Origin: an uncultured bacterium
GTDB lineage: Bacteria > Bacillota > Clostridia > Lachnospirales > Lachnospiraceae
Direction of reading: 5' to 3'
Length of the DNA: 47,259 nucleotides
Assembly: GCA_905215155.1 (NCBI GenBank)
Contig: CAJMPJ010000027.1
Location: forward strand, 1-47,259
Shown: piece after piece, positions 1-47,259 of the stretch
How positions within the stretch are numbered: the first letter of the stretch is position 1
How the letters are laid out: every line of letters starts with the position of its first letter
Made by a program: the position numbers and the translations under genes
The notes under the pieces: model-generated
Told to the model about the DNA's origin: nothing
Databases searched by the model: none
Seen by the model: only the letters and a program-made list of their open reading frames with translations

Positions 1-30
1 CAAGCCACCCGTTTTACGGGTGGTCTTGAC
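1..30. repeat. Strong hairpin at window edge, possible mobile-element end
   Basis: CCACCCGT and ACGGGTGG (3-10 and 14-21) form a perfect 8-bp stem with a 3-nt loop. No T-run follows, so it is not a simple terminator. Hairpins of this kind occur at the ends of IS200/IS605-type elements, but the rest of any element lies outside the window, so this assignment is only a possibility. Confidence 0.3.
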
Positions 31-148
31 TTAAAATAAAAAACACTTGCGGAATTCGACATTATATGAGAAAATGTAATCAAGTATGATGTGATATATT
101 TAACAAAGTACTTTTCACAATTATTACTTATTTGAAAGGAGTTTTAAC

Positions 149-841
149 ATGATTTATTCACAGGAAGTAGAAGAGATGTGCATAGTAGCACAGGGCGTTC
201 ATCACGGCGCAGCTCCAATCCCAGAAGAAGCGAAATGGGTAAAATCTAAAGAAGTTAAAGATATCTCCGGTTTGACACATGGCGTTGGCTGGTGTGCTCC
301 TCAGCAGGGTGCATGCAAGCTGACTCTTAATGTAAAAGAGGGTATTATCCAGGAAGCATTAATAGAGACAATCGGTTGCTCCGGTATGACACATTCTGCA
401 GCCATGGCAGCAGAAATCATGCCAGGTTTAACTGTTTTAGAAGCATTAAATACAGACCTTGTTTGTGATGCAATCAATACTGCCATGAGAGAGTTGTTTT
501 TACAGATCGCTTACGGCAGAACGCAGAGCGCATTTTCAGAAGATGGTCTTCCGGTAGGTGCGGGCCTGGAAGACTTGGGAAAAGGCCTCCGTTCACAGGT
601 CGGTACCATGTATGGTACATTAAAGAAAGGTCCTCGTTACTTAGAGATGGCAGAAGGTTATGTTACCGGTATCGCGCTTGATGCGGAAGATCAGATCATA
701 GGATACCAGTTTGTAAGCCTTGGAAAGATGACTGACTTTATCAAGAAGGGTGATGACCCGAATACTGCTTGGGAAAAGGCAAAAGGACAGTACGGCCGCG
801 TTGCGGATGCTGTAAAGATCATTGACCCAAGACACGAATAA
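149..841 (+). CDS. NifU-like iron-sulfur cluster assembly scaffold protein
   Basis: A 230-residue protein resembling the IscU/NifU-like scaffold subgroup found next to GGGtGRT proteins in anaerobic Firmicutes. Conserved Cys residues lie in GWCAPQQGAC (about 48-55) and IGCSGMTHSAAMAAEI (about 76-92), plausible Fe-S ligands. GAAAGGAG lies about 7 nt before ATG 149, which supports this start. The GGGtGRT gene follows about 75 bp downstream on the same strand, and a terminator follows that, so the two form a bicistron. A role as Fe-S scaffold or carrier is inferred from family resemblance; the client protein is unknown. Confidence 0.8.
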   Translation: MIYSQEVEEMCIVAQGVHHGAAPIPEEAKWVKSKEVKDISGLTHGVGWCAPQQGACKLTLNVKEGIIQEALIETIGCSGMTHSAAMAAEIMPGLTVLEALNTDLVCDAINTAMRELFLQIAYGRTQSAFSEDGLPVGAGLEDLGKGLRSQVGTMYGTLKKGPRYLEMAEGYVTGIALDAEDQIIGYQFVSLGKMTDFIKKGDDPNTAWEKAKGQYGRVADAVKIIDPRHE

Positions 842-915
842 TCGGTCGGGCGGGAAACCGCTGGTTTCTGATTATCTAAGGGAAGATTTTGGCCAATAAT
901 AAGGAGGACAAGGGA

Positions 916-1926
916 ATGGCATTATTTGAATCATATGAGAGAAGAATTGACAAAATCAATTCTGTATTAAACAGCTATGGGATTGCTTCTATTGAAGAAG
1001 CTGAAAAGATTACAAAAGATGCAGGTCTTGATGTATACGAACAGGTAAAGAAAATCCAGCCAATCTGTTTTGAGAACGCTTGTTGGGCGTACACCGTCGG
1101 TGCAGCGATCGCAATCAAAAAAGGCTGCAGAAAAGCATCTGAGGCAGCAGCAGCAATCGGCGAAGGACTTCAGGCATTCTGTATCCCAGGTTCTGTAGCA
1201 GATCAGCGTAAGGTAGGTCTTGGTCACGGAAACTTAGGAAAGATGCTTTTAGAAGAGGATACCGAGTGTTTTTGTTTCCTTGCAGGTCATGAATCCTTTG
1301 CAGCAGCAGAAGGTGCCATCGGAATCGCTGAGAAGGCAAACAAAGTGCGCCAGAAACCTTTAAGAGTTATTTTAAATGGTTTAGGAAAAGATGCGGCTCA
1401 GATTATCTCCAGAATCAATGGATTTACATATGTTGAAACAGAGATGGATTATTATACAGGAGAGGTAAAAGAACTCTTTAGAAAATCCTATTCAGAAGGA
1501 TTAAGAGCAAAAGTAAACTGCTACGGTGCAAATGATGTAACAGAAGGTGTTGCCATCATGTGGAAAGAAGGCGTTGACGTTTCCATTACCGGTAACTCCA
1601 CCAACCCGACCAGATTCCAGCATCCGGTTGCAGGTACTTATAAAAAGGAATGCACTGAAAAAGGTAAAAAGTATTTCTCTGTAGCTTCCGGCGGCGGTAC
1701 AGGACGTACTCTTCACCCAGATAACATGGGTGCAGGCCCAGCTTCCTATGGTATGACAGACACCATGGGACGTATGCACTCCGATGCCCAGTTCGCAGGT
1801 TCTTCTTCCGTTCCAGCTCACGTTGAGATGATGGGTCTGATCGGTATGGGTAACAACCCAATGGTCGGCGCTACCGTTGCTGTGGCAGTAGGGATTGAAG
1901 AGAGCGCTAACGCAGGGAAATTTTAG
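916..1926 (+). CDS. GGGtGRT family protein
   Basis: A 336-residue protein containing the signature GGGTGRTLHPDN (GGGTGRT encoded near 1690-1710) that names this family. The chosen start is ATG 916, preceded by AAGGAGG at 901-907. An in-frame TTG at 889 lies upstream of that ribosome site and is less likely. It follows the NifU-like scaffold gene, the usual partner of this family, which suggests a linked Fe-S function. The biochemical activity is not established. It is rich in Gly and small residues in the C-terminal third and shows no membrane segment. Confidence 0.85.
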   Translation: MALFESYERRIDKINSVLNSYGIASIEEAEKITKDAGLDVYEQVKKIQPICFENACWAYTVGAAIAIKKGCRKASEAAAAIGEGLQAFCIPGSVADQRKVGLGHGNLGKMLLEEDTECFCFLAGHESFAAAEGAIGIAEKANKVRQKPLRVILNGLGKDAAQIISRINGFTYVETEMDYYTGEVKELFRKSYSEGLRAKVNCYGANDVTEGVAIMWKEGVDVSITGNSTNPTRFQHPVAGTYKKECTEKGKKYFSVASGGGTGRTLHPDNMGAGPASYGMTDTMGRMHSDAQFAGSSSVPAHVEMMGLIGMGNNPMVGATVAVAVGIEESANAGKF

Positions 1927-2035
1927 GAAAAAAATTGATTTTATTATAGATTCTAATAAATAGACATTTTAGAACAGAATAGACAAAAAACAGAAAAAAT
2001 AAAAATAGACAAAAGCATGTATAAGTAACCATAAG

Positions 2036-2064
2036 AAAAGGAGTCGCATTGGCGGCTCCTTTTT
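2036..2064 (+). terminator. Rho-independent terminator after the GGGtGRT gene
   Basis: AAAAGGAGTCGC pairs with GCGGCTCCTTTT around an ATTG loop and is followed by T5. It ends the NifU-like/GGGtGRT operon. The 2065-2383 interval beyond it is AT-rich and shows no gene. Confidence 0.8.
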
Positions 2065-2383
2065 GAATGTCCGAAAGGGTTGTAATGCGGCAAGCGTTGA
2101 ATTCCGTATATCAAAAAAAATATAAATATTATAATAAATAGTTTTTTTCATGGAATTAAATTAGGTTATTGAAAGGGATTGGGAAGGCATCACAGCTCAA
2201 AGTTTGTTAATCAATATGAAAACCAGTGCAATTTTTATAGAATACGAATCGAGCATCTGTGGGAAACTAAATAAAATAGTGGCTGAAGTAACGATGAGTG
2301 GAAGTGATCTTGACATGTGTGTAAGGAAATAAAATAAAAAGCATATAATATAAATCTAATCAATTGGAAAAATGTAATACAGA

Positions 2384-2884
2384 TTAAAAACTTTCCTCAT
2401 AGAGAAACGGTATCACCTCTTCGCGCTTGATGTTCAAGACGTAAGCGAACTCCTCACAGAGGGTTTTTTCCGCATTTTTTAGAAAGTCTTCATCTATGAT
2501 CTGAAGTTTCTTATCTTTATTTGTGATTTTTAGCTCGTGCTTGTGCCAACGTAACGTTTTTATCATTTTAACAAGTTCATAGCGGTTACCGTCAGCAAGA
2601 ATCTGGCTGTACAATTCTTTGCGCTTTCGATTATCCTTAATCCAAACAAAATCTTTACCCGATATTTTCTTAACCAGAGAGAAAATGTCGTCGGCAGAGA
2701 GTATGCGCCGAACTTCGGTCTTTCTTCTGCTGCTTATCGCAGAGACGTATACTGTCGAAGCAGAGTGGTAAACAGGCTTGAGTACAAAATATGGGCGGAT
2801 TATTTCATCCATGCACATATCCTGTAATCCGGTAACCTTACAAATACCATGATTACCGTACATGATGACATCACCTATGTTCAT
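2384..2884 (-). CDS. CarD-family transcriptional regulator
   Basis: A 166-residue protein whose N-terminus (GDVIMYGNHGICKVTGL, residues 3-19) matches the RNA-polymerase-interacting domain of CarD/CdnL/TRCF proteins. An alpha-helical C-terminal half follows, as in CarD, which binds the RNA polymerase beta subunit and stabilises open complexes. AAAGAGGTGA precedes the start by a normal distance. It appears monocistronic. The targets cannot be seen from the sequence. Confidence 0.8.
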   Translation of the reverse strand: MNIGDVIMYGNHGICKVTGLQDMCMDEIIRPYFVLKPVYHSASTVYVSAISSRRKTEVRRILSADDIFSLVKKISGKDFVWIKDNRKRKELYSQILADGNRYELVKMIKTLRWHKHELKITNKDKKLQIIDEDFLKNAEKTLCEEFAYVLNIKREEVIPFLYEESF

Positions 2885-3068
2885 AATATCTCACCTCTTT
2901 CTATTAAATGAAAAAAGTGCGGTTCACTAAAACCGGACTTGCATCCTTGTAAAGCAAACTACACGTTTAATATTTCTATTATAACATATTTATAGATAAA
3001 AAAATATAGTAAAATTTTCCAGAAACATCAACGATATCATAGGGAAAATTATAAAAATATCTGCTTCT

Positions 3069-3114
3069 TTAGGTTGAGCCAGCAAGGAATATAGGATAAA
3101 CCTTGCTGACTTAG
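3069..3114. repeat. Intergenic hairpin repeat, copy A
   Basis: TTAGGTTGAGCC (3069-3080) and GACTTAG (3108-3114) flank a perfect stem, CAGCAAGG/CCTTGCTG. Outer bases TCTTTA and TAAAGA (3118-3123) extend the pairing. The same conserved arms with a different inner stem recur at 19706-19754. The 2900-3230 interval holds no recognisable gene apart from this. Confidence 0.55.
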
Positions 3115-3232
3115 CTGTAAAGATTAAACATTGCTCTGACTTTTTAATATACAGAATGTGGGCTTATGTTTACTTTATCAATTGGTATTTAAACATGATT
3201 AAATTAGATGTGTTAATTAAAACAGCGTAAGA

Positions 3233-3433
3233 TTATGCGATTTGAACATTAACAGCCTGAAGGCCACGATTACCATTAGTTGTTTCAAAAATAACTGACT
3301 GACCGTCATCTAAAGATTTAAAACCTTCCATAGCAAGACCAGAGAAATGAACGAAAATATCGTTACCCTCTTCATCACAGATGAATCCAAACCCCTTTTG
3401 TGCATTAAACCATTTTACTGTACCTTTTTTCAT
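3233..3433 (-). CDS. Cold-shock domain protein (CspA/CspB-like)
   Basis: A 66-residue single cold-shock domain. RNP1 (KGFGFI) and RNP2 (DIFVHFS) are intact, and the N-terminal KGTVKWFN is typical. These proteins bind single-stranded RNA and DNA and act as RNA chaperones. The start at 3433 is set by GGAGGT (complement of 3441-3446). Longer in-frame extensions lack a ribosome site. An AT-rich stretch precedes the gene, which could be a long 5' UTR as in other csp genes, though no specific element was identified. Confidence 0.93.
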
Positions 3434-3605
3434 GAAAGATACCTCCTTAAATTTATAGTGTATTTTGCCTAAAATAAAAAATCGCATATATGTGTAAATC
3501 ATCAATAGAATAATGACTTACAAATACATGCGAAATCAAGACTTTATTTAAAATACTACTTTACTATAACATGCTGTATTAATAATGTCAACCTAAATTA
3601 TTAAT

Positions 3606-3642
3606 AAAAAACCGGTTACTTCATTACAAACTGGCTTTTTTT
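3606..3642 (-). terminator. Terminator downstream of the small membrane-protein gene
   Basis: A-run plus CCGGTT pairs with AACTGG plus T-run, with one bulged base. There are T-runs on both strands, so it could work in both directions. On the minus strand it follows the gene at 3689-3850. Confidence 0.6.
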
Positions 3643-3688
3643 ATCTTAGTGCAGAATTATGAGTGCCTGGAGATAAAAAACTCTGTGA

Positions 3689-3850
3689 TTATTCCCTGGT
3701 TATGTCCGTATTGCCGTTATGATTTCCGCAATAAATCCCTCTTTTAATGGGAGCAAACATAAAGCCAATGATGATTCCTGACATAAAACAGGTTGCCATA
3801 ATAAGATTCTTTTCAAGTAGGTTCCATTCATGATTAAAAAAATATTTCAT
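3689..3850 (-). CDS. Small single-pass membrane protein, YtxH-like
   Basis: A 53-residue protein with one membrane segment (about residues 14-36) ending in GFMFAPIKRG. This recalls the glycine-rich transmembrane plus FAP motif of YtxH-type stress proteins. GAGAGGA lies about 8 nt upstream of ATG 3850, so the longer upstream open frame is not needed. Function is unknown, and the YtxH resemblance is short and tentative. Confidence 0.6.
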   Translation of the reverse strand: MKYFFNHEWNLLEKNLIMATCFMSGIIIGFMFAPIKRGIYCGNHNGNTDITRE

Positions 3851-4127
3851 AATATATATCCTCTCAAATTCTTTATAATTTATTCTATGATAGGATGTAG
3901 TATGTGAAAAGAGTAATAAAGTATGCAAGAATGTTTGAAAAGTAATGTAATATATAGTTGCCCCTTTTTTATAAATAAAGCACAGACTGGATAGACCAGC
4001 GACATACACCTGTTGACATCAACTTATTCCGTCTGTTTCCAATATTTTGATTGTAAGATCAATGTGACGAGAGAATTAAATCACCCGGACATAAGCTGCG
4101 CAGCGGGCTGCACCTAAAACGAGAACA

Positions 4128-4147
4128 GGAGCCGTTAATCCGGCTCC
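4128..4147. terminator. Hairpin with short T-run
   Basis: GGAGCCG (4128-4134) and CGGCTCC (4141-4147) form a 7-bp stem followed by ATTTTTA on the plus strand. It lies between two minus-strand genes, so its role is uncertain. It may be bidirectional. Confidence 0.4.
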
Positions 4148-4228
4148 ATTTTTAGTCGTATATTTATAATAGAAAAGAAATATTAATGGGTTCCATCTTG
4201 TTGTTTTCTTATAGTAATAGGTACAATT

Positions 4229-5170
4229 CTACTTAAGCATTTGAATTCGTGTCTGGTTTTGCTGCCGTTGTTGACCTGTTATTGGCCCCGTTTGAGAAGT
4301 GACGGGTCCGGCAGGTCCGGTTGCAGGAGGGGTAACTCCATCAGGCCCAGTTGCAGGCTCAATACCCGGTCCAGGACCAGTAAGCGGCATGGTTGGTCCT
4401 GTCACAAGCGGAAGGGAAGCAGGCGGTTGTGTTACAGGAGCAGGAACGGTTGATTCTGTTTCCGGGGCAGGGACCGCACCTGGTCCTGCGACCGGAGCTT
4501 GTTCCGGAGGTGTTACAGGAACCGGTGTATCTCTGTTTTTAATGGTATTAATGCACTGAGTGTAAAGCTCGTCTGCTCTTTCCCAATTAACAACGTGAAA
4601 CCAATCCTCTATGTATGCAGCACGGTCATTGAATCTCTTTAAATAATAAGCATGCTCCCACACATCAATCCCTGCGACAATGCAGTAACCCTCTGTCAAG
4701 GGAGTATTCTGATTCGGGGTTGTGATTATTTCAAGATTTCCATTCGGAGCGACTACCAGCCAGGCGAAGCCTGATCCAAACACGGACAAAGCTCTTCTTT
4801 TAAATTCATTAAAAAACTCCTCCAGTGTTCCGAATCTCTCTATGAGGGCAGGATACAGGGACTCGGCTATGGAACGGTTCATAGAATTGGTCATGCCGTT
4901 AAAATATAAAATATGATTGTAAACTCCCCCGCCATAATTGATAATGGACTGCCGGACTTCTTCAGGAAGGTTTTCCGGATGAGATATCAGTTCTGGCAAA
5001 GATAAGTTCTGCAGTTCAGGATAATCCCTTAAAATCGCATTGAGTTCAGCCACATACCTCTGTAAGTGTCTGTCATGATGAAGGTACATGGTTTGTGTAT
5101 CAATATAAGGCTCCAGAGCGTCATAGGCGTACGGAAGCGGAGGATTCACAAATGGGTAATGTTCGTTCAT
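4229..5170 (-). CDS. Mn/Fe superoxide dismutase with long Pro/Gly/Thr-rich tail
   Basis: Residues 1 to about 212 form a complete Fe/Mn superoxide dismutase that disproportionates superoxide. The metal ligands His31 (LHHDRH), His86 (YNHIL), Asp169 and His173 (DVWEHAYY) are all present. Gln154 (NQNTPL) is in the position typical of Mn enzymes. Residues about 214-313 are an unusual low-complexity tail built of Pro, Thr, Gly and Val (TGP-type motifs) ending in a Gln-rich stretch. Ordinary SODs stop near 200 residues. The tail resembles surface or spore-coat protein regions, so a coat or exosporium location is possible but unproven. AAAGGA precedes ATG 5170. Confidence 0.88.
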   Translation of the reverse strand: MNEHYPFVNPPLPYAYDALEPYIDTQTMYLHHDRHLQRYVAELNAILRDYPELQNLSLPELISHPENLPEEVRQSIINYGGGVYNHILYFNGMTNSMNRSIAESLYPALIERFGTLEEFFNEFKRRALSVFGSGFAWLVVAPNGNLEIITTPNQNTPLTEGYCIVAGIDVWEHAYYLKRFNDRAAYIEDWFHVVNWERADELYTQCINTIKNRDTPVPVTPPEQAPVAGPGAVPAPETESTVPAPVTQPPASLPLVTGPTMPLTGPGPGIEPATGPDGVTPPATGPAGPVTSQTGPITGQQRQQNQTRIQMLK

Positions 5171-5320
5171 GGATCGTTATCCTTTTGCATTTTTGTATAT
5201 GTATATTCAATAGCATTTGATATATGATGGATAAGCAAGGGAAGAAAAAAATAGTGTAATCAACCGATCTGTGTTGTATAATAAATACGAAATGGTACTT
5301 ACCGGTAAAGTTACTGGTAT

Positions 5321-5351
5321 ATCTGGTTATATTATTTTCCTATAACCAGAT
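5321..5351 (+). promoter_or_regulatory. Perfect 11-bp inverted repeat upstream of metY, candidate activator site
   Basis: ATCTGGTTATA (5321-5331) and TATAACCAGAT (5341-5351) are exact inverted repeats separated by 9 nt. The right arm ends about 15 bp before the -35 box, the usual place for a LysR-type activator. A lysR gene lies directly downstream of metY. A transcript hairpin is the alternative, but the site is upstream of the promoter. Confidence 0.5.
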
Positions 5352-5365
5352 CATACTTATATGTA

Positions 5366-5395
5366 TTAACACTTATTCTGAAATCAAGGTATAAT
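5366..5395 (+). promoter_or_regulatory. metY promoter
   Basis: TTAACA (5366-5371) and TATAAT (5390-5395) are separated by 18 bp, a good sigma-A match. Transcription would start about 45 bp before the metY start codon. Confidence 0.65.
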
Positions 5396-5451
5396 CTGAA
5401 TCAGAAAGCAATTAGAGAGAGTTGATCCAATACAATCAGGAGGAGTTTCTT

Positions 5452-6759
5452 ATGGCAAAGAAGAAAAGAGCAGAAAGGGAATTTAGATTTGAAACATTGC
5501 AGTTACACGTAGGTCAGGAAGAACCAGATTCGGTTACCGACGCAAGAGCAGTACCGATTTACCAGACGTCTTCCTATGTATTTCATAACAGTGAACATGC
5601 AGCCGCAAGATTTGGCTTGACGGATGCCGGTAATATATACGGAAGACTGACCAATCCGACGCAGGACGTTTTTGAACGCAGAATTGCAGCCCTGGAAGGA
5701 GGGATTGCAGCACTTGCAGTTGCCTCAGGAGCGGCAGCCGTTACCTATTCCATTGAAAATATTGCAAAAAACGGTGATCATATTGTGGCAGCCAAAAATA
5801 TCTATGGCGGCACTTATAACTTATTGGAGCATACGCTTCCGGAATATGGAATTGAGACAACCTTTGTGGATCCTTTTGATTACGATGCTTTTGATAAAGC
5901 CATAAAGGAAAACACGAAACTGGTTTTCATTGAGACACTGGGCAATCCCAATTCTGATGTGGTCGATGTTGAGAAGATTGCAGCAATCGCCCATTCACAT
6001 AAAATTCCGTTAATTGTGGATAATACGTTTGCAACCCCTTATCTGGTAAGACCTATTGAATATGGTGCAGATGTGGTGGTTCACTCCGCAACGAAATTTA
6101 TCGGAGGTCACGGAACTACCATCGGCGGTGTGATTATTGACAGCGGAACCTTTGACTGGGAAGCTTCCGGAAAATTTGCCGCTTTAACAGAACCCAACCC
6201 AAGCTATCATGGAATCTGCTTTACAAAAGCGGCAGGAGCAGCCGCATATATTACAAAAATCCGTGCTATTTTACTCCGGGATACAGGCGCTGCCATTTCC
6301 CCGATTCATTCCTTTATCTTCTTACAGGGGTTGGAAACCTTATCTCTGCGTGTAGAGCGCCATGTGGAGAATGCAATAAAGGTAGTGAATTATTTAAAGA
6401 ATCATCCCCAGGTAGAAAGAGTGCATCATCCGTCTGTTTCAGAGGACCCGGAACAGCAGGCACTTTACAAGAAATACTTCCCCAACGGAGGCGGTTCCAT
6501 CTTTACCTTTGAGATCCGGGGAGATGCAAAGAAAGCAAAGGATTTTATTGACCAGCTGGAATTATTCTCACTTTTAGCAAATGTGGCGGATGTAAAGTCC
6601 CTGGTGATTCACCCGGCTTCCACCACTCATTCACAGATGACAGAAGAGGAACTGTTGGGTTCAGGAATCTTACCGAATACCATTCGCCTTTCCATAGGAA
6701 CGGAGCATGCAGAAGATATTATTGAAGATTTAGAGGAAGCATTCAAAGCAGTACAATAG
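5452..6759 (+). CDS. metY: O-acetylhomoserine sulfhydrylase (aminocarboxypropyltransferase)
   Basis: A 435-residue Cys/Met-metabolism PLP enzyme. The PLP lysine is Lys215 in HSATKFIGGHG. The length above 420 and the motif SIENIAKNGDHIVAAKNIYGG match MetY/OAH sulfhydrylases rather than shorter cystathionine gamma-synthases. It makes homocysteine (or methionine) from O-acetylhomoserine and sulfide (or methanethiol). ATG 5452 is chosen because AGGAGGAG lies just upstream; a TTG at 5422 is in frame but lacks a ribosome site. It heads a sulfur block with the LysR gene behind it. Confidence 0.9.
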   Translation: MAKKKRAEREFRFETLQLHVGQEEPDSVTDARAVPIYQTSSYVFHNSEHAAARFGLTDAGNIYGRLTNPTQDVFERRIAALEGGIAALAVASGAAAVTYSIENIAKNGDHIVAAKNIYGGTYNLLEHTLPEYGIETTFVDPFDYDAFDKAIKENTKLVFIETLGNPNSDVVDVEKIAAIAHSHKIPLIVDNTFATPYLVRPIEYGADVVVHSATKFIGGHGTTIGGVIIDSGTFDWEASGKFAALTEPNPSYHGICFTKAAGAAAYITKIRAILLRDTGAAISPIHSFIFLQGLETLSLRVERHVENAIKVVNYLKNHPQVERVHHPSVSEDPEQQALYKKYFPNGGGSIFTFEIRGDAKKAKDFIDQLELFSLLANVADVKSLVIHPASTTHSQMTEEELLGSGILPNTIRLSIGTEHAEDIIEDLEEAFKAVQ

Positions 6760-6776
6760 TATTACATAACCAAGTG

Positions 6777-6803
6777 CAGGCTGCCATAGATCATGGCAGC
6801 CTG
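6777..6803 (+). other. Intercistronic stem-loop between metY and lysR
   Basis: CAGGCTGCCAT and ATGGCAGCCTG form a perfect 11-bp stem with a 5-nt loop but no T-run. It probably stabilises the metY mRNA end or marks a processing point rather than ending transcription. Confidence 0.55.
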
Positions 6804-6831
6804 TTGAATGCGCTTATGGAGAGGAGGAACT

Positions 6832-7740
6832 ATGACATTACAGCAGCTGCGTTATGCCATATGCATTGCAAACCAGAAGTCCATGAACAAGGCTGCGGCG
6901 GAACTGTTTATCACACAGCCAAGTTTATCGAGCACCATACGTGATCTGGAAGAGGAGATTGGTCTGCAGATTTTTATCCGTTCCAACCGGGGAATTGTGA
7001 TCACTCCGGAAGGAGAAGAGTTTTTAGGATATGCCAGGCAGATGATGGAACAATACCGGCAGATGGAAGAACGGTTTGTAAAAAAAGAAAAATTTAAAAA
7101 GAAATTCAGCGTTTCCATGCAGCATTATACCTTTGCGGTTCAGGCATTTATTCATATGGCAAAAGAATTTGGAATGGATGATTATGAATTTGCTGTTCAT
7201 GAGACAAAAACCTATGAGGTTATATTAAATGTGAAGAATCAGAAAAGTGAGCTGGGAATTTTATATTTGAATGATTTTAATGAGAAAGCCATTCAAAAAC
7301 TTCTCTCGGACAATGATCTGGAATTCATAGACTTATTCCAATGCGGGATCTATGTCTACTTATGGAAAGGCAATCCCCTTGCCCATATGGAACGGATCGG
7401 GTTTGATGACTTAAAGAATTATCCCTGTCTGTCCTTTGAACAGGGAAATAACAATGCATTTTATCTGGCGGAAGAAGTATTCAGCACGTATGAATACAAA
7501 CAGATCATCAAAGCAGATGACCGTGCCACTCTCTTGAATCTCATGGTAGGCTTAAACGGTTATACGCTGTGCTCCGGGATCATCTGTGAAGATTTGAACG
7601 GAGGGGAATACAAGGCCATTCCTCTAGATACCGATGACAAGATGAGAATCGGTTATATTAAAAAGAAGAAGATGCCTTTAAGCATTCTTGGAAAAAAATA
7701 TATTGATGAATTAAAGAAATATGAGGCACAGCTGCTTTAG
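6832..7740 (+). CDS. LysR-family transcriptional regulator
   Basis: A 302-residue protein with an N-terminal winged helix-turn-helix (MTLQQLRYAICIANQKSMNKAAAEL..., helix-turn-helix about residues 18-37) and a C-terminal substrate-binding-like effector domain. ATG 6832 follows GAGGAGG; the upstream in-frame extension has no ribosome site. It is sandwiched between metY and the transsulfuration genes, so it probably activates this sulfur region, as CysB/CmbR/YtlI-type LysR proteins do elsewhere. The effector (O-acetylserine or a related metabolite) is a guess. Confidence 0.88.
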   Translation: MTLQQLRYAICIANQKSMNKAAAELFITQPSLSSTIRDLEEEIGLQIFIRSNRGIVITPEGEEFLGYARQMMEQYRQMEERFVKKEKFKKKFSVSMQHYTFAVQAFIHMAKEFGMDDYEFAVHETKTYEVILNVKNQKSELGILYLNDFNEKAIQKLLSDNDLEFIDLFQCGIYVYLWKGNPLAHMERIGFDDLKNYPCLSFEQGNNNAFYLAEEVFSTYEYKQIIKADDRATLLNLMVGLNGYTLCSGIICEDLNGGEYKAIPLDTDDKMRIGYIKKKKMPLSILGKKYIDELKKYEAQLL

Positions 7741-7794
7741 CAGTCCCAAGGGTGCCATAGAAATAAATGATAGCCGGCTATTGTTTTTAAGTAT

Positions 7795-7824
7795 TTGCGG
7801 TCCATAAGACCATATTGGTATACT
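7795..7824 (+). promoter_or_regulatory. Candidate promoter for the transsulfuration pair
   Basis: TTGCGG (7795-7800) and TATACT (7819-7824) are spaced by 18 bp. A 12-bp palindrome, ATAGCCGGCTAT (7770-7781), lies just upstream and may be a regulator site or part of a weak stop signal after lysR. Confidence 0.45.
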
Positions 7825-7856
7825 GAAACAAGAGATTAAATAAAAGAAAGCGGTGA

Positions 7857-9017
7857 ATGAGTATGGAATATGGAATTTCAACAAAATGTTTATACGGAAA
7901 TGGATTAGAAGAGTCTGTGGATCGCTCAGGGGCAATCAGTTTCCCTATTTACCAGACAGCAACCTTTGCTCATAAAGGAGTAGGAGAAAGTACCGGCTAC
8001 GATTACAGCCGTCTTCAGAATCCCACCAGAGAGCATTTGGAAAAAATAGTGGCTGCACTGGAATATGGAGCAGATGCTCTGGCATTCTCCAGCGGAATGG
8101 CGGCAATCACAGCTTTAATGGAGTTATTCCGTCCGGGAGATCATATCATCACAGACTGCGATTTATATGGCGGAAGCATCCGCCTTTTTGACAATATCAG
8201 CAAAAAGAACGGAATATTCATCAGTTCTGTAGACTGTACCCGCTGTTCTCCTGAGGAATTTGAAAAGCTGGTAGGAGAGAATACCAAAGCGATTTTTATT
8301 GAGACTCCCACCAACCCCATGATGAATGTCATTGATATTAAAAAACTGGCTCAGATCGCTAAAAAGCATGGGCTTCTCCTGATTGTGGACAATACCTTTA
8401 TGTCTCCTTATTTTCAAAATCCCCTGAAATTGGGAGCCGATATCGTGGTTCACAGCGGAACCAAGTATCTGGGAGGACACAATGACACCATTGCAGGATT
8501 TTTAGTTACTTCCACACAAGAACTATCCGAGAAGCTGCGTTTTATCATTAAGACGGTCGGCTCCGGTCTGGCTCCTTTTGACAGCTGGCTGATACTGAGA
8601 GGAATCAAAACCCTGGCCCTCCGCATGGAACGTTCTGAGAAAAATGCAGAAAAGCTGGTTTCCTGGCTTTGTCAGGAGGAGAAAGTAACAAGAGTCTGTT
8701 ACCCTGGTCTTTCCGGGCATCCGGGCCATGAAGTCTGTAAAGAACAGGCAAGAGGATTTGGCTGTATGGTCACTTTTGAGGTAGAATCAAAGGAACTGGC
8801 ACATAAGGTACTAAAGAATGTCCGTCTGATCCGGTTTGCTGAAAGTCTGGGCGGTGTGGAGACATTGATTACGTATCCCATTACCCAGACCCATGCGGAT
8901 GTGCCAAAGGATGTGCTGGCAGCCAATGGTATTACGGACCGTATTTTAAGATTATCCGTTGGAATCGAAGAGGTGGAAGATTTAATAGAAGAATTGGAGA
9001 AGGTATTTCATGAGTAA
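7857..9017 (+). CDS. Cystathionine gamma-synthase / C-S lyase family PLP enzyme
   Basis: A 386-residue Cys/Met-metabolism PLP-dependent enzyme. The PLP lysine is Lys203 in HSGTKYLGGHND, and the family motif SRLQNPTR is at 51-58. Length and motifs fit cystathionine gamma-synthase, gamma-lyase or beta-lyase; the reaction cannot be settled by eye. Next to a PatB-type beta-lyase, a gamma-synthase role (cystathionine from activated homoserine and cysteine) is reasonable. The 3' end overlaps the next gene by 8 bp, indicating translational coupling. Confidence 0.85.
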   Translation: MSMEYGISTKCLYGNGLEESVDRSGAISFPIYQTATFAHKGVGESTGYDYSRLQNPTREHLEKIVAALEYGADALAFSSGMAAITALMELFRPGDHIITDCDLYGGSIRLFDNISKKNGIFISSVDCTRCSPEEFEKLVGENTKAIFIETPTNPMMNVIDIKKLAQIAKKHGLLLIVDNTFMSPYFQNPLKLGADIVVHSGTKYLGGHNDTIAGFLVTSTQELSEKLRFIIKTVGSGLAPFDSWLILRGIKTLALRMERSEKNAEKLVSWLCQEEKVTRVCYPGLSGHPGHEVCKEQARGFGCMVTFEVESKELAHKVLKNVRLIRFAESLGGVETLITYPITQTHADVPKDVLAANGITDRILRLSVGIEEVEDLIEELEKVFHE

Positions 9018-10203
9018 AGGAACATTTGATTTCGATGAACAGATTGATAGGAAAAATACAAACAGCTTAAAGTATGACTTTGCAGTCCATAGAGGAAAGC
9101 CGGCAGATATTCTTCCTTTGTGGGTGGCAGATATGGATTTTAAAGTGGCCGGTCCCATCCTGGATGCCATTATAAAACGGACACAGCATGGGATCTTCGG
9201 TTACAGCGAAGTGCAGGAAGATTATTTTGAAGCCGTAAAGAACTGGATGGAAAAAAAACATGACTGGACCGTGGAAAGAAAATGGCTGGTAAAGACTCCC
9301 GGTGTGGTGTTCGCGTTAGCCATGGCAGTGAAGGCTTTTACAGAACCAGGTGACGGAGTGATGATTCAGCAGCCGGTTTATTATCCATTCAGCGAAGTCA
9401 TTAAAGACAATGACCGTAAAATTGTGGACAACACTCTGGTGCTTGGTGCCGATGGCGTGTACCGCATGGACTTGGAGGACTTTGAAAAAAAAGCGGCGGG
9501 CGGCCAGGTGAAATTATTCTTATTATGCAATCCTCATAATCCGGTAGGAAGAGTATTTCATAGAGAGGAACTGGAAAAGGTGGGTGAAATCTGCAACCGC
9601 CATAACATCATTGTGGTCAGCGATGAAATTCATCAGGATTTTGTATACAATGGAAAACACCAGGTCTTTGCCAATCTCACGGAAGAACTGAAGAACAGGA
9701 CCATAACCTGCACGGCTCCAAGCAAAACCTTTAATGTGGCCGGTCTTCAGGTTTCCAATATTTTTATTCCCAATTCGGAATTGCGGAGAAAATTCAAAAA
9801 GCAAATGGCGGCAGCCGGCTACAGCCAGCTTAACACCCTGGGGCTTACTGCCTGTGAAGCGGCTTACCGGTATGGAGAAGCGTGGCATCAGGAGCTGATC
9901 GAGTATTTAAAAGAAAATCTTACCTTTGTGCGGAAATACCTGGAGGAGAACCTGCCGGAAATAAGGCTGATCGAACCGGAAGGAACGTATCTTGTGTGGC
10001 TGGATTTCAGAAAGCTTTCTCTTACAGAAGAAGAACGGGAGGACTTAATCGTAAATAAGGCTGGTCTTTGGCTGGACAGCGGAGCCATTTTCGGTGAGGC
10101 AGGGGAGGGCTTTGAACGGGTCAATATTGCTTGTCCAAGGTCCACGCTGCAGCTGGCTTTTGATAAGCTGAGAGCAGCCATAGCAGATTTGAAAAAAATT
10201 TAA
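9010..10203 (+). CDS. MalY/PatB-family cystathionine beta-lyase (aminotransferase fold)
   Basis: A 397-residue fold-type-I PLP enzyme. The N-terminal block LPLWVADMDFKVAGPI (36-51), DEIHQD (about 205-210) and PLP Lys239 in TAPSKTFNVAGLQ are hallmarks of the MalY/PatB C-S lyases. These cleave cystathionine and other S-substituted cysteines to a thiol, pyruvate and ammonia. It overlaps the previous gene by 8 bp. In context it can finish transsulfuration to homocysteine and may also release thiols from S-cysteine conjugates imported by the downstream operon. Confidence 0.87.
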   Translation: MSKGTFDFDEQIDRKNTNSLKYDFAVHRGKPADILPLWVADMDFKVAGPILDAIIKRTQHGIFGYSEVQEDYFEAVKNWMEKKHDWTVERKWLVKTPGVVFALAMAVKAFTEPGDGVMIQQPVYYPFSEVIKDNDRKIVDNTLVLGADGVYRMDLEDFEKKAAGGQVKLFLLCNPHNPVGRVFHREELEKVGEICNRHNIIVVSDEIHQDFVYNGKHQVFANLTEELKNRTITCTAPSKTFNVAGLQVSNIFIPNSELRRKFKKQMAAAGYSQLNTLGLTACEAAYRYGEAWHQELIEYLKENLTFVRKYLEENLPEIRLIEPEGTYLVWLDFRKLSLTEEEREDLIVNKAGLWLDSGAIFGEAGEGFERVNIACPRSTLQLAFDKLRAAIADLKKI

Positions 10204-10211
10204 AATAGATA

Positions 10212-10240
10212 TTGACACCCACCTTTTCTTGTATTAATAT
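10212..10240 (+). promoter_or_regulatory. Promoter of the cysK leader
   Basis: Consensus TTGACA (10212-10217) is followed 17 bp later by TAATAT (10235-10240). Transcription from about 10247 would give a leader of roughly 260 nt before cysK. Confidence 0.65.
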
Positions 10241-10296
10241 AAGGATAACATATAAACATATTAAACATGTATGTAAATGGAAAAAGGCGGTGTCAT

Positions 10297-10395
10297 ATGA
10301 AGAGCAGATCCTATAATTCAAATAAACAAATCATTTTAAGTAATAAATGTTGCTGTCAGACGATATGTATGGTGCGAGCTATCGTTTTATTGTAA
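10297..10395 (+). CDS. cysK leader peptide with Cys-Cys-Cys run (attenuator uORF)
   Basis: ATG 10297 to TAA 10395 encodes 32 residues. AGGCGG (10285-10290), one mismatch from a perfect Shine-Dalgarno, precedes it by 6 nt. Codons 18-20 are TGT-TGC-TGT (10348-10356), giving the local peptide NKCCCQTIC with a fourth Cys at position 24. Cysteine is rare in proteins, so four Cys in seven residues just before a terminator-controlled cysteine synthase gene is what a ribosome-stalling sensor of charged tRNA-Cys would look like. The Cys codons overlap the 5' arm of the leader stem described in the next entry. There is no other reason for this short frame to be translated. Confidence 0.75.
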   Translation: MKSRSYNSNKQIILSNKCCCQTICMVRAIVLL

Positions 10396-10490
10396 TACCG
10401 TTTTCGATACCTGACAGCTTTAGGAATGAAATGCAGTGTATTTCATGAACATAAAAGAACAGGTACCATGCCGGTATCTGTTCTTTTTTA
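10352..10490 (+). promoter_or_regulatory. Transcription attenuator in front of cysK
   Basis: Stem P1 pairs GCTGTCAG (10352-10359) with CTGACAGC (10411-10418) and encloses P2, ACGATA/TATCGT (10360-10365/10380-10385). A further hairpin, ATGAAAT/ATTTCAT, lies at 10426-10446. The terminator is a 15-bp stem, AAAAGAACAGGTACC with its complement (10453-10487), loop ATGCC and T6. TACCTG (10408-10413), overlapping the P1 3' arm, is exactly complementary to CAGGTA (10460-10465) in the terminator 5' arm, so P1 and terminator compete with an antiterminator. A ribosome paused on the Cys codons would cover the P1 5' arm and favour readthrough into cysK. Confidence 0.75.
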
Positions 10491-10515
10491 TAATCAAATA
10501 TGAATGGAGGATTTT

Positions 10516-11451
10516 ATGATGGGAGCAATTAAAGAAAGCGCATTAGAATTAATTGGAGGAACACCGTTACTTAAATTAAACCGCTACACTAAAAAAGAAG
10601 GAATCAAGGATGTTACCATACTTGCAAAGCTGGAATATTTAAACCCGGCTGGTTCTGTGAAGGACCGTATCGCTCTTGCGATGATTGAAGATGCAGAAGC
10701 GAGCGGAGCGTTAAAAGAGGGTGCTACCATCATTGAGCCAACCTCCGGGAATACCGGTATCGGCCTTGCAGCCGTTGCGGCGGCAAAAGGCTATAAAACC
10801 ATACTTACACTTCCTGATACCATGAGCGTGGAAAGAAGAAACTTATTAAAGGCTTATGGTGCGGAGTTAGTACTTACCGAGGGAGCCAAAGGCATGAAGG
10901 GTGCCATAGCAAAAGCGGAGGAATTAAAGGAATCCATTCCTGGTTCCGTGATTCTTGGACAGTTCGTGAATCCTGCAAATCCAAAGGTGCATAGAGAGAC
11001 CACGGGACCTGAGATCTGGGAGCAGACCGGCGGAGCAGTTGATATCTTTGTTGCCGGTGTAGGCACTGGCGGCACCATTACAGGCGCCGGTTCTTATTTA
11101 AAGGAAAAGAATCCTGAGATCAAGATCGTAGCCGTGGAGCCGGCAAACAGTCCAGTCCTTTCCGGAGGCAATCCAGGTCCTCATAAGATCCAGGGAATCG
11201 GTGCAGGTTTTGTTCCGGAAGTATTGGACACCAAAATCTATGATGAGGTGATTGCCGTTGAGAATGAGGATTCATTTGCAGAAGGAAAGACATTTGCAGT
11301 TACCGAAGGAATCCTTGTGGGTATTTCCTCAGGAGCCGCATTGAAAGCAGCAAAATTATTAGCAGAAAAGCCAGAGAATAAAGGGAAGACCATTGTTGTC
11401 ATATTACCTGATTCTGGTGACCGCTATCTGTCCACCCCGTTATTTAGCTAA
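10516..11451 (+). CDS. cysK: Cysteine synthase (O-acetylserine sulfhydrylase)
   Basis: About 311 residues of a fold-type-II PLP enzyme. The PLP lysine is Lys49 in NPAGSVKDR. The substrate-loop motif [11 protein letters not shown] and the PLP-phosphate loop GTGGTITG are intact. It makes cysteine from O-acetylserine and sulfide. GGAGG (10506-10510) allows ATG 10516 or 10519. It is controlled by the leader attenuator just upstream, so expression should rise when Cys-tRNA is scarce. A strong terminator follows. Confidence 0.95.
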
Positions 11452-11483
11452 AGAGACCGATATACAAGGTGACTGGTGGGATT

Positions 11484-11526
11484 TACAGCTGGTTATAAGA
11501 AAATCTTATTGCCGGCTGTATTTTTT
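11484..11526 (+). terminator. Terminator after cysK
   Basis: TACAGCTGG pairs with CCGGCTGTA and the inner ATAAGA with TCTTAT; six T residues follow. Confidence 0.85.
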
Positions 11527-11531
11527 ATATA

Positions 11532-11561
11532 TTACACAAAAACCTATAGGAATGATATGAT
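11532..11561 (+). promoter_or_regulatory. Promoter of the GST/ABC transporter operon
   Basis: TTACAC (11532-11537) and TATGAT (11556-11561) are separated by 18 bp. It lies immediately after the cysK terminator, so the operon has its own promoter. Confidence 0.5.
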
Positions 11562-11618
11562 TTAGAAAAGTAAGAAAAAGCAGGAAAAAAGGAGCTTAAA
11601 AATCACCTGTATGCTTTG

Positions 11619-11653
11619 AGAAGCAGGCGTCGGGCGGCATCTGCTTTTTTTGT
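11619..11653 (+). terminator. Leader terminator (possible attenuator) before the first GST gene
   Basis: AGAAGCAG and CTGCTTTT pair around a 14-nt loop, and the 3' arm runs into a T7 stretch. It sits between the promoter and the first gene, so it could attenuate the operon. No leader peptide or known riboswitch was recognised. Confidence 0.5.
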
Positions 11654-11681
11654 ACCAAAAAAACGGAAAGAAGGAAAAAAT

Positions 11682-12671
11682 ATGGCAATAGAAGAGAAAT
11701 TCGGAAAGGTATCCACCTCAGAAGATACTCATGAAGTATCACAGACAGGTGCTTTTGTAAGGCAGGATAATTACTTTGTCACCCCATTTGGTGACGGGGA
11801 AGGAGAGCTGCCGGTGGAAGCCGGACGTTACCGCTTGATCTGGACCCCTCTTTGCCCATGGGCAACCAGACAGATCATCGCATTAAAGCTGCTTGGCCTG
11901 GAGGATGCAGTCAGCGTTGGAACCGTAGGCCCCGTAAGAACTGAAAATGGCTGGGAATTCTCTCTTGATGAGGGCGGTGTGGACCCGGTGTTAAAGATTC
12001 GTTTTCTTCCGGAGATTTATGCGGAGACAGCACCGGAATATGAGGGAAGAGCAACGGTCCCCACGGTTGTAGATGTAAAGACAAGGAAAGTGGTAAATAA
12101 CGATTATCATCACCTGACCAACTATTGGGAGACAGCCTGGAAGCCGCTTCATAAAGAAGGAGCACCTGATTTATACCCGGAGGAATTACGAAAGGATATT
12201 GATGAATTAAACGCCGTCATCTTCCATGAAGTGAACAACGGAGTCTATAAATCCGGATTTGCCCAGTCCCAGGAGGAATACGAAAAAGCCTATGACGTGC
12301 TCTTTCAGAGACTTGACTGGCTGGAAGAACGCTTATCCAAAAGCAGATACTTATTTGGAGACCAAATCACGGATTCGGATATCCGCCTGTATGTGACCCT
12401 GGCAAGATTTGATGTGGCTTATTATTTCTGCTTTAAAACAAACAGAAACCGGCTGACAGATTTTGAAAATCTCTGGAACTATGCAAAGGACCTCTATACC
12501 ATTCCTGCATTTAGGGAAGCCACCGATTTTGATTCCATTAAAAAGGGCTATCACCTGGGCAACCATGCACACAACCCATATAATATCCTCCCGCTGGGAC
12601 CGGATCTTTCCATATGGGATGAACCCCATAACAGAGATGAGAAATTTGGAAAGAGAAAATTTGAGTATTAG
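11682..12671 (+). CDS. Glutathionyl-hydroquinone reductase-like GST (copy 1)
   Basis: A 329-residue Xi-class GST. The redox-active motif is Cys58 in PLCPWA, within a thioredoxin-like N-domain (about 45-150), followed by an all-helical C-domain with the family motif FGDQITDSDIRLYVTLARFDVAYY. Such enzymes remove glutathione from glutathionyl-hydroquinones and related thioether conjugates. ATG 11682 is chosen, with GAAGGA upstream. It is the first gene of a long operon, 24 bp before a lipoprotein transporter gene. Many Clostridia lack glutathione synthesis, so a diet-derived or other thiol conjugate is the likely substrate (inference). Confidence 0.85.
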   Translation: MAIEEKFGKVSTSEDTHEVSQTGAFVRQDNYFVTPFGDGEGELPVEAGRYRLIWTPLCPWATRQIIALKLLGLEDAVSVGTVGPVRTENGWEFSLDEGGVDPVLKIRFLPEIYAETAPEYEGRATVPTVVDVKTRKVVNNDYHHLTNYWETAWKPLHKEGAPDLYPEELRKDIDELNAVIFHEVNNGVYKSGFAQSQEEYEKAYDVLFQRLDWLEERLSKSRYLFGDQITDSDIRLYVTLARFDVAYYFCFKTNRNRLTDFENLWNYAKDLYTIPAFREATDFDSIKKGYHLGNHAHNPYNILPLGPDLSIWDEPHNRDEKFGKRKFEY

Positions 12672-12695
12672 GATTTAGAAGAAGAGGAAAAAATT

Positions 12696-13571
12696 ATGAA
12701 GAGAAATTTTGCAAAAAAGACAGTATTAGGATTGCTGGCAGCAGTGACGGTATTAGGTGCACTGGCTGGATGCAGCAAGCAGGAAACAAAACAGGAAGAA
12801 ACCACTGTGGCAGCAGGAAGCAATACGGAACCAGTCACTATTTATGCGGCAACCGGAGGATCTCCAAAGCCATTTACTTTTGTAGACACAAACAATCAGC
12901 TGACAGGACACAACATTGACCTTATCAAAGCTGTTTTTGATAAGCTTCCTCAGTATAAGCTTGAAATCGAAGTAACTGATTTCCCATCTATTTTTGCAGG
13001 GCTTGATTCCGACCGTTATCAGATCGGCGTAAACAACTTTGCAAAGAATGAGAAACGTCAGGAAAAGTACTTATTCACAGATCCCATTTTTGCAAATGAG
13101 TATGTTGCGGTTTTTGCAAAAGACAATAATAAGGCAGAAACCATTGGTTCCTGGGATGACCTTGCAGGCTTAAAGACTATCTCCCAGGCAGGCATCAATA
13201 TTACCACAGCTTTGGAAAATTATAATGCAGCAAACCCACAGAACCCTATTAACATTGAATACAGCGAAGAAGACCTTGTCCTTCAGATCCAGGATGTAGA
13301 GGCAGGAAAATATGATTTCGTTTTAATGGATAAACCAATGTTTGAGTACTATCAGAAGGAATTTAACTTTAACGTGACCGGAGTTCCGATCAACAATGAT
13401 GTTTCCAAGGATTTAATGGGCGAACCATTCAGCTACCTGATTGTAAGCAAAGGAAATGAGAAGCTGGTAGAAGATTTGAACAAAGCGTTAAAAGAAGTAA
13501 TTGAGGACGGAACATCAAAGGAAATCAACTTAAAATGGTTTGGTTCCGATTATTCCCCTTCCTATAAATAA
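12696..13571 (+). CDS. Amino acid (cystine-type) ABC transporter substrate-binding lipoprotein
   Basis: A 291-residue protein with a lipoprotein signal peptide (positively charged start, hydrophobic core, lipobox LAGC, Cys at about 26). A family-3 solute-binding domain follows (PFTFVDTNNQLTGHNIDLIKAVF). It captures a polar amino acid outside the membrane. The surrounding sulfur genes suggest cystine or an S-substituted cysteine. It is followed at once by its permease and ATPase. Confidence 0.9.
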   Translation: MKRNFAKKTVLGLLAAVTVLGALAGCSKQETKQEETTVAAGSNTEPVTIYAATGGSPKPFTFVDTNNQLTGHNIDLIKAVFDKLPQYKLEIEVTDFPSIFAGLDSDRYQIGVNNFAKNEKRQEKYLFTDPIFANEYVAVFAKDNNKAETIGSWDDLAGLKTISQAGINITTALENYNAANPQNPINIEYSEEDLVLQIQDVEAGKYDFVLMDKPMFEYYQKEFNFNVTGVPINNDVSKDLMGEPFSYLIVSKGNEKLVEDLNKALKEVIEDGTSKEINLKWFGSDYSPSYK

Positions 13572-13591
13572 GGAAAATCTGGAGGAGCAAG

Positions 13592-14335
13592 ATGAGCAAA
13601 ATATTTGATTGGCAGCTGGTATTTACGGAAATTCCCGCATTATTAAAATACTTGCCGGTAACCCTGCAACTGACGTTAATCGCCCTTGTGATCGGGTGGG
13701 TGGTAGGACTTTTGATCGCATTTGTAAAAATCCACAACATTCCGGTTTTACGGCAGTTATGTTCCCTGTTTGTTTCCGTGGTAAGAGGAACTCCGATTAT
13801 CGTTCAGCTGTACCTTACGTACTTTGGAATCCCCATTGCCTTAAAATACTACAATTTCTACAACGGAACCAATTATAACGTAAATGGGATACCGCCAATT
13901 ATTTTTGCTATCGTGGCATTGGGACTCAATCAATCTGCTTTTGACTCAGAGACCATACGGGCTGCCATACAGTCCGTGGAAAAAGGTCAGGTGGAGGCCG
14001 CTAAATCATTAGGGATGAACGGCTTTCAGATATTTCGGAGAGTTCTGTTTCCACAGGCTGTCACCGTTGCAATTCCCTCCCTTGGAAACTCCCTCATCGG
14101 CCTGGTAAAAGGAACGTCTCTTGCATTTACCTGTTCCGTCGTTGAAATAACAGCTCAGGGTAAGATTTTAGCAGGAAGCAGTTACCGTTATTTTGAAATT
14201 TACTGCTCTCTGGCCATTATCTATTGGGTACTTACCATTTTCATTGAAAGACTGTTTACATACATCGAGAGAAGAATGAGTATCCCCGAGCAGGTAGCAG
14301 CTGTAAAAGGAGGATTGAAAAATGAGCGCAATTGA
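13592..14335 (+). CDS. Polar amino acid ABC transporter permease
   Basis: A 247-residue inner-membrane protein of the His/Glu/Gln/Arg/opine family with about five membrane segments. The EAA-type loop with GxxxAAKSLGMNGFQIFRRVLFPQA (about 128-155) contacts the ATPase. It lies between the binding-protein and ATPase genes and overlaps the latter by 14 bp. Confidence 0.92.
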   Translation: MSKIFDWQLVFTEIPALLKYLPVTLQLTLIALVIGWVVGLLIAFVKIHNIPVLRQLCSLFVSVVRGTPIIVQLYLTYFGIPIALKYYNFYNGTNYNVNGIPPIIFAIVALGLNQSAFDSETIRAAIQSVEKGQVEAAKSLGMNGFQIFRRVLFPQAVTVAIPSLGNSLIGLVKGTSLAFTCSVVEITAQGKILAGSSYRYFEIYCSLAIIYWVLTIFIERLFTYIERRMSIPEQVAAVKGGLKNERN

Positions 14336-15086
14336 AATTCGCGGATTAAGCAAAAAATACGGTGAAAATGTGGTTCTGGATAAAGTGGACTTAACCATTA
14401 ATAAGGGAGATGTAGTAGCCATTATCGGACCTTCCGGTACCGGAAAGTCAACACTTTTGCGCTCCCTCAATCTCCTTGAAAAACCGGAAGAAGGAACTGT
14501 CATCATCAATGGCCGGGAGATCAGTCTTACAACGAAATCGTCCAAAGAAAAGCTGGAACTGCGTCAATATACAGAAATGGTATTTCAGCAGTTTAACCTC
14601 TTTAAAAACCGCACCGCACTGGAAAATGTAATGGAAGGGCTGATGATCGTAAAGAAGTTAAAGAAAAGCGAGGCCAGAGAGATTGCATTAAAACATTTGC
14701 AAAAGGTAGGAATGGGAGACCGGCTTTCCCATTATCCAAGACATTTATCCGGCGGCCAGCAGCAGAGGGTAGCCATAGCAAGAGCGCTGGCCATGGACCC
14801 CAGCCTGCTTCTTATGGATGAACCGACCTCCGCTCTTGATCCGGAATTAGTCAGTGAAGTACTGACTACCATCAGGAACGCGGCAAAGGAAGGCAACACC
14901 ATTTTACTGGTCACCCATGAAATGAACTTTGTGAAAAACGTAGCAAATCGGATTCTTTTCCTGGAAAATGGAAAGATTGTCGCTGACGGAACACCAAAAG
15001 AGATTTTTGAGAACCCGACAAATGAGCGTTTAAAAGAGTTCCTGGTAAAGATTCATATGCTGGATAGCCCGGATTATACGATTTAG
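14322..15086 (+). CDS. Polar amino acid ABC transporter ATP-binding protein
   Basis: A 254-residue ABC ATPase. Walker A is GPSGTGKST (36-44), the signature is LSGGQQQR, Walker B is LLLMDEPTSALD and the switch His is in LLVTHEM. It energises the import system of the two preceding genes and starts inside the permease gene, implying coupled translation. A degenerate GST gene follows directly. Confidence 0.95.
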   Translation: MSAIEIRGLSKKYGENVVLDKVDLTINKGDVVAIIGPSGTGKSTLLRSLNLLEKPEEGTVIINGREISLTTKSSKEKLELRQYTEMVFQQFNLFKNRTALENVMEGLMIVKKLKKSEAREIALKHLQKVGMGDRLSHYPRHLSGGQQQRVAIARALAMDPSLLLMDEPTSALDPELVSEVLTTIRNAAKEGNTILLVTHEMNFVKNVANRILFLENGKIVADGTPKEIFENPTNERLKEFLVKIHMLDSPDYTI

Positions 15087-15092
15087 GGAGGA

Positions 15093-15615
15093 AAATGGCC
15101 GGTCCAGGCAGACCGGTACCGGCTTTTATGGATGCCGGCCTGCCCTCACGCACACAAAGTGGTGATTGCCTGGAAGCTGTTAGGTCTTCGTAAAGTCATC
15201 AGCCTTGGGACTACAGGCATTTACAGGGATCCTAAGGGCTGGGTTTTTACCGAAGATGAAGGGGAAAAAGATCCGGTGTTAGGGATACACTTTTTAAAGG
15301 AACTCTACGATAAGGATGCCCCGGATGGGGATTATAAAGAACGGCCCACTGTCCCTGTAATTGCAGACACAGCAACAAAAAGGCATATGAGGCATTTTTT
15401 GAAGCCATGGATCTCCTTGACCAAAGACTTGCTTCAAGGAGATTTTTATTGGGCGATTATATAACGGATTCGATAGCCGGCTTTATCCGACACTGGCCAG
15501 GTTTGATGTGGATTACCATCAGGTATTCCGCGTAAATAAAAAGCGGCTGGGAAGTTCCGGCAGGACGGGAGTATTTAAGCCTGGATCCAAAAGAAAAATT
15601 TAAGTACCAGGGGGA
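15093..15615 (+). pseudogene. Decayed glutathionyl-hydroquinone reductase-like gene
   Basis: The plus strand still encodes fragments aligning with the intact GST paralogs in several frames. One is ADRYRLLWMPACPHAHK, equivalent to the catalytic region; the next block reaches RPTVPVIADTATK. In another frame come AYEAFFEAMDLLDQRL and FLLGDYITDS. In a third come RLYPTLARFDVDYH and, at the end, LDPKEKFKYQGES. The first about 45 codons and a central block of about 60 codons are missing, and there are at least two frameshifts. Cys is kept but Trp of CPW is His. It lies between the transporter and the GNAT gene. Confidence 0.85.
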
Positions 15616-15620
15616 ATCCT

Positions 15621-16109
15621 ATGAGTGAAATAACCTATAAGACAACAAAAGATAACATTAACTGGCAGGAGGTTTCCGATGTTTTACGCCGGTCCGGCCT
15701 GTCAGATCATACTCCGGAGGAACAGGAAACCATTTTCACCAACAGCTATGCGGTGGTATTTGTCTATGACAAGGACCAGATCGTAGGGGTTGGGAGAGCT
15801 TTATCTGACGGAGTCTGTCAGGCGGCAGTCTATAACATAGCCCTTGAGGAAGAGTACCAGGGATACGGGATTGGAAGAAAACTGATCGCACTGCTTCTTG
15901 ACCAGGTAAAGGGACAGAACGTAATTCTTTATACCCATCCCAGGACTGTGGCACTTTATGAAAAAATGGGATTTCGCAGAAGCAAGACTGCAATGTGCAT
16001 CTTTTGCGGATCGGAAGACACCAGAGCGTGGATGGAGCAGGAGGGGTTTCTGCTTCCCGAAAAATACCGGTTCGTGGATGAATACGGAAGAGAAGATATG
16101 AAGCATTAA
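15621..16109 (+). CDS. GNAT-family N-acetyltransferase
   Basis: A 162-residue GNAT protein. The acetyl-CoA-binding motif is QGYGIG (80-85) following the beta-4 strand AAVYNIAL, and YEKMGF is near 122-127. In Bacillus, GNAT enzymes in similar transporter/amidohydrolase operons N-acetylate S-substituted cysteines. That is the most attractive role here but is inferred from the neighbours. It lies between a decayed GST gene and GST copy 2. Confidence 0.85.
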   Translation: MSEITYKTTKDNINWQEVSDVLRRSGLSDHTPEEQETIFTNSYAVVFVYDKDQIVGVGRALSDGVCQAAVYNIALEEEYQGYGIGRKLIALLLDQVKGQNVILYTHPRTVALYEKMGFRRSKTAMCIFCGSEDTRAWMEQEGFLLPEKYRFVDEYGREDMKH

Positions 16110-16140
16110 CCAGCTGTCAAAAAGAAAAGAGGGAATTGCC

Positions 16141-17124
16141 ATGTCAGAAAAATTTATAACCAATGAAATAGAAAAAGACGGGAAGTTTAATCGCCAGAGC
16201 AATCGGTTTACAACTCCCTTTGGAATAGAGGAAGGGCAGCTTCCAGTCGAAGCAGGAAGATACCGCTTAATCTGGTCTCCGGCCTGTCCATGGGCACACC
16301 GGTCAGTAATCGTCAGAAGTCTTTTGGGACTTTCCGATGCCATAAGTCTGGGAACACTGGATCCCATAAGACCGGATGTGGGTCGTACGGACTGGGCGTT
16401 TACATTGGATGAGAATGAGGAAGATCCCGTATTAAAAATCCGGTATTTAAGCGAGGCATACCTAAAAGCGGATCCGGAGTATAGCGGAAGATTTACGGTT
16501 CCTTCAGTTGTGGATTTAACCACTGGAAAAGTGGTGAATAACGATTATTTCAGCTTGACCAGATACTGGGAAGTGGAGTGGCGCAAATATCATAAGCCCG
16601 GCGCCCCTGATCTGTATCCGGTGGAGTTAAGAAATGAGATTGATGAGTTAAACGACATCCTTTTTCATGAGATCAATAACGGCGTATACAAAGCAGGGTT
16701 TGCCAGAAGCCAGGAAGCGTATGAAGAGGCTTATGCGCTGGTATTTAACCGTCTGGACTGGCTGGAAGAGCGTTTGAGCCACAGCCGTTACCTTTTTGGA
16801 GATAAAATCACGGAATCCGATGTCCGCCTCTATGTGACACTGGTACGTTTTGATATTGCTTATTATAACGGATTTCTTTTAAACCGCAGCCGTATTTCTG
16901 AATTCCCAAATCTCTGGGGCTATGTAAGAGATTTATATTCCCAGCCAGGATTTGGTGATACCACAGATTTTGATGCCATTAAAAAACATTATCACTTGTG
17001 TGCTGTGTCCAATAATCCCTTTGGCCTGCTGCCAAAAGGACCGGATCTTTCCGGCTGGAACACACCTCATGGAAGAGATAAGATTCTGTTTCAATCAGGG
17101 AGGCGGCAGCAGCGAAAGCAGTAA
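16141..17124 (+). CDS. Glutathionyl-hydroquinone reductase-like GST (copy 2)
   Basis: A 327-residue paralog of copy 1. The active Cys49 is in SPACPWAH, and the helical domain motif is FGDKITESDVRLYVTLVRFDIAYY. The last about 14 residues (FQSGRRQQRKQ) do not resemble the other copies. The same DNA in another frame leads into a GNAT remnant, so the C-terminus has probably been altered by a deletion or fusion event. The core enzyme appears complete. Confidence 0.83.
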   Translation: MSEKFITNEIEKDGKFNRQSNRFTTPFGIEEGQLPVEAGRYRLIWSPACPWAHRSVIVRSLLGLSDAISLGTLDPIRPDVGRTDWAFTLDENEEDPVLKIRYLSEAYLKADPEYSGRFTVPSVVDLTTGKVVNNDYFSLTRYWEVEWRKYHKPGAPDLYPVELRNEIDELNDILFHEINNGVYKAGFARSQEAYEEAYALVFNRLDWLEERLSHSRYLFGDKITESDVRLYVTLVRFDIAYYNGFLLNRSRISEFPNLWGYVRDLYSQPGFGDTTDFDAIKKHYHLCAVSNNPFGLLPKGPDLSGWNTPHGRDKILFQSGRRQQRKQ

Positions 17125-17126
17125 GA

Positions 17127-17261
17127 GTGACGGAAAAAAGGGTAGGGAGACTGCTGATTGGCGAGGCAGAGCGGTGGATCAGAGAATCAGGAGTTAAAAA
17201 AAACGTAGTTACCAGCCGGGCTGAAGCCGTAGGTTTTTATGAAGCTCTGAGAAATTTTTAA
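17127..17261 (+). pseudogene. 3' remnant of a second GNAT gene
   Basis: This frame reads VGRLLIGEAERWIRESGV and continues with KNVVTSRAEAVGFYEALRNF, followed by a stop. It is the typical C-terminal half of a GNAT protein (helix after the acetyl-CoA loop, then AVGFYE). The N-terminal half is gone. It sits between GST copies 2 and 3, the same relative position as the intact GNAT before copy 2, so it looks like a decayed unit of a GST-GNAT tandem duplication. Confidence 0.7.
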
Positions 17262-17280
17262 GCAAATAGGAGGATAACAT

Positions 17281-18306
17281 ATGTCTAGCAGCAGCATCGG
17301 GCAAAAGGTTCGCCCAAAAGAAATCGAAAAAGAAATTGATGAGAGAGGTGCATTCATCAGACAGCCCAATCACTTTACTACTCCGTTTGGAGACGGGGAG
17401 AATGAATTAAAAGCGGACAGCGGAAAATACCGCTTATTCTGGGCAAAAGGCTGTCACTGGTCCAACCGCGCCTCCATTGTACGGGAACTTTTAGGCTTAA
17501 CGGATGCCATTGGCATTAATTTAGTGGGACACAGCAAAGAAAACCGTGCATTTGGCTGGGAATTCGTATATAATGAAGATAACAAGGACCCGGTTCTCGG
17601 TGCACAGTATTTAAGTGAATTTTATTATAACGCCGATCCGGATTACGAAGGACGCTGCACGGTACCGGCTCTTGTGGATGTTACGACCAAAAAGGTGGTA
17701 AATAATGATTATCACAGATTGACCAATTACTTTGAAGTGGCCTTTCGTCCATTTCAGGCTCCGGATGCTCCGGACCTTTATCCGGTGGAGCTTAGAAAGG
17801 AAATCGATGATTACAATGACTGGCTCTTTCCCAATATAAACAACGCCACCTATCGTATGATGTTTGCCCAGTCCATAACCGCTTATGAGGAAGCTTTTGA
17901 AGACTTCTACCGGGCCATGGACCAGATCGAGGAGAGACTGTCTGAGAACCGTTTTCTGTTCGGAGATTATGTAACGGACAGCGATGTAAGGCTTTTTGTA
18001 ACACTGGCCAGGTTCGATACCCATTATTACCGCAATCTCGGTCCGATTAAGCACCGGGTGGTCGATTATAAGAACATCTGGGCATACTTGAGAGACTTGT
18101 ATGTGATACCGGCATTCCGCAACAATACATATTTTCGTGATATTGCGGCGCCGCAGTCAGAAAATAAATCCTTTTTCCAGGACTTTAATTCCCGTTTTGT
18201 GAGCCAGATTGACTATGAAGGCATCTGGTCAGCTCCCCAAGAACGGAAAGAGTTGAGCAAAACCCCGGAAGAGAAGTTTAAACGGCACGAAAAGGGAAAT
18301 GAATAA
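17281..18306 (+). CDS. Glutathionyl-hydroquinone reductase-like GST (copy 3, divergent)
   Basis: A 341-residue paralog. The active-site motif is changed from CPW to CHW (Cys58 in KGCHWSNR). The helical-domain motif FGDYVTDSDVRLFVTLARFDTHYY is kept, and the C-terminus is longer than in copies 1 and 2. AGGAGG precedes ATG 17281. The changed motif suggests a different thiol substrate or altered redox behaviour (inference). It is followed 17 bp later by the M20 peptidase gene. Confidence 0.82.
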   Translation: MSSSSIGQKVRPKEIEKEIDERGAFIRQPNHFTTPFGDGENELKADSGKYRLFWAKGCHWSNRASIVRELLGLTDAIGINLVGHSKENRAFGWEFVYNEDNKDPVLGAQYLSEFYYNADPDYEGRCTVPALVDVTTKKVVNNDYHRLTNYFEVAFRPFQAPDAPDLYPVELRKEIDDYNDWLFPNINNATYRMMFAQSITAYEEAFEDFYRAMDQIEERLSENRFLFGDYVTDSDVRLFVTLARFDTHYYRNLGPIKHRVVDYKNIWAYLRDLYVIPAFRNNTYFRDIAAPQSENKSFFQDFNSRFVSQIDYEGIWSAPQERKELSKTPEEKFKRHEKGNE

Positions 18307-18323
18307 CCCAGGCAGGTGATAGC

Positions 18324-19478
18324 ATGATTAATAAAAACAGGCTGGTAAGCCAATTTAAGAAAATGGTGGAGTTTGATTCAGAAACCTATCATGAGAGAGA
18401 AATCGCAGACTATCTGACGAAAGAATTAAAAGAGCTGGGATTTGAGGTGTGGGAAGACGATGCCGGGATAAAGCTCAAAGAGCGTATTACCGGGTATGGC
18501 AGCCAGTCCCCTACCGGGAACCTCTACGGCTTTTTAAAGGGGACTTTAAATGCCGGCCCCATCCTTTTATCGGCCCATATGGACACCGTCAGACCAGGAA
18601 TCGGAAAACGTGCGGTGGAAGATGAAAACGGAGTGATCACCTCAGAAGGAGATACGGTTTTAGGAGCCGATGACCTTTCCGGGATTGCAGCCATATTAGA
18701 GGCGGTCCGGGTGGCAAAAGAACAGGATCTTCCGTATTGCGACATTGAAGTATTGTTTCCTGTGGCAGAAGAAAATTACGGAAAGGGAAGCCAGCTGTTT
18801 GACTACTCTAAAATTCGTTCCAAACACGCATACGTATTTGATTTAAGCGGAGAGATCGGCCTTGCAGCGATTGCAGCTCCTACCCTCATATCTTTTGGAG
18901 TAAAGGTAAATGGCAGAAATGCCCATGCCGGCTTTTGCCCACAGCTTGGAATCAACGCCATTGAAATCGGCGCCCATGCCATTGCTCGGTTAAAGCAGGG
19001 GTGGGTGGATGAGGAGACCACGGTCAACATCGGAAAGATAAGCGGAGGAAAACAGACCAATATCGTCTCCGACGAGTGCATTGCTTTGGGCGAGATCCGA
19101 AGCTTAAAGGATCACCGTGCAATGGAGGAACTGGAAAAAGTAAGAGACGTTTTTGAACAGACCGCCGCCCGTTTTAAGGGCAGTGTAGAATTCTGGTATG
19201 AAAAGCAGATCGAAGCCTATGAGATCGGCGGGGAGGAGGAAGTCCTGAAACGGTTCAAAAGCGTCTGTGAGGAACTGGGCCTGAAACCAGAGACCCAATA
19301 TACTCTGGGAGGCAGTGATAACAATCATTTTGTGAAAAACGGGATCCGGGGAATTGTGGTTGCCTGCGGAATGAATGAAGTCCATACTCCAGAGGAATTC
19401 ACTACGGTAGATCAGTTGGAGAAAAGTGCAGCCCTTGCATTGGGACTCATAACAGCAGACAGTAAGACAATCCGGTAG
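18324..19478 (+). CDS. M20-family metallopeptidase (PepT-like)
   Basis: A 384-residue zinc peptidase or amidohydrolase. The metal ligands are visible: His85 in SAHMD with Asp87, Asp116 in GADD, the Glu pair at about 149-150 (VAEEN), and a C-terminal His in MNEVHTPEE. A dimerisation domain lies between. M20 enzymes cleave peptides or N-acyl amino acids. In this operon it could deacetylate N-acetyl-S-cysteine products of the GNAT, or trim glutathione-derived peptides. It is the last gene before a very strong terminator. Confidence 0.88.
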   Translation: MINKNRLVSQFKKMVEFDSETYHEREIADYLTKELKELGFEVWEDDAGIKLKERITGYGSQSPTGNLYGFLKGTLNAGPILLSAHMDTVRPGIGKRAVEDENGVITSEGDTVLGADDLSGIAAILEAVRVAKEQDLPYCDIEVLFPVAEENYGKGSQLFDYSKIRSKHAYVFDLSGEIGLAAIAAPTLISFGVKVNGRNAHAGFCPQLGINAIEIGAHAIARLKQGWVDEETTVNIGKISGGKQTNIVSDECIALGEIRSLKDHRAMEELEKVRDVFEQTAARFKGSVEFWYEKQIEAYEIGGEEEVLKRFKSVCEELGLKPETQYTLGGSDNNHFVKNGIRGIVVACGMNEVHTPEEFTTVDQLEKSAALALGLITADSKTIR

Positions 19479-19520
19479 AATATTGATAAATATATTCAGA
19501 AATAAATCCAGAAATAAAAT

Positions 19521-19598
19521 ACCGGGCAATGTTCAGCCTTATAAGCTTCCGCCAAGAGAAAAGCGGTTGTTATAAGGCTGAACATTGCCCGGTTTTTG
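19521..19598 (+). terminator. Very long terminator closing the GST/ABC operon
   Basis: The arms 19521-19544 and 19570-19593 are a perfect 24-bp inverted repeat with a smaller internal hairpin (CCGC/GCGG) in the loop and T5 after it. A second small hairpin, GGAGC/GCTCC (19630-19642), with a T-rich tail follows. Confidence 0.85.
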
Positions 19599-19705
19599 CT
19601 TGCAATATCATTCTTAACAAGACAACATTGGAGCCTGGCTCCTTCTTTTTTTATATAAAATCCAGGCGATTACTGAGTTTTGATAAAAGCTCCCCGGACT
19701 TGTCG

Positions 19706-19754
19706 TTAGGTTGAGCCGGTAAAGAAGCCATTCAGGGCAACTCCACCGACTTAG
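19706..19754. repeat. Intergenic hairpin repeat, copy B
   Basis: TTAGGTTGAGCC and GACTTAG are conserved relative to copy A at 3069-3114. The inner part differs, with a short CGGT/ACCG stem. A hairpin, AGCA/TGCT, and a T7 run follow (about 19772-19800). No gene is seen in 19600-20060 otherwise. Confidence 0.5.
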
Positions 19755-20002
19755 TAAAAACATATGTATGTAAGCACTCTGGCTGCTTTGTTGTTTTTTT
19801 CTATGTTTGTATTTATATCATACCGCAAAATTGTGAAGAAATTTTGTCCGTCTCCTAAAGAAAGAATAAAATTAATGAAGAATTTCTGTAAGAAATTGGA
19901 AAAGTATACGTGCCTGTTCTGCAGATAATATGATATAGTAGAAAATTTCCCATTAAGCCAAATCGGTATTGATTACAGAGATAAAATATGGTATTTATAT
20001 AG

Positions 20003-20023
20003 TAGTTAGCTAAAACTAACCTA
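20003..20023 (+). promoter_or_regulatory. Candidate iron-box-like operator before DUF3793-flavodoxin
   Basis: TAGTTAG (20003-20009) and CTAACCTA (20016-20023) form an imperfect inverted repeat resembling DtxR/IdeR-type boxes (TTAGGTTAGGCTAACCTAA). It lies just downstream of a possible promoter, TTGATT (19969) - 17 bp - TATTTA (19992), a position suited to repression. Confidence 0.35.
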
Positions 20024-20079
20024 AGAAACCTGTTTTTGAGGAATGATGGGAAGCAAATTAAGACTGTGGAGGTATGGAA

Positions 20080-20634
20080 ATGTTACTTGAAAGACATCTA
20101 ATTCAATATTGTGCCCCAACACTGGCTTCCATTAAGACGGCAAGCCTGTTTAATCATTCCTTTACATCGGATGAAGAGTTGAACAAGCAGCTGACCCACT
20201 TAAACAGTCAGCTGGGTGAAAAAGGGATTTCTCTGATTGAATTATACCGGCGCAATAACAAAGCGCTGATTTATGTCTACAGAAAGTCTCATTTAAAAGC
20301 AGATTTAGACCGTCCGGGTGTGAACAGATTTCTTAAAAAGTACGGTTATGAGCATATGGAAGTGGAATATGCCCTTGACAGACTGAAAGAGCGGCTGAAG
20401 GCTGATGGGTCTTTTCCTCATGAAATAGGTCTTTTTCTTGGATATCCTCTTGGGGATGTCATAGGCTTTATCCAAAATGCTGGAAAAAACTGCAAATGCA
20501 TCGGCTGCTGGAAAGTATACTGCAATGAGTGTGAGGCGGTGAAAAAATTTGCACGCTATCAGAAGTGCAGAACCATCTACGCACGCCTGTGGCAGAACGG
20601 ACGAACGGTCTGGCAGTTAACAGTGGCTGCCTGA
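20080..20634 (+). CDS. DUF3793 family protein
   Basis: A 184-residue soluble protein of the DUF3793 family, common in Clostridia and often beside flavodoxin genes. Cys-rich features in the C-terminal part include CKCIGCWKVYCNEC. The central stretch HEIGLFLGYPLGDVIGFI is the most conserved-looking block. ATG 20080 is chosen because GGAGG (20068-20072) is 7 nt upstream; ATG 20074 is too close. Function is unknown. Pairing with flavodoxin and a possible iron operator suggests an iron-limitation role (inference). Confidence 0.8.
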   Translation: MLLERHLIQYCAPTLASIKTASLFNHSFTSDEELNKQLTHLNSQLGEKGISLIELYRRNNKALIYVYRKSHLKADLDRPGVNRFLKKYGYEHMEVEYALDRLKERLKADGSFPHEIGLFLGYPLGDVIGFIQNAGKNCKCIGCWKVYCNECEAVKKFARYQKCRTIYARLWQNGRTVWQLTVAA

Positions 20635-20666
20635 ACAAATAAATAGGAAAGAAGAGGTAGGATAAG

Positions 20667-21089
20667 ATGAGTAAAGTAGCAGTTGTTTTTTGGAGCGGTA
20701 CGGGAAACACAGAAGCGATGGCGAATAAAGTAGCGGAAGGCGCAAAGGAAGCAGGTGCAGAAGTTTCCTTGTTTAACGCTTCTGAATTCCAGGCAGACCA
20801 GATGGATGAGTTCGATGCAGTCGCATTCGGCTGTCCTTCCATGGGAAGTGAAGAATTAGAAGACAGTGAGTTTGAACCTATGTTCCAGAGCTGCGAATCC
20901 AAGCTGTCAGGAAAGAAGATCGCTTTATTTGGCTCCTACGGCTGGGGTGACGGAGAATGGATGCGCAATTGGGAAGAAACCTGCAAGGGAGATGGCGCAG
21001 TGTTTGCTCACGATTTTGTAATCTGCAACAATGAGCCTGATGCAGAGGGAGAAGCACAGTGCATTGAGCTTGGAAAATCACTTGCTTAG
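20667..21089 (+). CDS. Flavodoxin
   Basis: A 140-residue short-chain flavodoxin. The FMN phosphate loop is SGTGNTEAMA (10-19), and aromatic or acidic FMN-binding loops lie at GCPSMGSEELED and GSYGWGDGEWM. It is an electron carrier replacing ferredoxin when iron is short. It lies 32 bp after the DUF3793 gene, in one operon, and is followed by a strong terminator. Confidence 0.95.
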   Translation: MSKVAVVFWSGTGNTEAMANKVAEGAKEAGAEVSLFNASEFQADQMDEFDAVAFGCPSMGSEELEDSEFEPMFQSCESKLSGKKIALFGSYGWGDGEWMRNWEETCKGDGAVFAHDFVICNNEPDAEGEAQCIELGKSLA

Positions 21090-21100
21090 ATTTTAAATAG

Positions 21101-21151
21101 AAAACCATGGGGGACCTGCCGTCTGACGGCAGGTCCCCCATGGTTTTTTTT
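21101..21151 (+). terminator. Terminator after flavodoxin
   Basis: The arms 21101-21121 and 21127-21147 pair perfectly over about 21 bp around a TCTGA loop, ending in T8. Confidence 0.92.
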
Positions 21152-21200
21152 GTATCTCGCCTCAATTCACCCATATTTTCAACAAGTATAGCTTTCGTAC

Positions 21201-21314
21201 CTATTGATTTCTATGATCCTTTAAATATTTGATCGAACAGATTATTATGCAAATCAACGCTGCAACTTCTAATATTTTTAAAAGTATTGTTAAAATAGCT
21301 AGTAAAAGTGCCAT
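21201..21314 (-). CDS. 37-residue hydrophobic peptide
   Basis: ATG 21314 to TAG 21201 encodes a peptide almost entirely hydrophobic for about 28 residues (MALLLAILTILLK and on to IIICSIKY), with a short charged tail (KYLKDHRNQ). AGGAGGG lies 6 nt before the start, a strong ribosome site. One membrane helix is expected. It resembles small membrane peptides of the type I toxin class in size and character, but no antisense RNA was identified. It lies downstream of the tRNA-Glu terminator. Confidence 0.55.
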   Translation of the reverse strand: MALLLAILTILLKILEVAALICIIICSIKYLKDHRNQ

Positions 21315-21340
21315 ATCGGTTCCCTCCTATGTCATTGCAA

Positions 21341-21389
21341 AAATAAAAAACACTGCACAATTCCAGTAAATACAAGAATTATACAGTGT
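21341..21389 (-). terminator. Terminator of the tRNA-Glu transcript
   Basis: On the minus strand ACACTGTATAATTC pairs with GAATTGTGCAGTGT (14 bp, two G-U pairs), followed by a T-run. Confidence 0.8.
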
Positions 21390-21397
21390 ATTAAAAG

Positions 21398-21469
21398 TGA
21401 CCTATCCGGGAATCGAACCCGGGTTTCCGCCGTGAGAGGGCGGCGTCTTGACCGCTTGACCAATAGGCC
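21398..21469 (-). tRNA. tRNA-Glu (anticodon CTC)
   Basis: A 72-nt cloverleaf. The acceptor is GGCCTAT/ATAGGTC plus discriminator A. The anticodon stem CCGCC/GGCGG has loop CTCTCAC with anticodon CTC, and the T-arm is CCGGGTTCGATTCCCGG. CCA is not encoded. A promoter-like TATTATAAT lies just upstream on the minus strand. Confidence 0.95.
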
Positions 21470-21614
21470 GTTTTCTCTGCCGTTGCTGACAGCTTCATTA
21501 TAATACCATAGGAATATTCATTTGTCTACAGTTTTTTTAAAAGAAATAAAAAAATTGTCAAAATCAGATATTATATGCTATACTTTTCCATAGAAAAAGC
21601 AGGAGGATCAGCCC

Positions 21615-22709
21615 ATGGGACTTAAAAAACGTGAAGTGAAATACGACTACTTGAGAACCCTGGCGGTTTTCGCCATTATTATGGTACATGCAATCCCGGC
21701 AGAGACTGTAAATTCAAAACAATGGCTGTTTTCAGCAGCGCTGATTCCTGTGCTCCTGGCTTTTGTGGGGATTTATTTTATGCTCAGCGGTCTTTTCCTT
21801 TTACAATCCGGTACGGAAAATATTAAGGAATTTTACTGGAAGCGGTTTTGTACTATTTTTATTCCATTTGCATGCTATAGCGGTATTTATTACTGGTATT
21901 ATAACAGTTATCTTTCGTTGAAACCAGTCCCATGGTACGAGCAAGTGGCAAATTTTTTTCGTGCACTTTTTACGGAGACCATACCCATGGCACCCCATCT
22001 TTGGTTTATGTACGTGATCATGGCCCTTTATTTATGCGCCCCGTTTCTGGCTCGGATGTTTCATGCCATGACGGACCGGGAGCTTAAAATTTTTCTGGGA
22101 TTGATTCTTTTGGTCCAGGGAATACGCACCTATTTGCCGGCCTTTGGCTTTGAAGTGGGACCTGGTCTGGATAATATGATCTTCAAAGGCTGGCTGATCT
22201 ATTTCGTGCTGGGATATATCTGCAAGCGTTTGTGCCGCAGTATATCCTATCTACCTTTTGCAATATTGGGAGCGGCAGGATTTGGGGTGACCTTGTTTCA
22301 AAAATGTGTGACTCCCTCTTTTACCCCTGGTATACACGATATGGCTCTCACAATGATTGCCATGTCTGTTTCCATCTTTCTGTTTTTTGAATTACTAGGA
22401 GATGTGAAAATTCCTGTTTTTATGAACATAGCCGGCTTGATCAGCCGATACAGCTACTCTGTCTACTTGATCCATTATCTGGTGCTGGGACAGATTGTAA
22501 ACGAAGTGACAGAGAAGACGGTTTTCCGGCACTATTACGTACCGGGGATTCTTTTTAAAACAGGACTCACTTTTATTATTTCCCTGGCAGCGGCCGTTCT
22601 TTTTGATGAGACCGTAATAAAGGTGCTAAAAAAGTCAGCAGAAGCTGTGTGGAATAGGAGAACAAAAAGAAAAAGGAGGTATGAGAATGGCTCAGAAAAC
22701 CAACTGTGA
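21615..22709 (+). CDS. Acyltransferase 3 family membrane protein
   Basis: A 364-residue protein with about ten membrane segments. The N-terminal signature is YDYLRTLAVFAIIMVHAIPA, with the conserved Arg and His of the acyltransferase-3 family, and SYSVYLIHYLVL lies near the end. These enzymes O-acetylate cell-surface glycans or peptidoglycan. GCAGGAGGA precedes ATG 21615. The 3' end overlaps the next small gene by about 23 bp. The specific substrate is unknown. Confidence 0.88.
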   Translation: MGLKKREVKYDYLRTLAVFAIIMVHAIPAETVNSKQWLFSAALIPVLLAFVGIYFMLSGLFLLQSGTENIKEFYWKRFCTIFIPFACYSGIYYWYYNSYLSLKPVPWYEQVANFFRALFTETIPMAPHLWFMYVIMALYLCAPFLARMFHAMTDRELKIFLGLILLVQGIRTYLPAFGFEVGPGLDNMIFKGWLIYFVLGYICKRLCRSISYLPFAILGAAGFGVTLFQKCVTPSFTPGIHDMALTMIAMSVSIFLFFELLGDVKIPVFMNIAGLISRYSYSVYLIHYLVLGQIVNEVTEKTVFRHYYVPGILFKTGLTFIISLAAAVLFDETVIKVLKKSAEAVWNRRTKRKRRYENGSENQL

Positions 22710-22869
22710 GAGCTGTCTCTATTACGGATATAACGAAGAATATGAATGTTATGAATGCACAATCAATTTAGATGAAGATGAGATGATGCAGTTTTTAAGC
22801 AATTCCTCTCAAAGATGCACTCATTTTAAATTTGGAGACGAATATTCCATTGTAAGAAAGCAGATATAA
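22687..22869 (+). CDS. DUF6472 family protein
   Basis: A 60-residue protein with four spaced Cys (CESCLYYGYNEEYECYEC, then CTHFKFGDEY) and an acidic centre (NLDEDEMMQFL). The pattern matches the small Lachnospiraceae DUF6472 family, probably metal-binding. AAGGAGG sits 7 nt before ATG 22687; the ATG at 22681 is too close. It overlaps the acyltransferase gene and is probably translationally coupled to it. Function is unknown. Confidence 0.8.
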   Translation: MAQKTNCESCLYYGYNEEYECYECTINLDEDEMMQFLSNSSQRCTHFKFGDEYSIVRKQI

Positions 22870-22886
22870 CAAAAGAAATAAAAAAA

Positions 22887-22932
22887 CTCCCATAAAAAGG
22901 GAGGAGCCGGTATTCTTCCGAAGAATACCGGC
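22887..22932. terminator. Double hairpin after DUF6472
   Basis: CTCCC/GGGAG (22887-22903) is followed by a perfect 12-bp stem, GCCGGTATTCTT/AAGAATACCGGC (22906-22932). The A-run before the first hairpin would give a T-run on the minus strand; the plus strand has none. It may block transcription from either side or stabilise the mRNA end. No gene is seen in 22940-23200. Confidence 0.5.
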
Positions 22933-23201
22933 AATTATGAAAAAAATCTTCTCTTAAAGCATGTTGGCAACATCTTTATCTGATGTTATAAGTATACCGG
23001 CTAAATATGAAGAGAATTTGGCCAGGTTGTAAAAAGATTGTGACCAGATTGTGAACACTGGAAACTCTGTTAAAATCTGGATTTTTATTTTTGGAGTCCA
23101 ATCGTTTGCTGTAAATTTAATTTATGTCCTCCAGTGTATTTGCAGATTGCATTTTGCCGCCTGCCTTTATATAGAAATAAGAAATGAAATAGGAGAATAC
23201 G

Positions 23202-24002
23202 ATGCAAAAAACAAAGAAAAAAGCCATTTTAGTGGTCAGTTTTGGTACCAGTTACAGAGATGCTTTAGAAAAGAATATTGGTGCGGTGGAACGGGCCATA
23301 GCAGCCTCATATCCGGATTATGAAGTTCGGAGAGCGTTCACCAGTCAGATGATCATGGATAAAATAAAGAGCAGAGATGGAGATCAGATTGATAATATGG
23401 ATCAGGCGATGAAACGCCTCGTAAATGACGGGATTGATGCTCTCGTCATTCAGCCGACCCATGTTATGAGCGGCAGTGAGTATAATAAGATGATGGCAGC
23501 GGCAGCGCCTTTTGAAAAAAACTTCACTTACATAAAATATGGAGAGCCACTCCTTAACCAGGAACAGGATTATGACCAATTGATCCAGGTATTAGCAGAA
23601 GAGACAGCCGAATTTAATAAAGAAAATACTGCACTGGTTTTCATGGGCCACGGAACAGAGCATGATGCCAATGTGGTCTATGAAAAGCTGAACGGTCAAC
23701 TGAAAAAATCCGGATATGCCAATTATTATATCGGAACCGTAGAGGCAACTCCCACACTGGAAGATGTGGTGGCTGAGGTGAAAAAAGGAGAATATCAGAA
23801 AGTTGTTTTACTGCCCCTTATGATTGTTGCAGGAGACCACGCCAACAATGATATGGCGGGAGACGATGAGGATTCCTGGAAAACCGCGTTTTTATCTGAA
23901 GGCTACGATGTGGACTGTGTGCTCAAGGGCATGGGAGAATATAAAGGCGTCCAGGAAATGTTTCTGGAGCATGTAAATGCTGCAATGAAAAATCAGGCAT
24001 AA
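23202..24002 (+). CDS. cbiK: Sirohydrochlorin cobaltochelatase
   Basis: A 266-residue class II chelatase of the CbiK type. The N-terminal VSFGTSYRDA is diagnostic. The metal-binding His residues are in MGHGTEHDAN and AGDHANNDMAGDDEDSW. It inserts Co2+ (or Fe2+/Ni2+) into sirohydrochlorin for the anaerobic B12 pathway or siroheme. It appears alone, with no other cobalamin genes nearby and no cobalamin riboswitch visible upstream. There is no signal peptide, so it is cytoplasmic. Confidence 0.93.
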   Translation: MQKTKKKAILVVSFGTSYRDALEKNIGAVERAIAASYPDYEVRRAFTSQMIMDKIKSRDGDQIDNMDQAMKRLVNDGIDALVIQPTHVMSGSEYNKMMAAAAPFEKNFTYIKYGEPLLNQEQDYDQLIQVLAEETAEFNKENTALVFMGHGTEHDANVVYEKLNGQLKKSGYANYYIGTVEATPTLEDVVAEVKKGEYQKVVLLPLMIVAGDHANNDMAGDDEDSWKTAFLSEGYDVDCVLKGMGEYKGVQEMFLEHVNAAMKNQA

Positions 24003-24063
24003 GAATTAATCGCCGGTCTGACAGAAGGGGATTGTGTAAAACCAGCAGAACAGGAGGATAAGG

Positions 24064-24978
24064 ATGAAGTATCTGGTAATCGACAATGGGGGAACGTTTA
24101 TTAAATATGCTGTGATGAATGAAAATGGAGATATTCTGGAAAAAGGCAAAGAAATGACACCGGACGACACAAAGACAGCAGAAGATTATTTTAAAGTGCT
24201 GGACGGGATCGTTTTGCCGAGAAAGCAGGAAGTGGAAGGAATTGCATTCAGCACACCAGGGCAGGTAGATGTAACGACCGGTTTTTTGCATACGGCAGGA
24301 GGACTGGTTTATTTAATGGGACTCAATCTATGCGGCGAGGTAAAGAAGCGTTATGGATTACCATCTTCCGTTGACAATGATGGAAAATGTGCGGCCATGG
24401 CAGAGCAATGGGGCGGAAGTTTGAAAGGCGTTAAAAACGGGGCAGCGATCGTGCTGGGTACCGGCGTTGGGATGGGACTTATTTTAGATGGAAAGCTGTA
24501 CCGTGGGTCTAACTTTACTGCAGGAGAGGTCAGTTTTATCATGCTGGATATCGAAAAGCCGGAGCAGCCGGCTAATTATATGGCGGTATCCTGTTCTTCC
24601 CTGGTGTTGGGACGTGATTATGCAAAAGTGACCGGAAAAGATCCCAAAGAGATAGACGGGATCAAAATGTTTGAACTGATCCGTCAAAAGGATGAGACTG
24701 CATGCCGTATTTTTGATCAGTATATCAAAAAACTGACGGGCTGCATTTATAATTTTCAGACGCTTCTGGACTTGGAAGTGATCGCCATAGGCGGAGGAAT
24801 CAGCCAACAGCCTTTATTAATAGAAGCGATCCGGAAAGAGATGGATCTGATTTTCGAGGTTCATCCAAGCAAAAGGTTTGGAATGGCGGTGAAAAAGCCC
24901 CAAATTACAGCCTGCCGGTACTACAATGATTCCAATTTAAGAGGGGCACTTTACCACTATCTCAACAATCAAATATAA
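24064..24978 (+). CDS. ROK-family protein (sugar kinase-like)
   Basis: A 304-residue ASKHA-fold protein. The phosphate-1 loop is IDNGGTFIKYAV, the catalytic-Asp region is DNDGKCAAMAEQ, and the phosphate-2 loop is GTGVGMGLILDG. It probably phosphorylates a sugar with ATP. The usual ROK zinc motif (CxCGxxGC) is absent; the equivalent region reads AGEVSFIM then MAVSCSSL. AGGAGG precedes ATG 24064. It is convergent with pncB. Confidence 0.85.
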   Translation: MKYLVIDNGGTFIKYAVMNENGDILEKGKEMTPDDTKTAEDYFKVLDGIVLPRKQEVEGIAFSTPGQVDVTTGFLHTAGGLVYLMGLNLCGEVKKRYGLPSSVDNDGKCAAMAEQWGGSLKGVKNGAAIVLGTGVGMGLILDGKLYRGSNFTAGEVSFIMLDIEKPEQPANYMAVSCSSLVLGRDYAKVTGKDPKEIDGIKMFELIRQKDETACRIFDQYIKKLTGCIYNFQTLLDLEVIAIGGGISQQPLLIEAIRKEMDLIFEVHPSKRFGMAVKKPQITACRYYNDSNLRGALYHYLNNQI

Positions 24979-25009
24979 GCGTTTTTATTCTCACCCGAAG
25001 GTAAAAACA

Positions 25010-25035
25010 AGAAAGGAAGCTTCCGCTTCCTTTCT
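25010..25035. terminator. Bidirectional terminator between ROK gene and pncB
   Basis: AGAAAGGAAGC and GCTTCCTTTCT form a perfect 11-bp stem with a 4-nt loop between convergent genes. The better T-run (TTGTTTTT) is on the minus strand. Confidence 0.75.
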
Positions 25036-25046
25036 ATGATCTGTAT

Positions 25047-26510
25047 TTACGGATTGTTATAATGATAGCTGTCCAGTAATTGATTCTTCATTTCCCAAAG
25101 CGCCTTGGATAGATCCACATGGACCTGGTGGGGATTCACAAGACGTCTGGATTCTTCCCAAAGAGTACTCAGCTCTTTTTTGCAATATTCCCGAATGTCC
25201 ATAACAGCCGGAGAATCGTAAACGCATTCCCCGCCTTTGAATACCTGGACCAAAAGGTCTCGAATGGTATAAGTGTTAGGTGCCAGATAGGTTTTCTTCC
25301 ATGTCTCGATCGGATCGAAAAGGAGCAGGGAATCGCTTTCCTTCAATGTTTCTCCTGTCAGACAGATCAGGTCTGCAATGATTTTTCCGGTTTCCCGGTT
25401 GTAGATTCGTTTAATTTCCTTGTTGCCCGGATTGGTGATCTTCTCCGCATTCTCCGAAAGTTTGATTTTCGGCGTGAACTGACCGGTCTTTTTATCCAGT
25501 ACAGCTGCCAGTTTATAGACTCCTCCAAAGGAAGGGCAGTCTTTGGAAGTAATCAAATTGGTACCGACTCCCCAGGAATTAATAGTTGCTCCCTGTATTT
25601 TCAAGCTGTTAATGAGGGTTTCATCAAGGTCATTGGAAGCGGAAATGACAGCATCTGTAAATCCAGCCTCGTCAAGCATCCGTTTCGCCTTTTTGGATAG
25701 GTAAGCTAAATCCCCGCTGTCTAAACGGATTCCGTAATTGGTTAAGGCAATCCCTTTCTCCCGCATCTCCTGAAAGACCTTTATGGCATTGGGAACGCCT
25801 GATTTTAAAGTATCATAAGTATCTACCAGTAGAATACAGGAAGTAGGATACAGCTTTGCATAATGACGGAAAGCAGTCAGCTCATCAGGAAAACTCATGA
25901 TCCAGCTGTGGGCGTGAGTTCCTTTGATGGGAACTCCAAACATCTTACCTGCCAGCACATTGGAAGTTCCCACACAGCCTGCGATCATGGCCGCTCTGGC
26001 CCCATAGATTCCGGCATCCGGTCCCTGGGCGCGGCGCAGACCAAATTCCATAACTCCATCCCCGGCAGCGGCATAAACCACCCGCGCTGTTTTCGTGGCA
26101 ATCAGGCTTTGATGATTGATGATGGTAAGAAGAGCCGTTTCCACCAGCTGTGCTTCCATAATCGGTGCAATGACTTTGATGATCGGTTCCCGGGGGAATA
26201 TGACAGTGCCTTCCGGAATGGCGTAAATATCTCCGGAAAATTTAAATTTGCGAAGATATTCAAGAAAGTCTTCTTCAAATAAACCAGTAGTTCTGAGATA
26301 ATCCACGTCGTCCTCACTAAAGCTGAGATCCTTAATGTATTCAATGACCTGCTCTAAGCCGGCGCTGATGGCATATCCGTTTCCGCTGGGATTGTTGCGG
26401 TAGAAGGCGTCAAATATGACTGTTTCGTTGGCGTCTTTTTCTTTGAAATACCCCTGCATCATAGTCAATTCGTAGAGGTCTGTTAATAAAGTCAAATTGC
26501 GCTGGCTCAT
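25047..26510 (-). CDS. pncB: Nicotinate phosphoribosyltransferase
   Basis: A 487-residue enzyme of NAD salvage, joining nicotinate and PRPP. The N-terminal LLTDLYELTMMQGYF, the KGTHAHSWIMSF segment with the phosphorylated His and the RLDSGDLAYLSK motif are typical. GGAG precedes the start at 26510. It is single-gene, with an AT-rich region upstream of it. Confidence 0.93.
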   Translation of the reverse strand: MSQRNLTLLTDLYELTMMQGYFKEKDANETVIFDAFYRNNPSGNGYAISAGLEQVIEYIKDLSFSEDDVDYLRTTGLFEEDFLEYLRKFKFSGDIYAIPEGTVIFPREPIIKVIAPIMEAQLVETALLTIINHQSLIATKTARVVYAAAGDGVMEFGLRRAQGPDAGIYGARAAMIAGCVGTSNVLAGKMFGVPIKGTHAHSWIMSFPDELTAFRHYAKLYPTSCILLVDTYDTLKSGVPNAIKVFQEMREKGIALTNYGIRLDSGDLAYLSKKAKRMLDEAGFTDAVISASNDLDETLINSLKIQGATINSWGVGTNLITSKDCPSFGGVYKLAAVLDKKTGQFTPKIKLSENAEKITNPGNKEIKRIYNRETGKIIADLICLTGETLKESDSLLLFDPIETWKKTYLAPNTYTIRDLLVQVFKGGECVYDSPAVMDIREYCKKELSTLWEESRRLVNPHQVHVDLSKALWEMKNQLLDSYHYNNP

Positions 26511-27130
26511 AATTATTCTCCTTTTGCAGATTCATTTCCCATATAAGATGAAATCGCTGAAGCAGCGGTCAGACAAGGGGTTTGTCGTTTGCAGAATTTC
26601 TCATAAAGATCATCACCGTTTTTTCATTCGGCAAAACCTTATTCTGTAGCTGCATTTTCAGCTGCCTCACTGCAAATTAGTAGTATGGGAAAGAATGATA
26701 TTTAGGACAGTATCAGGTATCCTGACTGCTTTCTTACTTCATGTCTAAAAATGTCTTTTAAGGATTATACCATAAGATTATAAAAACACAATGGCATTGA
26801 TAAAAAAATATCAATATTCATACGAAAAAAAGAAAAAATCTTTGCAAACCTCCTGGCTTAAAAAAGAAAATTATGGATATTGTATCCAGAATTATCTATA
26901 AAATTCGTTCTGCAAGTAATTTTTGAAAAGATGATAAAGGGTTTAACGAAACAAGTAACTGTCTCCAGTAAAAACCGTGTAAAGATATTTGTTAAGTTTT
27001 TCTCAAAGTTTGTTATTGCTTTTTACATTGGCGAAAATGGCTAGCAAATAAACATTTTAAATAAATTAAAATATCTGAATAATTATATACAAAATGAAAA
27101 TTAATAATTTATTTGAGATATAATTAAAAA
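26511..27130. other. AT-rich intergenic region without a recognised gene
   Basis: No open frame with a ribosome site, tRNA or known riboswitch was seen. Base composition becomes very AT-rich from about 26750 to 27130. The 3' end leads into the promoter at 27136. Confidence 0.5.
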
Positions 27131-27135
27131 AAGTC

Positions 27136-27164
27136 TTGCAAAATCCGCATGCATAGTATATAAT
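27136..27164 (+). promoter_or_regulatory. Strong promoter in the pncB-ileS intergenic region
   Basis: TTGCAA (27136-27141) and TATAAT (27159-27164) are separated by exactly 17 bp. No protein gene follows before the ileS promoter, so the product is probably a noncoding RNA. Confidence 0.65.
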
Positions 27165-27170
27165 AAAACC

Positions 27171-27686
27171 ATCACAAAAGTTAAACACAACCACCCATTT
27201 TTCCATTCCGGATAGGAAAAATGGTACGATAAAAGGAGGGTGATTCCACCAATTATGTAAGCGATGCCTGTTTTCAATATAGAACTACAGGCAATAGGAT
27301 CGACCGTTACGCTTTTGCAAGAAGATTTTCCGGTGATGGATCAATGCGAAAGCAGATGAAGCCGGGACGTTATTATCCAATCTCATAAAAGCCTGTCGCT
27401 GGTTACACTGCAAAGGATTATTTCAAGGATTAAAAAAAGTTTGATTCATGGAATAAGTGATCCGGAGCAGGTGATAACAGGATAGAAGAATGAAAAGAAA
27501 GAAGCAAAGAAATGGATTGGATGGCATACTTTAAGCGAAAGGGAACGGGTACAAATTCATATAGAGCATCCAAGGCATGCCGTATTATAATAACAAGAGA
27601 AAGGTATATAAGAACCAATGGATGAAAGCATGTAGGGCGGGTATCGAATTTCATGAAAATGAGTCGGTACCCGTTCTTCGTTTTTT
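27171..27686 (+). ncRNA. Candidate structured noncoding RNA, pseudoknotted
   Basis: A promoter and a terminator bound this region, which has no convincing protein gene. Visible pairings are CCATTTTTCC/GGAAAAATGG (near 27195-27225), GCCTGT/ACAGGC (27266-27271/27287-27292), GCTTTTGC/GCGAAAGC (27311-27318/27346-27353) and TTCCGGT/GCCGGGA (27328-27334/27361-27367). The last two cross, predicting a pseudoknot. A distal stem, GAACGGGTAC/GTACCCGTTC (27543-27552/27667-27676), closes the 3' part. It could belong to a large Clostridia RNA class such as raiA RNA, but I could not verify that. An open frame at 27238-27386 has no start codon. It may be one RNA or two. Confidence 0.5.
27638..27686 (+). terminator. 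Terminator of the candidate ncRNA
   Basis: CGGGTATCGA pairs with TCGGTACCCG around an AT-rich loop, followed by TTCTTCGTTTTTT. The 3' arm can alternatively pair with GAACGGGTAC at 27543. Confidence 0.65.
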
Positions 27687-27713
27687 GTGGGAATCATGCA
27701 ACTAAAATTAGCC

Positions 27714-27742
27714 TTGACATTTTATTTTTTACTCCCTATAAT
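27714..27742 (+). promoter_or_regulatory. ileS promoter
   Basis: TTGACA (27714-27719) and TATAAT (27737-27742), 17-bp spacer: full consensus. Confidence 0.88.
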
Positions 27743-27749
27743 TGAAGCT

Positions 27750-28023
27750 ATATAAGCTTTTGTTTTCCTTATATAGTAAGAAGAAAAACTTTGATGGAGA
27801 CAGTAGGTCTTGAGCGAAATCCACAGAGAGCCGGGGAGGGTGGAAACCTGGTGACAGTAGCGGGATACGAATATCACTCCGGAGTTTCCGGCTGAACGCT
27901 TTGCAGTAAGTCAGGACGTAGTTTCTGCGTTAAAGAAAAGCATATGTTGGTATGCGGTAATAGGTGGTATAACGAAGAGTAAGTGCAGCCTTCGTCCTGA
28001 TTACGGGATGAGGCTTTTTTTTT
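27750..28023 (+). promoter_or_regulatory. T-box leader (isoleucine) controlling ileS
   Basis: The leader has the stem-I elements GAGAGCCGGGGAGGGTGGAAACC, given here only as key positions 27823-27847, and a likely specifier ATC (Ile) at 27873-27875 within GAATATCACTCC. The conserved T-box AGGTGGTATAACG is near 27962. A terminator follows (AGCCTTCGTCC with GGGATGAGGCT and T9, about 27987-28023). Uncharged tRNA-Ile would bind the specifier and T-box and allow readthrough into ileS. Confidence 0.88.
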
Positions 28024-28050
28024 GAAAAAAAGAAATGGAGGTCGCAGAAG

Positions 28051-31000
28051 ATGTACAGAAAAGTCCCTACAGACTTGAATTTTGTTGCGAGAGAAAAAGA
28101 GGTTGAAAAATTCTGGGAAGACCGTGAAATTTTTAAAAAGAGCATGGAGAACCGGAAGGAAGCAGAAAGCTACACATTCTATGATGGTCCGCCAACCGCC
28201 AATGGAAAACCCCATATCGGACACGTATTGACTCGTGTCATTAAAGATATGATCCCCAGATACCGTACCATGAAGGGTTATGATGTTCCCCGTAAAGCCG
28301 GCTGGGATACCCACGGACTTCCGGTGGAGCTGGAAGTGGAAAAGATGCTGGGACTTGACGGCAAGGAGCAGATTGAGGAATATGGTCTGGAGCCGTTTAT
28401 CAAATATTGCAAGGACAGTGTGTGGAAATACAAAGGCATGTGGGAGGATTTTTCAAAGACCGTCGGTTTCTGGGCGGATATGGATGATCCTTATGTCACC
28501 TATGAAAATAATTTTATTGAATCTGAATGGTGGGCATTAAAGCAGATATGGGAAAAAGGACTTCTTTATAAAGGGTTTAAAATCGTTCCTTACTGCCCGC
28601 GCTGCGGAACTCCCTTGTCCAGCCATGAGGTTGCCCAGGGGTATAAAGACGTAAAAGAACGTTCTGCCATTGTAAGGTTTAAGGTAAAGGGAGAAGATGC
28701 TTATATCCTGGCATGGACCACGACCCCGTGGACCCTTCCTTCCAATGTGGCTCTTTGCGTCAATCCGGTTGAGACCTATGTAAAGGTAAAAAGCGGAGAT
28801 TATACCTATTATATGGCGGAAGCACTCTGCGAAAAGGTTTTGGAAGAGGGTTATACCATTTTAGAAAGCTATACTGGCAAGGATCTGGAATATAAGGAAT
28901 ACGAGCCGTTGTTTGATTTTGTAAAACCGGATAAAAAAGCACATTTTGTGACCTGTGATTCCTATGTTACATTGACGGATGGTACCGGTGTGGTTCATAT
29001 TGCTCCGGCTTTTGGTGAAGATGACTCCAAAGTAGGGAAAAAATATGACCTTCCCTTTGTACAGTTAGTGGATGCAGCGGGTGAGATGACCAAAGAGACC
29101 AAATGGGCTGGTGTCTTCTGCAAGAAAGCAGACCCAATGATCTTAAAGGATCTGGAAGAACGAGGACTTTTGTTTTCCGCACCGGTATTTGAGCACAGCT
29201 ATCCGCACTGCTGGAGATGCGACACTCCTTTGATCTACTATGCAAGAGAATCCTGGTTCATTAAGATGACCGCGGTAAAAGAAGATTTGATCCGCAACAA
29301 CAATACCATTCATTGGATCCCGGAAAGCATCGGAAAAGGACGTTTCGGCGACTGGCTTGAGAATGTACAGGACTGGGGCATCAGCAGAAACCGTTACTGG
29401 GGCACTCCTTTGAATGTATGGGAGTGCGAATGCGGCCATCAGCATTCCATCGGCAGCATTGAAGAGTTAAAGAGCATGTCCTCCAACTGTCCTGATGATA
29501 TCGAGCTTCACCGTCCATACATTGATGCGGTGACCATTTCCTGTCCCAAGTGTCACAAGGAGATGAAGAGAGTTCCGGAAGTGATCGACTGCTGGTTTGA
29601 TTCCGGTTCCATGCCGTTTGCCCAGCATCACTATCCATTTGAAAATAAAGAATTATTTGAGCAGCAGTTCCCGGCAAACTTTATTTCAGAAGCCGTGGAC
29701 CAGACGAGAGGCTGGTTTTATTCCCTCCTTGCCATCTCTACGCTGATCTTCAATCAGGCACCTTATAAGAATGTTATTGTTTTGGGACATGTTCAGGATG
29801 AGAACGGCCAGAAGATGAGTAAATCCAAAGGAAATGCGGTAGATCCGTTTGAAGCACTGGAAACCTACGGAGCAGATGCCATCCGGTGGTATTTCTATAT
29901 AAACAGTGCGCCATGGCTGCCAAACCGGTTCCACGGAAAAGCCGTAATGGAAGGTCAGCGGAAATTCATGGGTACCTTGTGGAATACTTATGCATTCTTT
30001 GTACTATACGCGAATATTGATGGATTTGACCCGACAAACTATACTCTGGATTATGAGAAGCTTCCGGTCATGGACAAATGGCTGTTATCCAAGCTGAATA
30101 CTCTGGTAAAAACCGTGGATTCCTGTCTGGAGAACTATCAGATCCCTGAGTCTGCAAGAGCCCTTCAGGAGTTTGTAGATGATATGAGCAACTGGTATGT
30201 CCGCAGAAGCAGAGAGCGTTTCTGGGCCAAGGGGATGGAGCAGGATAAGATCAATGCTTATATGACGCTTTACACCGCTCTTGTAACGGTAAGCAAAGCG
30301 GCAGCTCCGATGATTCCGTTTATGACGGAACAGATCTATCAGAATCTGGTCTGCAGCGTGGATAAGTCCGCTCCGGAAAGCATTCATTTATGTGATTATC
30401 CGGCAGCAGAGGAAGATAAAATTGATAAGCAGCTGGAAGAAGATATGGATGAGGTTTTAAAAATCGTGGTCATGGGCCGTGCAGCCAGAAATACAGCCAA
30501 TATCAAGAACCGTCAGCCAATCGGCCGGATGTTTGTAAAGGCACCTCACAGCCTGCCTGTCTTTTATCAGGAGATCATTGAGGAAGAATTGAACGTGAAA
30601 AAGGTAGTATTTACCGACGATGTACGTGATTTCACCTCTTACAGCTTCAAACCTCAGTTAAAGACCGTAGGACCGAAGTATGGCAAGCAGCTTGGAAACA
30701 TTAAGAACGCTCTTTCTGCAATCAACGGCAATGAAGCCATGGATACCTTAAATGATACAGGCGCTCTTACCTTTACGTTTGACGGAACCGAAGTGGTTCT
30801 TACCAAAGAAGACTTGCTGATTGATACCGCACAGACGGAAGGATATGTTTCCGAGGGAGACAACACCATAACCGTAGTGCTGGATACCAATTTAACACCG
30901 GAGCTTTTGGAAGAAGGGTTTGTGCGGGAGCTGATCAGCAAGCTTCAGACCATGCGTAAGGAAGCCGGCTTTGAAGTTATGGATCACATACTGGTTTCTA

Positions 31001-31164
31001 GTAAGGATAATGAAAAAATTGCAGAAATATTAAAGGCTCACAAAGAAGAAGTAAAGAGTGAAGTCCTTGCAGAAGACGTAATACTTGATAAAACCTCCGG
31101 ATATGTGAAGGAATGGAACATTAACGGGGAAAGCGTAACCTTAGGTGTGGAGAAGATCCAGTAA
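28051..31164 (+). CDS. ileS: Isoleucyl-tRNA synthetase
   Basis: A 1037-residue class I synthetase with HIGH at 55-58 and KMSKS near residue 588. The editing domain lies between them (TTTPWTLPSN), with Zn-type Cys pairs at CPRCGTPLSS. It is the long form typical of many Firmicutes and archaea-like IleRS2 enzymes. GGAGG precedes ATG 28051. It is controlled by the T-box leader upstream and followed 21 bp later by glgP on the same strand. Confidence 0.97.
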   Translation: MYRKVPTDLNFVAREKEVEKFWEDREIFKKSMENRKEAESYTFYDGPPTANGKPHIGHVLTRVIKDMIPRYRTMKGYDVPRKAGWDTHGLPVELEVEKMLGLDGKEQIEEYGLEPFIKYCKDSVWKYKGMWEDFSKTVGFWADMDDPYVTYENNFIESEWWALKQIWEKGLLYKGFKIVPYCPRCGTPLSSHEVAQGYKDVKERSAIVRFKVKGEDAYILAWTTTPWTLPSNVALCVNPVETYVKVKSGDYTYYMAEALCEKVLEEGYTILESYTGKDLEYKEYEPLFDFVKPDKKAHFVTCDSYVTLTDGTGVVHIAPAFGEDDSKVGKKYDLPFVQLVDAAGEMTKETKWAGVFCKKADPMILKDLEERGLLFSAPVFEHSYPHCWRCDTPLIYYARESWFIKMTAVKEDLIRNNNTIHWIPESIGKGRFGDWLENVQDWGISRNRYWGTPLNVWECECGHQHSIGSIEELKSMSSNCPDDIELHRPYIDAVTISCPKCHKEMKRVPEVIDCWFDSGSMPFAQHHYPFENKELFEQQFPANFISEAVDQTRGWFYSLLAISTLIFNQAPYKNVIVLGHVQDENGQKMSKSKGNAVDPFEALETYGADAIRWYFYINSAPWLPNRFHGKAVMEGQRKFMGTLWNTYAFFVLYANIDGFDPTNYTLDYEKLPVMDKWLLSKLNTLVKTVDSCLENYQIPESARALQEFVDDMSNWYVRRSRERFWAKGMEQDKINAYMTLYTALVTVSKAAAPMIPFMTEQIYQNLVCSVDKSAPESIHLCDYPAAEEDKIDKQLEEDMDEVLKIVVMGRAARNTANIKNRQPIGRMFVKAPHSLPVFYQEIIEEELNVKKVVFTDDVRDFTSYSFKPQLKTVGPKYGKQLGNIKNALSAINGNEAMDTLNDTGALTFTFDGTEVVLTKEDLLIDTAQTEGYVSEGDNTITVVLDTNLTPELLEEGFVRELISKLQTMRKEAGFEVMDHILVSSKDNEKIAEILKAHKEEVKSEVLAEDVILDKTSGYVKEWNINGESVTLGVEKIQ

Positions 31165-31185
31165 ACAGTCAGGAGGTTTTGTGGA

Positions 31186-33648
31186 ATGAGTATGGGATTT
31201 GATAAGGAAACCTTTAAAAAAAGCGTTCTGTTTAATATGAAGAATGTGTTTCGCAAGACAGTGGAAGAGGCGACACCGGAGCAGATGTACCAGGCAGTTG
31301 CCTATGCAGTAAAGGATGTGATCATTGATGAGTGGATCGCAACCCATAAAGAGTATGAAAAACAGGATGTAAAAACCCTGTATTATCTGTCCATGGAATT
31401 TTTAATGGGCCGTGCTCTTGGCAACAACATCATAAATATTATGTCCCAGAAGGAAGTGAAGGAAGTTTTAGAGGAGCTGGGTTTTGACTTGAATTCCATC
31501 GAAGACCAGGAGCCGGATCCGGCTCTTGGAAACGGTGGCCTGGGCCGCCTTGCTGCCTGCTTTCTGGATTCTCTGGCGACTTTGGGATATCCGGCTTACG
31601 GCTGCGGCATCCGCTACCGGTATGGCATGTTCAAACAGAAAATAGAAAATGGTTATCAGGTGGAAGTACCCGATAACTGGCTGATGAATGGCTGCCCCTT
31701 TGAGATCCGCCGGGCTGAATATGCCACCGAGGTAAAGTTCGGAGGGCATGTGAATACGGTGTGGGAGGATGGAAAAGAACGTTTTGTTCAGGAAGGTTAC
31801 CAGTCTGTCCGCGCCGTTCCTTATGATATGCCCATTGTGGGTTATGGAAACAATGTGGTAAACACCCTTCGGATCTGGGACGCGGAAGCCATCAATACCT
31901 TCAGCCTGGATTCCTTTGACAGAGGCGACTATCAAAAGGCGGTCGAGCAGGAAAATCTTGCAAAGACCATCGTAGAAGTCCTGTATCCCAACGACAACCA
32001 CTACGCAGGAAAAGAACTCCGTTTAAAACAACAGTATTTCTTTATTTCTGCCAGCGTGCAGAGAGCGGTAATGAAATACATGGAAAACCACGAAGACATT
32101 CACCGGTTCCATGAAAAAAACGTATTCCAGCTCAATGATACCCATCCAACCGTGGCAGTTCCTGAACTCATGAGAATTTTGCTGGATGATTATAGGTTAG
32201 GCTGGGATGAGGCATGGGAAATCACCACCAAAACCTGTGCATATACCAACCACACCATTATGTCGGAAGCACTGGAAAAATGGCCTATTGATCTTTTTTC
32301 CAGGCTGCTTCCGAGAATCTACCAGATCGTGGAGGAGATAAACCGCCGGTTCCAGGAGAAGATTGAGGAAAGGTATCCCGGAAACCAGGATAAGGTCCGC
32401 AGTATGGCCATCCTCTATGACGGTCAGGTCCGTATGGCTCATTTAGCCATTGCAGGAAGTTTTTCCGTGAATGGAGTTGCCAGGCTTCACACGGAGATTT
32501 TAAAGAACCAGGAGTTAAAAGATTTTTATGAGATGATGCCGGGGAAATTTAACAACAAAACCAACGGCATTACCCAGAGACGTTTTCTGCTCCACGGCAA
32601 TCCGCTGCTGGCGGAGTGGATCACAAAAAAGATCGGCGGCGACTGGATCGTTGATCTGCCGCACATCCGGCGGTTGGCCCCTTATGCGGAGGATCCCAAA
32701 AGCCGGCAGGAATTTATGGATATCAAATACCGGAATAAAGTCCGGCTGGCCGCCTATATCAAAGAACATAACGGCATTGACGTGGACCCAAGGTCCATCT
32801 TTGATGTGCAGGTCAAGCGTCTTCATGAATACAAGCGTCAGCTGATGAACATTCTTCATGTCATGTATTTATACAATCAGCTGAAGGATAATCCTCATAT
32901 GGATATGATCCCCAGGACATTTATCTTCGGCGCCAAGGCTGCAGCAGGCTATAAGAGAGCCAAACTGACGATCAAGCTGATCAACGCAGTGGCAGAAGTG
33001 GTCAATCGTGACCGCAGCATCGGCGGAAAGATCAAGGTAGTCTTTATTGAAGATTACAAGGTGTCAAATGCGGAGATTATTTTTGCTGCAGCCGATGTCA
33101 GCGAGCAGATATCTACAGCCAGCAAAGAGGCTTCCGGTACGGGAAATATGAAGTTTATGCTCAATGGTGCCCTGACACTTGGGACCATGGATGGGGCCAA
33201 TGTGGAGATCGTAGAAGAAGCAGGGGCCGAAAATGCATTTATCTTTGGCATGTCCTCCGATGAAGTCATCCGCTATGAGAAAGAAGGCGGATACGATCCT
33301 ATGGAGATCTTCAACAGCGATTCTGAGATCCGGCGGGTATTGATGCAGCTGATCAACGGATATTATTCTCCGGAGGACCCGGAACTGTTCCGGGATATTT
33401 ATAATTCTTTATTGAATACCCAAAGCAGTGACCGGGCGGATACCTACTTTATCTTAAAAGATTTCCGGTCGTATGCAGATGCCAGAAGCCGGACCGATCA
33501 AGCGTACCGGGATGAAGCCTGGTGGGCAAAGGCCGCCATGTTAAATGTGGCATGCAGCGGTAAATTTACATCAGACCGTACCATAGAAGAATATGTGAGA
33601 GACATCTGGCACCTGGAAAAGGTCAAGGTGGAACTGGAAGAACCATAA
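31186..33648 (+). CDS. glgP: Glycogen/starch phosphorylase
   Basis: An 820-residue family GT35 enzyme. PLP Lys is about residue 656 in GTGNMKFMLNGALTLGTMDGANVEI, given here by its key block GNMKFMLNG. The N-terminal ALGNGGLGRLAACFLDS is also diagnostic. It releases glucose-1-phosphate from stored glucan. AGGAGG lies upstream. It directly follows ileS and may be partly co-transcribed. A terminator follows at 33656. Confidence 0.96.
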   Translation: MSMGFDKETFKKSVLFNMKNVFRKTVEEATPEQMYQAVAYAVKDVIIDEWIATHKEYEKQDVKTLYYLSMEFLMGRALGNNIINIMSQKEVKEVLEELGFDLNSIEDQEPDPALGNGGLGRLAACFLDSLATLGYPAYGCGIRYRYGMFKQKIENGYQVEVPDNWLMNGCPFEIRRAEYATEVKFGGHVNTVWEDGKERFVQEGYQSVRAVPYDMPIVGYGNNVVNTLRIWDAEAINTFSLDSFDRGDYQKAVEQENLAKTIVEVLYPNDNHYAGKELRLKQQYFFISASVQRAVMKYMENHEDIHRFHEKNVFQLNDTHPTVAVPELMRILLDDYRLGWDEAWEITTKTCAYTNHTIMSEALEKWPIDLFSRLLPRIYQIVEEINRRFQEKIEERYPGNQDKVRSMAILYDGQVRMAHLAIAGSFSVNGVARLHTEILKNQELKDFYEMMPGKFNNKTNGITQRRFLLHGNPLLAEWITKKIGGDWIVDLPHIRRLAPYAEDPKSRQEFMDIKYRNKVRLAAYIKEHNGIDVDPRSIFDVQVKRLHEYKRQLMNILHVMYLYNQLKDNPHMDMIPRTFIFGAKAAAGYKRAKLTIKLINAVAEVVNRDRSIGGKIKVVFIEDYKVSNAEIIFAAADVSEQISTASKEASGTGNMKFMLNGALTLGTMDGANVEIVEEAGAENAFIFGMSSDEVIRYEKEGGYDPMEIFNSDSEIRRVLMQLINGYYSPEDPELFRDIYNSLLNTQSSDRADTYFILKDFRSYADARSRTDQAYRDEAWWAKAAMLNVACSGKFTSDRTIEEYVRDIWHLEKVKVELEEP

Positions 33649-33655
33649 CATTTTT

Positions 33656-33692
33656 AAAAAACGCTTCGGAAGTGATTCCGGGGTGTTTTTTT
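33656..33692 (+). terminator. Terminator after glgP
   Basis: AAAAAACGCTTCGGAA pairs with TTCCGGGGTGTTTTTT (16 bp with G-U pairs) around GTGA, then T. Confidence 0.85.
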
Positions 33693-33772
33693 GCATATAT
33701 TGAACAAGGTTTGGTTTGCCGTATTCCATTACTGACAGAAGTGTGATTCCTTCCTAGCAAAGGTGGTGAAAG

Positions 33773-34696
33773 TTGATGATGAAAAAAATGATCATGGCAT
33801 GTATTCTTGCGCTGTTGTTTCCATATATTATTACTCTGGCCTGGACCGGGAAAATCGAGGAAAAAAAAGATCTCCCAATCCAATCCAGCGGAAAAACCAT
33901 TATTCTTGACCGGAAAGGCACACAGTCTTCCATGGATGTGGAAGAATATTTACCGGGTGTGGTGGCAAAACAGATTCCTGCCGATTATGGAAAGGAAGCG
34001 TTAAGGGCCCAGGCGATCATAGCCCGGACATATATTTATGGTAAAATGAACGGCCAGAACGAAATTAAGGAATCAGAGCTTCATATGGAATATCTGGAAC
34101 AAAAGCAGATGGAAAAGCTATGGGGAAGTGAATCCTTTGTGGCAAGCTACCAGGCAATCGAGGAAGCGGTGCGTTCGACGGCTAAAATGGTCATAACCTA
34201 TGATGACGCACTGATTGACCCTCTCTTTCACCGGGCCAGTACCGGAAAGACCAGAGCCGGAGATGAAAACCATCCCTACCTGCAGCCGGCGGAGTGCAAA
34301 CGGGATATGGAAGCAGAAGGGTTCCTTTCGGCAGTGGAATTGAGCAAAGAGGATTTTGCGGGTAAAATCAATCAAATAGCAGGAGATACACCGGTAAAGG
34401 CAGATCAGATACCAGGAAGCATACAGATCATCAGCCGTGACGAGGGAGGTTATGTGAACCAGATTCAAATCGGCACCAAAACCTACTCAGGAGAAGAGAT
34501 TCAGTATGCACTGGGCCTTCCTTCCTGTGCCTATTCTTTTGAAGATTATGATGGGGGCGTACGCATTGTCTGTCAGGGAATCGGACACGGGTATGGGTTC
34601 AGTCAGTTCGGGGCCAAATGCAAAGCAGAGGATGGATGGACGGCAGAAAAAATTCTCCCTTATTTTTATAAAAATATTGTTATAAGTTCTGTATAA
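33773..34696 (+). CDS. spoIID: Stage II sporulation protein D (SpoIID)
   Basis: A 307-residue protein with an N-terminal membrane anchor (about 5-23) and a SpoIID/LytB domain. Key stretches are MDVEEYLPGVVAKQIPADYG, ALRAQAIIARTY and GIGHGYGFSQFGA. It is a lytic transglycosylase that thins septal peptidoglycan during engulfment, acting from the mother cell. GGTGG/GTGAAAG precedes the start, and a second ATG at 33776 is equally possible. A spoIIQ-like gene follows, the usual Clostridia order. Confidence 0.92.
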   Translation: MMMKKMIMACILALLFPYIITLAWTGKIEEKKDLPIQSSGKTIILDRKGTQSSMDVEEYLPGVVAKQIPADYGKEALRAQAIIARTYIYGKMNGQNEIKESELHMEYLEQKQMEKLWGSESFVASYQAIEEAVRSTAKMVITYDDALIDPLFHRASTGKTRAGDENHPYLQPAECKRDMEAEGFLSAVELSKEDFAGKINQIAGDTPVKADQIPGSIQIISRDEGGYVNQIQIGTKTYSGEEIQYALGLPSCAYSFEDYDGGVRIVCQGIGHGYGFSQFGAKCKAEDGWTAEKILPYFYKNIVISSV

Positions 34697-34736
34697 CTCT
34701 TTCACTCTTGGTAAGAATATTACCGAGGTGATAAAC

Positions 34737-35498
34737 GTGAAAGAGAGAATCGGTCAAATGTTCAAGGATAAAGTATTCCTTGTCCTGTTAGTTCTAGGCC
34801 TGCTGACTATAGTAGCTGCAGCAGGAGTTATTACTGTTCAAAGAGGAAATGGTGGAGGAGAAAGTCCTTATCTTAAAGTGCCGGACCAGAGCAACATGAT
34901 TGTTCAGGAGTCGATTCCCCAGGAGACACAAGTAGCAGTTGCAGGAGACTCAAACGCAACAAAAAGCAAAGAAGAGGATATGCAGGCAGTTGATTCAGGA
35001 AATGCCACTGCCAAACAGGAAACACAGGCTCCGGCAGTAAAAGCCGGAACAGACAAAGATGCTGCCAAGTCTCTGGTACTTAATTTTAATGACGCGACCA
35101 GAATGACATGGCCGGTAAAGGGAAATGTCCTTTTGGACTACAGCATGGATTCAACCATCTATTTCCCAACTCTGGATCAGTATAAGTGCAATCCAGGAGT
35201 AGTGATTCAAGGGGATGTAAGCACACCCGTTGTAGCACCTGCCAATGCAAGAGTGAAGGAAATCGGAACCAATGAAGAAATTGGCAACTACGTTGTCTTG
35301 GATATGGGCAACGAATATACCGCAGTCTGCGGCCAGTTAAAAGAGCTGCAGATCACGAAAAATGAATATGTGAAAGAGGGACAGGTTTTAGGCTATGTAG
35401 CCGAACCTACCAAGTATTATTCCGTAGAAGGAGCCAACGTATTCTTTGAACTCACCCATAAGGACAAAGCGGTTGATCCTTTAAATCAGATGAAATAA
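34737..35498 (+). CDS. SpoIIQ-like degenerate M23 (LytM) membrane protein
   Basis: A 253-residue protein from GTG 34737, 6 nt after GAGGTG; a GTG at 34728 lies inside that ribosome site. It has one membrane helix (about 13-33), an acidic Ser/Thr linker and a C-terminal LytM fold. The zinc ligands of active M23 peptidases are missing: HxxxD is NPGVVIQ and the YGHL His is Gln (CGQL). It should therefore be a structural partner rather than an enzyme, as for inactive SpoIIQ proteins, which bridge forespore and mother cell with SpoIIIAH. It lies next to spoIID, which supports this. Confidence 0.78.
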   Translation: MKERIGQMFKDKVFLVLLVLGLLTIVAAAGVITVQRGNGGGESPYLKVPDQSNMIVQESIPQETQVAVAGDSNATKSKEEDMQAVDSGNATAKQETQAPAVKAGTDKDAAKSLVLNFNDATRMTWPVKGNVLLDYSMDSTIYFPTLDQYKCNPGVVIQGDVSTPVVAPANARVKEIGTNEEIGNYVVLDMGNEYTAVCGQLKELQITKNEYVKEGQVLGYVAEPTKYYSVEGANVFFELTHKDKAVDPLNQMK

Positions 35499-35606
35499 GT
35501 ACAAAAAGATCAATGGAAAAAAGTTATAAAAAAATAATAAATTGTTCATACGCGATTAAGAGTCGTCTGCTATACTGAAACGGACAAATAAACGGGGAGT
35601 GTGGCT

Positions 35607-36056
35607 ATGAACATATTATTTTTTTTAACACCAAAGAACGAAGTGGCTTATATTTACGAGGATGATTCTCTGCGTCAGGCGTTGGAGAAGATGGAGTATC
35701 ATAAGTACTCAGCCATACCCGTGATTAACAAGACGGGGAAATACGTTGGAACCATAACCGAAGGGGACATGCTTTGGGGGATCAAGAATAAATTTAATTT
35801 AAGCCTTAAAGAATCGGAATCTGTGACGGTGGCAGAGATTGACAGGAGATCAGATAACCGTCCGGTGTATGCGGATTCCGATATGGAAGGATTGATCGAT
35901 AAAGCCCTGAATCAAAATTTTGTTCCTGTAGTGGATGACCAGAAGAACTTTATTGGGATTATTACCCGCAAGGATATCATTCGGTATTTCTACGAGAAGT
36001 CTCAGGAAGTACAAAAACCGGTTGTCAAAAGCCAGATGGTTTTAAGAACTGAATAA
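35607..36056 (+). CDS. CBS-domain pair protein
   Basis: A 149-residue protein made of two CBS motifs (about 10-60 and 80-135) with typical HKYSAIPVINKTGKYVGTITEGD and NFVPVVDDQKNFIGIITRKD blocks. CBS pairs sense adenosyl nucleotides. There is no attached enzyme or membrane domain. ATG 35607 follows GGGGAG by 8 nt. The regulatory partner is unknown. A terminator follows. Confidence 0.88.
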   Translation: MNILFFLTPKNEVAYIYEDDSLRQALEKMEYHKYSAIPVINKTGKYVGTITEGDMLWGIKNKFNLSLKESESVTVAEIDRRSDNRPVYADSDMEGLIDKALNQNFVPVVDDQKNFIGIITRKDIIRYFYEKSQEVQKPVVKSQMVLRTE

Positions 36057-36061
36057 TGATT

Positions 36062-36106
36062 AAAAAAGCGTTTTCCTTTGAATGACAGCAGGAAGCGCTT
36101 TTTTTA
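36062..36106 (+). terminator. Terminator after the CBS gene
   Basis: AAAAAAGCGTTTTCCT pairs with AGGAAGCGCTTTTTT with one bulge; T-run follows. Confidence 0.8.
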
Positions 36107-36208
36107 TGTCTGGAAACAGCAAGAAATAATTGGCAGAAAAATCACAGGCATTATTCTAAAATTTGGGAGAATAATAAGGGTATGGAAAGAAAGCACGAGG
36201 TGAGAACA

Positions 36209-37543
36209 ATGAGATCAATTTGGACGGAAACGGCACAGATACCCAGAAGAAATCCGCTTACCGGGAACAAGCGGACGGAAGTGGTCGTGATAGGCGGCGG
36301 AATGGCAGGCATCCTGACCGCATTTTATTTGCAAAGGCATGGAATCCATGTGGTAGTTTTGGAAGCAAACCGGATCGGAAGCGGTCAGACCGGATATACA
36401 ACTGCAAAAATTACATCCCAGCACAATCTGATTTACAGCAAATTGGAAAAAACGGTCGGAAAAGAAGCAGCCAGGCTTTATGGAAAGGCCAATCAGCTGG
36501 CAGTAGAGGAGTACGGAAAGCTGATCAAAAGATATTCCATTCAGTGCCATTATGAACAAAAGGATGCATACCTTTATTCCGTTCAGGAATCGGAAAAGCT
36601 GTTAAAAGAGGCGGAGTCTGCAAAAAGGCTTGGGCTTCCGGCTTCCTTTGTCCGGGAAACAAAGCTTCCGTTTCAGGTGCATGGTGCGGTACGGTTTACC
36701 GGACAGGCCCAGTTTAATCCTCTGGAATTTCTGCGGGACATATCTGCCGGACTCACTGTTTACGAACGGACCAGAGTCGTAAAGGTTCAGGGGCATGAAG
36801 TGGTAACCGACAAAGGCGTGATTAAGGCGGATAAAGTGGTCTTTGCTTCTCACTATCCGTTTGTCAATGTACCTGGCTTCTATTTCGCAAAAATGTATCA
36901 GGAAAAAAGCTATGTACTGGAGCTGGAACCGGTGGAGGCTCTGGATGGAATGTATCTGGGAGTGGATAAAAAGGCATATTCCTTCCGCAATTACGGCGAC
37001 AGGCTTCTATTGGGCTATGGCAGCCACAGAACGGGAAAAGCACCTGCTGAAAATCCTTTTTCTACAATGAAACAGGTGGCAGAGCATTTATTTCCCCAGG
37101 CGGAAGAACGGGGAAGATGGACGGCCCAGGACTGCATAACTCTGGATGGGATTCCCTATATCGGGACCTACTCCTTTTTTCGCCCTGACTGGTATGTTGC
37201 TACCGGATTTGGCAAGTGGGGAATGAGTTCTTCCATGGCAGCAGCAAAGATTTTAAGCATGCAGATTACAGGGAAGAGGACGCCTTATGATGCTGTATTT
37301 TCTCCACAGAGGCATCATCTGAAAGCATCGGCATTGAAATTTGCAGGTCATGGACTGGAATCAGTCAAAGGATTGGCTGGGGGAACCATGCCTGGGGCAA
37401 TCAATTGCCCTCATTTGGGATGCCGTATGGTTTGGAACCGGTATGACAAGCGGTGGGAATGCCCCTGTCATGGTTCCGGCTTTGAAATTAATGGAAAAAT
37501 ATGTGCTGGCCCTGCACAACAGAGTATTCCCTTCATAGATTGA
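36209..37543 (+). CDS. FAD-dependent oxidoreductase with C-terminal Rieske [2Fe-2S] domain
   Basis: A 444-residue fusion. The N-terminal DAO/glycine-oxidase-like domain has the dinucleotide motif VVVIGGGMAG (about 25-34). The C-terminal Rieske domain has ligands Cys400, His402, Cys418 and His421 (CPHLGC ... CPCHGSGF). ATG 36209 is preceded by GAGGTG. Such fusions are widespread but their substrate is unknown; the flavin presumably exchanges electrons with the Rieske cluster. It sits immediately before the cotJ spore-coat operon, so a sporulation-time role is possible. Confidence 0.88.
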   Translation: MRSIWTETAQIPRRNPLTGNKRTEVVVIGGGMAGILTAFYLQRHGIHVVVLEANRIGSGQTGYTTAKITSQHNLIYSKLEKTVGKEAARLYGKANQLAVEEYGKLIKRYSIQCHYEQKDAYLYSVQESEKLLKEAESAKRLGLPASFVRETKLPFQVHGAVRFTGQAQFNPLEFLRDISAGLTVYERTRVVKVQGHEVVTDKGVIKADKVVFASHYPFVNVPGFYFAKMYQEKSYVLELEPVEALDGMYLGVDKKAYSFRNYGDRLLLGYGSHRTGKAPAENPFSTMKQVAEHLFPQAEERGRWTAQDCITLDGIPYIGTYSFFRPDWYVATGFGKWGMSSSMAAAKILSMQITGKRTPYDAVFSPQRHHLKASALKFAGHGLESVKGLAGGTMPGAINCPHLGCRMVWNRYDKRWECPCHGSGFEINGKICAGPAQQSIPFID

Positions 37544-37583
37544 TATTAGAAACTTTTCAGTAGTGAAAGGAGTCATACATCCT

Positions 37584-38573
37584 ATGGATCGTTATGCGAA
37601 ACAAGGGTATCCCGGTGGGTATCACCGCACCGGTACATCCCCATGGGAGCCTGTCATGGGGCTTGATATGTCAATGAGCCCGGGAACGGTCATTCGTCCT
37701 GACATGCCGCTTGGTTCGGGTCCGGCTAAATCTGCCGAGCCAGTACCTTCTTCTATCCCAATGAGCCGCCAGGAAATGCCAGCAGGCCCATGTCCCTGGT
37801 ATCCGGTCAAAAGACCTGTGTGTCCGGAGACCGACAGTGCCTCGGATGTTCCACCAATGCCGATGAAATGTCCGGAAAAACCGTCCTGTGTAAAGCCGGT
37901 GAAATGCCCGGAAAAACCGTCCTGTGTAAAGCCGGTGAAATGTCCGGAAAAACCGTCCTGTGAAAGACCAATGAAAAGCCCGAAGATGCCGTCTTATGTA
38001 ATGCCGATGAAATGTCCGGAAAAACCAGCATATGAAAAACCATCGTGTGAGAAACCGGCATGGGAAAAACCATCGTGCGAGAAACCAGCATGGGAAAAAC
38101 CAGCTTGCGAGAAACCAGCATGGGAAAAACCATCGTGCGAGAAACCGGCGTGGGAAAAACCAGCTTGCGAGAAACCGGCATGGGAAAAACCATCGTGTGA
38201 GAAACCGGCATGGGAAAAACCATCGTGTGAGAAACCAGCGTGGGAAAAGCGGTCATGTAAAAAACCAGAATGGGAAAAACCGGCGTGTGAGAAACCGGCA
38301 TGGGAAAAACCGGCATGTGAGAAGCCGGCATATGAAAAGCCGTCCTGTACAAAGCCTGTGAAATGTCCGGAAATGCCTTGCACTAAAGCTCCTGGCGTAT
38401 CTCCGGTTCCGGCAAAAACAGCAGGTGAATGCATCGACAAGTATCCCATTGCAATGGCTTATGTGCCATGGCAGTGCTGGCAGGAGGTTTACTCCGTTGA
38501 TGTGGCATTAAGCATGGGAACCATTTTCCCGGATTTATTTAAGCCATTTACGATGGGAGGGTGCCGGTCATGA
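37584..38573 (+). CDS. cotJA: CotJA spore-coat protein fused to Cys/Pro/Lys/Glu repeats
   Basis: A 329-residue protein. The C-terminal about 45 residues (YPIAMAYVPWQCWQEVY and on to GTIFPDLFKPF) are the CotJA domain, normally a protein of under 100 residues. Before it lie about 170 residues of tandem repeats: about five 12-residue units of KCPEKPSCVKPV type, then about ten 10-residue units of CEKPAWEKPS type. The N-terminus is Pro/Gly/Met-rich. Regularly spaced Cys suggest disulfide or other cross-links in the coat. AAAGGAG precedes ATG 37584. Its stop overlaps the cotJB start (ATGA). Confidence 0.85.
   Translation: MDRYAKQGYPGGYHRTGTSPWEPVMGLDMSMSPGTVIRPDMPLGSGPAKSAEPVPSSIPMSRQEMPAGPCPWYPVKRPVCPETDSASDVPPMPMKCPEKPSCVKPVKCPEKPSCVKPVKCPEKPSCERPMKSPKMPSYVMPMKCPEKPAYEKPSCEKPAWEKPSCEKPAWEKPACEKPAWEKPSCEKPAWEKPACEKPAWEKPSCEKPAWEKPSCEKPAWEKRSCKKPEWEKPACEKPAWEKPACEKPAYEKPSCTKPVKCPEMPCTKAPGVSPVPAKTAGECIDKYPIAMAYVPWQCWQEVYSVDVALSMGTIFPDLFKPFTMGGCRS
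37862..38020 (+). repeat. 36-bp tandem repeats in cotJA
   Basis: About four to five copies of a 36-bp unit of the type AAATGYCCGGAAAAACCGTC plus its remainder, encoding KCPEKPSCVKPV-like units. Later copies are degenerate. Confidence 0.75.
38030..38350 (+). repeat. 30-bp tandem repeats in cotJA
   Basis: About ten copies of a 30-bp unit (key block GAGAAACCRGCATGGGAAAA) encoding CEKPAWEKPS-like decapeptides. They are nearly identical in the middle and degenerate at the ends, so recent expansion by slippage is likely. Confidence 0.9.
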
Positions 38574-38839
38574 GTTGTAATTGTAATGTTGATTGTAATA
38601 TGTTGCTAACGCAGGTTTATAATGCCAGCTTTGCAATGGATGATGTGGTTTTATATCTTGATACCCATCCGGATGACAAAGATGCTTTAAATTATTATCA
38701 TTATGTAACAGATTTAAGGGAGCAGGCACTGCAGGCGTATGAGGAACAATGCGGTCCTCTGTTAGCGGAAGGCGTCAAGGATGACAACTATTGGACCTGG
38801 ATTCAGGATCCCTGGCCCTGGGAAGGAGTGTGCGGCTGA
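38570..38839 (+). CDS. cotJB: CotJB spore-coat protein
   Basis: An 89-residue protein. The family block is FAMDDVVLYLDTHPDDKDALNYY followed by PWPWEGVCG, here cited by YLDTHPDD and PWPWEG. The N-terminus is Cys-rich (MSCNCNVDCN), unlike most CotJB proteins. ATG 38570 lies 8 nt after GGGAGGG and overlaps the cotJA stop. Its own stop overlaps the cotJC start (TGATG), so the three genes are translationally coupled. It is an inner-coat component. Confidence 0.9.
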   Translation: MSCNCNVDCNMLLTQVYNASFAMDDVVLYLDTHPDDKDALNYYHYVTDLREQALQAYEEQCGPLLAEGVKDDNYWTWIQDPWPWEGVCG

Positions 38840-38930
38840 TGTGGAGATATGAAAAAAGATTACAGTACCCCGTAAATATTACCACTCCGAACCCTAAGAT
38901 TGCTACATTTATTATGAGTCAGTACGGTGG
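38839..38930 (+). pseudogene. cotJC: cotJC 5' segment (codons 1-30), interrupted
   Basis: ATG 38839 begins a typical CotJC (manganese-catalase family) N-terminus: MWRYEKRLQYPVNI, then PNPKIATFIMSQYGG. CotJC-like sequence stops at the GGTGG core (38926-38930). The open frame then reads only PFCNNR and a stop. The normal continuation PDGEMGASMRYLSQRY is found at 42421 onward, in the same frame. This is therefore a split rather than a simply truncated gene. CotJC would be a mother-cell spore-coat Mn catalase whose first metal Glu lies after the break. Confidence 0.9.
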
Positions 38931-38960
38931 ACCGTTTTGCAATAACAGATAAACATACGA

Positions 38961-38996
38961 AGGGGGATATGCTCTTTCGTTTCTATGTATCCCCCT
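38961..38996. other. Hairpin just inside the left end of element 1
   Basis: AGGGGGAT (38961-38968) and ATCCCCCT (38989-38996) form a perfect 8-bp stem between the left core and the recombinase 3' end. It may act as the recombinase terminator, although T-runs are weak. Confidence 0.5.
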
Positions 38997-39025
38997 GATT
39001 ATAATCAAATTGTTATGAATTCATT

Positions 39026-40483
39026 TTAAGAAGCGATATAGTAGAAGAATTTAAGTTTATTTTCTTCTTTGTCGTAAACAATTTTTTTAATTACACTTCG
39101 CAATGCCTTTCCTTTTGTTGCATTATCTGCAGCCGGATCGGAAAGAAGATCATAGGCATTCTGCAGCCTGGAGGCAAGCTGTAATTCTTTGGCTGTTTTT
39201 TCCATGGCCTGTATGCTTTTTAACTCTTCAAGCCTCATTTTCAAATCATATTTTTCCTTTTCCAGGCGTTCTTTGTGATTTTTATATTCGTCCAGAGAAT
39301 CAACCCCTTTTTCATATGCATCTCTGATTCGGAGCATTTTTAATGGAATTTTTGATAGTGCTGCTTTTATCAGTTCCATTTCACTGGTTTTATAGGAGCC
39401 GGAAGACCGTACATATTCGTACCGGTTTCCAGTAGTTATCAGAGCTTTTCTCAGTGATTCCAGAATCAGGGCCTCCGCTTTTTGTGCGGTGATGCTGCAG
39501 GATTCCTTATGAAGGCCTTTGGAATACCGCCAGCACTGGAAACAGCCGCCGCCAGAACCGTTTTTGGAGGCTTTATTAAATCCCAGACTTGCACCGCAAT
39601 AGCCGCACCTTAAAAGGCCGGATGCCCAGTGCTTGCAGTCTGATGCTTCCCGCCTGCTTTTGGGACGGTATTCCTGTTTCAGACGTATTTGGTTTTCCTT
39701 AAAAACTGAGGTAATGGAGCTTCTTACTTCGTGGGAACCCTGAAAAGAGATGTCTTTCCATGTAACGATGCCATTGTAAAAATTATTTTTTAAGATTCGC
39801 TCAACGGAACGCCGGTCAAACGGATTGCCTCTTTTGGTCAGATAGCCCCTTTGGTTTGCAGCTCTCGCAATGGCTGATAAATCCATTCCGTCATGATAGG
39901 CCTGATGGATGAATTCCACGATTTGATACTCCTCTTCATTAATGAGAAATGGTTTTCCGCCTCCGGCCGCCTGATAACCAAGGCAGGGCGAGGTCTGATA
40001 TCCTTCTCGCAATGCTTTTTCCGTCATTCCTCTGGTAACCTCGCCGGAGAGATTAAAGGAATAGTATTCGTCAAACCATTCAATGATGCTTTCGATTAAC
40101 CGGCCAAACATACCATCCATAATGGGTTCCGAAACGCTTTTTATTGTTACTCCGCATTTTTTTCTAAGTACACTTTTATAAAAGGTGCTTTCCTCCTGGT
40201 TTCTTGCAAAACGGGAGAACTTCCAGAGGTAAAGATACTGAAAGGGAGAGGGCTGGGACTTGGCGATGGAAATCATTTTCTGGAATTGTTTCCGGTTGTC
40301 GGCGCGCCGGCCGCTGACTCCTTTTTCTTCTATAAATATATATTTTTCCGGTATGAGGATTCCGTCGGCTTTTGCTGCTTTTTTTATCTCCCTCAGCTGG
40401 GCGGCGGGAGATAGTTCCGTCTGATCGTTTGTACTTACCCGAACATAGGCGGCACCGATTCCAGGCATTTCTTTTTCTTTCAA
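39026..40483 (-). CDS. Large serine recombinase 1 (cotJC element)
   Basis: A 485-residue large serine recombinase. The catalytic domain has Ser17 in AAYVRVSTNDQ and the Arg motif LYLWKFSRFARN. A recombinase domain follows (GMTEKALREGY..., about 150-260), then a zinc ribbon with RCGYCGASL and later Cys, and a C-terminal coiled coil (about 370-450). Its 3' end is about 95 bp from the left core, matching the usual link between such genes and their attachment site. The TTG start at 40483 follows AGAAGTGA; ATG 40468 is an alternative. It should excise the element, possibly only during sporulation. Confidence 0.92.
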   Translation of the reverse strand: MKEKEMPGIGAAYVRVSTNDQTELSPAAQLREIKKAAKADGILIPEKYIFIEEKGVSGRRADNRKQFQKMISIAKSQPSPFQYLYLWKFSRFARNQEESTFYKSVLRKKCGVTIKSVSEPIMDGMFGRLIESIIEWFDEYYSFNLSGEVTRGMTEKALREGYQTSPCLGYQAAGGGKPFLINEEEYQIVEFIHQAYHDGMDLSAIARAANQRGYLTKRGNPFDRRSVERILKNNFYNGIVTWKDISFQGSHEVRSSITSVFKENQIRLKQEYRPKSRREASDCKHWASGLLRCGYCGASLGFNKASKNGSGGGCFQCWRYSKGLHKESCSITAQKAEALILESLRKALITTGNRYEYVRSSGSYKTSEMELIKAALSKIPLKMLRIRDAYEKGVDSLDEYKNHKERLEKEKYDLKMRLEELKSIQAMEKTAKELQLASRLQNAYDLLSDPAADNATKGKALRSVIKKIVYDKEENKLKFFYYIAS

Positions 40484-40575
40484 ACATTATCACTTCTTTC
40501 CGGTTATGGCTTAGGAAAACAAGGAAACAAGTACAATCCGTGTCACATACATTTTACCAGGAAGGGGGGGAAAAT

Positions 40576-40764
40576 ATGTTAAAAAACCCGGAAATTGAAA
40601 ATTACATAGAATTAAACGGTGAAGAAATTCCCATAGATTCTCTGCCAGAAGAGAGACGAAAAGAGCTTGCAGGGATGCTTGAAGAAAAAATCATGGAATC
40701 CGCAGGATTAAAACGGATTTATGCATACAGAAAGCCTATAAAAGGGAGGAAGCCGGCGGGATAA
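40576..40764 (+). CDS. 62-residue hypothetical protein (candidate excision factor)
   Basis: A small charged protein (MLKNPEIENYIELNGEEIPI, ending in basic RKPIKGRKPAG) divergent from the recombinase gene. GAAGGGGGG lies upstream. No family was recognised. Small basic-ended proteins next to serine integrases are sometimes directionality factors, so that role is possible. A terminator overlaps its stop codon. Confidence 0.6.
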   Translation: MLKNPEIENYIELNGEEIPIDSLPEERRKELAGMLEEKIMESAGLKRIYAYRKPIKGRKPAG

Positions 40765-40781
40765 GGAACATCCTGCCGGCT
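40751..40781 (+). terminator. Terminator after the 62-residue gene
   Basis: AGCCGGCGGGAT (40751-40762) pairs with ATCCTGCCGGCT (40770-40781), 12 bp with one G-U. The T-run is weak. Confidence 0.6.
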
Positions 40782-40936
40782 GAGTATGAAAAAGTTTTTA
40801 TGAAAAAGGTTATCACCTTTTATGAGTTTTAATATACCAGAGGGATGTGTCTATATTTTGTTGAAAGTGTGAAAAAATTGTGAAAGGAAAACCTGCAAGT
40901 CAAGATACTTTGATTTTGAGAATAGGAGAAGGAGGA

Positions 40937-41344
40937 ATGGGTCAAAATGTAATGGAGAGAAACAAAAACATTACGGAACAAAAGGAGAAAGCATTGAAAA
41001 GAACAGTAGTTTTTGATTTTGACGGTGTGATTCATAGTTATGTGAGCCGTTTTACAAGTGCTGAAATCATTCCGGACGAACCGGTTGACGGAATCAAAGA
41101 GGCAATTGATGAAATCCGAAAGGCAGGATATGTAGTGGCAGTGGTATCCTCCAGAGCGGCAAGTGAAGAAGGAAAAGCTGCAATCCGGAAGTATTTGGAC
41201 AGATACGGAATTCGTGTGGACGACATCACCTGGAAAAAGCTTCCCGCAATCTGTTATATTGATGACCGCGCCATCTGCTTTCGCGGAGACACGTCTTCTT
41301 TATTGAGCCAGATCCGATCCTTTCGACCCTGGAATAAGAGGTAA
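40937..41344 (+). CDS. HAD-superfamily phosphatase-like protein
   Basis: About 135 residues. HAD motif I is FDFDGVIHSY, motif II is VVSSRAASEEGK with its Ser, and motif IV is YIDDRAICF. It is compact, without a large cap. Similar small HAD proteins are common in phages and mobile elements, where they act on nucleotides or nucleic-acid ends. ATG 40937 has AGGAG 8 nt upstream; TTG 40994, preceded by AAAGGAG, would give MKRTVVFDFDG and is an equally good start. It is element 1 cargo. Confidence 0.75.
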   Translation: MGQNVMERNKNITEQKEKALKRTVVFDFDGVIHSYVSRFTSAEIIPDEPVDGIKEAIDEIRKAGYVVAVVSSRAASEEGKAAIRKYLDRYGIRVDDITWKKLPAICYIDDRAICFRGDTSSLLSQIRSFRPWNKR

Positions 41345-41347
41345 AGC

Positions 41348-41378
41348 AATGCCCCGGTCGAGAAAAGCCAGGGCATTT
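41348..41378. terminator. Bidirectional terminator between HAD and DUF3298 genes
   Basis: AATGCCCCGG and CCAGGGCATT pair with one mismatch between convergent genes. T-runs are modest on both strands. Confidence 0.6.
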
Positions 41379-41383
41379 GGTGT

Positions 41384-42043
41384 TTATTCTATGGGAGAAC
41401 AGTTTTTAAATGGAAAGAAAAACTCTGGAATTCCGGTCGAAAACGGAGCAATGTCATACTGCTGGTAATAAATAACAATGCCGTCAGGGGTAACGTAAAA
41501 ACTTTCTATGCTAAAATTGCCCCGAACAAGGGAAGGAAAGTCTTCAAAATAAGTAGAGGGATTTGCTTTTTCCCTTCCCGTTATCTGCTTATTGATTTCC
41601 GAAATAATAAATTCTGTAAATGTTTTTGAGTTGGGAAAATAATCCGAAAGTTTTAATTGATTGCCGGTCTCAAAATCCCATGTCTGAGAATCCCTCACCG
41701 TATCTCCATGAGCTCCGCCCAGATAAGTGTATTGGTCTGTAAAGAGACTGGTTACACAATTCTCGTTGTATGTAATTGTATAAACGGATAGGAATTCATA
41801 GCTGTTAAAGGGGAACTGGTGATCCGATGCATACATTGCCTGTTCTACGGCTTGCTGATACAATACGTTCCGGCAATAGTCTTCTTTTTGTTTGGCCTGA
41901 TAGTTGTAGTAGTTATTTACATACGTTGCGGATGCCTGGCTGCAGGTGGTGGTAAAGTTGGGATAATGAATGGTATAGGTCAGAACGGGCACACCCTGAT
42001 GAAGCATGGTATCCGTAAGTATTCTATCAATGATATTCTGCAT
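41384..42043 (-). CDS. DUF4163/DUF3298 domain protein
   Basis: A 219-residue protein. The C-terminal half matches DUF3298 (FTDQYTYLGGAHG, FETGNQLKLSDYF, YVTPDGIVIYYQQYDIAPFSTG). The N-terminal half resembles DUF4163 (YTIHYPNF). These domains occur in PdaC and RsiV-type proteins, which bind cell-wall or lysozyme ligands. There is no signal peptide or membrane segment, so it may be cytoplasmic or spore-associated. Ribosome site is weak (GAGG). It is cargo of element 1. Confidence 0.75.
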   Translation of the reverse strand: MQNIIDRILTDTMLHQGVPVLTYTIHYPNFTTTCSQASATYVNNYYNYQAKQKEDYCRNVLYQQAVEQAMYASDHQFPFNSYEFLSVYTITYNENCVTSLFTDQYTYLGGAHGDTVRDSQTWDFETGNQLKLSDYFPNSKTFTEFIISEINKQITGREKANPSTYFEDFPSLVRGNFSIESFYVTPDGIVIYYQQYDIAPFSTGIPEFFFPFKNCSPIE

Positions 42044-42181
42044 AAGAGCCTCAAAAAAGGATCGTTTTTATAATATATGGATCAGCTTTTGCATTTATGT
42101 AAGTTTATAAAGAGCAAACGGAACCCATGGTTTTTACATATTTCCCCCGCATTGGGACAGACTAAATTTGAGGTGATAACA

Positions 42182-42358
42182 ATGGAAAAAGACAAGAAGA
42201 ATGAGCAAACTCCAAAAAAACAACAGGAGTCAGATAAGAAACCGGAAACCTTTCAGGATCACTGGCAAACCGGAACGTTTTTGGGACCTAATACTTTGAG
42301 ATATGAAGAGAACAGAAGAGTGTACGAAGAAGAGGATTCCAAGAAAAACGATTTCTAA
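42182..42358 (+). CDS. 58-residue hydrophilic protein (element 1 cargo)
   Basis: A Lys/Glu/Gln-rich protein (MEKDKKNEQTPKK ... DHWQTGTFLGPNTLRYEENR) without recognised family. GAGGTG lies 7 nt before ATG 42182. It lies just inside the right end of element 1, followed by a strong hairpin. It could be a spore protein or a recombination accessory protein; neither is shown. Confidence 0.6.
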   Translation: MEKDKKNEQTPKKQQESDKKPETFQDHWQTGTFLGPNTLRYEENRRVYEEEDSKKNDF

Positions 42359-42362
42359 AAGG

Positions 42363-42393
42363 CAGGAGGAAGCTGGTCAAGGGCTTCCTCCTG
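42363..42393 (+). terminator. Terminator near right end of element 1
   Basis: CAGGAGGAAGC (42363-42373) and GCTTCCTCCTG (42383-42393) are a perfect 11-bp stem; a T5 run follows after 9 nt. It ends transcription before the right core. Confidence 0.65.
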
Positions 42394-42415
42394 TGAATAT
42401 CTGTTTTTACAATCA

Positions 42416-42523
42416 GGTGGGCCGGATGGAGAAATGGGTGCCTCCATGCGTTATCTTTCCCAAAGGTATGCGATGCCTTATAAGGAGTGCAAAGGACTTT
42501 TGACAGATATCGGAACAGAAGAA
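42416..42523 (+). pseudogene. cotJC: cotJC middle segment (36 codons), bounded by two interruptions
   Basis: The frame continues CotJC from the core: GGPDGEMGASMRYLSQRY, then MPYKECKGLLTDIGTEE. The Glu after DG and the EE of GTEE are ligand positions of the di-manganese site. After GTEE (42523) the expected LAHLEM-type sequence is absent; the frame reads TVLHGYRSRASNVLKW and stops. A second serine recombinase gene ends 30 bp away. The remaining C-terminal part of cotJC is not present in the window. Confidence 0.9.
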
Positions 42524-42553
42524 ACGGTCCTTCATGGATATCGGTCAAGGGCG

Positions 42554-44146
42554 TCAAATGTCCTGAAATGGTAATTTCAAGTACACGTCAAGGGTGAAGC
42601 AATCCACTCCATACCCAAGGCGTGTGCCTTTTTTTGTTTTGGCATAAAATACATGATCCACAACCTGTTTTAATAACGCATTCTTTTGGAGCGGATCTTC
42701 TGTTTGTGTATAGGATTTTAAAATGTTCTCAAAGTGGGGGATACACTGTTCTTTGCGGACAATGCGCTGCTGTATATCTGAAATTTCTCTATCTATTTGT
42801 TCTAGGGATTTTTTGTTTTCCTCAATCTTTTTTGTCAGATCTCCAGACCGTTTCCGGAATAGCTCCAAAGAGTATAACTTCTGTTCAAAGTAATCATAAA
42901 CAGTATCCAATTGGTGTTGGAGTTTGTTCTCCTCATTGGTGAGGTTGGATCGCATTGTCATTTTTCGCTCCAGAACTTCGTTCCAATCGTTGAAATTCTC
43001 CCCTTGAATTTTTATTTTGTATTGTTTTAAGGTATCTTTTAAAAATTGAATCAGACGTTCTTCCACCAGGTAGTAAAAAGAGCCTACGGTAGGGCAGCCG
43101 TGGGTTTTGCAAAGAAACGTATCCGTGGCGTTTTTTTTCCCTGCAGGACGGCGGTATAGAATCCTTTGACATTCGCTGCAATAGATCAGCCCTGCCAAAG
43201 GGGATTTGATGGTGGAACAATTGGTGGGACGGAAGCTGGCTTCCATTTTTCGTTTGGCAGCATAAAATAGGTTTTCTTTAATAATAGGCGGATGTATCGC
43301 GTCAAAGATTTCCGGATTTGCATTGACGGGACGGGAGAGCTTCACTACGCCGTTTTCTATGGTTTTTATCTGCTTGCGCTTGCCCACTTCCAATTTGCCT
43401 ATGTATGCATAATTTTTTAAAATCCCCTTTATTACACCTGTTTCCCAATGATCCGATTTACGGGGGAGGACATTCATATCATCAAGCAGGTGGGCGATCT
43501 GGGCTGCTCCCATAGGCAGGTTGTCTGATTCGGGAGTTCCTTCTGTGAAAAGCTGGAAAATAAACTGGACAATCGTTGCTTCATCTGGAAGCGGTTTTAA
43601 GGTATAGCCTTTTTCCCTTGGAAGTTTTATCCGCTCATATCCATAGGGAGCTACATTGCCGATCCATTTTCCTTCTTTGGAGGAGGCACGGCGGCCGTTT
43701 TGCAACCGGCGGTTGATGATCTTGTATTCCCTGCGGCTCATGAAGAGACCGAATTCCGCATATTCTTCGTCAAACTCATCGTTGGGGTCGTAGGTTTTTA
43801 TTGGGGTGATGATTTTTGTGTTTCCGTATTTAAAGGTTTCCATGATTAGCCCCTGGTCCCTGGTATCCCCACGGGCTAGACGTTCCAGTTCTACCACAAG
43901 AACACCCTCCGGCTGTTCCCTTTCGATATCTGAGAGCATACGCATCATCTCTGGCCGGGCGGCAATGGTTTCACCGGATACCACTTCCCGGTATACTTTA
44001 GAAATCGTTATTTTTAGTTGTTCTGCCAGTTCTTTCAGCCGGTTTTCATGCCTTGCCAGGGTTTCTCCCTCACCATGGGATTCTGCCTCCCGGTCTTCTC
44101 TGGATTTACGAAGGTACATGTAATAAATTCCTGTTGGGTCAAGCAT
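42554..44146 (-). CDS. Large serine recombinase 2
   Basis: A 530-residue large serine recombinase, unrelated in detail to recombinase 1. The catalytic Ser is in YYMYLRKSREDRE, followed by VVELERLARGDTRD and the recombinase domain NGRRASSKEGKWIGNVAPYGY. A zinc ribbon follows (YCSECQRILYRR, then CKTHGC), and then a long coiled coil (about 410-490). AAGGAG precedes ATG 44146 by 8 nt. The 3' end lies 30 bp from the second break in cotJC, implying that this enzyme made and could reverse that break. Confidence 0.93.
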   Translation of the reverse strand: MLDPTGIYYMYLRKSREDREAESHGEGETLARHENRLKELAEQLKITISKVYREVVSGETIAARPEMMRMLSDIEREQPEGVLVVELERLARGDTRDQGLIMETFKYGNTKIITPIKTYDPNDEFDEEYAEFGLFMSRREYKIINRRLQNGRRASSKEGKWIGNVAPYGYERIKLPREKGYTLKPLPDEATIVQFIFQLFTEGTPESDNLPMGAAQIAHLLDDMNVLPRKSDHWETGVIKGILKNYAYIGKLEVGKRKQIKTIENGVVKLSRPVNANPEIFDAIHPPIIKENLFYAAKRKMEASFRPTNCSTIKSPLAGLIYCSECQRILYRRPAGKKNATDTFLCKTHGCPTVGSFYYLVEERLIQFLKDTLKQYKIKIQGENFNDWNEVLERKMTMRSNLTNEENKLQHQLDTVYDYFEQKLYSLELFRKRSGDLTKKIEENKKSLEQIDREISDIQQRIVRKEQCIPHFENILKSYTQTEDPLQKNALLKQVVDHVFYAKTKKGTRLGYGVDCFTLDVYLKLPFQDI

Positions 44147-44185
44147 GATATCATCTCCTTGTATAGTTTACTTGATTTAGGGTAC

Positions 44186-44233
44186 AAAAATGAGGGTAAA
44201 AATCCTTTTGTGCGGATTCCTACCCTGATTTTT
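44186..44233 (-). promoter_or_regulatory. Long inverted repeat upstream of recombinase 2
   Basis: AAAAATGAGGGTA (44186-44198) and TACCCTGATTTTT (44221-44233) pair over 13 bp with one mismatch; inner AATCC/GGATT continue the stem. On the minus strand the 3' arm ends in a T-run, so it could be a terminator or attenuator limiting recombinase expression. Confidence 0.55.
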
Positions 44234-44318
44234 AGCATACCTTAATGAGTTTTATTTCTAAAAAGATTGGCTTGGTTTGCTATAATTATTAGTGGTGTAT
44301 TTTTTTCTTTTTTACACG

Positions 44319-44357
44319 AAAAAGGAGCCATTGCTCCATAAGTGATAGCTCACTTAT
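44319..44357 (-). terminator. Terminator after the four-helix Cys-rich gene
   Basis: On the minus strand GGAGC/GCTCC followed by T5, preceded by a second hairpin, ATAAGTGA/TCACTTAT. Confidence 0.7.
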
Positions 44358-44381
44358 TTTGCAACGGCCCCCACGGGTATC

Positions 44382-44720
44382 TTACATTGCTTTGCATTCG
44401 GAGGCACATTTTTTGCATTCATCCGCACATTGCTGACAATGTTCATCTTTAAATTGTGTGCACCCGGCAGCACATTCTTCACAGATGGAAGCACATAGCT
44501 TACAAAATTCCCTGGCGTGCTTTCCATTCATGGTCATCAGGCAAGCCGCTTCTTTACAAACACTTGCACACTCCATCATCATAGAAATATGAGTGGTTCT
44601 CTGGGCAACATCTGGCTCTTGTAAACATAATACAGCACATTCATGGCATGCCTGAAAACAGCGCAGACACGCATCAATGCACGACTGGTAGTTGTTTAAT
44701 GGTTTTCCTACAATACTCAT
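44382..44720 (-). CDS. Four-helix-bundle Cys-rich (Csp1-like copper-storage) protein
   Basis: A 112-residue helical protein with about 17 Cys in CxxxC/CxxC patterns (SCIDACLRCFQACHEC, CASICEECAAGC, CQQCADECKKCASEC). This matches the four-helix-bundle copper-binding (Csp/DUF326) family, which stores Cu(I) inside the bundle. ATG 44720 is chosen, with AAAAGGAG about 10 nt upstream; a GTG at 44741 overlaps that site. No signal peptide, so cytoplasmic. Confidence 0.85.
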   Translation of the reverse strand: MSIVGKPLNNYQSCIDACLRCFQACHECAVLCLQEPDVAQRTTHISMMMECASVCKEAACLMTMNGKHAREFCKLCASICEECAAGCTQFKDEHCQQCADECKKCASECKAM

Positions 44721-44794
44721 TGATTCAAAACTCCTTTTCACTATTTTTAGTATTGTCTGCTTAACCAGCCGAAAATATTCATTTTAAAAATACA

Positions 44795-44985
44795 TGAGGA
44801 AATTCATGCAGTAAGATATTGAAAGACGGGCAGGCGACGCAATTGGCACCTGTTTTGGCGAATACACAAAGCTGGGGCTGAACATGGCAAGAGCTGCCGC
44901 CTCTCAATTCTGAAACATCTGAAAAACCTTGCCGACAGGGAACTTACGAAAACGGAAGGTGCCACGCGAGAAAATCTTATATAAG
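44795..44985 (+). pseudogene. Probable gene remnant, unidentified
   Basis: One frame reads RRAGDAIGTCFGEYTKLGL then NMARAAASQF and stops. An overlapping frame continues HLKNLADRELTKTEGATREN then LI and stop. The stretches look protein-like with normal codon use, but no start or ribosome site is present and the frame breaks near 44910. No family could be assigned. Confidence 0.35.
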
Positions 44986-45543
44986 TGACGGCGTGAGTAC
45001 GAATAAAACATGGGTCGATTGGTCAGTTTTATTCATAAAACGATGCCTCACATTTGGAGGAATGCGAACGACATCTCCTTCCTCTAAAAAATACTCAACC
45101 TTCTCTAATTCCACAAATACCTGCCCTTTCATAACAACAGCAATCTCTTCTTTATTGGAATGTGAGTAATAGCTTTCTGTGGTACTGGAGTGTGCATTTA
45201 AATCCATTATTAGAAGTTCAATGTGTGCTTTCATAAAATCAGGTGTTAGTACGTCATATACAGTGTGGTCGCTATTTTCCCTATAGATCTGTTTACGATC
45301 CTTTTTTCTTGAAATAAGCGATTTAGTATCTATATCGTTTATAAATAGAGTATAAAGAGGAACGTTTAATGCAGCCGCCAGCAACTCTAACACATTTAGC
45401 GATGGATTGGCCTCTCCCCGTTCAATTTGGCTGATTAACGATGTACTAATTCCAGAATACCTGGAAAACTCTCTTATCGTCATTTCCTTTTTCTTTCTGT
45501 AGCTTAATACCGTTTGACCTAAACGGTAATGGTTCATGAACAC
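44977..45543 (-). CDS. XRE-family regulator with C-terminal cupin domain
   Basis: A 188-residue protein. The HTH is at about 8-62 (MTIREFSRYSGISTSLISQIERGEANPS), and a cupin sensor domain follows (KEEIAVVMKGQVFVELE, EGDVVRIPPNVRHRF). Regulators of this layout control amino-acid or polyamine uptake and efflux genes. It is divergent from the EamA transporter gene about 160 bp away, its likely target. Confidence 0.88.
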   Translation of the reverse strand: MFMNHYRLGQTVLSYRKKKEMTIREFSRYSGISTSLISQIERGEANPSLNVLELLAAALNVPLYTLFINDIDTKSLISRKKDRKQIYRENSDHTVYDVLTPDFMKAHIELLIMDLNAHSSTTESYYSHSNKEEIAVVMKGQVFVELEKVEYFLEEGDVVRIPPNVRHRFMNKTDQSTHVLFVLTPSLI

Positions 45544-45706
45544 TTCCCCTTTCCGGTATAATACGGTTTTTTAACGATTTGTGCTAACATAACGGAAACA
45601 CATATTAAAGCTGTTCTTTCATGAGAATCCGTATTATAATTATCTTGTAAATTATATTGTATCACATGTTTTATATAGTACAAAGAAGAATAAGGAGATA
45701 AATAAT

Positions 45707-46639
45707 TTGATAGCTAAAGCTGGTATTTTCTTTTCATTATTCATTGGCGTATTTTCATTGTCTACTTCTGCTATTTTTGTGAGAGCAGCAAACGCTTCTT
45801 CTGCTATTACAGCTTTTTATCGTTTACTTTTTACTGTGTTAATACTTTTACCTTTTTTGCTGCTTAGCAAAAAAAATAGAACTGCATTTCTTGGCTTATC
45901 AAAAAAGCAATTGGGGTTGGGCTTTTCTTCAGGCCTGCTTTTAGCCGTTCATTATATGTTATGGTTTGAATCATTGAACTACACATCTGTTGCCAGTTCG
46001 ACTGCCATAGTAACATTACAGCCGCTTTTTTCCATAGTGTTGAGTTATTTATTTCTTAAAGAGCGTTTAGGGAAACTAACCTTGCTTGGTTGTCTTATTT
46101 CTATAGCGGGTTGTTTCATCATAGGTTGGGGAGATTTTCAAACGAGTTATCGGGCGTTATTAGGGGACTTGTTAGCTTTTTTGGCTGCGGCAATTATTAG
46201 TCTTTATTTTTTTATCGGGCAGATTAGCCGAAGAGATACTCCTTTAATTCCATATTCCATTACTGGCTATATGAGTAGTGTTGTATATTTGGGACTATAT
46301 GCTTTCATTGAGCATAATTCTTTTACTCATTACCCGGTATCAACGTGGAAAGCTTTCTTGGGATTAGCTCTAATTTCAACAATTTGTGGCCAATTCATCT
46401 TTAATCTTTTATTAAAGTGGGTATCAGCTTCCACTATATCAATGAGCATCCTGGGGGAGCCTATTGGAACCTGCATTTTAGCGTACTTTATTTTAAATGA
46501 AGGAATTAATTTCCAACAAGGTGTAGGAATTTTTATCATTCTAGTTGGTCTATTAATATTTTTTTTACCTACAAAATCAATGGGAAAGAACAAGCAGGCA
46601 CTTAATACTGTAAAATTTCAAACGCAGAAGCACCCGTAA
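45707..46639 (+). CDS. EamA/DMT-family transporter
   Basis: A 310-residue membrane protein with ten predicted helices in two EamA repeats (TSSITAFYRLLFTVLILLPFL-type segment near the start; LGEPIGTCILAYFILNEG near the end). It exports or imports small metabolites, often amino acids. The TTG start at 45707 is 8 nt after AAGGAG. The gene is notably AT-rich compared with upstream genes. It forms a small operon with the following cupin gene. Confidence 0.87.
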   Translation: MIAKAGIFFSLFIGVFSLSTSAIFVRAANASSAITAFYRLLFTVLILLPFLLLSKKNRTAFLGLSKKQLGLGFSSGLLLAVHYMLWFESLNYTSVASSTAIVTLQPLFSIVLSYLFLKERLGKLTLLGCLISIAGCFIIGWGDFQTSYRALLGDLLAFLAAAIISLYFFIGQISRRDTPLIPYSITGYMSSVVYLGLYAFIEHNSFTHYPVSTWKAFLGLALISTICGQFIFNLLLKWVSASTISMSILGEPIGTCILAYFILNEGINFQQGVGIFIILVGLLIFFLPTKSMGKNKQALNTVKFQTQKHP

Positions 46640-46684
46640 GCAGCAACAATATCTAAATTTATTATATACCAGGAGGAAAAGAAA

Positions 46685-47044
46685 ATGGATAAGATTAACT
46701 TTGAGGAAAAATTTCAGCTTTTCAATGATTACTGGAGTCCTAAAATTATTGGAGAACTGAATAACGCTTATGTGAAAATTGCTAAGTTTAAGGATGAATT
46801 CACTTGGCATGTTCATGAAAATGAAGATGAAATGTTTCTTGTCGTAAAAGGGGTACTAACAGTGAAATTCAGAGATAAAGACGTATGTTTGCAGGAGGGG
46901 GAAATGCTCATTGTTCCGAAAGGAACGGAGCATATGCCTGTCGCTCCCGAAGAGGTTCATGTGCTTTTAATTGAACCCAAAAGCACACTGAATACCGGAA
47001 ATGTCGTAAACGATAAGACCGTTGAAAAACTTGAAAGAATATGA
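46685..47044 (+). CDS. Cupin-domain protein
   Basis: A 119-residue single cupin. The metal motifs are WHVHENEDEMFLVVKG (His, His, Glu) and PKGTEHMPVAPEE (His). It lies downstream of the EamA gene with its own AGGAGG. The function may be an isomerase, dioxygenase or sensor. The cluster of XRE-cupin, transporter and cupin suggests one detoxification or efflux module. Confidence 0.85.
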   Translation: MDKINFEEKFQLFNDYWSPKIIGELNNAYVKIAKFKDEFTWHVHENEDEMFLVVKGVLTVKFRDKDVCLQEGEMLIVPKGTEHMPVAPEEVHVLLIEPKSTLNTGNVVNDKTVEKLERI

Positions 47045-47060
47045 TCAAACAATAAAGCTG

Positions 47061-47114
47061 TTCACAGCGAAAAAATTATGTATTATAATCAGGGATTGTA
47101 TCGGCCGATACAAT
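47061..47114 (+). promoter_or_regulatory. Promoter with 20-bp palindromic operator
   Basis: TTCACA (47061-47066), 17-bp spacer, TATAAT (47084-47089). A perfect 20-bp palindrome, ATTGTATCGGCCGATACAAT (47095-47114), begins at the expected transcription start. This is the position for a dimeric repressor. The regulated gene lies beyond the window. Confidence 0.65.
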
Positions 47115-47168
47115 TCAATTTAACCGCCAGATTATAACTATTGGCAGGTTAATAAATGCACTTTTAGG

Positions 47169-47208
47169 GGCCTTCCAATGGCAGTATGCGGTTGGAGGGC
47201 CTTTTTTT
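47169..47208 (+). terminator. Leader terminator near the right edge
   Basis: GGCCTTCCAA pairs with TTGGAGGGCC, followed by T7. It lies about 75 nt into the transcript from the 47061 promoter, so it may attenuate the next operon or end a short RNA. A preceding hairpin, AACCGCCA/TGGCAGGTT (about 47119-47151), is also present. Confidence 0.7.
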
Positions 47209-47259
47209 ATGGGCTTTAGCCTGTTGAACATGGGTGAGTTTCTTTTTAAGAGAAATGAA

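Follow-up and report, generated by a model that had tools for sequence, protein, structure and literature searches.

The coat Mn catalase gene cotJC is interrupted twice in the stretch of DNA analyzed here (the window; 47,259 nucleotides of a Lachnospiraceae genome), at codon 31 by element A and at codon 65 by element B. We consider it likely that both elements are excised in the mother cell, allowing synthesis of the coat Mn catalase. Several lines of evidence support a precise interruption of cotJC by a recombinase-bearing element with exact ends whose removal would restore the frame: the sequence of the locus, dozens of homologous loci, purifying selection on the displaced 3′ part of the gene, and attP junctions in other genomes.

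The interrupted gene is the third of the cotJABC operon, starting at position 38839. It is preceded by cotJA (37563 to 38573, plus strand; PF11007 CotJA, 1.4e-17), the first gene of the operon, with a long Glu-Lys-Pro repeat region, and by cotJB (38570 to 38839, plus strand; PF12652 CotJB, 9.4e-30). The 5′ piece of cotJC (38839 to 38930, plus strand) comprises codons 1 to 30 and the first two bases of codon 31, which lie in the left core. The middle piece (42419 to 42523, plus strand) comprises codons 31 to 65 and matches the manganese catalase model NF052557 (5.3e-5). As stated in the original prediction, cotJC is split in frame at two GGTGG cores, read directly as attL-A (38926 to 38930, plus strand) and attR-A (42416 to 42420, plus strand). 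These delimit element A (38931 to 42420), which measures 3,490 bp from core to core, the distance being the same in two separate measurements. Joining the frame by script across the cores gave MSQYGGPDGEMGASMRYLSQRY, in agreement with the predicted residues Gln-Tyr-Gly-Gly-Pro-Asp-Gly-Glu. The predicted inverted half-sites of attP-A were also found, as imperfect copies: TTGCAATAACAGATA on the left (38937 to 38951, plus strand) and TATCTGTTTTTACAA on the right (42398 to 42412, plus strand), 14 bp apart and centered on the last GG of GGTGG. Similar half-sites occur in the junctions of relatives. The exact ends of the predicted developmentally excised element thus held, but the "intact reconstructed gene" did not follow from removal of element A alone. 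The joined frame ends as cotJC at GTEE (codon 65) and continues as the non-cotJC sequence TVLHGYRSRASNVLKW up to a stop, and a tblastn search of the window did not find the cotJC tail (codons 66 to 202 of uninterrupted relatives). Because of the second break, two excisions would be needed to give a whole cotJC.

Element A carries five open reading frames (ORFs). The large serine recombinase that had been predicted inside it is LSR1 (39026 to 40483, minus strand), with Resolvase, Recombinase, and Zn-ribbon domains (PF00239, PF07508, and PF13408) and a match to the integrase family phrog_95. A 62-aa protein, S62 (40576 to 40764, plus strand), is a candidate recombination directionality factor on grounds of conservation, including that in a family alignment. 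The cargo consists of a HAD-like hydrolase (40880 to 41344, plus strand; HAD matches under curated cutoffs, phrog_1238 and others; 4 of 48 loci), an RsiV-like PdaC/DUF3298 protein (41384 to 42043, minus strand; PF13739 and PF11738; 11 of 48 loci), and a 58-aa ORF (42182 to 42358, plus strand; 10 of 48 loci). In the PHROGs search, three of the five ORFs had no match and none matched a phage structural family; their domains included no relaxase or conjugation genes. Among named phage records, the closest relative of LSR1 is distant, at only 35.6% identity. Element A resembles skin-like elements in splitting a sporulation gene whose frame excision would restore (a whole cotJC in the window would also require loss of element B), and in its short direct-repeat core with inverted arms. 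As in such elements, both A and B have their own large serine recombinase, LSR1 for A and LSR2 for B.

Element B begins at a GA core (attL-B, 42521 to 42522, plus strand), the first two bases of the Glu65 codon, which was placed by comparison with three related genomes (G079, G025, and G013). Its left part fills the window from 42523 to 47259; both its right end and the tail of cotJC are expected past the window. The recombinase of element B is LSR2 (42554 to 44146, minus strand; PF00239 and PF07508). Relatives sharing 42 to 80% identity with it adjoin a break at or close to codon 65 in G006, G007, G013, G025, G050, G074, and G079. Across relatives, element B is ∼2.8 to 41 kb long. Among named phage records, the closest relative of LSR2 is again distant, at only 44.0% identity. 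The part of element B inside the window contained no recognized directionality factor.

Comparison with related genomes showed that the break at site A recurs. A cotJC cut at site A adjoins LSR1 relatives in 44 of 48 loci (43 from the locus survey and L023, identified separately), down to ∼36% identity. Recurrence of the identical break with similar half-sites in dozens of loci shows that the arrangement is not due to chance. It also bears on an assembly artefact in which pieces were wrongly joined, which we regard as exceedingly improbable. The window is a single sequence without reads, and such errors do happen, as in the frame-shifted N-M join at the end of a G080 contig (L117/L135, size 1, not counted as an empty site); however, the break is repeated in dozens of assemblies, including complete or multimegabase contigs (G008, G010, G081, G082, and G087). 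Across the family sample, cotJC pieces meet at one of three sites (at about codons 31, 65, and 136) in at least 51 of the 182 genomes with the protein family, and five genomes are split twice. This count leaves out genomes in which a single piece was seen or the pieces had no evident meeting point (G058, G063, G012, G131, G099, G225, G219, G259, G115, G279, and G096) and two with only weak matches in the survey (G065 and G180). The break sites lie at or close to codons presumed to specify metal ligands; a literature search on metal-ligand residues found nothing. Distances between LSR1 sequences and between cotJC 3′ pieces were strongly correlated over 11 loci (Mantel r = 0.936; none of 5,000 permutations as high), and 15 minimal elements formed a single clade with a support of 100/100. 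Two larger elements (L002/L098, sizes 6,498 and 9,280) are tandem copies. The comparison shows split cotJC to be an old system.

The displaced 3′ part of cotJC is under purifying selection. Over codons 33 to 197, pN/pS was 0.063 in ten genes split at site A (45 pairs), compared with 0.050 in four uninterrupted genes (6 pairs); values for codons 1 to 29 were 0.071 and 0.056, respectively. These values speak against an alternative that we judge quite unlikely, in which the elements are selfish insertions using conserved codons as landing sites, the window's cotJC is dead, and a whole paralogue does the work. Because the cotJC tail is absent from the window, the gene could be dead in this strain. 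Many relatives do have a whole, uninterrupted cotJC paralogue, and control of the coat Mn catalase by the elements remains hypothetical. In favor of this alternative, C. difficile mutants of cotJC-type genes (cotCB and cotD) are reported to show little coat phenotype and no significant coat defect (PMC11222575). However, the selective constraint on the displaced part is near that of uninterrupted genes, and 3′ fragments that sit beside a restored or second copy do decay, being truncated or deleted (G078 and G003). In G078, which has a whole cotJC, no LSR1 was found by the remains of a fallen-in element, and the former 3′ fragment has been truncated. In G003, a search for a contig carrying cotJB together with the 5′ piece of cotJC turned up only the operon of the paralogue. 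Such decay is visible as truncation and deletions, the fragments still having low dN/dS (∼0.09 in G078 and ∼0.11 in G003; 0.14 in one uninterrupted pair, L089/L090). In many pairs, dS is close to saturation.

A promoter-like block, AACAAGTACAATC-N7-CATACATT, lies upstream of the S62 ORF (40526 to 40553, plus strand). Allowing up to 3 mismatches, the window contains no other match (0.02 expected), and element B's part inside the window has no copy. The block occurs within 3 mismatches upstream of S62 in 30 of 32 S62 relatives, the same relatives from which the pattern was drawn. Among 3,573 ORFs of at least 60 aa, it matched before only three, all of them S62 itself. Of the loci with LSR1, 8 of 14 on viral contigs but only 20 of 48 in genomes also have S62; conservation across relatives is what makes S62 a candidate directionality factor. 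The protein had no match in Pfam, PHROGs, or NCBIfam, and its predicted fold had no significant match in the PDB. The −35 part of the block does not fit the sigma-E consensus, and the block may instead be read by sigma-K (AACA, 16 bp, CATA). A promoter of this type before cotJA was considered and set aside, since the stretch conserved there overlaps the preceding gene and is no evidence either way; a hit in L164 in the family-wide motif search looks like chance.

Joined attP sites were detected outside the window. In the genome of Clostridium sp. Marseille-P2415, one lies between two tandem copies of the element, and another was picked up in viral contig L120 with a looser pattern among the collected loci; the pattern scan of viral contigs found none. 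Contig NZ_JHWJ01000039.1 of [Clostridium] aerotolerans corresponds exactly to the element, core to core, and has a 95-base overlap with a cotJC contig. An excised attB was seen neither in the window's strain nor in the G003 contig graph. The attP junctions may originate from tandem copies or outside sporulation. Their occurrence in ordinary genome assemblies and one viral contig would also fit stochastic, prophage-type excision in growing cells, as a phase switch or an ordinary phage cycle independent of sporulation, as would the prophage-like size of some relatives of element A (about 36 and 87 kb) and the presence of 14 relatives on viral contigs. We nevertheless consider this unlikely: minimal elements retain LSR1, S62, and few cargo genes, and the block before S62 hardly varies and is found again upstream of small ORFs in other elements, including one that splits feoB. 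The presence of this block before the candidate directionality factor strengthens the case that excision takes place during sporulation.

Under the mother-cell excision that we favor, site-specific recombination between the att sites of element A (3.49 kb), and between those of element B, would excise each of them and rejoin the cotJC frame exactly. Growing cells and the spore's own chromosome would retain both elements. In the mother cell, which is fated to die, element A would be removed by LSR1 with S62 as directionality factor and element B by LSR2 with some further factor, after which the coat Mn catalase could be made. Timing would come from transcription of S62 from a mother-cell-type promoter, to judge from its −10 sequence, CATACATT, and from a box, AACAAG, that is similar to the core of SpoIIID sites; S62 would then be controlled by sigma-E and SpoIIID. 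The minimal Lacrimispora element probably descended from a prophage-like element at the same site and would have been inherited with the operon.

This kind of element is already known from skin, SPbeta, gin, and yin; the target, the small size, and the several insertion sites per gene appear to be new. The skin element of C. difficile is likewise a serine recombinase element in a mother-cell gene (recombinase CD1231, directionality factor CD1234), and its 72-aa factor, under sigma-E and SpoIIID, confines excision to the mother cell (PMC5025042). Its target is sigK and it has 19 genes, whereas element A has five ORFs and interrupts a coat enzyme gene. In Bacillus cereus ATCC10987, gin in gerE is, like element A, a nonphage intervening element with a serine recombinase, and its excision requires the serine recombinase GirC and the 42-aa GirX (PMC5595907); however, gin is 28.6 kb long with three recombinases, compared with one in element A. 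SPbeta in spsM, vfbin in spoVFB, vrin in spoVR, and yin in yabG are also excisable from sporulation genes (PMC4191935, PMC10747680), but they are prophages or carry phage-related genes, and their targets are other than cotJC. The parts of these two papers that were available make no mention of two elements in one gene. In C. difficile R20291, attR of the phi027 prophage adjoins cotG, a CotJC-like gene (PMC11222575, PMC12122855). A phage attachment site thus adjoins such a gene there too, although the available passages put cotG downstream of attR and describe no split gene, whereas here cotJC itself is split. No earlier report of split cotJC was found in the literature searched, whose coverage mostly excluded subscription papers.

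Inteins and homing introns land in the most conserved catalytic motifs and active-site codons. The cotJC elements share this choice of site, but their removal would be at the DNA level, by site-specific recombination. We propose, with slightly more doubt than confidence, that Lachnospiraceae cotJC resembles a gene with removable DNA introns, in which at least three kinds of serine-integrase elements sit at or beside catalytic-glutamate codons, up to two at once. The cotJC-A, cotJC-B, and feoB elements would have a promoter signal in common, or have arrived at it by convergence, before otherwise dissimilar small directionality proteins, and a single mother-cell signal would trigger all excisions together.

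If mother-cell excision is correct, an element of 2.5 to 3.5 kb with one recombinase and one factor of ∼50 aa would constitute a minimal excision system passed on by inheritance and well suited to dissecting directionality. The block conserved before small ORFs offers a sequence handle for finding further excisable elements and split genes, such as feoB. Given the frequency of cotJC in pieces in the family sample, developmental DNA excision would be frequent across the whole family rather than confined to a few model strains, and spore-former genes annotated as broken may exist intact in the mother cell.

The window is chromosomal DNA of a bacterium near Lacrimispora (Lachnospiraceae); over 2.9 kb it shares 87% identity with a relative, Clostridium sp. 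HBUAS56010. The host operon comprises cotJA (37563-38573), cotJB (38570-38839), and cotJC, which starts at 38839 and is interrupted at codon 31 (site A) by element A. The motif GGTGG at 38926-38930 recurs at 42416-42420, a spacing of 3,490 bp, and once the flanks of the element were joined by script, the frame read ...SQYGGPDGEMGASM.... The half-sites inside the element, TTGCAATAACAGATA and TATCTGTTTTTACAA, are imperfect inverted copies, centered on the final GG of GGTGG, that is, bases 1 and 2 of codon 31. Elsewhere in the window, a reverse-strand gene (4229-5170) encodes an Fe/Mn superoxide dismutase (PF00081, PF02777), possibly a spore-surface protein, whose tail is collagen-like and rich in Pro, Gly, and Thr.

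The rejoined cotJC frame stays open as far as GTEE (codon 65) and then runs through foreign sequence to a stop; in uninterrupted relatives, CotJC has 202 residues. Since the frame leaves cotJC at codon 65 and a second large serine recombinase, LSR2 (42554-44146, reverse strand), lies at this break, cotJC in the window is at least doubly split. Comparison with genomes G079, G025, and G013 placed the core of this site B at GA, bases 1 and 2 of the Glu65 codon (42521-42522), flanked by inverted half-sites. The second insertion, element B, is the sole cotJC interruption in G079, and the doubly split gene is likewise found in G006, G007, G013, and G025. The cotJC tail behind element B was not reached within the window; in relatives it resumes after ∼2.8 kb (G013), 6 kb (G025 and G079), or 41 kb (G007). 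Genomes G050 and G077 have a break some bases off site B with other recombinases, and at their loci (L092 and L091, respectively) the meeting point is slightly different, near GGTACAGA/GTEE. Behind LSR2 (44382-47041), a domain search detected possible element B cargo: a Cys-rich DUF326-like protein, an HTH-cupin regulator, an EamA transporter, and a cupin. The element B cargo of G079 and G025 (L083, 5389-7050; L082) includes a subtilase (PF00082) and ORFs that by eye resemble a sigma factor and an anti-sigma factor.

Searching the genome collection with LSR1 (39026-40483, reverse strand), the recombinase of element A, gave 48 loci, and viral contigs supplied 14. cotJC was broken at site A beside the LSR1 relative at 44 of the 48 (43 in fetched DNA, plus L023 via another query). 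Outside that count are L003, L035, L037, and L043; L003 consists of the element only, with an end overlapping the contig that carries the remaining gene. LSR1 relatives from bins of uncultured Bacilli and Clostridia, at ∼36% identity, use the same codon, and half-sites are similar between genera, with exceptions such as L046. The nearest relatives in named phages are distant (35.6% to LSR1, 44.0% to LSR2). Site-A elements with both sides in one fetched locus are 2.5 to 9 kb long; by genome coordinates, long ones span ∼36 kb in G034 and 87 kb in G010. One clade of the LSR1 tree (100/100) unites 15 minimal elements of the genus, including that of the window; its neighbors are an 87-kb Hungatella element and viral contig L120, with other small elements (L013, L025, L027, L028, L046, and L047) placed elsewhere. 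Distances for LSR1 and for the cotJC 3′ piece were correlated across 11 loci (Mantel r 0.936; 0 of 5,000 permutations as high), as expected if the minimal element had one origin and was then inherited with the operon.

Several assemblies bear traces of recombination. Clostridium sp. Marseille-P2415 has two element copies joined core to core via attP sequence, with 2 differences in 3,255 compared bases. Contig L120 carries an attP of the element-A family and a recombinase closely related to the one in the 87-kb Hungatella element that interrupts cotJC. A 3,417-bp contig of [Clostridium] aerotolerans has GGTGG exactly at both ends and at its end shares a 95-base overlap with a cotJC contig; we infer that it is an assembly-graph node that requires an attP junction (from a circle or tandem copies) in addition to the integrated form. 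The contig holding the 5′ piece of cotJC was looked for in this genome and not found. At L098 (G002), element A is present in tandem copies, with cotJB and the 5′ piece of cotJC repeated as well; the feoB element of the same genome (L155) also shows tandem repetition. Each may be a real duplication or an assembly effect.

Reading by hand located both cotJC pieces of a site-A split in 15 of 25 genomes of the genus (G001, G002, G004 to G009, G011, G025, G040, G081, G082, G087, and G090); in G079 the one split is at site B, and this cotJC is uninterrupted in G078, G083, G088, and G089. In an evenly sampled family set, the protein family was above the cutoff in 182 of 299 genomes. Fragments were counted by hand among the matches already listed and in 43 genomes whose best match looked weak or borderline, with pieces on different contigs included. 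Two pieces met at site A in at least 22 genomes of this set, at site B in at least 24, and at a third site, C (∼codon 136), in at least 10. At least 51 distinct genomes have a split cotJC, a lower bound because genomes with a whole paralogue were fully covered for only part of the survey; five are split twice, at A and B (G013, G018, and G309) or A and C (G014 and G022). Whole cotJC-type paralogues preceded by a cotJB-like gene (L049 to L073) occur in many genomes with a split copy.

By hand count, CotJC Glu35, Glu65, His68, Glu136, and His169 align with residues 35, 66, 69, 148, and 181 of the Lactobacillus plantarum Mn catalase 1JKU, which we take to be its metal ligands; a literature search for these residues yielded nothing. 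Site B lies in the Glu65 codon, site C in the Glu136 codon, and site A four codons ahead of Glu35; at all three, the core is bases 1 and 2 of a codon. Because the cores lie at or near presumed ligand codons, the integrases land in stretches of cotJC that are among its least variable. Behind element A (codons 33 to 197), pN/pS was 0.063 among ten split genes (45 pairs) versus 0.050 among four uninterrupted ones (6 pairs), and 0.071 versus 0.056 over codons 1 to 29, with silent sites close to saturation in many pairs. Closer pairs agree (G081/G087, 57 silent and 6 replacement changes; G004/G011, 43.5 and 4.5); the uninterrupted pair G088/G089 had 6 and 3. In G078, the remainder of an element sits behind the whole cotJC, no LSR1 was found by it, and the accompanying 3′ cotJC fragment stops at codon 81 and has GGLDGE in place of GGPDGE. 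G003 has an extra tail fragment from site B onward that bears deletions. These fragments look like traces of former repairs of the split gene, and since their dN/dS is still low (∼0.09 and 0.11, respectively), they are young.

The candidate directionality factor is S62, a small protein ahead of LSR1 (40576-40764). It is the commonest LSR1 neighbor, found at 20 of the 48 genome loci and 8 of the 14 viral ones; the other three element A ORFs were found at 11, 10, and 4 of the 48 genome loci and at no viral locus. S62 adjoins LSR1 in minimal Lacrimispora elements and lies kilobases away in some long ones. An alignment of 23 members has three invariant columns, and the predicted model, a beta hairpin plus helix (mean pLDDT 82, pTM 0.52), had no significant match in the PDB. 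Upstream lies a promoter-like block, AACARGTACAANC-N7-CATACANT (19 specified positions), present with ≤3 mismatches in 30 of 32 S62 relatives, the pattern itself being drawn from such sequences; L041 has 4 mismatches and L124 has 7. Among 3,573 control ORFs of ≥60 amino acids in the same loci, only three had ≤3 mismatches, all S62 itself. We take the −10 of the block to be sigma-E-like.

The block tracks S62 rather than LSR1. Within the genus, it recurs at ≤2 mismatches ahead of a ∼54-amino-acid element B ORF in G079 and G025, ahead of a ∼49-amino-acid ORF in a feoB element (G002, G008, G011, and G078), and, in G089, ahead of an ORF resembling S62 that lies close to an LSR1-like recombinase; it is absent from the visible part of element B in the window. 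It was found at ≤1 mismatch in 7 of 150 family genomes, and six of the seven matches outside G001 are followed by a 35- to 55-amino-acid ORF (ATG, GTG, and TTG starts allowed), two being S62 of site-A elements. The feoB element, ∼2.4 kb with another serine recombinase, splits feoB at its NQHTG/TGNWPGKT motif (G011, L157, 1241-5039; G002, L155), with a single side only in L154 (G078) and L158 (G008). The G011 pieces match FeoB_N positions 2 to 27 and 25 to 154, with a Resolvase-type recombinase between them.

For Clostridioides difficile, PMC5025042 describes a skin recombinase produced constantly, a 72-amino-acid factor under sigma-E and SpoIIID that restricts excision to the mother cell, and a SpoIIID site, KRTAACARK. 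The AACAAG box of the block is close to the core of that site. The cotJC element has parts that fit the skin plan: a recombinase, the candidate small factor, and the conserved block with its presumed sigma-E-like −10 and this box. The block may also be read as a sigma-K promoter. Known excisable elements in sporulation genes interrupt sigK (PMC5025042), gerE (PMC5595907), and spsM, spoVFB, spoVR, and yabG (PMC4191935, PMC10747680), and a CotJC-like gene adjoins attR of the C. difficile phi027 prophage (PMC11222575, PMC12122855). Our literature search found no report of cotJC as the target of such an element. What is new is cotJC as the target, together with the small size of the element, three insertion sites within a single gene, double splits, and a block common to dissimilar small ORFs. 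Under the sigma-E/SpoIIID-type reading, a small factor behind such a block would confine excision to the mother cell, as in C. difficile skin.
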